From a virus, in the IMG/VR virus record IMGVR_UViG_3300037587_000312, positions 1 through 32,551 of that record: a DNA stretch of 32,551 nucleotides. One strand, 5' to 3'. Shown here one piece after another: positions 1 through 32,551 of this stretch. Within the stretch, counting starts at the first letter, position 1. The number at the start of each line of letters is the position of its first letter. A program made the translations under genes and the position numbers. Under the pieces are notes generated by a model, which was not told the origin of the DNA, did not search any database, and worked only from the letters and a program-made list of their open reading frames with translations.

Positions 1-111
1 TGAAAGATTCTGACATCCCCCATCCTTACAGATATCCAATTGTGCGATATCCCCAGAAGAGATTGAGAAATTGTATTCATGTAATAGAACTTCTCCTGTA
101 ATCTCTGGCAT
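1..111 (-). CDS. Partial hypothetical protein (N-terminal 37 codons)
   Basis: An open frame begins at an ATG (minus strand, 111) and runs off the left edge of the window. The start is supported by a GGAG Shine-Dalgarno site that overlaps the stop codon of the upstream gene, so the two are probably translationally coupled. The visible part begins MPEITGEVLLHEYNFSIS and contains two cysteines in a CKDGGC context. I do not recognise the family; it is one more gene of the leftward early operon. Confidence 0.6.
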   Translation of the reverse strand, partial: MPEITGEVLLHEYNFSISSGDIAQLDICKDGGCQNLS

Positions 112-113
112 TG

Positions 114-311
114 TTACTCCTTAATACTTGGGTCTACACGGGCAAAGTGAATATTGCCGTACCAACGGGGTACTTCATTATCATCATAGATCTTATAACC
201 ATTCTCACCGATCTCTTCAACCATGTAAACACTTTCGTAGGTTAATTGGTCTTCGAATCCGTTTGCATCAATGCAAATTACATACATATTATTCATCTCC
301 TGTGTAAACAT
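114..311 (-). CDS. Small hypothetical protein, 65 aa
   Basis: A short acidic protein rich in Tyr, Glu and Asp (begins MFTQEMNNMYVICIDANGFE). No catalytic motif is visible. Its first codons overlap the 3' end of the thyX gene by 23 bases, so the true start may be the internal Met at residue 6 or 9 (MNNMYV), preceded by the GGAG-like sequence of CACAGGAGATG. Unknown function; downstream member of the thyX transcription unit. Confidence 0.6.
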   Translation of the reverse strand: MFTQEMNNMYVICIDANGFEDQLTYESVYMVEEIGENGYKIYDDNEVPRWYGNIHFARVDPSIKE

Positions 312-1239
312 GTCCTTTTATAAGCTGGCGATTCTGAATCCAACCCTTGAAATTACCTGACCAATAACCCCCATCAACCGAAACATGAGTAATACCGGCA
401 TCCATATGAGAAAAACTCAACTTATCCTCTTGGCAGGCCATCGGTGTCGCCTGATGCTCAAATGGACTAGCATGTACAGGTTTCATTGTCACCAACTGAT
501 CATAGATCTTAAGAGCTTTCTCTAGGCTCTCATCACTCTTACGATAACTCACTTGAGCACAAAGACTGGCAGAGAGTTTTATCTGCATCTCTAAGTCTAC
601 ACCTACACCCATATCAAGTATCCCTTTGATGGACTCTTTCACATAGGGTAAATGCCACTCACCAGCAGCCAATAATTCAGGCTCGCTCTGCTCTCTAGCC
701 TCTAACATTACCCTTGCCAGCTCAGCAATCTCAGGCTGTGCATCTGCATGGTTTCTGAGGTAAAAGAAATTCTCATACTCCGTAGCCGTGACAACCACCT
801 TAATGAACTGATATGGTTCAAGGATGCGGTTGACTATTTGTTTATGGTAACCAGCCAGATTGAGATGTTTAGCCATTGAAACTGCCTTTCCAGCAGCCTC
901 TCCCCAAGCCTCTTCACGAGTCACTGTAGTATCTGAGCGGATACTGATAACCCGCTCTGTGCATTCTTCCTTAGCCTGCATACCACTTTGATTCTTTCCC
1001 CAGTGAGTAGGTCTTGCTGGATTATTAAGCACTTGTTCAATCACCCTCTCCACAGGGATAGCTCTTGAGCTGGCAGCATTCCGACTGAACTGCCTATGGG
1101 TCATAAACTCGCTGTGGACATATCGGTGATACTCCAATTCAAAGGTTGTGATTCGTTGTCCAGCCTTTGATATTGAATCAGCAACCACCGTTGCCTTTAT
1201 ATTCCCTTTACCTTTAACTGTTTTCAAAAGAATAACCAA
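289..1239 (-). CDS. thyX: Flavin-dependent thymidylate synthase ThyX
   Basis: ThyX converts dUMP to dTMP using methylene-tetrahydrofolate, FAD and NADPH, supplying dTMP for phage replication. The family signature is clear: THRQFSRNAASSRA at about residues 47-60 matches the ThyX motif (RHRxxSxNxxSxR), with a later conserved segment around SPFEHQATP. At about 316 aa it is longer than compact bacterial ThyX proteins (about 220-250 aa) but similar to many phage versions. The frame opens with TTG codons at 1239 and 1227; the second overlaps the TGA of the upstream 40-aa gene as TTGA, a coupling pattern used elsewhere in this operon, so initiation at 1227 is also plausible. No ATG is available at the N-terminus. 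It works with dCMP deaminase and thioredoxin nearby. Confidence 0.93.
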   Translation of the reverse strand: MVILLKTVKGKGNIKATVVADSISKAGQRITTFELEYHRYVHSEFMTHRQFSRNAASSRAIPVERVIEQVLNNPARPTHWGKNQSGMQAKEECTERVISIRSDTTVTREEAWGEAAGKAVSMAKHLNLAGYHKQIVNRILEPYQFIKVVVTATEYENFFYLRNHADAQPEIAELARVMLEAREQSEPELLAAGEWHLPYVKESIKGILDMGVGVDLEMQIKLSASLCAQVSYRKSDESLEKALKIYDQLVTMKPVHASPFEHQATPMACQEDKLSFSHMDAGITHVSVDGGYWSGNFKGWIQNRQLIKGHVYTGDE

Positions 1240-1346
1240 ATGCCAAATACCGCACCCGCATCCATACTAACCAATGATAAGTGGTGCATAGGGCAAGTCA
1301 TAAACCAACTACCCTTAGACTCTGTATTTACGTCATCTGTACTCAT
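1224..1346 (-). CDS. Small hypothetical protein, 40 aa
   Basis: The ATG is preceded by a good TAGGAGAT ribosome binding site. The product begins MSTDDVNTESKGSWFMTCP and ends in the hydrophobic run AVFGIWLFF, so it may be a tail-anchored membrane peptide. Its stop codon overlaps the start region of thyX. No known family is recognised. Confidence 0.6.
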   Translation of the reverse strand: MSTDDVNTESKGSWFMTCPMHHLSLVSMDAGAVFGIWLFF

Positions 1347-1375
1347 ATTTTATCTCCTATTCAAACTTTTATATC

Positions 1376-1537
1376 TTACGAAGGGAATATAGTTAATATA
1401 GTTGCGATCAGCCCGATTGAAAGGATAACCCCGGCCCACAATGGTGCTGTTACCCACCACCAACTCCACGTAATTGTTTTTGTTAACTTCAACGCTAGGA
1501 ATAGTAGGAACAGTAGTCCTAAGAAACTTACACCCAT
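1376..1537 (-). CDS. Small two-segment membrane protein, 53 aa
   Basis: It is preceded by a strong TAAGGAGG ribosome binding site. The protein has hydrophobic segments at about residues 3-17 and 28-50, with the aromatic cluster TWSWWWVTAPLW between and inside them. This W-rich pattern is common in small phage membrane proteins, often annotated as transmembrane Fragile-X-F protein; that label carries no experimental function. It is predicted to sit in the inner membrane. It lies between thioredoxin and the 40-aa gene in the leftward operon. Confidence 0.72.
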   Translation of the reverse strand: MGVSFLGLLFLLFLALKLTKTITWSWWWVTAPLWAGVILSIGLIATILTIFPS

Positions 1538-1547
1538 ATCATCCTCC

Positions 1548-1802
1548 TTACTCAAATAAATTAGTAAATTTACTCTTTAGTGCAGCGCCTACAATGGTAT
1601 CTATCAGCTCATCCCCGTCATAAACAAAACATGTAGGGATTCCCCTAACACCAAACTTCACAGATAGTTCCTGTCCCTCGTCTGTATCAATATCTATGAT
1701 CTCTACTGACCAACCTTCTTTCTCAAGAGAGGGGAGAACTTCCCCCTTCAAAAGCTTACAGGGACCGCACCACGATGCACTAAAAACCTTAACCCGTTTC
1801 AT
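1548..1802 (-). CDS. Thioredoxin-like protein
   Basis: A compact 84-aa thioredoxin fold protein with the active-site motif WCGPC at residues 11-15 and the cis-proline segment GIPT at 54-57. It is shorter than E. coli thioredoxin (about 108 aa) and close to phage thioredoxin/glutaredoxin size. It probably reduces disulfides in the cytoplasm, for example feeding electrons to a ribonucleotide reductase, which is not seen in this window. The start is preceded by GGAGGAC and overlaps the stop of the upstream gene as ATGA, indicating coupled translation. Confidence 0.88.
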   Translation of the reverse strand: MKRVKVFSASWCGPCKLLKGEVLPSLEKEGWSVEIIDIDTDEGQELSVKFGVRGIPTCFVYDGDELIDTIVGAALKSKFTNLFE

Positions 1803-2407
1803 TTGTCCTCCTCTAACATTTCTAATCCACGTTCAGCACAACAGATGATCTCTTTTAAAAGGTCTTCCTTGTTATGCCCTTTTTCACTGCCACGTAAAGC
1901 CTTTTTAATGATATGTTCAATACAACCACCACCGACACTGTAAAGCTGGCAAATGCGGTAAGGATCGAGATTAATATGGATATAACCTATATCAGAATGC
2001 TCCCTGCCTACATTTACTCTATAACTGTAACGGTAATGCTTACCCTTATCCGTAGATCCCTTAGGCGGCTTGCATTTCGGCATCGGTACTCCTGAAAAGG
2101 CTTCTCTAATACTCTTTTGAACTTCTGGTGTGATCACCAGATCAGGACGAGTAACTGGACGAACAGATTCCTCAACCATAGATACCACATCAGAAACCGT
2201 CATGGTTTGGTAGTTTTCCCACAACTTATTATGTCCCTCAGAAAACTCAAACTCTAATTCCTCCTCCAGTTCCATTATAATCTCTACAACATCCAGCTCG
2301 TCTATTCCCAGATCTGATGATAAGATGTGGGTTAGTTGTACAAGGTGTGGTTTAACACCTGACCACTCACTGATTATACTAATCACGTTATCCTGTATTG
2401 GTCTCAT
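1799..2407 (-). CDS. Acyl-carrier-protein-like domain protein of unknown function
   Basis: Residues about 1-80 look like an acyl carrier protein: the segment DLGIDELDVVEIIMELEEE aligns by eye with the ACP helix II signature DLGADSLDTVELVMALEEE. The serine that would carry phosphopantetheine is replaced by glutamate (GIDELD). The C-terminal part, about 100-202, is an unrecognised domain with several cysteines and a Tyr/Gly-rich centre. It has an AAGGAGG ribosome binding site and its own sigma70-like promoter just upstream (2433-2461). The ACP resemblance is seen in the sequence; whether the protein carries any cofactor is unknown, and the lost serine argues against it. Confidence 0.6.
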   Translation of the reverse strand: MRPIQDNVISIISEWSGVKPHLVQLTHILSSDLGIDELDVVEIIMELEEELEFEFSEGHNKLWENYQTMTVSDVVSMVEESVRPVTRPDLVITPEVQKSIREAFSGVPMPKCKPPKGSTDKGKHYRYSYRVNVGREHSDIGYIHINLDPYRICQLYSVGGGCIEHIIKKALRGSEKGHNKEDLLKEIICCAERGLEMLEEDK

Positions 2408-2432
2408 ATTTCCTCCTTATTCCTTATATAGA

Positions 2433-2461
2433 TAATAACAAAATTCTCTTTTAAAGTCAAG
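2433..2461 (-). promoter_or_regulatory. Sigma70-type promoter, leftward
   Basis: Read on the minus strand there is TTGACT, a 17-nt spacer and TATTAT. It lies about 25 bases upstream of the ribosome binding site of the ACP-like gene and overlaps the end of the 100-aa membrane protein gene, so it is an internal promoter of the leftward block driving the ACP-like protein, thioredoxin and thyX. Confidence 0.7.
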
Positions 2462-2759
2462 CCTTTTCCTTCTTATCCCAGTGATATATTCGCTTGGTTA
2501 GCCATTCATGGCAGGACATTGAAATGATACATCCAATACCACCACCAGTCCCTATTATAAGGGCTAGGATGAACGCTGCGCCCATCCCTTGATCAATGAA
2601 GGTGGTGACAAACAATCCTGTATTAAACATCTCTGTGCATGCCATGCCGTAGCTCACAGGCATAACCAGCGCCTTTCTCTTATACTGGACGTTCTGTTGT
2701 TGGAATGCCCTTAAAAAGACAAACGTAAACGATAAAAGAAAGGCTACTAGGTATATCAT
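2457..2759 (-). CDS. Membrane protein, 100 aa
   Basis: The sequence shows hydrophobic segments at residues 1-17, about 31-52 and about 59-82, the last ending in a glycine-rich stretch (GTGGGIGCIISMS). The C-terminus is charged (HWDKKEKA), and basic residues around position 25-29 suggest a cytoplasmic loop. It is an inner membrane protein of unknown role in the leftward operon; the glycine-rich third segment is a common phage pattern but I cannot assign a function. Confidence 0.65.
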   Translation of the reverse strand: MIYLVAFLLSFTFVFLRAFQQQNVQYKRKALVMPVSYGMACTEMFNTGLFVTTFIDQGMGAAFILALIIGTGGGIGCIISMSCHEWLTKRIYHWDKKEKA

Positions 2760-2768
2760 CTTATTTCC

Positions 2769-3713
2769 TTATGCTGTGTTCATCTGGATGGTTTCTCGTT
2801 TCTCCTTTGACAGGAGATTAGTTCTGTCTCTAGATTCAGCCCCACAATTAGTACACTTGTACCGCTGGAACTTACTCAGTTGGGTATAATGATAGCCATC
2901 ACGGACCAGATCAGTACTACCACAACGACACTTAGTCTCTAGGCTATCACTATAGAGATTGAAATTCGGGTGGCGCTTATCCCAAGCAGCAATCTTATAA
3001 TACAGCTCTTCCAGAGACAGTACATCATACTTATTGTATTTCTCCATCTCCTCCCATGCTTCAAGGTTATCAGCTAGGCATTCTTTCCACAAGTAAAATC
3101 CGTGGAATTTTCCGTGGGTCAACTTCTTATACTTGGTACACAACTTATCTGTCATATACTCAAGCTTATTCGAAGTGAATGAGAAAATACTCTTGGCAAT
3201 GAGCAGTGTATCAATATGCTTGTAAGAGCTTGGTGGCTGGAATCCGTTAAGAACAAGCCGCGCATTGATCTTTTTACTGTCAAAGGACTTACCATTCTGA
3301 GTGATCAGAATATCAGCTTCATCCAACAGTTTCCATAAACTCCGTAACAAATGTGAATCATCTTCCTCTGCTACAATCCCCCTGAGGTCTTCGTACATAA
3401 TTTCTTCAGGTGATGCACCTAACCATTTGGCAGAGTACGAAAGGATAAACCAATCATTAATGATCTGATTAAGCCCTACATTCTGCTTCCACAGACTCCA
3501 CACAGCACCAGCAATAGGTGCAGTCTCAATATCCAATAGCAATACCTTAGGAAGATCCTTAGGTGCCTCATAAGACCCTGAGGTTTGAACATCAAACACT
3601 TTACGCAAATAATCACTAACCGTTGATCTAGGTTTGTCAATTGCTATAGCGACTTTTCTCCAAGACATTCCGGTAAGTGCCAGTTTTACAGCTTCATCTT
3701 TCCAATTACTCAA
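2769..3713 (-). CDS. DEDD-family 3'-5' exonuclease with HTH and zinc ribbon
   Basis: Three parts are visible. Residues about 5-38 look like a helix-turn-helix (MSWRKVAIAIDKPRSTVSDYL). Residues about 56-240 form an RNase H-like DEDD exonuclease: Exo I LLLDIET (D61, E63), Exo II NGKSFD (N140, D145), and Exo III YNKYD (Y226, D230). The C-terminus carries a zinc ribbon with CxC at 262/264 and CxxC at 287/290. Translation starts at a TTG with a GAGG site eight bases upstream, overlapping the previous stop as TTGA. Such proteins degrade single-stranded DNA or RNA ends; here the DNA-binding modules at both ends suggest a directed nuclease. The substrate is not deducible from sequence. Confidence 0.8.
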   Translation of the reverse strand: MSNWKDEAVKLALTGMSWRKVAIAIDKPRSTVSDYLRKVFDVQTSGSYEAPKDLPKVLLLDIETAPIAGAVWSLWKQNVGLNQIINDWFILSYSAKWLGASPEEIMYEDLRGIVAEEDDSHLLRSLWKLLDEADILITQNGKSFDSKKINARLVLNGFQPPSSYKHIDTLLIAKSIFSFTSNKLEYMTDKLCTKYKKLTHGKFHGFYLWKECLADNLEAWEEMEKYNKYDVLSLEELYYKIAAWDKRHPNFNLYSDSLETKCRCGSTDLVRDGYHYTQLSKFQRYKCTNCGAESRDRTNLLSKEKRETIQMNTA

Positions 3714-4021
3714 ACTTTAATTCCTCGGTTATCTAAAATTATTTGGATAAATTCTTCTCTTGTATGACCTGAAAGTTCAAGTAAATACTCAAGAATATCC
3801 TCATCCCTTACTACAGATTCAGAACAACAACTGCATTCTTTTGGTGTATTTTCTCCAAAATAGTTTATTAGATCCTTCTCAGTAACTGCACCATATTTCT
3901 CAATTGTGGTATCCCTACAATCACCACATAAATAGCCTTCACAACCACCACACATCCCCCAATCACCGTGATCGGAGAATGTCTCTCCACAATCAATGCA
4001 GGTATAATAATCTACTCCCAT
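3710..4021 (-). CDS. Cysteine-rich zinc-binding protein (four CxxC pairs)
   Basis: I choose the ATG at 4021 because AGAGGAAG lies just upstream; six further codons are open but lack a site. The product has CxxC pairs at residues 8/11, 24/27, 32/35 and 63/66 (plus C65). The spacing CxxC-x12-CxxC-x4-CxxC-x27-CxxC is of the kind that binds two zinc ions in a cross-brace, as in RING or FYVE folds. That fold assignment is inference from spacing only. It follows the endonuclease VII-like gene and is coupled to the exonuclease gene by a TTGA overlap. Confidence 0.65.
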   Translation of the reverse strand: MGVDYYTCIDCGETFSDHGDWGMCGGCEGYLCGDCRDTTIEKYGAVTEKDLINYFGENTPKECSCCSESVVRDEDILEYLLELSGHTREEFIQIILDNRGIKV

Positions 4022-4022
4022 A

Positions 4023-4535
4023 TTACTTCCTCTTATCATTAAAATATAATGGTACGATCACTTTGTCCACGTAAAGGTTAATAGCATCTCTCTTTAATTT
4101 AATCAATGTGGTATCAATCCCCTCTTCTCTCAATTTACTCAGGATGGTAACTAACCTCCACCTCTTAAGTCTTTTCCTCCACATATCAACCTCTGTGTGG
4201 TGTAGAGGGTTATTAGAAAAATCTTGGTCCATATAGTCGGCACAATTCCTGAGGAATTCACTAAATGTTAAGTGGGTATTTTTATTGCCATACTTGTTCC
4301 AGTATTTTTCCAAACGCCCTAAAAGCATATTACTTGTATTACTTAAAACACCTCTTACTCGACCACACTCAGAATTATCCTCCCCTTTACGGGGGATATC
4401 ATGAGAATGGTCAAGACAGGATCTTGTTTTCGTATTCGTATCTAAAGGAACTTCAAAGAGTGGACATATTCCGTCTACTTTCTCTTTCTCCTTATCACGA
4501 TAATCTTTTATTTGGCTCTTCTTTAATATCTTCAC
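4023..4535 (-). CDS. Endonuclease VII-like (HNH/beta-beta-alpha-metal) nuclease, degenerate zinc site
   Basis: The core reads CLDHSHD...GRVRGVLSNTSNMLLG, matching the recombination endonuclease VII family (T4 gp49 type), which cuts Holliday junctions and branched DNA before packaging. The catalytic D42-H43 and N69 are kept. The zinc knuckles are not: the family's CxxC pairs appear as C24...F27 and S65...S68, so three of four zinc ligands are gone. The start is GTG, overlapping the previous stop as GTGA. Length 170 aa is close to T4 endonuclease VII (157 aa). It neighbours a RuvC-like resolvase and a FEN exonuclease, forming a DNA-processing cassette. Confidence 0.72.
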   Translation of the reverse strand: MKILKKSQIKDYRDKEKEKVDGICPLFEVPLDTNTKTRSCLDHSHDIPRKGEDNSECGRVRGVLSNTSNMLLGRLEKYWNKYGNKNTHLTFSEFLRNCADYMDQDFSNNPLHHTEVDMWRKRLKRWRLVTILSKLREEGIDTTLIKLKRDAINLYVDKVIVPLYFNDKRK

Positions 4536-5122
4536 TGAAGTTTCTTATGAAAATAGAGACCTAGTAAGAATGAATCAGCTGCATCATCTAATCCGGCACT
4601 CTTTCCACTCATCTTCAGTCCCTCTAAGAAAGGACTACCACCAGCATGAATAGCAGCTTCAACCATCTTCTTCTTATCCATTTTAACCAGCTTCGGCTTA
4701 CCTGCTTTAGTAAAACCGTCAAACTGTTCATCTTCTGGTAAGAACTTTCTGGCAAAAGCTTTCAAGGTTGTCGGTGTAACCTTATAGATGTTATTTACGT
4801 CAATCCCCGAAGTAGAAATTAATCTCTCAACTAAGGCTCCATAAAGGCAGGCTAGGTCTCGAGTTGCATTACCTACACTACCGAAAGAGAGTGATTCGAA
4901 AATAACTTCACTAGCACCCCAACCATTAACAACAGAATGAAGCTCACTTGCTAAGAAATGGATCTGCTCCTCAGTTGTGTCGAAATAAGTAACTCCTTCA
5001 TACTTAGTTTTAACCTTGGCGTTACCAGATTTAAATATTCCACTCTCAAGGGCTTCCCCTTTAGACCAGATAGTCCAAGCACATTTGCCAAGACTCTGGT
5101 CTACAGATAGTACATTAGTCAT
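4532..5122 (-). CDS. RuvC-like Holliday junction resolvase (RNase H fold)
   Basis: Residues 4-18 (VLSVDQSLGKCAWTI) match the first beta strand of the RuvC/RNase H fold with catalytic D8. A second acidic residue is in VIFES (E76) and the C-terminal acid cluster is LDDAAD (about 178-183), so the DEDD-type set looks complete. The ATG at 5122 is preferred over an upstream TTG because a GAG site lies eight bases before it. It overlaps the FEN gene by eight bases. It probably resolves four-way junctions during recombination or packaging; having it beside an endonuclease VII-like gene suggests partial redundancy. Confidence 0.75.
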   Translation of the reverse strand: MTNVLSVDQSLGKCAWTIWSKGEALESGIFKSGNAKVKTKYEGVTYFDTTEEQIHFLASELHSVVNGWGASEVIFESLSFGSVGNATRDLACLYGALVERLISTSGIDVNNIYKVTPTTLKAFARKFLPEDEQFDGFTKAGKPKLVKMDKKKMVEAAIHAGGSPFLEGLKMSGKSAGLDDAADSFLLGLYFHKKLQ

Positions 5123-6218
5123 ATGTAATCTCAAATTTATCTAGAACTTTTCGGACATCTAAACTATCATCTTTCCATCGCTGCATAAATGCACAAGTAG
5201 CCTGCATCTGCATCCACTCGACAGGTTTAATATCCATCTCAGTCTTCTCCCACGCCTCATACTGAAGTCCAGTTGGGAACCAATCATGGTAGACCTCTAC
5301 GATTCTTTCCCAATATTCTTTATCGGTTTTACAATCAACGAGGTCATCAAAAGCTGATTTCTTACCATACCCCTTTATCAAGCCATCTGTGGGACTATAC
5401 CCATCAGTTGGATCTCCGAAAAGAATCTGATAATAAAGCCAAGCTCTTCCGTGTCCTTTTGGTTCACCCTTTGGTGTCAGGTATAACTCACCTAGTCCAT
5501 TAATAATCAATGGTTCAGGATAAACAAACTTACCACCAGAACTAGTTGTTGGGTTATTCAATTGACCATCTGTGCTCCGTGCATCTTTATCCACACAGGA
5601 TACAATGGTTGTATGTTTGCCCGTTTCCAAGAAACCAAGATGACCATTATATTGATAGATTGACAGTTGATCGTCAGCTTCAATACCTGTACAGACTTCA
5701 GCTTTCTTAATATTAGTTAAATACTCTCGAGTTTCATTCAGCAAAAGAGGCTTATGAGATCCTTCACGGTTCCATTTATACTTCTTCGGCATTAGAAGTT
5801 TATGACGGAAATTCTCCCCTGTACCCATAACAATGTGGGTCTTTTGCTGACCCAAATGTTTCTCAATGCTCTTGATTTTCTGCTTAACTGAATGAAGACA
5901 ATTCTCAATAGAGTCTGCCTCATATTTCTCTTCGAGAATGAATTCCTTTAATTCAAAAGGTTTCTGGTCTCTCTCTACCCTACTCTTATTCAAATCCCCG
6001 AGCCAACCACCAAGAGTCTTCTTGCTACGACCTTGGAACTCAGTTTTATTCTTAAAGATTTTCTCCGTCTTACTTGGTTTGTGTGTAACGACAACAGTTT
6101 TCTTTTCACAAGCCGCAGCTATCACAAAGGATAACATATCTCCATCAGCGTAATGAGTTCGATCTTCTTCTATTGCATCTTCATCTACATATACTTCTCG
6201 TTGTGCTCTAGGTTTCAT
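5115..6218 (-). CDS. 5'-3' exonuclease / flap endonuclease (FEN family)
   Basis: The motifs of phage 5' nucleases (T5 D15, T7 gp6) appear in order: YADGDML (D25, D27), GIEADDQ (E180, D182, D183), TIVSCVDKDA (D210, D212) and ILFGDPTDGY (D269, D272), followed by the helix-hairpin-helix-like GLIKGYGKKSA at about 279-289. These acids bind two metal ions and the helix-hairpin-helix binds DNA. Length 367 aa is typical. The role is removal of RNA primers and flaps or processing of recombining ends. Its last codons overlap the resolvase gene start. Confidence 0.88.
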   Translation of the reverse strand: MKPRAQREVYVDEDAIEEDRTHYADGDMLSFVIAAACEKKTVVVTHKPSKTEKIFKNKTEFQGRSKKTLGGWLGDLNKSRVERDQKPFELKEFILEEKYEADSIENCLHSVKQKIKSIEKHLGQQKTHIVMGTGENFRHKLLMPKKYKWNREGSHKPLLLNETREYLTNIKKAEVCTGIEADDQLSIYQYNGHLGFLETGKHTTIVSCVDKDARSTDGQLNNPTTSSGGKFVYPEPLIINGLGELYLTPKGEPKGHGRAWLYYQILFGDPTDGYSPTDGLIKGYGKKSAFDDLVDCKTDKEYWERIVEVYHDWFPTGLQYEAWEKTEMDIKPVEWMQMQATCAFMQRWKDDSLDVRKVLDKFEITYD

Positions 6219-6516
6219 ATTGTTCTAAATACCCCATATATTTTCCTCCTACAGTTAGTACCTCTTGCTGTATGCAAGGATGGTAATAACATTTGATATC
6301 ACTAATCTCACAAGATAGATCTTCAGCGATGATCCTCAGTATGACAGGATCTATGTCTACGACATTATTGTCACTGTAATAATCTTCGATTCCATCTCTG
6401 ACTAACTTATCTTGCATTCTCCTCTCCTCGAATATCCAAGCAGGAACAACTGCCCACAAATTGATCGGGGGCAGTTTAGGCTCAAACATATCCTCAGGTT
6501 TGCTATTTATCGCCAT
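6208..6516 (-). CDS. Hypothetical protein, 102 aa
   Basis: A soluble acidic protein with the proline-rich start EPKLPPINLWAVVPAWIFEE and three cysteines around residues 69-80. It overlaps the FEN gene at its 3' end and the next upstream gene by ten bases. The ATG at 6516 has no clear ribosome binding site; an in-frame ATG at 6489 has GAGG very close to it. No family recognised. Confidence 0.6.
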   Translation of the reverse strand: MAINSKPEDMFEPKLPPINLWAVVPAWIFEERRMQDKLVRDGIEDYYSDNNVVDIDPVILRIIAEDLSCEISDIKCYYHPCIQQEVLTVGGKYMGYLEQYET

Positions 6517-6722
6517 AATCGGGCGAAGGTAACACTACCAGTAAATGGATCAACTGCCACCACAAACTCGTTCAGACCCTCAGTTGGACTATCAATCTGA
6601 ACAATAACACCCTGTGTAAGAGGATCTCTCTGATAAGTGATAGTCGCATCAGGATCAACTTCAAAAACCTCCTCTTGCAGCTTAATCTGAAACTCCTTAA
6701 ACTTCTCTTCAAGATCCTCCAT
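6507..6722 (-). CDS. Hypothetical protein, 71 aa
   Basis: The N-terminal 20 residues are a charged amphipathic helix (MEDLEEKFKEFQIKLQEEVF), followed by a segment that looks like beta strands (ATITYQRDPLT, GVIVQIDSP, FVVAVDPFTGSVTFA). No known motif. Its end overlaps the start of the following gene, consistent with the compact operon. Confidence 0.6.
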   Translation of the reverse strand: MEDLEEKFKEFQIKLQEEVFEVDPDATITYQRDPLTQGVIVQIDSPTEGLNEFVVAVDPFTGSVTFARLWR

Positions 6723-6725
6723 GAT

Positions 6726-6905
6726 CTACCAAGCCCCGAACCAAGCACCTGTTCCATGCACAAGTGCAATAGGGAAGAAAATAGCTCCTACAATAAGGAA
6801 TCCCCATGTTGCGGCTTTAATACAAACTATAATATGGGTCAGCCAAGCTGCAATTACCCAAATCACCAACCCAACACACACCCAAAAACCTGTATCTGAA
6901 TTCAT
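6726..6905 (-). CDS. Small two-segment membrane protein, 59 aa
   Basis: I choose the ATG at 6905, which follows AGAGAGAG, over an upstream ATG. Two hydrophobic helices (about 7-29 and 32-49) are separated by a short loop, and the C-terminus ends in the aromatic pattern HGTGAWFGAW. This pattern recurs in many phage membrane proteins of unknown function. Two overlapping plus-strand frames here are shadows without ribosome binding sites. Confidence 0.68.
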   Translation of the reverse strand: MNSDTGFWVCVGLVIWVIAAWLTHIIVCIKAATWGFLIVGAIFFPIALVHGTGAWFGAW

Positions 6906-6915
6906 AAACTCTCTC

Positions 6916-7200
6916 TTATTTATTATACTTCGCAATAATCTCTGAATTAGCAATGATATCTTCGATATCTTTCACCTGTTCAGGTAGTTTAGCTTGATCA
7001 TAGAAATGATTGATATATTTATTGGAGACTGCCGATGGCATCCCAAATAGGTCATTCAGATCCTCTTGGACAGTCTTAATATCCTCTTTCTGAACATCAA
7101 TCTCTTGTTTATACTTGACAGCCTCTTTAATCAAAGCCATCATCTTCTTCTGGTCCTCAATGCCACTGGGCATTATGAATTCTGCTTTCTCTTTAGCCAT
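6916..7200 (-). CDS. Hypothetical helical protein, 94 aa
   Basis: Almost entirely predicted helix, with a Lys/Glu/Asp-rich coiled-coil-like middle (about residues 17-50). The general look, small and acidic with an MAKEKAEF start, recalls the T4 double-strand-binding transcription modulator DsbA, but I see no diagnostic motif, so this is only a suggestion. It has a good AGGAGATA ribosome binding site. Confidence 0.6.
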   Translation of the reverse strand: MAKEKAEFIMPSGIEDQKKMMALIKEAVKYKQEIDVQKEDIKTVQEDLNDLFGMPSAVSNKYINHFYDQAKLPEQVKDIEDIIANSEIIAKYNK

Positions 7201-7209
7201 TATCTCCTC

Positions 7210-7422
7210 CTAACTTGAAATTTCAAATACCTGAACAGCCTCTGGCCATTCACCCTCTTCACCCGCATCAAGTACTTCGATATTATACGTATCTATCTCC
7301 TTGACCCAGATTGGCTCGGCTGACCAAGCTTTCTCAATACTCTGCCCATGATCAGCACAGATAACAACCTCCATATCATCTGGACAGTTAATCAATTGAG
7401 CTTTCAGTTCACCTACATTCAT
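7210..7422 (-). CDS. Hypothetical protein, 70 aa (MNVGELKAQL type)
   Basis: The N-terminus MNVGELKAQLINCPDDMEVV is typical of a widespread family of small phage proteins beginning with a VGEL-x-x-L helix followed by a P-x-D-x-x-V-V strand. No function is established for them. A related start (MKVKELIELLKK...EKVVQV) is found in the 51-aa gene at 10258, so the operon may hold two divergent copies. Confidence 0.65.
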   Translation of the reverse strand: MNVGELKAQLINCPDDMEVVICADHGQSIEKAWSAEPIWVKEIDTYNIEVLDAGEEGEWPEAVQVFEISS

Positions 7423-7424
7423 AC

Positions 7425-8201
7425 TTAGTCCTCATCATCGTAAAGCTTATTGATGTATTTACTACCCGCACTTCTTTGGTTATCATCACGGGTCATCTTA
7501 ATGTACCCAAATACACCGCCATCACGAGGGATTCGAATACCTTGCCACTCGAGTGTTGCTCTTTGGATCAAGTCAGTAAATCCATCTACACGATTAGAGA
7601 TAGCATATCGCTGGTTAGCATCACCCAGAATGATATACTTTGTATACTTACCACACCGCTCCAGTAATAGTTTCGTGGTTTGTGGTGACATCAATTGATT
7701 TTCATCTATAATAACGATACTATGATCCAGTGTAGCTCCTAACAAGAAGTTAGGAATAAGCAATTGGATCTTTTTACCAAGATCACACTCAAGCTTCTGT
7801 GGGGATATGAAATTGTTAAAGATCCCTTTGGTTGATGCATAATGTGCCTGCAATTTATCTTGCTCATCACCAGAGAGGAATCCAATTTTATCATCCCCAA
7901 CCTCAGTCGGATTCTTTATGAAGATCAGTTTGTGGTAGTTGCTCGATCTTAGCTCCAAGAGGGCTTTCCACAGGGCTACGCTTGTCTTACCTGAACCAGA
8001 GGGTCCATCTACAATAGTAAAAGTATTTGAGTCTATAGACTCTATAATTTCATTTTGAAGACCTCTTGGTTCAAACCAACCTAGATTCCAGTCATTACCA
8101 AATTCACGTTTCTGTTGATCCTCTTGCAACTGCTGCTCTCCTCTAAGTTGACGGGATACGTGCTTATTTTCAGGATTTTTCTGACTTCTTTTACTGCGCA
8201 T
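7425..8201 (-). CDS. phoH: PhoH-like ATPase
   Basis: This is a PhoH-family P-loop ATPase, related to the N-terminal helicase domain of RecD-like proteins. Walker A is GPSGSGKTS at about 66-74 and Walker B is SIVIIDENQLMSP at about 161-173, with the PhoH-typical ILGDANQ motif near residue 197. PhoH genes are frequent in marine phages; the role is uncertain (RNA metabolism or ATP-dependent helicase). The start is the ATG at 8201 with AAGGA six bases upstream; a GTG one codon earlier is less likely. The first 35 residues are polar and variable. Confidence 0.88.
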   Translation of the reverse strand: MRSKRSQKNPENKHVSRQLRGEQQLQEDQQKREFGNDWNLGWFEPRGLQNEIIESIDSNTFTIVDGPSGSGKTSVALWKALLELRSSNYHKLIFIKNPTEVGDDKIGFLSGDEQDKLQAHYASTKGIFNNFISPQKLECDLGKKIQLLIPNFLLGATLDHSIVIIDENQLMSPQTTKLLLERCGKYTKYIILGDANQRYAISNRVDGFTDLIQRATLEWQGIRIPRDGGVFGYIKMTRDDNQRSAGSKYINKLYDDED

Positions 8202-8210
8202 CACTATTCC

Positions 8211-8687
8211 TTATACGTTAAAGATATTAATACCATTTTTATTATTACGTGTAGCTATATGGACCCAAGTGATTGTTGGTCCTTCTTCAATGGTTATTGA
8301 TTCAACCCCAGTTTCATTCTTCATCCTTTCCCAATTATCCTTTATATATTGGCGAACATAGAATGCATCGTGGTTTCTGAATTTAAGATCTAAAGCATTG
8401 CCTAGTGCGTGGTCGCTATACGGGCTGTATTTCTTGTTCCCACTGCTACTAGGCTGAACCTCATCCCAACGTGCTGTTCTGAGACCAGACCACTCAAATA
8501 CTGCATGAGTATTCTCATCCTGTCGCCAATGCCAATCATTGCAGGTAACAGCACCTAGATTAACCCTAAGCCAGTCTGCAACTTTGAGCAACAAAGGATC
8601 GAAGAATCTATAACTAGCCTCTCCGAACCTGTTGTATGTTTCCCTGTCAACTATTTCATAAGCTTTCAGGTATTCTGATTTATACAT
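8211..8687 (-). CDS. M15-family peptidase, probable endolysin
   Basis: The zinc-binding signature of D-Ala-D-Ala carboxypeptidase/L-Ala-D-Glu peptidase (M15, VanY/T5 Lys-like) is complete: SDHALGNALD (H93, D100) and WVHI (H143). It likely cleaves peptidoglycan cross-links at lysis. No signal peptide is present, so it would need a holin or spanin partner. It overlaps the upstream lipoprotein gene as TAATG. Its place on the leftward early strand, far from the holin-like gene at 14720, is notable. Confidence 0.82.
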   Translation of the reverse strand: MYKSEYLKAYEIVDRETYNRFGEASYRFFDPLLLKVADWLRVNLGAVTCNDWHWRQDENTHAVFEWSGLRTARWDEVQPSSSGNKKYSPYSDHALGNALDLKFRNHDAFYVRQYIKDNWERMKNETGVESITIEEGPTITWVHIATRNNKNGINIFNV

Positions 8688-8950
8688 TAAAGTGTATTCC
8701 CTTTGCAGGTGTATTCCGGTGGTATGGGAAACATAATCCGCTTATCGAATTCTTTCCATCCAATCGTGAACATATAAAAACAAGGCTCTGCAACCTTTTC
8801 AAACTTAGACATTGTTGCAGGGTGTAGTATCTTATCGATCTCTTCGAGAGTATAAAGTTTCTCTTGTTTCGGTTCTACAACAGGCACTGGTGGATTTGAA
8901 ACACATGCAGTAACCCATATAAGACTAATTGCCAGTAGAATCTTTTTCAT
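8687..8950 (-). CDS. Small lipoprotein, 87 aa
   Basis: The N-terminus MKKILLAISLIWVTAC is a lipoprotein signal peptide with lipobox VTAC (C16), predicting a lipid-anchored periplasmic or outer membrane protein. A proline-rich linker (NPPVPVVEP) follows. Stop and start overlap with the M15 peptidase gene, so a role in lysis (outer-membrane spanin-like) or superinfection exclusion is possible, but no coiled coil typical of spanins is seen. The start has AGGAGGG upstream. Confidence 0.75.
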   Translation of the reverse strand: MKKILLAISLIWVTACVSNPPVPVVEPKQEKLYTLEEIDKILHPATMSKFEKVAEPCFYMFTIGWKEFDKRIMFPIPPEYTCKGNTL

Positions 8951-9143
8951 CAGATAAACCCTCCTTATTAGTAAAGAATCTTGCTAATTCAGCAATAGTG
9001 AAATCAATAGCCATTTGGACATACTCTAGATCTATGTCTGAATTAAGTAGATCCTCCTCTGACAGGATAGTGAGAGGCGTATCATCACCCCAGACGTAGT
9101 TACTGATCTTCAATACCAATTCTTGTTCAGTAGTTTCAGACAT
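8925..9143 (-). CDS. Hypothetical acidic protein, 72 aa
   Basis: A small, strongly acidic, mainly helical protein (MSETTEQELVLKISNYV...). It has an AAGGAGAG ribosome binding site and overlaps the lipoprotein gene start by 26 bases. No family recognised. Confidence 0.6.
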   Translation of the reverse strand: MSETTEQELVLKISNYVWGDDTPLTILSEEDLLNSDIDLEYVQMAIDFTIAELARFFTNKEGLSDEKDSTGN

Positions 9144-9145
9144 GA

Positions 9146-9310
9146 TTACTCTCCTTTAATAAGCTTGATTAAGATTTTATCAACATGTTTTGTTATATTC
9201 TCATAGTGATCATAATAAAACTTTGCCTGTGGTGGTGACACGCTTGTGAATTCTGGCCAGAGCAAACTAATACCCTCCATCCATAAATCGTGCTGATTAG
9301 GATAACTCAT
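9146..9310 (-). CDS. Hypothetical protein, 54 aa
   Basis: It is translated from an ATG with GGTGG upstream, one base after the stop of the 154-aa gene, and ends two bases before the start of the next gene. The sequence begins MSYPNQHDLWMEGISLLWPE and ends with a Lys/Ile-rich helix. The tight fit between neighbours on both sides supports it as real. Function unknown. Confidence 0.62.
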   Translation of the reverse strand: MSYPNQHDLWMEGISLLWPEFTSVSPPQAKFYYDHYENITKHVDKILIKLIKGE

Positions 9311-9311
9311 A

Positions 9312-9776
9312 TTACCACCAAAGATCTTTGTAATGTTTTGCGAAAAGGTTTAATCCCCTATTGACATCATGATAGTGTGCATGAAGGTCTAAATTATGCT
9401 TAATCTTCCCTTCAGGATTATCAGGTATGAGATCCCATCTCCGGCACCCATTCTTAGTTTCCTCCATGTGCCGTGGACCCTCAACCAGTTTGTAATATTC
9501 ATGGGGATCTGGCTCATCTGCTGTGAAAGCATAGATCATTTCACCTAAGATGTCAATCCACTCTTGAAAGCGGTTGTTTTCAGTAACCTCATCACCTACG
9601 AAGTCTTGTGGTTGAATTACAGAGCTTGGATACCCCACACAGAGACCTTTTTCATCTCTTTCCAAAAGTGTATCACGGAACTTAATCACCCCTTTGGCGA
9701 TAACAGGCTTGAGGACTTCATCAAGAGACCACGTATCCTTATATCCGAATTTTATACCCTCTCGATTCATGTACAT
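9312..9776 (-). CDS. Hypothetical protein, 154 aa (dATP/dGTP-diphosphohydrolase-like fold possible)
   Basis: The start has GGAGG seven bases upstream. The protein begins MYMNREGIKFGYKDTWSLDEVL and has a His/Asp-rich C-terminus (NLDLHAHYHDVNRGLNLFAKHYKDLWW). The segment FQEWIDILGEMIYAF could be a helix of the MazG or all-alpha dNTP pyrophosphatase kind, but the characteristic ExxE pairs are not clear. A sigma70-like promoter (9800-9827) precedes it. I cannot assign a function firmly. Confidence 0.6.
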   Translation of the reverse strand: MYMNREGIKFGYKDTWSLDEVLKPVIAKGVIKFRDTLLERDEKGLCVGYPSSVIQPQDFVGDEVTENNRFQEWIDILGEMIYAFTADEPDPHEYYKLVEGPRHMEETKNGCRRWDLIPDNPEGKIKHNLDLHAHYHDVNRGLNLFAKHYKDLWW

Positions 9777-9799
9777 TATTAATCCTCCAATTCAGTGTA

Positions 9800-9827
9800 T
9801 TATTACACAGGTAAACTTCAATGTCAA
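9800..9827 (-). promoter_or_regulatory. Sigma70-type promoter, leftward
   Basis: On the minus strand there is a consensus TTGACA, a 16-nt spacer and TAATAA. It overlaps the end of the dCMP deaminase gene and lies just upstream of the GGAGG site of the 154-aa gene, so it would add transcription to the lysis-peptidase and PhoH segment. Confidence 0.65.
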
Positions 9828-10249
9828 GCTTCATACTCAATAAACTTCATTCCATAGGAGCGGAACTCCGTTAGATGGTCTATGCTACGGTACTTTTCAC
9901 CATATACAACGGTCTTGATCCCTGCTGAGTATAACCACTTTGTACACTCGATGCAAGGGGAAAGTGTCTGATAGACAATAGCTCCATCTGGACTAACACC
10001 TTCCCGCAACATCTTCAATAGGCAGTTCTGCTCTGCATGAATCACTAATGGATCAGTTGTGGGTTCATCATCAGGCCAATCAATCTCACACACATTGGGG
10101 AACCTGCTAGGCATCCCATTGTAGCCAATGTAGATCCCATTGCGCGGTGTTACAATACATGCTCCGACCTGACCACGCCCACAGTAGCTTTCTTGCGCCA
10201 CGCGGTATGCTATGTCCATGTACAGTTTAATCTGTGCTTGCTTCTTCAT
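9824..10249 (-). CDS. Deoxycytidylate (dCMP) deaminase
   Basis: The zinc-dependent cytidine/dCMP deaminase motifs are present: HAEQN (H71, E73) and SPCIECTKW (C99, C102). The enzyme converts dCMP to dUMP, which ThyX in the same operon methylates to dTMP, so the two form a short pyrimidine pathway. Length 141 aa is slightly shorter than T4 Cd (193 aa) and normal for compact phage versions. The ribosome binding site AGGAGATT supports the start. An alternative reading as a general ComE-type deaminase is less likely given the phage context. Confidence 0.88.
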   Translation of the reverse strand: MKKQAQIKLYMDIAYRVAQESYCGRGQVGACIVTPRNGIYIGYNGMPSRFPNVCEIDWPDDEPTTDPLVIHAEQNCLLKMLREGVSPDGAIVYQTLSPCIECTKWLYSAGIKTVVYGEKYRSIDHLTEFRSYGMKFIEYEA

Positions 10250-10257
10250 CTAATCTC

Positions 10258-10413
10258 CTATGGTGTGATACAAACACAACCTTTTGTACGTGCATGCCTT
10301 CCCTCACGGACTTCACCAACAGGACCGAAGGTTCCATTACACCAACCCTTGACCTGTACTACCTTCTCAGGATCTTCTTTCTTCAATAGTTCAATCAACT
10401 CTTTAACTTTCAT
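10258..10413 (-). CDS. Hypothetical protein, 51 aa
   Basis: It begins MKVKELIELLKKEDPEKVVQ, the same helix-then-strand opening as the 70-aa protein at 7210, and ends with a CVC motif. GGAGAAAG lies upstream and the gene overlaps the next upstream gene by eleven bases. A large plus-strand frame covering this region has no ribosome binding site and is a shadow. Confidence 0.62.
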   Translation of the reverse strand: MKVKELIELLKKEDPEKVVQVKGWCNGTFGPVGEVREGRHARTKGCVCITP

Positions 10414-10630
10414 TTTCTTTCTCCTTACGTTTCTTGATACGATCTCTTCGTTTCCTGAGCTGTTCCAGATAGGTCTCTATCTCGTCTACAGGTTCAGATG
10501 TAAATCCTTGGCTCTCTGGGTAGCAGTTCACACAAGCGTCGAATGGCATCATAGCAGCCACAGGAACATTTGGTGGGATTGTACTCCCATAGGACTCATA
10601 GTTACCACAAGTACACTGTTCTTCACTCAT
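10403..10630 (-). CDS. Small cysteine-containing hypothetical protein, 75 aa
   Basis: The N-terminal half has CTC and CVNC motifs (residues 6-8 and 33-36) that could bind one zinc ion; the C-terminal half is a highly charged helix ending RKRRDRIKKRKEKENES. GAGAGGA lies eleven bases upstream of the start. The start overlaps the preceding stop as ATGA. Function unknown. Confidence 0.6.
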   Translation of the reverse strand: MSEEQCTCGNYESYGSTIPPNVPVAAMMPFDACVNCYPESQGFTSEPVDEIETYLEQLRKRRDRIKKRKEKENES

Positions 10631-10812
10631 ATAAAATTCATCCTCTCTTGAATAGATTCTAGATCTGCAATCAGATCAGCTTTTGTATAGTTCTTCCCCA
10701 CATAAGTCAACTCAGGGAATTTACCGGATTTAAGTTTCTTGAGAACATCAGCCATTACCATGCTCTTTGGTTTGAGTCTTCCTAGAAATTTAAGTTTTTC
10801 TTCAGTGTTCAT
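10627..10812 (-). CDS. Small hypothetical protein, 61 aa
   Basis: A lysine-rich helical protein (MNTEEKLKFLGRLKPKSMVM...). AGGGG stands six bases before the ATG. It overlaps the downstream gene as ATGA. Unknown function. Confidence 0.58.
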   Translation of the reverse strand: MNTEEKLKFLGRLKPKSMVMADVLKKLKSGKFPELTYVGKNYTKADLIADLESIQERMNFI

Positions 10813-10820
10813 ATTAACCC

Positions 10821-11018
10821 CTATAGTTCAGCCACCCCTTCAATCTGACTCAGGTCTATCGTACTGATGATCAACCCCCGTCTACTACGGAAGATAGATT
10901 TCCCCTGTTCAACCTTGAGGTAGATGACTTCATTACCATTGGATCTAAAACTCCAATCTTTAACATTCTTTACTCGGATCACATTCCCGCTCTTCATATA
11001 AATATCCAATGTACTCAT
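10821..11018 (-). CDS. Small hypothetical protein, 65 aa
   Basis: A predicted beta-rich protein (LDIYMKSGNVIRVKNVKDW, then VIYLKVEQGKS). GAGAGG precedes the start. The pattern of short alternating strands resembles small OB- or SH3-like folds, but no family is recognised. Confidence 0.58.
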   Translation of the reverse strand: MSTLDIYMKSGNVIRVKNVKDWSFRSNGNEVIYLKVEQGKSIFRSRRGLIISTIDLSQIEGVAEL

Positions 11019-11073
11019 TTTAAGCCTCTCTACGTTAAGTTATTATCTTACCTATACAATCGCCCTACTTGAA

Positions 11074-11098
11074 GGAGAACTCTTGTCACAGAGCCTCC
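11074..11098. other. Imperfect hairpin in the 90-base gap of the early operon
   Basis: GGAG and CTCT pair with AGAG and CTCC around a six-base loop (eight pairs with a small internal loop). No T-run follows on either strand, so it is more likely an RNA processing or attenuation site than a terminator. No convincing gene fills the gap 11019-11107. Confidence 0.35.
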
Positions 11099-11107
11099 TA
11101 CGCAGCC

Positions 11108-11458
11108 CTAGACCAGTTCAATCCATACAACAGCGGGTTTGTGTGTCTTTGCCAATGCATGCAGTCGCGCATTACCTTTGACAATCTTATTTTTCTTCAT
11201 ATCAATCTGGATTGGTCGTTTAGGGGCATCAAAAGTCCGAGTATCACTCTTCCGTGCCATCACATCTACACTCCGGTATTTACTACTCGGTAATACTGGA
11301 TGCTCCAGCTTATCGAGAAGCATACCCGCTTTCTCAGCAGTAATCAAGTAATACTTACATCCGTGTGCATCTCGATGAAGGCTCGGAGTGAGATATTTCT
11401 CCACGTTGAACTTGAAGGTCATGCTTTTGATAACTGAATTAATAATCTTTTTCATCAT
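11108..11458 (-). CDS. Hypothetical protein, 116 aa, with ParB-like C-terminal strand pattern
   Basis: The C-terminal part reads IQIDMKKNKIVKGNARLHALAK followed by PAVVWIELV. The arrangement 'I-x-hydrophobic-D...I-x-x-G-x-x-R-L-x-A' then a beta strand resembles the ParB/sulfiredoxin-type domain (IVDGxHRLxA). The nuclease or CTP-binding residues cannot be judged by eye. It overlaps the first gene of the operon by four bases (ATGA type). Call is tentative. Confidence 0.6.
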   Translation of the reverse strand: MMKKIINSVIKSMTFKFNVEKYLTPSLHRDAHGCKYYLITAEKAGMLLDKLEHPVLPSSKYRSVDVMARKSDTRTFDAPKRPIQIDMKKNKIVKGNARLHALAKTHKPAVVWIELV

Positions 11459-11637
11459 TCATCCCCCGTAGTGAAAATATTAATAACAGTTGCAGATGTA
11501 TATCCGGCATCATCTGAATGAGATTTATAAAACTTTTCCCAGTAATCGAGGGTATTTGTATCAGGTGAGGAGTCCTCTGTCTCCCGTACTGTCCGACCAC
11601 GAGGTAATTGTATAATAAGGTGCCATGTTGTTGCCAT
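11455..11637 (-). CDS. Small hypothetical protein, 60 aa; first gene of the leftward operon
   Basis: It begins MATTWHLIIQLPRGRTVRE and has an AAAGGAGAG ribosome binding site. It is the first gene downstream of the strong leftward promoter at 11669, so it should be the most promoter-proximal early product. First position and small size fit a host-takeover peptide, but nothing in the sequence proves this. Confidence 0.6.
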   Translation of the reverse strand: MATTWHLIIQLPRGRTVRETEDSSPDTNTLDYWEKFYKSHSDDAGYTSATVINIFTTGDE

Positions 11638-11668
11638 AATTCTCTCCTTTTACTACGAATTTGGATGA

Positions 11669-11697
11669 AGAATACACCAGAGGAAATCTGCTGTCAA
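11669..11697 (-). promoter_or_regulatory. Strong sigma70 promoter of the early operon, leftward
   Basis: On the minus strand: perfect -35 TTGACA, 17-nt spacer, -10 TATTCT. The predicted start site is about 25 bases from the first ATG. This is the likely main early promoter read by host RNA polymerase. Confidence 0.75.
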
Positions 11698-11730
11698 CCA
11701 CACTTCATGGAAACATCAAGAATGGATTTT

Positions 11731-11788
11731 GATTGATCAAGATTTTATTGAATTGTCACTTGAAAACATGGTTTTTCTGAGATCAATC
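11731..11788. repeat. Inverted repeat GATTGATC / GATCAATC
   Basis: Two perfect 8-bp arms at 11731-11738 and 11781-11788, centre to centre 50 bp (about five helical turns). The spacing and position between divergent operons suit a pair of operator sites for a regulator. The regulator is not identified. Confidence 0.4.
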
Positions 11789-11952
11789 CTTTATAGAAGA
11801 ACAGCTTAGAAGCAAAAACAGGCCAAAAAGAGGCTCCTTATAGTCCCCTTATGCTATACCTATACATATTCACCTCTCTATTCCTCTTTCCTTTCTCTCA
11901 TTTATCTGCTATATTTCTCTACTGATTCATTATTTCGGAGACCAAATTAAGC

Positions 11953-13272
11953 ATGAATAAAGTTTATTACAATTACTACTATAGAGCACCTATATATATG
12001 AAAGATCTTAAGAAGAAAATAAAGGGTTTGTACTTGAGTAATCTTGACTATGTTCCAAGAGAAATTGAGTCTACTATCTCATGCTTCTGTTACAACCTAA
12101 TCAGGATGGTTAAGTTTGAATATGATCTTTGTCATATCATTATGAAGAGGAGTGGTAGAGTTCCTCGAGCTATTGTGAATGGAGAGGTGATTTGTAAACC
12201 ACCTAGTCAAACGAATACTGTCAATTTAGTGGCGTTGCTCGATAGGCTAGATCTCTTATACCTCTACAAAGGGTACAATGTCCACAGTGATTGTAAAGAA
12301 TTATCATATTTTTGCTTATCGGATGAACTGATTGATATGGTAAAGACAAATGTCAATCTATCACGGGTCAGGATTCAGCCCTATGAAGATGTTGTTATCC
12401 TTAAGAATGAAGATAAGAAACAGATTGAATATCTCAGAACACCGAAAACAAGAGGGATGATAAAGCAGGTAAGGGATTTCAATAAGGTTCTCTTGTCCCA
12501 TGATATACGGTGTGAGGGTGAATCTGTAACAGTCTCATTCAAGCGGGTGTTTAATAACAACAGTTTTGAATTGGGTGGTAGATTCTATACACACTCAGGA
12601 GAGATCCAGACAGTTTCATCCAACAAGCGGAAACTTATTTTGATTGATGGAGAAAAGGCAGGAGAGGCAGACTTCAAGGCATTGCATTTGAGCCTATTGT
12701 ATGAACTGTGTGGAGAACATATGCTCGAGGGATTTGATCCATATAATGCTAACCTGACACGATGTGCCAGAGTATTCCCTGATGAGATAGCCCAGTTTGT
12801 TGCTGACAATAACTTGGATACCAGCTATAATCCTATCAGAAATCTGTGTAAGATTGCTTCGTTGATCATGGTCAATTCAAAGAATGATAGAGAGACAGTA
12901 GCAGCTCTTCGTACTAAAGTGTTGAAAGATATGAGAAAGAAGGGAACATCAGATGATAGGGAAAGAGTATTTGTGGGTCTTGATTTCCAGAATGCTAAAT
13001 TAGATAAAATCATTGAGGCATTATCAGAACATAATAAAAGTATTGACCAGTACTTCAATTCAGGGTATGGTGTGAATCTTCAGTACCAAGATTCCCAGAT
13101 CATGTCGGGAGTGATACAGGATTTCATCGAAGCAGGTAAGGTCTGTATCCCAGTACATGATTCGGCTATCACTAAGAAAAGTGATATATCTTTCTTGATA
13201 GAGTCCATGCACAGCAACTATGAACGTGTCATGGGTAGTAAAAATAACTGTTTTGTGGAGGTGAAGTGGTGA
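11953..13272 (+). CDS. Putative single-subunit palm-domain polymerase (PolA/T7 RNA polymerase-like)
   Basis: No name is certain, but three polymerase motifs of the PolA/T7-RNAP superfamily occur in order and with reasonable spacing. Motif A-like GEADFKALHLSLLY holds D240. Motif B-like NPIRNLCKIASLIMVNS holds R296 and K300. Motif C-like IPVHDSA holds H402-D403-S404, preceded by YQDSQIMSGVIQDF, which recalls the SQDGSHL segment before HDS in T7 RNA polymerase. At 439 aa it is half the size of T7 RNA polymerase and lacks room for an exonuclease domain; residues 1-200 match nothing I know. It heads the rightward operon. It could be a DNA polymerase, RNA polymerase or primer synthase. The start ATG has GGAG twelve bases upstream, rather far; an ATG at codon 16 is an alternative. 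Confidence 0.62.
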   Translation: MNKVYYNYYYRAPIYMKDLKKKIKGLYLSNLDYVPREIESTISCFCYNLIRMVKFEYDLCHIIMKRSGRVPRAIVNGEVICKPPSQTNTVNLVALLDRLDLLYLYKGYNVHSDCKELSYFCLSDELIDMVKTNVNLSRVRIQPYEDVVILKNEDKKQIEYLRTPKTRGMIKQVRDFNKVLLSHDIRCEGESVTVSFKRVFNNNSFELGGRFYTHSGEIQTVSSNKRKLILIDGEKAGEADFKALHLSLLYELCGEHMLEGFDPYNANLTRCARVFPDEIAQFVADNNLDTSYNPIRNLCKIASLIMVNSKNDRETVAALRTKVLKDMRKKGTSDDRERVFVGLDFQNAKLDKIIEALSEHNKSIDQYFNSGYGVNLQYQDSQIMSGVIQDFIEAGKVCIPVHDSAITKKSDISFLIESMHSNYERVMGSKNNCFVEVKW

Positions 13273-13496
13273 GTAAAAATGATATTGATTATGAAATGCT
13301 GGAGCGTCGTATAGATCGCTTCATTGTCTTGAGTAAGAGTGATCTAAGCATGGCTATGGTGGGGAGCCTGCTTGGTTGTCTGGCCACCAGTTATAAAATT
13401 CCAGAGAAGGAGGTCTGGAGTATCTTCAACAAAAGACATAAAAAGATAGACCATGAAGCCAGTGAAGTGTACTTCGATATCGAGGAGTTGAAATGA
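13269..13496 (+). CDS. Hypothetical protein, 75 aa
   Basis: The GTG at 13269 is preferred since GGAGG ends seven bases before it; a GTG one codon upstream is too close. The gene overlaps the end of the polymerase-like gene, so both are co-translated. The product is helical (MSKNDIDYEMLERRIDRFIV...) with no known motif. It may act with the polymerase-like protein, on position alone. Confidence 0.65.
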   Translation: MSKNDIDYEMLERRIDRFIVLSKSDLSMAMVGSLLGCLATSYKIPEKEVWSIFNKRHKKIDHEASEVYFDIEELK

Positions 13497-13756
13497 ATAA
13501 ACCAATGAGGACTGTCAATCAATGGAAATGCCCGTACTGTGACGCGGAAGGGGAGAAATCTAAATGGAATAAACCTTGTTATCGAGAGTTAGTGGAACAT
13601 GTACAAGAGAACCATTTAGAGGAAGCGTTCACTGAACTTATTGGTCGTTATACTCCTCAAGGAAAGAAACAATTGTTAGATGGTCATTGGGGGTTCTTTA
13701 CACCTCATATAACAATAACCAAGGAAGCTATTGACGAGACAGGAGAAGGACAATGA
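13493..13756 (+). CDS. Zinc-finger protein, 87 aa
   Basis: C13-x2-C16 and H36-x4-H41 form a C2H2-type zinc site (CPYCDAEG...LVEHVQENH). Such small fingers bind nucleic acid or proteins. GAGGAG stands before the ATG, and the start overlaps the preceding stop as ATGA. Role unknown. Confidence 0.68.
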   Translation: MNKPMRTVNQWKCPYCDAEGEKSKWNKPCYRELVEHVQENHLEEAFTELIGRYTPQGKKQLLDGHWGFFTPHITITKEAIDETGEGQ

Positions 13757-14151
13757 AAAATAAAATAATGAATGGTCTTAAGCTGGTAGGGGCGATTGTA
13801 ATTGGAGTATCTCTCGGAAAGGGATGCAGTCATCTCAACGAAGATACTTTGTCTCTAGAGGTTTATGATAATATTGAGGCAGTCTATTGGCATGGGAGCG
13901 ATAATTACTCAATCGCAATAAAAAATAATAATAATATTATTACAATGAAATATTTACCGGGACAGAAAGTTATTCTTCATACGGGAAGCGATAAACCAAA
14001 AGCCCATTGTAAAGTGTATGTGGATGGGTGGGGTGATAGGAATTATAGGTCAACTTACTGCGATCTCTATATAGGCTCAGTTGATGATATCAACCCAGCT
14101 AGTTGGAACAAAGGTAAATTCGGTAGAGGCAATATTGCGAGGATTGAATAA
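13753..14151 (+). CDS. Exported or membrane-anchored protein, 132 aa
   Basis: The N-terminus MKNKIMNGLKLVGAIVIGVS is a signal sequence or anchor. It ends near GKGC (C25); the residues before C25 fit a lipobox poorly, so an uncleaved anchor is also possible. The rest looks beta-rich with two further cysteines that could form a disulfide in the periplasm. Good site GGAGAAGGA. Unknown function. Confidence 0.65.
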   Translation: MKNKIMNGLKLVGAIVIGVSLGKGCSHLNEDTLSLEVYDNIEAVYWHGSDNYSIAIKNNNNIITMKYLPGQKVILHTGSDKPKAHCKVYVDGWGDRNYRSTYCDLYIGSVDDINPASWNKGKFGRGNIARIE

Positions 14152-14357
14152 TGAGCATCTGTGTTGAGGGAGAAAAAGAAGATTTCATTCACTGGTTCAG
14201 ACTCCTTGGTTGGGAGATTAAAAATGATCAGGCGAGTAAGAAAGGGACCGTCATCCACTTTACCCAGCGAGGAGATGAGGTTATTATCACGACATTGTCC
14301 ACTGGTTGGTACAGAGAAACAGATGTTAAAAATAAAATTATAATAAATTTCAATTAA
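14151..14357 (+). CDS. Hypothetical protein, 68 aa
   Basis: Overlaps the previous gene by one base (TAATG). The product (MSICVEGEKEDFIHWFRLLG...) is small and soluble, with alternating predicted strands in the C-terminal half. An overlapping frame at 14161 is a shadow. No family recognised. Confidence 0.58.
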   Translation: MSICVEGEKEDFIHWFRLLGWEIKNDQASKKGTVIHFTQRGDEVIITTLSTGWYRETDVKNKIIINFN

Positions 14358-14361
14358 GGGG

Positions 14362-14389
14362 TTGACAAATCATAAAAGCATGATACAAT
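14362..14389 (+). promoter_or_regulatory. Sigma70 promoter with GGGGTTGAC start
   Basis: TTGACA, 16-nt spacer, TACAAT; the -35 is preceded by AAGGGG. It lies directly after the stop of the 68-aa gene and about 24 bases before the ATG of the next. The same AGGGGTTGAC block opens the promoter at 15811. Confidence 0.7.
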
Positions 14390-14412
14390 GGTTAAACATT
14401 GAGGAAATTGTT

Positions 14413-14607
14413 ATGGATTTTGTTTTATTGGTTATCTCCATCTTACTTGGAGCACTTAGTTTATATCTATTGTTTGCTGTTTGTATGGATTTTACAAACA
14501 GAATCCACTTAGTTAAGCCATACCACCAACTATTGATTGGTGTGGTAGTGATGGTTTCATCTGGATATGGTGCATACCACTCATATCTTGCATCAGGAGG
14601 GATTTAG
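14413..14607 (+). CDS. Small membrane protein, 64 aa (holin-like topology)
   Basis: The ATG at 14413 follows TGAGGAAA; a longer frame from a TTG at 14362 would start inside the promoter and is rejected. Two hydrophobic helices (about 2-22 and 38-56) flank a short charged loop (MDFTNRIHLVKPYHQ). Such topology fits class II holins or antiholins, and a holin-like gene follows, but this alone is not diagnostic. Confidence 0.62.
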   Translation: MDFVLLVISILLGALSLYLLFAVCMDFTNRIHLVKPYHQLLIGVVVMVSSGYGAYHSYLASGGI

Positions 14608-14717
14608 TGAATACACTAGAAGTTATTGGGTTATTAGGGACAGGTTTCGTAGCTGGTCTTTGGACCATGTGGTATGTCCTGAGACCATTTTTAAAGAAAG
14701 GTAAAGAAGAGAATTAA
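14607..14717 (+). CDS. Tiny membrane protein, 36 aa
   Basis: GTG start overlapping the previous stop (TAGTG) with GGAGG five bases upstream. One hydrophobic helix at about 5-27 and a basic tail (RPFLKKGKEEN). It lies between two holin-like genes, so it may belong to a lysis cassette. Confidence 0.6.
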   Translation: MNTLEVIGLLGTGFVAGLWTMWYVLRPFLKKGKEEN

Positions 14718-14719
14718 TA

Positions 14720-15265
14720 ATGAAATTTAAAGACATACTCGCAGGCGCAGCTACTTTAACAAGTATTGCATTTCCTGCATTGGCACCAGTTATCGGGTTA
14801 GTAAATAAGCTTCTGCCAGATGATAAGAAACTTCCCGAGGACGCCACAGGTAATGATGTACAGGCAGTCGTAGATACTCTTCCACCAGAGCAACAAGCTT
14901 CTTTGATGGAGCGTGAGATTGATTTAAAGATCAAACAAGAGGAAGGTTGGACCGAGCGTTACAAAGCAATGTGTTCAGCTGATGGACAAGAAACTCGAGC
15001 TAAAGTTGTTATTATGTTGACAAAGGTTCTATGTTTTGAGATATTGGCTTTCACAGGCTTATTCTTCTGGCATCCAGAGATTCTAAGTAATTCCAGTGTG
15101 TGGGTAGTCTTCGGCACATTAACTGCTGTCCCAGCTGCTACTATTGGTAAGTATTTTGGTGAGCTGCGTAGAGAGCATGGTCAACGTCAGGTTTCAGCGG
15201 GTGCTGATCCGAAAGCAATGTCTGGATTAGGTGTATTAGCAAAACTAATTCCGTGGGGTAAGTAA
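14720..15265 (+). CDS. Putative holin (3TM/GTA-holin-like)
   Basis: 181 aa with an N-terminal hydrophobic/amphipathic segment (about 5-30), a charged middle containing LMEREIDLKIKQEEGWTERY, and two transmembrane helices (about 96-117 and 126-146). The order and length resemble the holins of three transmembrane segments found in gene-transfer agents and phages (PF11351 type), which time lysis by permeabilising the inner membrane. The peptidase that would need it (8211) is on the other strand. The family call is by pattern only. Confidence 0.55.
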   Translation: MKFKDILAGAATLTSIAFPALAPVIGLVNKLLPDDKKLPEDATGNDVQAVVDTLPPEQQASLMEREIDLKIKQEEGWTERYKAMCSADGQETRAKVVIMLTKVLCFEILAFTGLFFWHPEILSNSSVWVVFGTLTAVPAATIGKYFGELRREHGQRQVSAGADPKAMSGLGVLAKLIPWGK

Positions 15266-15266
15266 A

Positions 15267-15599
15267 ATGGACTTGACTTTAAAATTTAAAGGACTTACAC
15301 TTCTCCAATTGGTCAAGCTTGTGGAAACACTAGACGGGGCAGAGTTCGAGTATGAGGAGGTTATCCCTCAGGAGCCTGTCCAGAATCCTTGGTTTAACCC
15401 TGAGAGGCATCCATGGGATAAAGACCTAATCGGAATACCTTATCATTTCCGCTTCGATAAAGATGATATAAATGGGTATCTAAATGGTGATTGGAGTATT
15501 CCTTGTTTATTTGATGGAGTAGATCCTACGTCAACGATGGGTTTAGCATGTGGTTGTCCAAAGTGTTCTCCTCAGTCTATGACAGGAGTACCTGAATGA
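15267..15599 (+). CDS. Hypothetical protein, 110 aa
   Basis: A soluble, Pro/Trp/Asp-rich protein ending in CGCPKCSPQ, which may bind a metal. It begins one base after the holin-like gene with GGGGTAAG upstream. No family recognised. Confidence 0.58.
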   Translation: MDLTLKFKGLTLLQLVKLVETLDGAEFEYEEVIPQEPVQNPWFNPERHPWDKDLIGIPYHFRFDKDDINGYLNGDWSIPCLFDGVDPTSTMGLACGCPKCSPQSMTGVPE

Positions 15600-15802
15600 G
15601 ATGTTCTGCTTGCAATAATCTGCTGACTGATGATATACTTCTGATGTCAAAAGAAATTGATGGTGAAATTGTCTATGAAGACCTCTGCCATAAATGCAGA
15701 TCATCTTCACATTCAAAGTATACTTATGATGTAGATCACGAGTATATGCACCAAAGTGTAGGTATATATGGTGAATTTCACAGTTTATTTGAAAAGAAGT
15801 GA
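15596..15802 (+). CDS. Zinc-ribbon-like protein, 68 aa
   Basis: CxxC pairs at residues 3/6 and 31/34 (MRCSACNNLL...YEDLCHKCR) form a treble-clef/zinc-ribbon type site. Small proteins of this pattern are common in T4-like and other phages, with unknown roles. Start overlaps the previous stop as ATGA. Confidence 0.66.
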   Translation: MRCSACNNLLTDDILLMSKEIDGEIVYEDLCHKCRSSSHSKYTYDVDHEYMHQSVGIYGEFHSLFEKK

Positions 15803-15810
15803 TTTAGGGG

Positions 15811-15839
15811 TTGACTTTATACTCTAGCCATGTTAATAT
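15811..15839 (+). promoter_or_regulatory. Sigma70 promoter upstream of the tRNA cluster
   Basis: TTGACT, 17-nt spacer, TAATAT, preceded by TAGGGG. It lies just after the last zinc-ribbon gene and ahead of the small ORFs and the first tRNA, so it is the likely entry promoter of the tRNA cluster. Confidence 0.72.
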
Positions 15840-15873
15840 AGCGTTATAAGGTACACAAAAGAAGGAGATGCTA

Positions 15874-15951
15874 ATGTATATCGAAGTTATCGGTTTGAAG
15901 ACCTCTGAAGAGGATTGGGGTGAGTTAGGCTCTGAGGTAGATGGACTATGA
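15874..15951 (+). CDS. Tiny ORF, 25 aa
   Basis: Product starts MYIEVIGLKTSEEDWGELGS and is acidic. AAGGAGATG precedes the ATG by a proper distance and the stop overlaps the next ORF as ATGA. The pair with a strongly basic partner is suggestive of complex formation. Whether it is translated is not proven. Confidence 0.45.
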   Translation: MYIEVIGLKTSEEDWGELGSEVDGL

Positions 15952-16028
15952 GTGCTCATCCTGACAAGAAAGATAAGAAGAAGCGTAAGACAACGAGAAC
16001 TACTCGAAACAGTACTGAGACAATTTAA
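15948..16028 (+). CDS. Tiny basic ORF, 26 aa
   Basis: The peptide is mostly Lys, Arg and Thr (MSAHPDKKDKKKRKTTRTTR...), a likely nucleic-acid binder. It overlaps the acidic 25-aa ORF as ATGA, so translation would be coupled. Confidence 0.42.
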   Translation: MSAHPDKKDKKKRKTTRTTRNSTETI

Positions 16029-16043
16029 GAAAAGGAGTTGACA

Positions 16044-16145
16044 ATGAGTCAAAAAGAGTTTAAGATTACTGATGAAAAGATCGGCTCTGGTTCAGGTGAT
16101 GCACCTATCGGTGGCGGATCAAGTAATCGATATTACGACACCTAG
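16044..16145 (+). CDS. Tiny ORF, 33 aa
   Basis: AAAAGGAGTTGACA stands before the ATG. The product (MSQKEFKITDEKIGSGSGDA...) is Gly/Ser-rich and probably unstructured at its C-terminus. It ends six bases before the first tRNA. Confidence 0.42.
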   Translation: MSQKEFKITDEKIGSGSGDAPIGGGSSNRYYDT

Positions 16146-16150
16146 TTTAA

Positions 16151-16234
16151 GGTGTCGTTGGACAGGTGATGAGTCCCTCAGGTTGTAACCCTGACGCGCA
16201 AGCTGTGTAGGTTTGATTCCTACCGGCACCACCA
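16151..16234 (+). tRNA. tRNA-Tyr(GTA)
   Basis: Acceptor GGTGTCG pairs with CGGCACC; anticodon loop TTGTAAC gives GTA; T-arm GTAGG/CCTAC with loop TTTGATT. The long variable arm expected of bacterial tRNA-Tyr is present. CCA is encoded. Confidence 0.93.
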
Positions 16235-16265
16235 AATTTTAAATAGTTTAAAGTCTTTACTTTAC

Positions 16266-16294
16266 TTGAGTTCTGCATTACGGTAGTTTATGAT
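16266..16294 (+). promoter_or_regulatory. Possible sigma70 promoter before the nuclease gene
   Basis: TTGAGT, 17-nt spacer, TATGAT, 25 bases before the ATG of the PD-(D/E)XK gene. The hexamers are imperfect but the spacing is ideal. Confidence 0.4.
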
Positions 16295-16318
16295 CAGGTA
16301 AGACACAAGCACAATGAG

Positions 16319-16720
16319 ATGTGTAAAGTGGAAAATAAAGATCAAGGTAATCTCGGTGAAGCTTATGCTATCTACAAGCTCACTGAACTAGGATATAAGT
16401 TGTCAAAACCCCTTATCGAGAATATTGGGTATGACCTTATAGCAGACTTAAATGGAGTTCTTTATAGGATTCAGGTTAAGTCTTCATCCTACAGCAGGTT
16501 TGAAGGGTTATATGATGTCGCTTTAGCGACGAGGGGAGGCAATAGATCTGGGGTAGGGAAGAGTAAGAACATCTCATCTCTTAATTGCGATTATGTGTTC
16601 ATATACACAGCACCTAAGTCCTACTTAATCCCAATACAGCCTATTGACGGACAAGGTTCCGTTCGAGTCGGCGGTAAGGGGACAAAAGATTACGAAATTA
16701 GAGAGGAGATTATGATATGA
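16319..16720 (+). CDS. PD-(D/E)XK endonuclease-like protein inside the tRNA cluster
   Basis: 133 aa. Residues 11-54 carry the nuclease core: NLGEAYAIYKLTELGY (E14), YDLIAD (D39) and RIQVKSSS (Q52, K54). This E...D...QxK arrangement is that of the PD-(D/E)XK family close to group I-intron endonuclease I-SspI (PDDEXK_5). Such enzymes cut double-stranded DNA; free-standing ones behave as homing nucleases. No intron is seen in the neighbouring tRNAs. The ribosome binding site is poor (GAG close to ATG). The position between tRNA genes suggests insertion by homing. Confidence 0.75.
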   Translation: MCKVENKDQGNLGEAYAIYKLTELGYKLSKPLIENIGYDLIADLNGVLYRIQVKSSSYSRFEGLYDVALATRGGNRSGVGKSKNISSLNCDYVFIYTAPKSYLIPIQPIDGQGSVRVGGKGTKDYEIREEIMI

Positions 16721-16875
16721 TGTATGAACTGAAACCAACAGCTATGGTATTTGCAGGAGCAATTGCATTGGCTGTATCAGGTAATTCATTGACAACATTA
16801 GCAGGAACACTGTTGACAGTTGCTGGAGTCATGGTCTACCATATGCGTATTAATCAACGCAAGCAACAACATTAA
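16717..16875 (+). CDS. Small membrane protein, 52 aa
   Basis: GAGAGGAG stands upstream of a row of ATG codons; the stop of the nuclease gene overlaps. Two hydrophobic stretches (about 8-21 and 26-42) rich in Ala, Gly and Thr, then a basic tail (RINQRKQQH). It ends immediately before tRNA-Phe. Function unknown. Confidence 0.6.
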   Translation: MMYELKPTAMVFAGAIALAVSGNSLTTLAGTLLTVAGVMVYHMRINQRKQQH

Positions 16876-16952
16876 GGGTCTGTAGCTCAGTTTGGCAGAG
16901 CGCGGGGGTGAAATTCCCGAGGCCACTGGTTCGAAGCCAGTTGGACCCACCA
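16876..16952 (+). tRNA. tRNA-Phe(GAA)
   Basis: Acceptor GGGTCTG with TTGGACCC side (two G-U pairs), anticodon loop GTGAAAT (GAA), T-arm CTGG/CCAG with TTCGAAG loop, CCA encoded. It starts directly after the stop of the 52-aa gene. Confidence 0.92.
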
Positions 16953-16960
16953 ATTATTAT

Positions 16961-17038
16961 CGGGGATTAGCTCAGTCTGGCCAGAGTGTACCGTTTGGGG
17001 CGGTAAAGTCGAAGGTTCGAATCCTTCATTCCCGACCA
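16961..17038 (+). tRNA. tRNA-Pro(TGG)
   Basis: CGGGGAT pairs with ATTCCCG; anticodon arm TACCG-TTTGGGG-CGGTA gives TGG; T-arm GAAGG/CCTTC; CCA encoded. C1-G72 is typical of bacterial tRNA-Pro. Confidence 0.93.
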
Positions 17039-17045
17039 GTTTTAT

Positions 17046-17123
17046 AGCGGATTAGCTCAGGGGAATAAGAGCAACTCTCTACGAAAGAGTAGGTCATAGG
17101 TTCGAATCCTATATTCGCTGCCA
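17046..17123 (+). tRNA. tRNA-Arg(ACG)
   Basis: AGCGGAT pairs with ATTCGCT; anticodon arm ACTCT-CTACGAA-AGAGT gives ACG, whose A34 would need the host TadA deaminase to become inosine. T-arm ATAGG/CCTAT. CCA encoded. Confidence 0.92.
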
Positions 17124-17153
17124 GTTTATAAATAGATTTGAGGAGGTCTAAAA

Positions 17154-17297
17154 ATGGAAAAAGTACCACATAGAGATGTTGACGGTAACCTAGTTATGCT
17201 GTACCCTTACAAGTCATGGACATCATACATTTCTGAAGATGTTTGGGCAGTACTTATCTTTGTAGGAATGTGCAGTTTTATTTATTCTGTAGCGTAA
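17154..17297 (+). CDS. Small membrane-anchored protein, 47 aa
   Basis: A strong TGAGGAGGT ribosome binding site precedes the ATG. The N-terminal half is polar (MEKVPHRDVDGNLVMLYPYK), the C-terminal half one hydrophobic helix (VWAVLIFVGMCSFIYSV). It sits between tRNA-Arg and tRNA-Ile. Function unknown. Confidence 0.6.
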   Translation: MEKVPHRDVDGNLVMLYPYKSWTSYISEDVWAVLIFVGMCSFIYSVA

Positions 17298-17305
17298 AGT
17301 TTAAT

Positions 17306-17381
17306 ACTAGGATAGCTCAGTTGGTAGAGCAGAGTCTTGATAAGGCTTTGGTCGGTGGTTCAAGTCCACCTCTTAGTACCA
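17306..17381 (+). tRNA. tRNA-Ile(GAT)
   Basis: ACTAGGA pairs with TCTTAGT; anticodon loop TTGATAA gives GAT; T-arm GGTGG/CCACC with TTCAAGT; CCA encoded. Two wobble pairs in the anticodon stem. Confidence 0.92.
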
Positions 17382-17428
17382 ATTTTAAGTGTTTAACGCC
17401 TTCTTACACTATAACTATAGAGGCCAAA

Positions 17429-17440
17429 GCACTTCGGTGC
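17429..17440 (+). other. UUCG-capped hairpin between tRNAs
   Basis: GCAC-TTCG-GTGC is a very stable UUCG tetraloop hairpin, ten bases ahead of tRNA-Asp. There is no T-run of terminator length. It may be a processing or stability signal. Confidence 0.4.
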
Positions 17441-17449
17441 CAAGTTTTA

Positions 17450-17525
17450 GCTTTATTAGTGTAGTGGTCGATCACGCTGGCCTGTCACGCCGGAAACAGC
17501 AGTTCAATTCTGCTATAGAGCGCCA
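17450..17525 (+). tRNA. tRNA-Asp(GTC)
   Basis: GCTTTAT pairs with ATAGAGC; anticodon arm CTGGC-CTGTCAC-GCCGG gives GTC; T-arm AGCAG/CTGCT; discriminator G, as in bacterial tRNA-Asp; CCA encoded. Confidence 0.92.
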
Positions 17526-17534
17526 AATAGCTAT

Positions 17535-17652
17535 ACAAGAGTACGTACCAAGTACTACTGTAATTTAGTGTATAAAGCAAGTCTCCTCGGAGAGCACTAG
17601 ACCCGCATCCTCGGATGTGACCAACCAAAGAGTGGTTATAAAGAGTTCTTGT
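17535..17652 (+). ncRNA. Candidate structured RNA A (multi-hairpin block)
   Basis: The block is closed by ACAAGA (17535-17540) with TCTTGT (17647-17652). Inside are AGTAC/GTACT (17540-17556, sharing A17540 with the closing helix), TCTC-CTCG-GAGA (17582-17593), GCATC-CTCG-GATGT (17605-17618) and AACCA-AAGAG-TGGTT (17623-17637). Two hairpins share the loop CTCG. No coding frame or tRNA fits. Pairings are seen in sequence; existence as a stable RNA is inference. Confidence 0.45.
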
Positions 17653-17657
17653 TTAAA

Positions 17658-17745
17658 TGATAGTGTTTAGGTGGACTGTTGTAGCAGGCTCATCGTATGT
17701 GGGAGTTTATATTCTCCATCTATCAAAAGTAGGTAACCGCTACAA
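17658..17745 (+). ncRNA. Candidate structured RNA B (possible pseudoknot)
   Basis: TGATAG (17658-17663) pairs with CTATCA (17720-17725), while TTGTAGC (17679-17685), inside that loop, pairs perfectly with GCTACAA (17739-17745) outside it. The two helices cross, as in an H-type pseudoknot. TAGCAGGCT after the second helix start recurs in block C. No gene is visible here. Confidence 0.4.
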
Positions 17746-17800
17746 AGGGACGAACTTTAGGCAAATATATACGTTCAGTTGAAAAGATGTTTATTTCTAG

Positions 17801-17828
17801 TTGACATCTACGGGAAAGCTGATATACT
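17801..17828 (+). promoter_or_regulatory. Sigma70 promoter inside the tRNA cluster
   Basis: Perfect TTGACA, 16-nt spacer, TATACT. Predicted start near 17835, just before structured block C, which has no ribosome binding site or coding frame. This suggests a dedicated transcript for the RNA block and the tRNAs that follow. Confidence 0.7.
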
Positions 17829-17848
17829 AGGACTTAGTAATTGAGTTT

Positions 17849-17984
17849 ACTTAAGGAAGATAGGATTTTAGCAGGCTGTTCGGCGGAAGCGCCTAATGTA
17901 GCTAACTAAAGGTTCCCACTGTAGGTGAGGTAGGTTGATCGCTCCCACTACACTATGTTCGAATCATAGAATCTTCCCTTAAGT
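17849..17984 (+). ncRNA. Candidate structured RNA C with tRNA-like ends
   Basis: ACTTAAGGAAGAT (17849-17861) pairs over 13 bp with ATCTTCCCTTAAGT (17971-17984), one bulged C. Just inside the 3' strand is a perfect T-arm: CTATG, loop TTCGAAT, CATAG (17953-17969). The interior is not tRNA-like: TTAGC/GCTAA (17868-17872, 17901-17905), AGGC/GCCT, and a GGCG-GAAG-CGCC hairpin. No anticodon arm and no CCA are visible. The acceptor plus T-arm outline recalls tmRNA or RNase P substrates. A promoter lies 20 bases upstream. Confidence 0.5.
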
Positions 17985-18001
17985 GAATTTGACAAGTTTA
18001 C

Positions 18002-18078
18002 CCCTCGGTAGCTTAGCGGTCCAAAGCAGTCGCCTTTTAAGCGATTGATCGAAGGTTCAAATCCTTCTCGGGGGACCA
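18002..18078 (+). tRNA. tRNA-Lys(TTT)
   Basis: CCCTCGG pairs with TCGGGGG (one T-G and one G-T); anticodon arm GTCGC-CTTTTAA-GCGAT gives TTT; T-arm GAAGG/CCTTC; CCA encoded. Confidence 0.92.
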
Positions 18079-18085
18079 ATTTTAA

Positions 18086-18162
18086 TGCGAGTTAGCTCAG
18101 TTGGTTAGAGCACCGGGTTCATATCCCGATTGTCACTGGTTCAAGTCCAGTATTCGCAACCA
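18086..18162 (+). tRNA. tRNA-Met(CAT)
   Basis: TGCGAGT pairs with ATTCGCA; anticodon arm CCGGG-TTCATAT-CCCGA gives CAT. The three G-C pairs next to the loop are an initiator hallmark, yet 1-72 is a T-A pair and the D-stem (GCTC/GAGC) is of elongator type. It could be elongator Met, initiator-like Met, or Ile(CAT) after lysidine modification. CCA encoded. Confidence 0.88.
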
Positions 18163-18177
18163 TTTAAGGAGTTAGTT

Positions 18178-18303
18178 ATGCTCAGAAGATTTTTGTGTTA
18201 TATCGGTTTACACGATTATGAAGAAGTAGCTGACTCAGGTGGAGATCCACCAGCTCGTGCCTATTTATGTAGAGCATGTGACAAATTAGATATTAAATAT
18301 TAG
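18178..18303 (+). CDS. Small CxxC protein, 41 aa
   Basis: AAGGAGTTAG precedes the ATG. The product has C7 and a CRAC motif (residues 31-34) near the C-terminus, with a basic start (MLRRFLCYIGLHDYEE). A half zinc finger is possible. It lies between tRNA-Met and tRNA-Gln. Confidence 0.55.
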   Translation: MLRRFLCYIGLHDYEEVADSGGDPPARAYLCRACDKLDIKY

Positions 18304-18325
18304 AGAATAAGAAAGGTAACTTACT

Positions 18326-18367
18326 ATGTACGAACGAGAGACACAACAACAGGACCAAGGCGTCTAG
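18326..18367 (+). CDS. Very short ORF, 13 aa (doubtful)
   Basis: AAAGG lies upstream of ATG at moderate distance; product MYERETQQQDQGV. Its stop is inside the following hairpin. Too short to support as a gene beyond the ribosome binding site; listed for completeness. Confidence 0.2.
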   Translation: MYERETQQQDQGV

Positions 18368-18404
18368 TAGATTACCCAACTATAGAGTTTGGCGTTTCTA
18401 CTAG
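18364..18404 (+). other. 41-nt imperfect hairpin between tRNAs
   Basis: CTAGTAGA pairs perfectly with TCTACTAG; after a 4x4 internal loop CCAACT pairs with AGTTTGG (one bulged T) around an ATAG loop. There is no T-run. A further CATCA/TGATG hairpin (18411-18425) leads into tRNA-Gln. Possible RNA processing element. Confidence 0.45.
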
Positions 18405-18423
18405 TCAAGCCATCATATTTTGA

Positions 18424-18498
18424 TGTGCCTTGGTGAAGTGGAAACACGGTGGGTTTTGACCCCACTATGCAAGGGTTCGATTCCCTTAGGCACGGCCA
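18424..18498 (+). tRNA. tRNA-Gln(TTG)
   Basis: TGTGCCT pairs with AGGCACG (T1-G72, a weak first pair as in tRNA-Gln); anticodon arm GTGGG-TTTTGAC-CCCAC gives TTG; T-arm AAGGG/CCCTT; discriminator G; CCA encoded. Confidence 0.92.
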
Positions 18499-18499
18499 T

Positions 18500-18575
18500 G
18501 CTCATATAGTTTAATTGGTTAGAACATCGCCCTTTCAAGGCGACAGCCCGAGTTCGAGTCTCGGTATGAGTACCA
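18500..18575 (+). tRNA. tRNA-Glu(TTC)
   Basis: GCTCATA pairs with TATGAGT; anticodon arm TCGCC-CTTTCAA-GGCGA gives TTC; T-arm CCGAG/CTCGG; CCA encoded. Only one base separates it from tRNA-Gln. Confidence 0.93.
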
Positions 18576-18583
18576 AATTTTAT

Positions 18584-18659
18584 GCAGGTATAGCTCAATT
18601 GGGAGAGCGTCATCCTTACACGGTGAATGTCAGTGGTTCGATCCCACTTACCTGTACCA
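18584..18659 (+). tRNA. tRNA-Val(TAC)
   Basis: GCAGGTA pairs with TACCTGT; anticodon arm TCATC-CTTACAC-GGTGA gives TAC; T-arm AGTGG/CCACT; CCA encoded. Confidence 0.93.
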
Positions 18660-18670
18660 AACAGTTTTAA

Positions 18671-18744
18671 GCGGGTATAGCTCAGAGGCAGAGCGTTTGG
18701 CTTCCACCCATTGTGCGGGATTTCGAAACTCCCTATCCGCTCCA
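18671..18744 (+). tRNA. tRNA-Gly(TCC)
   Basis: GCGGGTA pairs with TATCCGC; anticodon loop CTTCCAC gives TCC; discriminator T and CCA as in bacterial tRNA-Gly. The anticodon stem TTTGG/CCATT has two T-T mismatches and the T-stem one mismatch, so it may be decaying or poorly stable. Confidence 0.8.
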
Positions 18745-18821
18745 AGTTTTAGGTGCCTACAAGGTTCGAGTGGGTTAAATGTCCGTCTTTGTTGACAGCC
18801 TAGAGTAGTTTTAGAAAGAGG

Positions 18822-18851
18822 TTGACTTATGTATTTAATTTCTGGTATAGT
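18822..18851 (+). promoter_or_regulatory. Promoter overlapping a start codon
   Basis: TTGACT, 18-nt spacer, TATAGT with an extended TGG before it. It overlaps the ribosome binding site and the first codons of the 42-aa gene, so a transcript from it would skip that gene and begin ahead of tRNA(GTT). Confidence 0.5.
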
Positions 18852-18957
18852 TTGCCTCGTTGTTGCTATTTACTTCCATTGGAAACTCAATGATCAAGTT
18901 AGGTTGCAACGGATAGATAAAGAGTTAAAAGAGTTGGATGAAAGTCTGACTTTATAG
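18829..18957 (+). CDS. Small single-pass membrane protein, 42 aa
   Basis: GAGG precedes the ATG by seven bases. Residues 1-17 (MYLISGIVCLVVAIYFH) are a membrane helix; residues 18-42 are a charged, heptad-like helix (QVRLQRIDKELKELDESL). The layout is like small inner-membrane spanin or accessory peptides, with no firm assignment. Confidence 0.58.
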   Translation: MYLISGIVCLVVAIYFHWKLNDQVRLQRIDKELKELDESLTL

Positions 18958-18976
18958 TTTAGAAAGATGTTATTGG

Positions 18977-19062
18977 TCACATGTGGGGGAATTGGTAGAC
19001 CCAGCTGACTGTTAATCAGCCGCTGAAAGGCACTGTAGGTTCGAAGCCTACCTTGTGAGCCA
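18977..19062 (+). tRNA. tRNA with anticodon GTT (Asn) and long variable arm
   Basis: TCACATG pairs with CTTGTGA (one T-T mismatch). Anticodon arm GCTGA-CTGTTAA-TCAGC gives GTT. A 14-nt variable region folds as GCT-GAAA-GGC, and the D-loop GGAATTGGTAGAC is of tRNA-Leu type; T-arm GTAGG/CCTAC; discriminator G; CCA encoded. Class II architecture with an Asn anticodon is unusual (see findings). Confidence 0.9.
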
Positions 19063-19083
19063 ATGACATTTTAAAGTTTTAAT

Positions 19084-19169
19084 GCGAGAGTGGCGGAATT
19101 TGGTAGACGCGCTGGTTTTAGGTACCAGTACCGCAAGGTGTGTGGGTTCGATGCCCTCCTTTCGTACCA
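19084..19169 (+). tRNA. tRNA-Leu(TAG)
   Basis: GCGAGAG pairs with CTTTCGT; anticodon arm CTGGT-TTTAGGT-ACCAG gives TAG; variable arm of class II size; D-loop GGAATTTGGTAGAC; discriminator A, as LeuRS requires; CCA encoded. One T-T mismatch in the T-stem. Confidence 0.92.
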
Positions 19170-19171
19170 TA

Positions 19172-19310
19172 ATAACTGTGTTGTCTGTGACGAACAGGGA
19201 ATGCCCTTGCAGAACAGAACGCGGGTTAGCTGCCGCCTCTTGATGATCTTAGACGGCAACATGGTGACGTTATAGGGTTCGATGTAACTGATTGCAATTT
19301 GCACAGTTAT
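19172..19310 (+). ncRNA. Candidate structured RNA D
   Basis: A perfect 9-bp helix ATAACTGTG (19172-19180) with CACAGTTAT (19302-19310) closes a 139-nt block. Inside are CTGT/ACAG, AGGG-AATG-CCCT, GCGG/CCGC and GCCG/CGGC helices, some mutually exclusive. It begins three bases after tRNA-Leu. A TTCGATG sequence inside lacks a T-stem, so it is not a tRNA. Pairings are visible; function unknown. Confidence 0.48.
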
Positions 19311-19487
19311 CTAGTACTAAATGGGTGATCACTCCGAAAACTGATGCGGGGCACTTGTCTGGATTTAGGGGTTGCAGCTCCTTGGCATCAAAAGGTTGGG
19401 CTTCATCAGTAGCTTTTACTTCTGCAAAGAATTTAGTGATATATCTGACTCACTGGCGCTGATGCTAGAGTAGATCCCTTTCACTTT
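19311..19487 (+). other. Intergenic block with competing helices
   Basis: No gene is visible. ACTGATG (19340-19346) can pair with CATCAGT (19404-19410), and the overlapping TGATGC (19342-19347) with GCATCA (19385-19390), so two helices compete. TGATGC recurs at 19460. This may be a continuation of the neighbouring structured RNA. Confidence 0.35.
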
Positions 19488-19561
19488 GGGGTTGTCGTAT
19501 AATGGTATTACACCTGCCTTGCAAGTAGGTTATAGGAGTTCAATCCTCCTCTTCTCCACCA
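19488..19561 (+). tRNA. tRNA-Ala(TGC)
   Basis: Anticodon arm CCTGC-CTTGCAA-GTAGG gives TGC; T-arm AGGAG/CTCCT; the acceptor GGGGTTG/CTTCTCC has two T-T mismatches but keeps G3-T70, the alanine identity pair. CCA encoded. Confidence 0.9.
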
Positions 19562-19566
19562 AATTT

Positions 19567-19664
19567 TATCTCACCGTGAGAGCATGGGTATTCAAATTGA
19601 TAATCCCACGTAAGGGCGTAGTATCCTCCTAGAGGGTATGAAGTGGCTAAACGTAGATGAGATA
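19567..19664 (+). ncRNA. Candidate structured RNA E
   Basis: TATCTCA (19567-19573) pairs with TGAGATA (19658-19664). Inside are an 8-bp hairpin GTATCCTC-CTA-GAGGGTAT (19621-19639), a GGGTAT...ATAATCCC hairpin, and an alternative CTCA-CCG-TGAG hairpin. It fills the gap between tRNA-Ala and tRNA-Thr. A minus-strand frame over this area is a shadow of the tRNA repeats. Confidence 0.42.
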
Positions 19665-19666
19665 TT

Positions 19667-19742
19667 GCCCGATTAGCTGAGTTGGCTTTAGCAGCTGTTT
19701 TGTAATCAGCAGACGGCGGTTCGAATCCGTCATTGGGCACCA
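19667..19742 (+). tRNA. tRNA-Thr(TGT)
   Basis: GCCCGAT pairs with ATTGGGC; anticodon loop TTTGTAA gives TGT (one T-T pair at the top of the stem); T-arm GGCGG/CCGTC; CCA encoded. Confidence 0.92.
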
Positions 19743-19749
19743 GTTTTAT

Positions 19750-19826
19750 AGGTCGGTGTGTGTAATTGGCAACCTGCCGGATTCCAAATCCGTGCGTTCT
19801 GAGTTCGAGTCTTAGTCGGCCTGCCA
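19750..19826 (+). tRNA. tRNA-Trp(CCA)
   Basis: AGGTCGG pairs with TCGGCCT; anticodon loop TTCCAAA gives CCA; T-arm CTGAG/CTTAG; discriminator G as in E. coli tRNA-Trp; CCA encoded. The D-arm is irregular. Confidence 0.9.
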
Positions 19827-19838
19827 AACAAGTTTTAT

Positions 19839-19931
19839 GGTAGCTTGGCGGAGCGGTTAAATCGCATCGGTCTTGAAAACCGACATTTCCTGAAAGGGGG
19901 ATCGAGAGTTCGAATCTCTCAGCTACTTCCA
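19839..19931 (+). tRNA. tRNA-Ser(TGA)
   Basis: GGTAGCT pairs with AGCTACT; anticodon arm TCGGT-CTTGAAA-ACCGA gives TGA; long variable arm of serine type; T-arm GAGAG/CTCTC. The discriminator is T, not the usual G. CCA encoded. Confidence 0.9.
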
Positions 19932-19937
19932 TACAAT

Positions 19938-20014
19938 GGTGAATAGATGCATACTGGTACGCACCCGGCCTGTGAAGCTGGCGCAAGTGGGTTCGAGACC
20001 CACTATTCACCCCA
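19938..20014 (+). tRNA. tRNA-His(GTG)
   Basis: GTGAATA pairs perfectly with TATTCAC, and the extra G-1 faces C73, the histidine identity pair. Anticodon arm CCGGC-CTGTGAA-GCTGG gives GTG; T-arm GTGGG/CCCAC; CCA encoded. Last tRNA of the cluster. Confidence 0.93.
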
Positions 20015-20027
20015 AACTATCCCCACA

Positions 20028-20131
20028 AACCTCTCACGCCAGTAGCAGCCTTACAACCTGTCATAATAGTGGTCTTAATCTTATGCCAAAACCTTTCGGT
20101 CTTTTGGTGTCAGGGCGCACCCAGAGAGGTT
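20028..20131 (+). ncRNA. Candidate structured RNA F, after the last tRNA
   Basis: AACCTCTC (20028-20035) pairs perfectly with GAGAGGTT (20124-20131). Inside, CCAAAACC pairs with GG and TTTTGG (TC bulge) around TTTC (20086-20107). AATCTTA (20077) could instead pair with TAAGATT (20138) beyond the block. No T-run, so not a simple terminator; it may be a leader for the terminase genes. Confidence 0.42.
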
Positions 20132-20161
20132 ACTTCTTAAGATTCTATTAAGGCAATAACC

Positions 20162-20491
20162 ATGGCAACAGTCCAAGATCCTAAATCAGGTAAATTCAAA
20201 GCAGGTCATAAGCCTTTGGGTCGTCCTACTGGTTCCAAGAATAAACTCAAGATTACAGATGTTCTTCTAGATGCTGATAAGCATTCAACAGATGCCTTAG
20301 AATTCCTTATACAGGTTATGAACGGTAATGTTAAGGGTGCAAGTACAACCCAAAGACAATCAGCTGCTATTAAGATTATCGACCTCGCTTATAAAAATAA
20401 GACAGATAGTGAAAAGACTGACTCAACAGATAATGCTATAGCAGATCTTACTCACGATGACACCCCTAAGATTTCCCTTACTGCGATTTAA
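20162..20491 (+). CDS. Putative terminase small subunit
   Basis: The N-terminus GKFKAGHKPLGRPTGSKNKLK is the basic GRPxGSKNK segment common in phage small terminases and DUF5681-like proteins, followed by helices that could form the oligomerisation domain. At 109 aa it is short. It stands directly before the large terminase, where it would recognise DNA for packaging. The ribosome binding site is weak (AAGG). Confidence 0.6.
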   Translation: MATVQDPKSGKFKAGHKPLGRPTGSKNKLKITDVLLDADKHSTDALEFLIQVMNGNVKGASTTQRQSAAIKIIDLAYKNKTDSEKTDSTDNAIADLTHDDTPKISLTAI

Positions 20492-20642
20492 TACCCCCTC
20501 ATAATAAGATCCCTTACAAGCAGACGCTAAAGGGGCGCTTTATTACCAATATTAACGGATGATTATCCTCCCTCCGCAGTGTCCTCCTCCACTGTTGGGT
20601 AATCATTCGTACTTTTATTTAACTATTAGAATAGAGGAAGGA
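20492..20642 (+). promoter_or_regulatory. Structured leader of the terminase large subunit gene
   Basis: CGGATGATTA (20556-20565) pairs with TAATCATTCG (20600-20609), and CAGTG with CACTG (20577-20594) inside it. The loop regions contain TCCTCCCTCC and TCCTCCTCC, complementary in part to the AGAGGAAGGA ribosome binding site at 20633-20642. This could limit terminase translation. It explains the 151-base gap. Confidence 0.4.
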
Positions 20643-22172
20643 ATGGCTAGAAATAATACATTAGCTCCCCAAAAAGGGAAGCAAGAATTAGCAATGAATA
20701 CCACGCCTGACGTAATGTTTTACGGTGGAGCTGCTGGTAGCGGTAAATCAAGACTGCTTTTAACTAAGGCAGCATATTATGCTTATAACGATCCTGATTT
20801 CTCAGGTGTTATGTTCCGAAGAAACACTGGACCTCTTAAGGCTGCTGGTGGACTATTCACAGAAGCAAAGAAATTATTTAGTATTTTTAAACCCGGTATC
20901 AGAGAAAATGCCATGGAAATTGATTTCTCCAAGAATGGTAATGGTGGTAGTTTAAAGTTTACTCACCTTGAGCATGAAAATGATGCTGAAGGTAATCACC
21001 AAGGACTTCAATATTCTTTTATTGGGTTTGATGAATTAACCCATTTCTCTAGCACACAGTTTCTATATCTATTAGGTCGAATGAGATCTGAATCTGAAAC
21101 AGATTCATTTGTTCTCGGTACAACTAACCCTGATCCTGATAGTTGGGTATTGAATTGGGTAGAATGGTATCTTGATGATAAAGGATTCCCTGATAAGAGT
21201 AAATGTGGAACAATAAGATATTTTCTTGTTGTTGATGACCAACCTGTATTCCGAGATAACGAAGAGGAACTTGCAGAAGAATATCCAGATCTTTGTTATG
21301 TTGAGAACGATGTAACAGGCGAGACAGTTTATGTACCGCCAATGACATTCTGTTTTATCGGTGGAACAATATTCGATAATCCTGCACTAATTAAATCTAA
21401 CCCTAAGTATCTCTCCAACCTCAAAGCCCAGACCAAAGTCAACAGAGAAAGACTCCTTGACGGTAACTGGTATGCTCGTCCTGAAGGTTCCAACTATGTG
21501 ACCCGTGGGATGGTTAAGAAGGCCGAGGTGATCCCTCATGACGCTAAGTGTGTCAGAGCATGGGATAAGGCTGCATCAGAGCCTAGCGACATTAACAGAT
21601 ACCCTGACTACACTGCTTGTATAGGTATGGCAAAGGATACCAAAGGTGATTACTATCTTTTCGGTAATTTCCACGATGACAATCACGATGATAAGTCTGA
21701 TGTCTATGGTAAATTCAGGAAGATTATAGGTAAGAGAGATGCTCTTATACGGAAGCAAGCTGAGTTTGATGGATCAGATATGGAGGTTATATTACCCCAA
21801 GATCCCGGCGCAGCCGGTGTTGCTGAGTTCACTGAATCAGCTAAAGCACTCTCCGCTGCCGGTATAGTTGCTAAGGCTGACCCCATGCCGAGTAATAAAT
21901 CCAAGCTTACCAAATTCTCCCCTTTTGCATCTGCCTGTGAAAATGGAATGATGTTTATAGTTGAGAGTACTTTTGAGAATAAAGCTACCCTTGATGGTTT
22001 CTGGAAAGAGGTAGAATCTTTTGATGGTGAACGTTCAACTGGAACAAAGAAAGATGATTGGCCTGATTGTGCAGCAACTGCATTTAACTATCTAGCTAAG
22101 AAAAAGGTTTTGGTTCCATTCGTACTACCGAAGATAAATTCACCAACTAAATATGCTTCAATGAAGCAATAA
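20643..22172 (+). CDS. terL: Terminase large subunit
   Basis: The ATP-driven packaging motor. Walker A is GGAAGSGKS (about 28-36), Walker B SFIGFDEL (D130, E131), and the RNase H-like nuclease has AWDKAA (D308), the LPQDPG region (D387) and DDWPD (about 471-475). Length 509 aa is normal. The ATG at 20643 is chosen because AGAGGAAGGA abuts it; an in-frame ATG 28 codons upstream lies in the leader hairpin and would add a non-conserved extension. Portal follows after 17 bases. Confidence 0.92.
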   Translation: MARNNTLAPQKGKQELAMNTTPDVMFYGGAAGSGKSRLLLTKAAYYAYNDPDFSGVMFRRNTGPLKAAGGLFTEAKKLFSIFKPGIRENAMEIDFSKNGNGGSLKFTHLEHENDAEGNHQGLQYSFIGFDELTHFSSTQFLYLLGRMRSESETDSFVLGTTNPDPDSWVLNWVEWYLDDKGFPDKSKCGTIRYFLVVDDQPVFRDNEEELAEEYPDLCYVENDVTGETVYVPPMTFCFIGGTIFDNPALIKSNPKYLSNLKAQTKVNRERLLDGNWYARPEGSNYVTRGMVKKAEVIPHDAKCVRAWDKAASEPSDINRYPDYTACIGMAKDTKGDYYLFGNFHDDNHDDKSDVYGKFRKIIGKRDALIRKQAEFDGSDMEVILPQDPGAAGVAEFTESAKALSAAGIVAKADPMPSNKSKLTKFSPFASACENGMMFIVESTFENKATLDGFWKEVESFDGERSTGTKKDDWPDCAATAFNYLAKKKVLVPFVLPKINSPTKYASMKQ

Positions 22173-22189
22173 CCTAAGGAGGAAAGTTC

Positions 22190-23743
22190 TTGGCAATTTC
22201 AACTAAGCCTCGCATCAGGGTAAAAGCTAATATAAGTAAAGCATCTTCTGAAGGTGCTTCAGGTAGCGTAAGAAAAACTGCTATGGGTTATGAAGGATTA
22301 AGACTCATAAGTAATCAAGGTCAGTGGGCGCAAGTCCGAGAATCCCAGATATTTGATTTACAATTTCCAAGATCATTAGATACCTTCTCGCTTATGGCAG
22401 AGGATGGAACAGTTAGTATTGCACTGTCTGTTAAGATTACTATGATCCTTCGTGCTATGAAAAGTATGAAGATTGAAGCTGGTGACAAAGAAGATAAAGC
22501 TAGTCTAGATGCAGCTAAGTTTCTATCTTGGAATCTAAAGAATCTAGATGAACAGACGTTCTTAAGTGTATTGGAAAACATCTGCACTTATAATACTTTT
22601 GGTTTCTCACTGCTTGAGAAGGTTTATTCAAAGGTTAAAACTGGTGAATTTGAAGGTATGTGGAAAGTGTCTAAATTGGCACCTCGTTCACAGAAATCAC
22701 TTAACACAGCCCATCCTTGGAATTTCTCCAAAGATGGACGAAAGCTTAAAAGCATAAACCAATCTCGAAATAATCTTCCAGATCAAACATCAACACCTTT
22801 CGGGAAAGATGTTGATGTTGTTATTCCTCGTAAGAAGTTAATGATCTTCAGTTATGGAAGTACTAACGGTAATCCAGAAGGTCGCTCTCCTTGTGCTGGT
22901 GTTTATGTCCCTTGGAAAGAAAAGAAGATTATTGAAGAGTATCAAGTTATTGGTACTACGAAAGATATGGGTGGTACACCTTTAGCAAGAGCGCCTATTG
23001 AGCATTTTAATAAGGCTGCAGCTGACCCAACCTCCCCTGAAGCCCAATCCCTTAAAGATATGCAACGTGACCTAGCTAATCTACACTCAGGGGAACAAGC
23101 ATTTATGTACCTTCCTTCTGATGTAGATGAGAAAGGTAATTATCTTTACGACATTAAGTTGATGGGTATTGAAGGTGGTGGTAAGCAATTTGATTTAACC
23201 TCTGCAATTAGTACAAGATCTAAGACAATCCTAGATAACTTCGGTGCAGGTTTCATGCAACTGGGTAACGATGGATCTGGATCATATGCTTTGATGGATG
23301 GTAAGACATCTGTCCACGAAGCTTTTGTAGAAAGAGATCTTGATTTTATTATCTCTATTTTCCATCAAGAATTATTCCCACAATTACTTGCTATGAATGA
23401 TATTAGATTATCACAAGAGCAGATGCCTGTAATGGAAGCTGGATTAATCTCCGAAGAATCTATTGATGAGGTTAGTAAGGCAATTCAACGTATCTTTGCC
23501 GTCAACGCTATACCACTTACACCTGAGATTGTTAATGAGAACCTAAGAAGATTAGGTTATGAATTCAGATTACCAGAAGACATGACTCAGGAAGAGTTAG
23601 AGAAATTACTTCCTCAGGAAGACTCTGGGACTAAATCTGGTGAAGGTATGAAAGAAGGTATGAGTAATGGAACTGGCGGAAAAGTCGGTACTGAGGGTGG
23701 AGACACTTCAACAGGTAATAAAGAGAACGGAGGTTCAGATTGA
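22190..23743 (+). CDS. Portal protein
   Basis: 517 aa. It starts at TTG behind a strong AAGGAGG. Its place between terminase and protease, its size, and features such as GEQAFMYLPSDV, LDNFGAGFMQLG and the DLDFIISIFHQELFPQLL helix agree with DUF935/SPP1-type portals, the dodecameric gate of the capsid. The C-terminus (about 465-517) is a Gly/Ser/Glu-rich tail. Confidence 0.8.
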   Translation: MAISTKPRIRVKANISKASSEGASGSVRKTAMGYEGLRLISNQGQWAQVRESQIFDLQFPRSLDTFSLMAEDGTVSIALSVKITMILRAMKSMKIEAGDKEDKASLDAAKFLSWNLKNLDEQTFLSVLENICTYNTFGFSLLEKVYSKVKTGEFEGMWKVSKLAPRSQKSLNTAHPWNFSKDGRKLKSINQSRNNLPDQTSTPFGKDVDVVIPRKKLMIFSYGSTNGNPEGRSPCAGVYVPWKEKKIIEEYQVIGTTKDMGGTPLARAPIEHFNKAAADPTSPEAQSLKDMQRDLANLHSGEQAFMYLPSDVDEKGNYLYDIKLMGIEGGGKQFDLTSAISTRSKTILDNFGAGFMQLGNDGSGSYALMDGKTSVHEAFVERDLDFIISIFHQELFPQLLAMNDIRLSQEQMPVMEAGLISEESIDEVSKAIQRIFAVNAIPLTPEIVNENLRRLGYEFRLPEDMTQEELEKLLPQEDSGTKSGEGMKEGMSNGTGGKVGTEGGDTSTGNKENGGSD

Positions 23744-24153
23744 ACACCAAACCTATTATAAAAGCTGTTAATGATGAGCTGATGGAGTCCATAGAGGTTG
23801 TATATGAACCCTATGAACTCGATGCTCAAGAGCAGTGGATGAGTCCTGAAACAATCCGAAAGGCTTGTGACAACTTTAATATGAACCTTGAAAAAGGTGT
23901 CGTACAACCTAATCTATTTCATTCCAAAGATGATGAAGGCAACTATACAACGACTGAAGCCTTTACTATTGAGAAATCTTGGATCAATGAAGTAGAGAGT
24001 GTTATTGGGGAGCAAGTTGTTCCTGAAGGCACATGGATTTGCAAGCTCAAATGGAATAATGAAGAAGTATGGGAGAAACGTAAAGCGGGTATCTTAAAAG
24101 GCGTGAGCCTAGGTGCTGTTGGTACAATTAAACCACCTGTAGGTGAGGATTAA
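23740..24153 (+). CDS. Prohead protease (XkdF/Peptidase_S78_2-like)
   Basis: TTG start overlapping the portal stop (TTGA), with GGAGG upstream. The pattern PYELDAQEQWMSPETIRKA, then H61 (NLFHSKDD), then KAGILKGVSLGAVG with S123 matches the XkdF-type phage serine proteases that mature the capsid. It is followed by a scaffold-like protein, the usual arrangement. Confidence 0.75.
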   Translation: MNTKPIIKAVNDELMESIEVVYEPYELDAQEQWMSPETIRKACDNFNMNLEKGVVQPNLFHSKDDEGNYTTTEAFTIEKSWINEVESVIGEQVVPEGTWICKLKWNNEEVWEKRKAGILKGVSLGAVGTIKPPVGED

Positions 24154-24155
24154 AA

Positions 24156-25304
24156 GTGGAATTAAAAGAACTGGAAAAATACGAGGAGATCGTTGATGTG
24201 TCTTTTGACCACGAAGGTGCTCACCTCGCAAGTACGCATACACTTCAAGGTGGTGCAAGTAATGGGTGGAATACAGCCCTTATTTTAAAAGCTGATGACG
24301 TTGATCAAGACCTTGTAAAAGCTCTAGAGCAAGTTGAAGTAAAACTATCGATGGAAGAGTTCCTTAGAAAATTCTTCGATATGTGGAGTGGCGATGCTGA
24401 ACTTCTTACTACTATCCTTGGGATGGAAACAGAAGCTGAATATCGTCTCCGTCTTCAAGATGAAGGTATGATCGCCCCAGACCGTATGGGTACTAATGAA
24501 TCTTGGGAAGAGTTCCAAAGACGTAATTTAGAATCTCGTGCTGATAAAGTTAAATTTGTTGAGAAAGCAAATGAAGATGGTATTGATAGTTTATCTACCG
24601 TTGAGAAAATTGCTGTTCTTGAGTTTCAAGCAGAAATTGAAAAAGGTGTTGAGTTCCTAGGTGGATTCGATGCTGTTATTGAAAAAGTTAAGTCTGAATC
24701 AGAGAAGGTTGACGCTGGTGAAGGTGGTGGTTTGTCTGAAGAAGGTAAAGTAGTTAAATCTACTGCTTCCGCAGAGGACAAACTCGAGAAAGATCCCTCT
24801 GCGGATGAAGAGATCAACAAAAATCAAAATACTATTAAAGGTAATAGCATGACTAAGAAAGTTGAACAAACTGCTGACCAAATTCTACTAGAGAAAATGG
24901 AAGGACAAATGGCGGATCTTGAGAAAGCTCTGCAAGACTCCAAAGAACTAGCTAAGGCTGGTGCCGATAAACTAGAAACCCTCGAGAAAGCTGAAGAAGC
25001 CCGTAAACTGAATGGTGCTCAGAAGCTAGTTAAATCTTTTAGCTTTATTGCTGAAGATAATCAAGAAGCTGTTGTTGAGTTCATGGTTAAGTCCGTTGAT
25101 GCTCCCATCATTGCTGAAGTACTAAAGCAAGCACAAGATGCTGTCACTGCCGCTAAAGCTGACGTAGAAAAAACTAAAGCTGAATTCGGTGAGACTGAGC
25201 ATGGTGCTGAAGGTGACACCGGAAAAGTTCTCCCAGAAGGACAGGAAGCTGTAAATAAGTCTCTTGAATCTTTCGGCGAAACTCTTAAAAACATGGCTGA
25301 CTAA
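24156..25304 (+). CDS. Scaffold protein (probably with internal start)
   Basis: 382 aa, GTG start, extremely acidic and helical with coiled-coil stretches (about 235-290). Position between protease and capsid proteins fits a scaffold. Residue 232 is a Met (MTKKVEQTADQILLEKMEGQ) with AAAGG eight bases upstream (24849), so a shorter C-terminal scaffold may be made, as lambda Nu3 is within gene C. The N-terminal half (1-160) is of unknown fold. Confidence 0.65.
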   Translation: MELKELEKYEEIVDVSFDHEGAHLASTHTLQGGASNGWNTALILKADDVDQDLVKALEQVEVKLSMEEFLRKFFDMWSGDAELLTTILGMETEAEYRLRLQDEGMIAPDRMGTNESWEEFQRRNLESRADKVKFVEKANEDGIDSLSTVEKIAVLEFQAEIEKGVEFLGGFDAVIEKVKSESEKVDAGEGGGLSEEGKVVKSTASAEDKLEKDPSADEEINKNQNTIKGNSMTKKVEQTADQILLEKMEGQMADLEKALQDSKELAKAGADKLETLEKAEEARKLNGAQKLVKSFSFIAEDNQEAVVEFMVKSVDAPIIAEVLKQAQDAVTAAKADVEKTKAEFGETEHGAEGDTGKVLPEGQEAVNKSLESFGETLKNMAD

Positions 25305-25339
25305 GCCTAATTCAATCTTAAATAAAAGGTAAATATAAA

Positions 25340-25735
25340 ATGGCTGAACTGACTCAAAAAGTTTCTGACGTTCTTCTAGGACAAGTTGGATCTTCAGACG
25401 CAGGTTATTCCTTCGATGAAAGCAAAGTAACAACTTTCGCTACCGGAATGGAAATTGGCGCTGCACTAAAAATTACAGGTGGTAAATACGTTTGGGCTGC
25501 TATCGCTGATGTAGCTGACGTAGTTGGTATTCTTATCGATGTTCGCACCACTGCCGGTTATGAAACACTGGTTAATGCAACTGACTACACATTCGTTGTT
25601 GCTAAGCGAGGAACAACTATTAATAAGAACTTCCTTACCCTAAGTGATGGTGGAACCGCTGGTAACCTCACTTCCGCTGCTGAAGCTTTCGAAGCTGCTG
25701 GCGCAAACAAAGTAACTGATAAGATTGCATCTTAA
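25340..25735 (+). CDS. Head decoration protein (gpD-like)
   Basis: 131 aa, just before the major capsid gene. It begins MAELTQKVSDVLLGQVGSSD and has the beta-rich pattern with IGAALKITGGKYVWA and VGILIDVRTTA typical of lambda gpD/HDPD decoration proteins, which stabilise expanded heads. AAAGG precedes the ATG. Confidence 0.72.
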   Translation: MAELTQKVSDVLLGQVGSSDAGYSFDESKVTTFATGMEIGAALKITGGKYVWAAIADVADVVGILIDVRTTAGYETLVNATDYTFVVAKRGTTINKNFLTLSDGGTAGNLTSAAEAFEAAGANKVTDKIAS

Positions 25736-25764
25736 TCTAAAATAAATACTAGGAGTATTTAAAT

Positions 25765-26772
25765 ATGCCACAAGCTCGTCAAAGTAATGGTTTTCTGCTA
25801 CTGGATTACAGCAAGCACATCGAACTAGTACCTCGTGTACACACCCTAGTTGGTGATATGAACCTATTTTCCGATGTTTTCGGAAATTCCACAGTTGCTC
25901 AAGCAGAGCGCGTTAATGAGAAAACTGGCCTGATCAGTGCTCGTAAACGTGGCGGCGAGCGTAACTTCGTTGATAGCGAAGACGTTCGTACTGAGAACTT
26001 CAACATTCCTTTCTTCCCTCTAGATCGTCACATTAAAGCTGCTGACATCCAGAACTTCCGTGAATACGGTACTGGGAATGAGTCTAAGACTCTGGAGAAG
26101 GAAGTAGCTCGTGTAATGGCGCGTATCAAGCGTTTCCATGCACAGCTGAAAGAACGTGCGATGGTTGCATCTATCATGGGAACCTCATGGGCACCCGGTG
26201 ATACTGACGCTACGTACAACTACTACACTGTATGGGGTCTAACACAGGCAACCGCACCTGTCAACTTCACCACTACTACGATTGATCCTCGTGATGTGAT
26301 TGAAGATGAGGCACGTACTCATATCATCGATGAAGCAGCAGATAATGCTGGTGAGTATCGTATCATCGCTATTTGCTCACGCAAGTATTTCTCTGCGCTG
26401 ATTGCACACCCACTGGTTGAGAACGCCTATCAGTTCTACGATAGTGCTCAAGAGCCTCTACGTCGTCGTCTTGGTGGTGATGTTATCAACCGTATGTTCG
26501 AGTCAAAGGGAGTCCTGTACATTGAGGATATTTCTGGGTACTTCGGTACTGACGATGCATACATCATGCCACTAGGTATTGAAGATATGTTCAAGAACCA
26601 CTTCGCTCCAGCTGACATCGCTCAGACTGCGAACGATACGGCTCAAGAACTGTACCTGTGGTACAAGCAGTCGGATTACTTCCGCGACCAGAAGTTGGAG
26701 TCTGAAACCTCCTTCATCTCTATCAACGCTCGTCCAGAGCTGGTAGTTAAGTCAGTCGGAACATACTCGTAA
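25765..26772 (+). CDS. Major capsid protein (gpE-like)
   Basis: 335 aa matching the lambda gpE/Phage_cap_E family: LVGDMNLFSDVFGN at the start, IPFFPLDRHIKAADIQNFREYGT, and the C-terminal SDYFRDQKLESETSFISINARPE. HK97-fold subunit of the head. Codons end in C far more often than in neighbouring genes (AAC, TTC, TAC), as expected of the most highly expressed phage gene. An intrinsic terminator follows. Confidence 0.9.
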   Translation: MPQARQSNGFLLLDYSKHIELVPRVHTLVGDMNLFSDVFGNSTVAQAERVNEKTGLISARKRGGERNFVDSEDVRTENFNIPFFPLDRHIKAADIQNFREYGTGNESKTLEKEVARVMARIKRFHAQLKERAMVASIMGTSWAPGDTDATYNYYTVWGLTQATAPVNFTTTTIDPRDVIEDEARTHIIDEAADNAGEYRIIAICSRKYFSALIAHPLVENAYQFYDSAQEPLRRRLGGDVINRMFESKGVLYIEDISGYFGTDDAYIMPLGIEDMFKNHFAPADIAQTANDTAQELYLWYKQSDYFRDQKLESETSFISINARPELVVKSVGTYS

Positions 26773-26787
26773 TAGAGTAACCTCTCA

Positions 26788-26817
26788 AGAGGGGACAGTT
26801 ATGTCCCCTCTCTTTTT
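26788..26817 (+). terminator. Intrinsic terminator after the capsid gene
   Basis: AGAGGGGACA-GTTA-TGTCCCCTCT is a perfect 10-bp hairpin followed by CTTTTT. It should stop or reduce transcription and set the capsid level against the downstream neck genes. Confidence 0.93.
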
Positions 26818-26821
26818 ATTA

Positions 26822-26850
26822 TTTATTAATAAGATTCAGTTTTATTAATA
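26822..26850 (+). repeat. Direct repeat TTTATTAATA in the post-terminator leader
   Basis: Two identical 10-mers at 26822 and 26841, spaced 19 bp, in an AT-rich leader before the 172-aa gene. A restart promoter may lie here (TAATAT near 26871) but no good -35 is seen. Confidence 0.3.
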
Positions 26851-26885
26851 CGTAATACTTTAATATAGACACCGAGGAGAAATCA

Positions 26886-27404
26886 ATGTCTAAGCTAGAA
26901 GCACAAAGTTTCCCAAATAGATTTACCTTTTATAAGCACATCGCTACGATGACGGATAAGTTCGATGTAGAGAAATCTCTTGGAATGCCATACTTCTGTT
27001 ATGTAACAACAGATGGAAAACAATACACCCATAAGATTATGTCACACTTTATTAAGTCACTGAATGATGTATGTGGAACAAAGTTTGTTGTTAGCCGATC
27101 AGTTACTCGTAGAAATTCATTCATTGTCTTCTATGAGACAGAAGAGAAGATCTCTACTCCAGAAGTTGTCGTTGAGCCTGAAGTCACTGTTGAAGTGAAG
27201 ACAGAGCCAGAGAATACCTCTGAGGACGATTCTAAGGGTGCTCCTGTCGTAGATCTAGATAAAGCTATGGCTTTGTATAACCCAGACGATAAGAAGGCTT
27301 CTAAGCTTGCTCTAGAGGCTTACGGAAGGGAGTTTGGAGTTGAACTGAATCGTGCTAAAACTTTTGATAATATGATTAAAGCATTGAAAGAGAAAACCTC
27401 CTAA
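26886..27404 (+). CDS. Hypothetical structural-region protein, 172 aa
   Basis: The N-terminal half (1-90) is a compact domain; the middle (about 92-125) is a Val/Glu/Pro-rich linker with repeats like PEVVVEPEVTVEVK; the end (about 130-172) is a small helical domain (ASKLALEAYGREFGVELNRA) similar in look to HeH/LEM-type modules. GAGGAG precedes the ATG. Possibly a head or neck accessory protein. Confidence 0.6.
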   Translation: MSKLEAQSFPNRFTFYKHIATMTDKFDVEKSLGMPYFCYVTTDGKQYTHKIMSHFIKSLNDVCGTKFVVSRSVTRRNSFIVFYETEEKISTPEVVVEPEVTVEVKTEPENTSEDDSKGAPVVDLDKAMALYNPDDKKASKLALEAYGREFGVELNRAKTFDNMIKALKEKTS

Positions 27405-27416
27405 AAGGAAAGTTAA

Positions 27417-28601
27417 ATGGCTGACAGTATACTAGATGTTCCAGTTCCCCAGAATGATTGGGTAGAGCTTTATGCAGAATCAGGGATACTGGCAGGGACT
27501 GCTTTAGTTCTTCAGAATAAGGGTAGTCCAGATATTCAGATTTGGATAGGAGCTGATAAACCTGCAGATGATTTCATTGGTGGGTTTATGATCCTGAGCT
27601 ATACATCGAAAGATAGTACAGCTCATGAGGTCACTAGTGATAACTTAGCTGTTTGGGCGAGGGCTACTGACAGTGGAAAAGTTTTTGGAAGACTTTCTGT
27701 TCAAGAGATAATCGGATCTTTCCCTAATATCAGTAAAGGTATTATACCTGTTGTTCAAATTGAGAATGACGCCTTAGATGGATTAGGTGCATCTGTTGAA
27801 GTTTCAGCACGAGGTGGTGTTAGTCTCGGAGTTACTCTTCAAGATCAGACAACTGAGATGTTGGATTTAGACTTCTTGCAAGCCGTTAAGAATGGTATGA
27901 CTCTTGCTGCTGACACTGTTGCCGACTCGCGTGATATCACATTGACCGCAGGTCATGGGATGGTGACTGGAGATTATCCCACAGGTGACGTTGGTACAAT
28001 CTTAGAGATCGGTAGCAGCATAAGTGGGAGGTTTATTCAGGCTAAAGTATTGGCTGTAAACGGTGATGTTATTACGCTGAATCAGTTGGTTGGTGATGTG
28101 TTCCCTATTGGATCGCTCATCAACACGGGGAATCGGAATCTAGCTTTAGCGGATGGCTCAACAGACCCAGTTATATTTAAGGTCGAACCGTCACCAGTAC
28201 AAGCGGGTGATATTACACGTATCATAATCGCCATCATTGGTCCGACTGCCATGGATTTCTCGACTTTTGGATCAGGCTCTCCATTACCAGTTGGATTACT
28301 GTTCAGGGTCAGACGCCCCGATGGATCGTATAAGAATATCAGGACTGTTGATAGGAACTTAGAGGGTTACATGTGGGGGTTCGACAATTCCATATTTACA
28401 CCTAAAACGGGTAACACCCAACATGGTCTTGCATTTCGTATAACATTTGCTGGTCAAGATAAGCATGGGGTCGCCAGTAGGCTAGATGGTTCCCTAGGGG
28501 TTGGCGAACAGTGGGAAGTGGTAGTTTTAGATGACCTAGTGGGCGGTCCAAACGTCGAGATTCGTGTCATAGCTGAAGGCTCAGAGTTACAATCTGACTA
28601 G
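27417..28601 (+). CDS. Putative virion structural protein, 394 aa
   Basis: A beta-rich protein (N-terminal part about 1-100 WVELYAESGILAGTALVLQN; later LPVGLLFRVRRPDGSYKN) of no family I can name. Location between capsid and connector genes suggests a head fibre, decoration or neck component. AAAGGAAAG precedes the ATG. Confidence 0.62.
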   Translation: MADSILDVPVPQNDWVELYAESGILAGTALVLQNKGSPDIQIWIGADKPADDFIGGFMILSYTSKDSTAHEVTSDNLAVWARATDSGKVFGRLSVQEIIGSFPNISKGIIPVVQIENDALDGLGASVEVSARGGVSLGVTLQDQTTEMLDLDFLQAVKNGMTLAADTVADSRDITLTAGHGMVTGDYPTGDVGTILEIGSSISGRFIQAKVLAVNGDVITLNQLVGDVFPIGSLINTGNRNLALADGSTDPVIFKVEPSPVQAGDITRIIIAIIGPTAMDFSTFGSGSPLPVGLLFRVRRPDGSYKNIRTVDRNLEGYMWGFDNSIFTPKTGNTQHGLAFRITFAGQDKHGVASRLDGSLGVGEQWEVVVLDDLVGGPNVEIRVIAEGSELQSD

Positions 28602-28627
28602 CAAATAGATTTTAGAGAATATATATT

Positions 28628-29098
28628 ATGAGTTATGATCCAACACTTTTAAGCACCGTACCAATATATAGAATTCGTTTCACTCTCCAAGATACAGATC
28701 CTGATAATGAGTTTCTTGTTGATGATGAACTTACTTATCTTTTATCCAAACACGGCGATAATGAAACACTTTCCACTGTTGATGCAGCTAAAAGAATGCT
28801 TGCCCAATTTGCTCAATATACTAGAGAGCGAGAAGGTCTTATTGAAGTTTACGGAAATGAAATCTTTAATCAATGGCAAGAATATCTAAAAGATCTTATT
28901 AAGGATCTTACCAGTTCTAGCACTGTTTCTTATATGATCCTTGGTGGAGTTGTTAAGACTGAAGTTGATAGGGTCAAGTGTGATGGGGAATCAGTTGATG
29001 GCGGATATGAACAGGGTTATATTGATAACCAACGAACTTGGTTGAGTAGTAATCTCCTTGGTCGCAGGAATTTGAATAACCCCTTTAGGTTGGATTAA
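28628..29098 (+). CDS. Head-tail adaptor/connector protein
   Basis: 156 aa. The start YRIRFTLQDTDPDNEFLVDDELTYLL with AAKRMLAQFAQYTRE is the helical pattern of gp6/gp15-type adaptors that bind below the portal. Location at the head of the connector gene row agrees. Confidence 0.65.
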   Translation: MSYDPTLLSTVPIYRIRFTLQDTDPDNEFLVDDELTYLLSKHGDNETLSTVDAAKRMLAQFAQYTREREGLIEVYGNEIFNQWQEYLKDLIKDLTSSSTVSYMILGGVVKTEVDRVKCDGESVDGGYEQGYIDNQRTWLSSNLLGRRNLNNPFRLD

Positions 29099-29101
29099 AC
29101 A

Positions 29102-29566
29102 ATGGGGTTCACTTCTAAAGTTAAATCGACCAATAATCTTAATAATCTTATAAGAAAGCTTCAAGGATTAGACGGGAAAGAATCAGTCGCAGGATATGAT
29201 GATGAACCTCACCCTGTAGCAGATATGAGTTATGCTGAATTGGCTGATCTTCATGAGGTAGGCTCTGAGCATTTACCAAGGAGACAGTTCATGACCCAAG
29301 CGTATCATGATGGATTGGCTGATCACGATCTAAGTATACAGGTTGTTAGAGAGATTATTTATGGTAAATCAAATGCCAAAACTCAATTGACTAAATTATC
29401 AAAAGAGTTAGCTGAGCTTATTTCAACGAGTATTAGACGCGGCGATTTCGCGGCATTATCTCCTGTAACTATCAGACTCAAGGGTGGTAATACAAAGCCA
29501 CTGAGAGATTCAGATAGTCTAATGAATAATGTTAAAAGTAGTGTTGAAGATACCGAGGGATTCTGA
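29102..29566 (+). CDS. Virion morphogenesis/neck protein
   Basis: 154 aa. The segment MSYAELADLHEVGSEHLPRRQFM matches the 'xAxIxEFGxxxxPxRPFM' box of HK97 gp10/Mu gpG-like neck and tail-completion proteins. Starts four bases after the adaptor gene. Confidence 0.68.
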   Translation: MGFTSKVKSTNNLNNLIRKLQGLDGKESVAGYDDEPHPVADMSYAELADLHEVGSEHLPRRQFMTQAYHDGLADHDLSIQVVREIIYGKSNAKTQLTKLSKELAELISTSIRRGDFAALSPVTIRLKGGNTKPLRDSDSLMNNVKSSVEDTEGF

Positions 29567-29961
29567 TGGCAGTTAGACGTTATAAAAGAACAAAAAGACA
29601 AGCAATTTACAGGCAGGATCTTCCCGGCAGAAACAATACGGTTACTCTGGATTCAAGAAACAATCCAATAGGTAGTTCGATTATTGATTTCACGTTGAAG
29701 GCTTGCACAATTCAACCAGCCTCTGGTGATGAGCTTAAAACCCTTGATGAAGGGTACAGGGACGCTGAATTATTTACAATATTCACAGAAACTATTGTTC
29801 GTACAGCATTAAGAGGTACCTCTCAAAAAGCCGATGAAGTATTTATCAGTACTCCTTATACAGCAGTTGCTGGTTGGTTTACTGTCCTTAAATCCAAACC
29901 TTGGCAGAACAGAATAGTTCCTCATTATCAAATTCTCGTTGTAAGAAAGAATCCAGATTAA
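29566..29961 (+). CDS. Head closure/tail completion protein
   Basis: 131 aa with beta-rich pattern and a basic start (MAVRRYKRTKRQAIYRQDLPG). Position between the neck protein and the tail terminator, plus the 'V-x-G-W-F-T-V-x-x-x-K-P-W' strand, fit a head closure protein of the connector. Overlaps the previous stop by one base. Confidence 0.6.
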   Translation: MAVRRYKRTKRQAIYRQDLPGRNNTVTLDSRNNPIGSSIIDFTLKACTIQPASGDELKTLDEGYRDAELFTIFTETIVRTALRGTSQKADEVFISTPYTAVAGWFTVLKSKPWQNRIVPHYQILVVRKNPD

Positions 29962-29973
29962 TAAGAGGTCTTA

Positions 29974-30546
29974 ATGTCCTACCAACAAACAGTACAAGAT
30001 TTCAGGAATGCAATCTTTGATCTCATCGAAGAGGTTTTGGGACATAGTAGAGTCTTTCCTGCAAGAACGAATTTCGTAAAACCTAAACTGGATTACGTTA
30101 CTTACCGAATAGCCAATATGACACCCTATGAGAGGGCTGGTTATCTCCCTGATGATGGACCTGAGATTAATATCAGTTACCTTGTTTATGAAGTTATAGT
30201 TGATATTGAGTCTCTCGATCCACAAGAAAATGCTATTTCCGGTGTAGCCCAAGCAAACTGTGCAAGAATAAGACACGGTTTTGATATGCGGGAAATACAT
30301 TACAAACATCTAGATCTTAATAATATTGGTTATTTGAGGTCTTCTACAATTTCTGATACCTCCGCAGTTCTCGATGGGGAGCAGTGGGAACAACGTGCAG
30401 CCTTCACCTCCATTTTTAGTATAATCGTGAAACAAAGCGATGTCCTAGGTACAACTGGAGCTATTGAAGAGGTACAAATCACAGAAAACATCGATGCTGA
30501 TGGAAATATTATTGTGCAAACAGATACAATAAAATTAAATCCCTAA
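29974..30546 (+). CDS. Tail terminator-like protein, 190 aa
   Basis: The order connector, terminator, sheath is usual, and the protein (MSYQQTVQDFRNAIFDLIEE..., then PKLDYVTYRIANMTPYE, then a beta-strand NISYLVYEVIVDIESLD) is like neck/tail terminator proteins that cap the tail tube. No exact family is named. Confidence 0.6.
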   Translation: MSYQQTVQDFRNAIFDLIEEVLGHSRVFPARTNFVKPKLDYVTYRIANMTPYERAGYLPDDGPEINISYLVYEVIVDIESLDPQENAISGVAQANCARIRHGFDMREIHYKHLDLNNIGYLRSSTISDTSAVLDGEQWEQRAAFTSIFSIIVKQSDVLGTTGAIEEVQITENIDADGNIIVQTDTIKLNP

Positions 30547-30556
30547 AGATACTTAT

Positions 30557-30572
30557 GGATTATAAGTAATCC
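30557..30572 (+). other. Hairpin after the tail terminator gene
   Basis: GGATTA-TAAG-TAATCC, 6 bp with a 4-base loop, eleven bases after the stop. No T-run follows, so termination is doubtful. Confidence 0.35.
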
Positions 30573-30582
30573 TTCCTGAAAT

Positions 30583-30647
30583 AAAGGTCTCACACCTAAT
30601 GTACAAACCTAAAACCCAATTCATAGGACACACTGAGTGTGACCTTT
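30583..30647 (+). promoter_or_regulatory. Long-range stem in the sheath gene leader
   Basis: AAAGG-TCACAC pairs with GTGTGA-CCTTT (11 bp, two extra bases TC on the 5' side) around a loop of about 41 bases, 25 bases ahead of the sheath ATG. A local CACA/TGTG hairpin competes. It could stabilise or regulate the highly expressed sheath message. Confidence 0.45.
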
Positions 30648-30672
30648 CAATTAACTATGAGGATAAAACCTA

Positions 30673-32016
30673 ATGGCACAGATATCCGATTATGTCTCCG
30701 TAACGGTGACTAGAGGTTCACGCCCAATTACCACTGCTGGATTTGGTATCCCCATGTTCCTTGCACAGGTTAATTTCTACGGAGCTTCAGAAGAGCACAA
30801 AATTTATTCAGATGTAGTTTCTATGACTACAGACGGATTCCCTACTAACCATCCTGCGGTAGTTTGGGCTACAGATGTATTTGCTCAAACTCAAAAACCA
30901 AACAGTATTGTAATTGGGCGTCAAGATTATACCTCTTATGATGTAACACCTACGCCTGCTGATGATACAGACTTCACAGTTGAAATTGGTATCCTTGGAT
31001 TTACAACTAGTTTTGTATTCACCTCTGGTACTTCAGCAACAGCTACACAGATCGTAGATGGTCTTAAAGCTCTGATTGATGGGGACTCTAATTATACTGG
31101 TGTTATCACAGCAACCAATGTTGCAGATGAACTTGTAATTGCGCCTGTAGCAGGACAAGAAACTTTCGTAAACGCGATCACTTCTAATTTGGTACGAGTT
31201 ACCAATGGTGCTGAAGATGTTGATGTAGCACTAGCATCTGTGACAGCAGCTCACAATGAGTATTTCTTCTTAGCTGGTCAATCTCAATCAGATGCAGATA
31301 TGAAGAAGTTTGCTGCTTTCGCTCAAGCAAACGATAAAATGTATTTCGGTAGTATTCCACTCTCTATGTCTGGACTTGGTGCTGGGGCGGATACAGGCTT
31401 TGATCTTAAAGCTCTGCAATACGATAATACACAGACTGTTTACCGTAATGATGCCAACCTAGAAGAATATGCCTCAGGTGCTCTTATTGGGTCTATGGCA
31501 GCAACCAATCCCGGTACTAGTATCTGGTTCGGTAAAACCCTTCAAGGTGTAACAGCTGAGAGTTTCACAGGAACCCAAGAGAATGATATCGCTGGTGTTA
31601 ATTCTAACTACTACCCTCTCGTGGCTGGTGTTGGATTCTACACAGATGGTGTTCAAGCCTCAGGCGAATTCGGAGATACCATCCGATTCAGTTTATGGCT
31701 TAAAGCTCGTATTGCAGAAGCTGTATTCGGATTACTGAAACGTCAATCTGATTTAGGACTTAAAGTACCTCATGATGAAAGAGGTTATGCAATGGTCCGA
31801 CAGGTCATCCAAAATGATGTTCTGGCACTCGGTGTTTCTCGTGGAGCCATTTCAACTGCTAAGGACGGCGCTGTTGATCCGACAGTTCGTACACTTGCTC
31901 GAGATGAAGTTCCAACCAATGATCGCGCAGCTCGTATCCTACCGGATGTGGTTGTTGATCTAGTTTATTCTGGTGCCGTCCAAGACGTTCGCATCAGAGT
32001 CTACGTAACAGTTTAA
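30673..32016 (+). CDS. Tail sheath protein (DUF3383-like)
   Basis: 447 aa. It starts MAQISDYVSVTVTRGSRPIT and has the typical middle AGFGIPMFLA, PKxIxIGR-like SIVIGRQD, and a C-terminal region YAMVRQVIQ...DVVVDLVYSGAVQDVRIRVYVTV, as in DUF3383 sheath subunits. It forms the contractile sheath around the tube, so the phage is a myovirus. Length is normal. Confidence 0.85.
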   Translation: MAQISDYVSVTVTRGSRPITTAGFGIPMFLAQVNFYGASEEHKIYSDVVSMTTDGFPTNHPAVVWATDVFAQTQKPNSIVIGRQDYTSYDVTPTPADDTDFTVEIGILGFTTSFVFTSGTSATATQIVDGLKALIDGDSNYTGVITATNVADELVIAPVAGQETFVNAITSNLVRVTNGAEDVDVALASVTAAHNEYFFLAGQSQSDADMKKFAAFAQANDKMYFGSIPLSMSGLGAGADTGFDLKALQYDNTQTVYRNDANLEEYASGALIGSMAATNPGTSIWFGKTLQGVTAESFTGTQENDIAGVNSNYYPLVAGVGFYTDGVQASGEFGDTIRFSLWLKARIAEAVFGLLKRQSDLGLKVPHDERGYAMVRQVIQNDVLALGVSRGAISTAKDGAVDPTVRTLARDEVPTNDRAARILPDVVVDLVYSGAVQDVRIRVYVTV

Positions 32017-32031
32017 TAGGAGTCATACACA

Positions 32032-32511
32032 ATGGCATTAACAAATAGTATTCCTCGTCAATATGACCCTGCAAAAGTTGTTCTTCTTCTGGGTGATGTT
32101 GCACCAACAGATGTCGCACCTGACACAATGTATGTTATCTCTAAAGAAGAAGATACCATCATGCCAACAGTGGGTGTACTCGGTGAAGTAGCACTCTCCC
32201 GTAACAGGAATAACTTAGGGACATTAACTATTTCCCTCAAGCAAACTTCCCCGATGAACCAAATCTTTATGAAATGGATGACAACCTCATACGTTTCAGG
32301 GGTTCATTTCTTCCCTGTCGATCTAACAGACCCTGCTAGTGGGATTGTAATGTCAACAACTGGGTGGATTCAAACACAACCAGACTTCACTCTTGGGAAA
32401 GAGGTTTCTCAACTGGACTGGGTAATCGGACTGGCGAATGTAGAGTTTGAAATCTCAACTGGAGCTAATCTTGTAGCTGAAGCGATTAATGCGGCTGCTT
32501 CGGTACTATAA
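32032..32511 (+). CDS. Tail tube protein (DUF3277-like)
   Basis: 159 aa. YDPAKVVLLLGD...ISKEEDTIMPTVGVLGEVALSRN...GTLTISLKQTSP...GKEVSQLDWVIGLANVEF agrees in motif order with DUF3277 tube subunits. It stacks as the inner tube. It follows the sheath gene by 15 bases and is followed by an intrinsic terminator. Confidence 0.85.
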   Translation: MALTNSIPRQYDPAKVVLLLGDVAPTDVAPDTMYVISKEEDTIMPTVGVLGEVALSRNRNNLGTLTISLKQTSPMNQIFMKWMTTSYVSGVHFFPVDLTDPASGIVMSTTGWIQTQPDFTLGKEVSQLDWVIGLANVEFEISTGANLVAEAINAAASVL

Positions 32512-32518
32512 ACTTAAT

Positions 32519-32540
32519 GGGGGCTTCTGCCCCCTTTTTA
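32519..32540 (+). terminator. Intrinsic terminator after the tail tube gene
   Basis: GGGGGC-TTCT-GCCCCC followed by TTTTT. It separates sheath/tube expression from the next genes. The last bases of the window (TGAGGAGA) are the ribosome binding site of the following gene. Confidence 0.93.
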
Positions 32541-32551
32541 TTCTGAGGAGA

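Follow-up and report, generated by a model that had tools for sequence, protein, structure and literature searches.

The closest described relatives of the protein analysed here are the divPolA2 polymerases, named for tailed phages in a survey limited to Caudoviricetes (Virol J 2024, 21:200; PMC11348598), whose authors reported variable gene neighbourhoods and an N-terminal domain without similarity, and proposed a repair DNA polymerase or an RNA polymerase. In our literature search, the name was used only by that paper and its preprint. Two kinds of bacterial mobile elements also serve for comparison: pipolins, which combine a tyrosine recombinase, tRNA att sites, and a self-priming PolB (PMC7385651), and PICMI satellites, which have a core of integrase and primase (PMC10803314).

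We analysed a stretch of 32,551 nucleotides (the window) from a virus record of 121,737 bases, and focused on the following gene:

11953..13272, + strand: divPolA2-type palm polymerase gene, 439 aa, open reading frame with an ATG start (PHROG_4756, E 3.9e-82; AlphaFold2 pLDDT 90.7; fold matches to PolA and single-subunit RNA polymerases, ssRNAPs).

Searches of Pfam, NCBIfam, PADLOC, and PDB sequences with the protein returned nothing above noise, and it could be identified because a Foldseek search of PDB and the profile PHROG_4756, itself labelled "unknown function", matched where the sequence databases did not. The original prediction had placed the gene at the head of a rightward operon. 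It opens a rightward run: the neighbour to its left (11108-11458) is encoded by the minus strand, and the following plus-strand gene begins at 13493. No promoter-like site was found upstream of it on the plus strand. A repeat search of the window detected neither inverted nor direct repeats around the gene, and no integrase or att site lies close to it. Elsewhere in the window, 18 phage tRNA genes, which between them serve 18 amino acids, are clustered at positions 16151-20014.

By sequence comparison, the family is divPolA2. A Barba protein also matches phrog_4756 (3e-64), tblastn leads from the window protein to Rheinheimera barbaviruses (E 2e-10), and barbavirus members are found among its relatives. 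The window protein resembles the described divPolA2 (PMC11348598) in size, in a palm without homologous thumb or exonuclease, in the occurrence of one to three paralogs, and in standing beside a regular replicative polymerase. Because divPolA2 was described in 2024, the protein is a fresh member of a known family rather than a new one. Two features differ from the published description: integrative elements of bacteria carry the family as well, and its N-terminus resembles a winged helix.

To characterize the fold, we predicted the structure of the 439-aa protein with AlphaFold2, using an input alignment of 52 sequences drawn solely from the window and the scanned loci, which yielded a model with pLDDT 90.7 and pTM 0.88. 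Every one of the best Foldseek matches in PDB was a family-A DNA polymerase, the top one with E 1.1e-6 and a probability of 1.00, and VIA-align superposed the model on apicoplast Pol (5dkt) with Z 13.1 and rmsd 4.1 over 234 residues, on yeast mitochondrial RNAP with Z 12.3, and on T7 RNAP with Z 12.1; strong matches were confined to family-A DNA polymerases and ssRNAPs. In the model, strand 234-241 ends with D240, and the hairpin 398-401/404-408 carries H402-D403 at its turn, an arrangement that matches motifs A and C of PolA. The polymerase part is delimited as follows:

12379..13269, + strand: palm and fingers core, residues 143-439 (VIA-align Z 13.1 to 5dkt over these residues).

In the best rows, the structural alignment to PolA spans just these residues, with no homologous thumb and no 3' exonuclease. 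Two structure-independent hhalign profile comparisons agree: against 11 bacterial PolA (E 2.2e-4), GGRFY pairs with TGRLSS, D240-FKAL-H245 with DYSQIE, and R296-x3-K300 with motif B, whereas against 7 ssRNAPs (E 3.5e-5) a DS and the HDS pair with the T7 D787 and HDS regions, so that the two E values concern different motif blocks. The Pfam model DNA_pol_A (PF00476) gave no match at E up to 10; PF00940 gave no Pfam match either, and a separate PF00940 search was silent even in controls and uninformative on ssRNAPs. Taken from the model, membership of the PolA/ssRNAP superfamily with a palm fold is almost certain. The original prediction of a minimal protein of about 440 aa from the PolA/T7 RNA polymerase superfamily, lacking an exonuclease domain, was borne out by the model, Foldseek, VIA-align, and hhalign, and the predicted fold does contain a palm domain. 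Model and alignment together describe a palm/fingers polymerase without exonuclease that looks catalytically intact.

The active-site blocks, defined by alignment, hhalign, and block comparison, are the following:

12574..12588, + strand: GGRFY block with invariant R210, resembling TGRLSS of PolA and RGRVY of T7 RNAP (hhalign, block comparison).
12664..12687, + strand: motif A, E238-x-D240-F-K-A-L-H245, with His (45/52) at the Klenow E710 gate position (alignment, hhalign, block comparison).
12736..12744, + strand: D262-P-Y264 (Y264 52/52), resembling DIH of PolA and DIY of ssRNAPs (alignment, block comparison).
12838..12876, + strand: motif B, R296-x3-K300-x3-L304-x3-N308, with Asn (42/52) at the position of Klenow Y766 and T7 RNAP Y639 (alignment, hhalign, block comparison).
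13078..13095, + strand: LQ377-x-x-D380-S block, resembling the Klenow Q849 region and T7 RNAP H784-S-x-D787 (hhalign, block comparison).
13156..13164, + strand: motif C, H402-D403-S404, HDS as in ssRNAPs where PolA has HDE (HD 52/52, S 43/52; hhalign to ssRNAPs E 3.5e-5).

D240, R296/K300, and H402-D403-S404 lie exactly where they had been predicted and form a conserved core among the 52 relatives rather than chance matches: K300, H402, and D403 are kept in 52/52, D240 in 51/52, R296 in 50/52, and S404 in 43/52 (Ala in 9/52). R210, R226, and Y264, which the earlier analysis had not named, are likewise present in 52/52. Like family-A polymerases (PolA, Klenow, apicoplast Pol), divPolA2 has palm and fingers and keeps the equivalents of D705, R754, K758, Q849, and H881-D882, but it lacks the exonuclease and a homologous thumb, and departs from the classical signature (D-x4-E gate, Y766, HDE) by His for E710, Asn for Y766, and HDS for HDE. 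With the ssRNAPs (T7, mitochondrial) it has in common the HDS motif C, the GRxY and DxY blocks, and a fold Z of about 12, and differs from them in being half as long, in carrying Asn and Gln at the T7-type invariants Y639 and H784, and in that no T7-type N-terminal or specificity-loop region was identified; the Gln close to motif C is common with PolA. Judged by these alignments, the divPolA2 active site is a mix of PolA and T7-RNAP features, which is new here. Klenow E710 and Y766 contribute to ribose exclusion, and because these positions are changed to His and Asn, a relaxed sugar choice is plausible for divPolA2.

The N-terminal region had been described as an unknown stretch of 200 aa. 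Part of it resembles a known fold:

12055..12372, + strand: probable winged-helix-like domain, residues 35-140, with helix 38-54, helix 86-98, wing 102-111, and G107 in 49/52 (N-terminal model, structure matches).

Modelled alone, residues 1-206 reached pLDDT 87.8, and the top structural matches of residues 35-140 were winged helices (eS10 with Z 6.9; MarR, Fur, and OhrR with Z of about 6; SarA and PadR) and not an exonuclease. These matches are individually weak (Z at most 6.9, Foldseek E at least 0.03) and mutually consistent, pointing to a likely winged-helix-like DNA-binding domain, newly recognized here.

A rival reading is a compact DNA-dependent RNA polymerase, in which the winged helix would read a promoter of the phage or element and a small gene set would be transcribed by the palm. 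The HDS, GRxY, and DxY blocks shared with T7-like RNAPs, the loss of the PolA gate residues, the VIA-align Z of 12.1-12.3 to T7 and mitochondrial RNAP, and a profile match slightly better to ssRNAPs than to PolA (E 3.5e-5 vs 2.2e-4, for different motif blocks) are consistent with this reading, which was also proposed by the 2024 authors (PMC11348598). Nevertheless, we consider it unlikely: Asn replaces the O-helix Tyr (T7 Y639) and Gln replaces His784, the core comprises about 300 residues compared with at least 800 in ssRNAPs, and the linkage to integrase genes described below is not readily explained by a transcriptase.

We then surveyed the family in phages. Scanning viral contigs with the single protein P0001 gave no match, and a 13-row alignment contained no usable pattern; sub-alignments worked. 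Relatives in 288 phage records belong mainly to Vibrio phages (including ICP1), Rheinheimera barbaviruses, and phages of Aeromonas, Pseudoalteromonas, and Shewanella, with one to three divergent copies per genome, often two or three. The phage of the window also carries a separate full-length PolA, an 859-aa open frame (G000:48178-48804), as does ICP1, and because of this second polymerase we regard the window protein as auxiliary and not as the replicase. Pfam models for PolB and PolIII alpha matched nothing in 12 phage records, the PolB model also missing the barbavirus polymerase, which is called PolB in PMC11348598, so that these negative results carry little weight. In ICP1 isolates, two very different divPolA2 genes (gp100 and a gene called by Prodigal only; L002:7485-8969 and L006:7344-8648) occupy apparently the same position, which suggests allele replacement. 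In Pseudoalteromonas phage J2-1 (L009:7060-8115) and Vibrio phage 277E43-1 (L012:6183-7070), the gene immediately downstream of divPolA2 encodes a homing endonuclease, and in phages 4L372D (L003:9624-9905) and qdvp001 (L004:6883-7128), an XRE-type regulator lies just upstream of divPolA2.

The family is not restricted to phages. A pattern scan of genome contigs revealed 48 loci in bacteria, among them Pseudomonadota, Thermodesulfobacteriota, and Lentisphaerota; among alphaproteobacteria, 29/385 genomes carry divPolA2, one of them in four copies. Within 6 kb of divPolA2, a tyrosine recombinase is encoded at 48/76 loci, and a tRNA or tmRNA gene adjoins the integrase at 34/76, the 76 loci including two overlapping pairs (L090/L170, L100/L169). 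As a background, 151 integrases in about 42 Mb (nine of these genomes) would place one in roughly 5% of such windows by chance, a rate that counts the linked integrases too and that relies on recombinase profiles partly built from the same loci. Pfam confirmed Phage_integrase in 16/125 nearest-neighbour proteins. divPolA2 is common in bacteria, where it repeatedly accompanies a tyrosine integrase in small elements integrated at tRNA genes, a context that is new here; large lytic phages have one to three copies of it. A tree of the palm core separated viral from bacterial copies only partly (3 label changes) and left many deep branches unsupported, and so gives no direction of transfer.

Linkage to a recombinase also speaks for the other proposal of the 2024 authors (PMC11348598), namely a non-proofreading DNA polymerase for repair, gap filling, or lesion bypass, in this case used in recombination or integration. 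Such a role would fit the absent 3'-5' exonuclease domain, the closest Foldseek resemblance of the palm to PolA, and the presence of a replicative PolA elsewhere in the same phage. Site-specific tyrosine recombination, however, leaves no gaps and therefore creates no demand for a polymerase, the host can supply Pol I, and the His and Asn at the E710 and Y766 positions are unusual for a strict DNA polymerase, so that we hold this reading to be rather improbable.

At the level of element boundaries, direct att repeats derived from tRNA 3' ends (about 15-51 bp) bound 13 elements of 5.6-14 kb (L067, L086, L093, L096, L099, L169, L174, L175, L181, L182, L188, L189, and L194). L109, L188, and L194 contain little besides integrase, polymerase, and cargo. 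Several att-bounded elements carry anti-phage cargo. Mad2, PD-Lambda-2, DRT9 (E 4e-213), and restriction-modification proteins (NgoMIV and type I) are encoded by the elements, and serine resolvases make up 5/69 cargo proteins. A single virion-type match, T7 gp14-like, occurs among the 25 most frequent cargo Pfam families, and for this reason the elements do not look like prophages. When empty integration sites were sought in the G209 and G210 families, no contiguous match spanned the joined flanks, the available relatives being too distant. A subset of the elements is tripartite:

L181:8014-15338: att cores direct, inverted, direct; integrase segment with inverted ends of 160 bp; polymerase segment with terminal inverted repeats of 705 bp at 100%.
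L099:3902-13352: att cores direct, inverted, direct; inverted ends of 43 bp; terminal inverted repeats of 765 bp at 97%.
L109:4192-10659: att cores direct, inverted, direct (third core presumed); inverted ends of 80 bp; terminal inverted repeats of 247 bp.
L096:3521-9145: att cores direct, inverted, direct; inverted ends of 90 bp; terminal inverted repeats of 319 bp.

The integrase lies in the first and the polymerase in the second segment. All three cores were detected in L096, L099, and L181; L109 has the same layout, and its third core, which escaped the search, is presumed to sit at the outer tip of the repeat. An assembly error is unlikely for L181 because it lies in a 4.29-Mb contig. Inverted repeats also surround the integrase in L089 and L176, and a 224-bp inverted repeat surrounds the polymerase in L111. 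Recombination from core to core could invert the integrase or the polymerase module. Next to the L194 element, the same tRNA-Leu hosts a neighbouring element (L194:265-5384) that shares this inverted-core layout. It has an integrase at 4166-5305 and a module of 3.5 kb with inverted repeats of 394 bp, but no polymerase was detected in it.

These elements resemble pipolins (PMC7385651) in tRNA integration by tyrosine recombinases, direct att repeats, a polymerase of their own, and variable cargo, but their polymerase is of the PolA/ssRNAP superfamily and not a primer-independent PolB; they are small, and in some of them the central core is inverted and the terminal inverted repeats are long. Like PICMI and other minimal satellites and tycheposons, they are small tRNA-linked islands with an integrase, and PICMI likewise has one replication-type gene; AlpA and the DUF3987/DUF5906 primase, in contrast, are PICMI's, and neither a phage helper nor packaging came to light for the divPolA2 elements. 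No such polymerase is mentioned in the consulted papers covering tycheposons and PICMI (PMC10803314). Our literature search found no description of such bacterial elements, many subscription papers lying beyond its reach.

We therefore tentatively favour, at somewhat less than even confidence, an element-encoded polymerase for priming or replication initiation of mobile DNA, because a polymerase beside an integrase in gene-poor elements resembles pipolins and satellites. In such a mechanism, the N-terminal winged helix would bind a specific origin-like site, where divPolA2 would start nucleic-acid synthesis either by making a primer or by copying from a short or self-made one, and the element or phage could thereby replicate without host primase. 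The changed ribose-gate positions and the ssRNAP-like GRxY, DxY, and HDS blocks also count for this role; no separate primase motif was found, however, the PolA fold does not by itself imply de novo initiation, and the tally of cargo covers the 25 most frequent families, beyond which a second replication gene may occur. We infer the DNA binding, the de novo or ribonucleotide-tolerant initiation, and the replication role itself. Applying the element role to the phage setting is an extrapolation, and it may not carry over because neither an integrase nor an att site lies near the window gene.

The abundance of anti-phage genes in the cargo might also imply a factor in conflicts between phages and elements, with an anti-satellite or anti-defence function and a sequence diversity driven by an arms race. 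The one to three divergent paralogs per phage and the two very different versions at apparently one locus in ICP1 isolates would agree with such a factor. Yet the catalytic residues are all strictly kept, which argues for polymerisation, and no PADLOC family matches the protein itself, making this explanation very unlikely.

Overall, the family behaves as a mobile-DNA enzyme, and its bacterial context favours a polymerase that replicates or primes mobile elements. More speculatively, and less likely than not, divPolA2 might define an undescribed, widespread class of minimal integrative elements in bacteria that combine a self-priming PolA/ssRNAP-type polymerase with a tyrosine integrase targeting tRNA genes and, in many cases, with anti-phage cargo. 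In some of these, the att arrangement would be tripartite: inverted att copies would lie on both sides of the integrase gene, and terminal inverted repeats of up to 765 bp, tipped by the tRNA-derived core, would enclose the polymerase module. Phage copies would have been exchanged with such elements.

The bacterial elements offer a context for testing the function of divPolA2, which was left in 2024 at two guesses. To our knowledge, the role of hallmark replication gene has so far been filled by PolB in pipolins and casposons and by primases in satellites, and our findings suggest that a PolA/T7-RNAP-type enzyme could play this part in small defence-carrying islands. Finally, the evolution of RNA polymerases from PolA-type enzymes is a question to which this intermediate active site is relevant.
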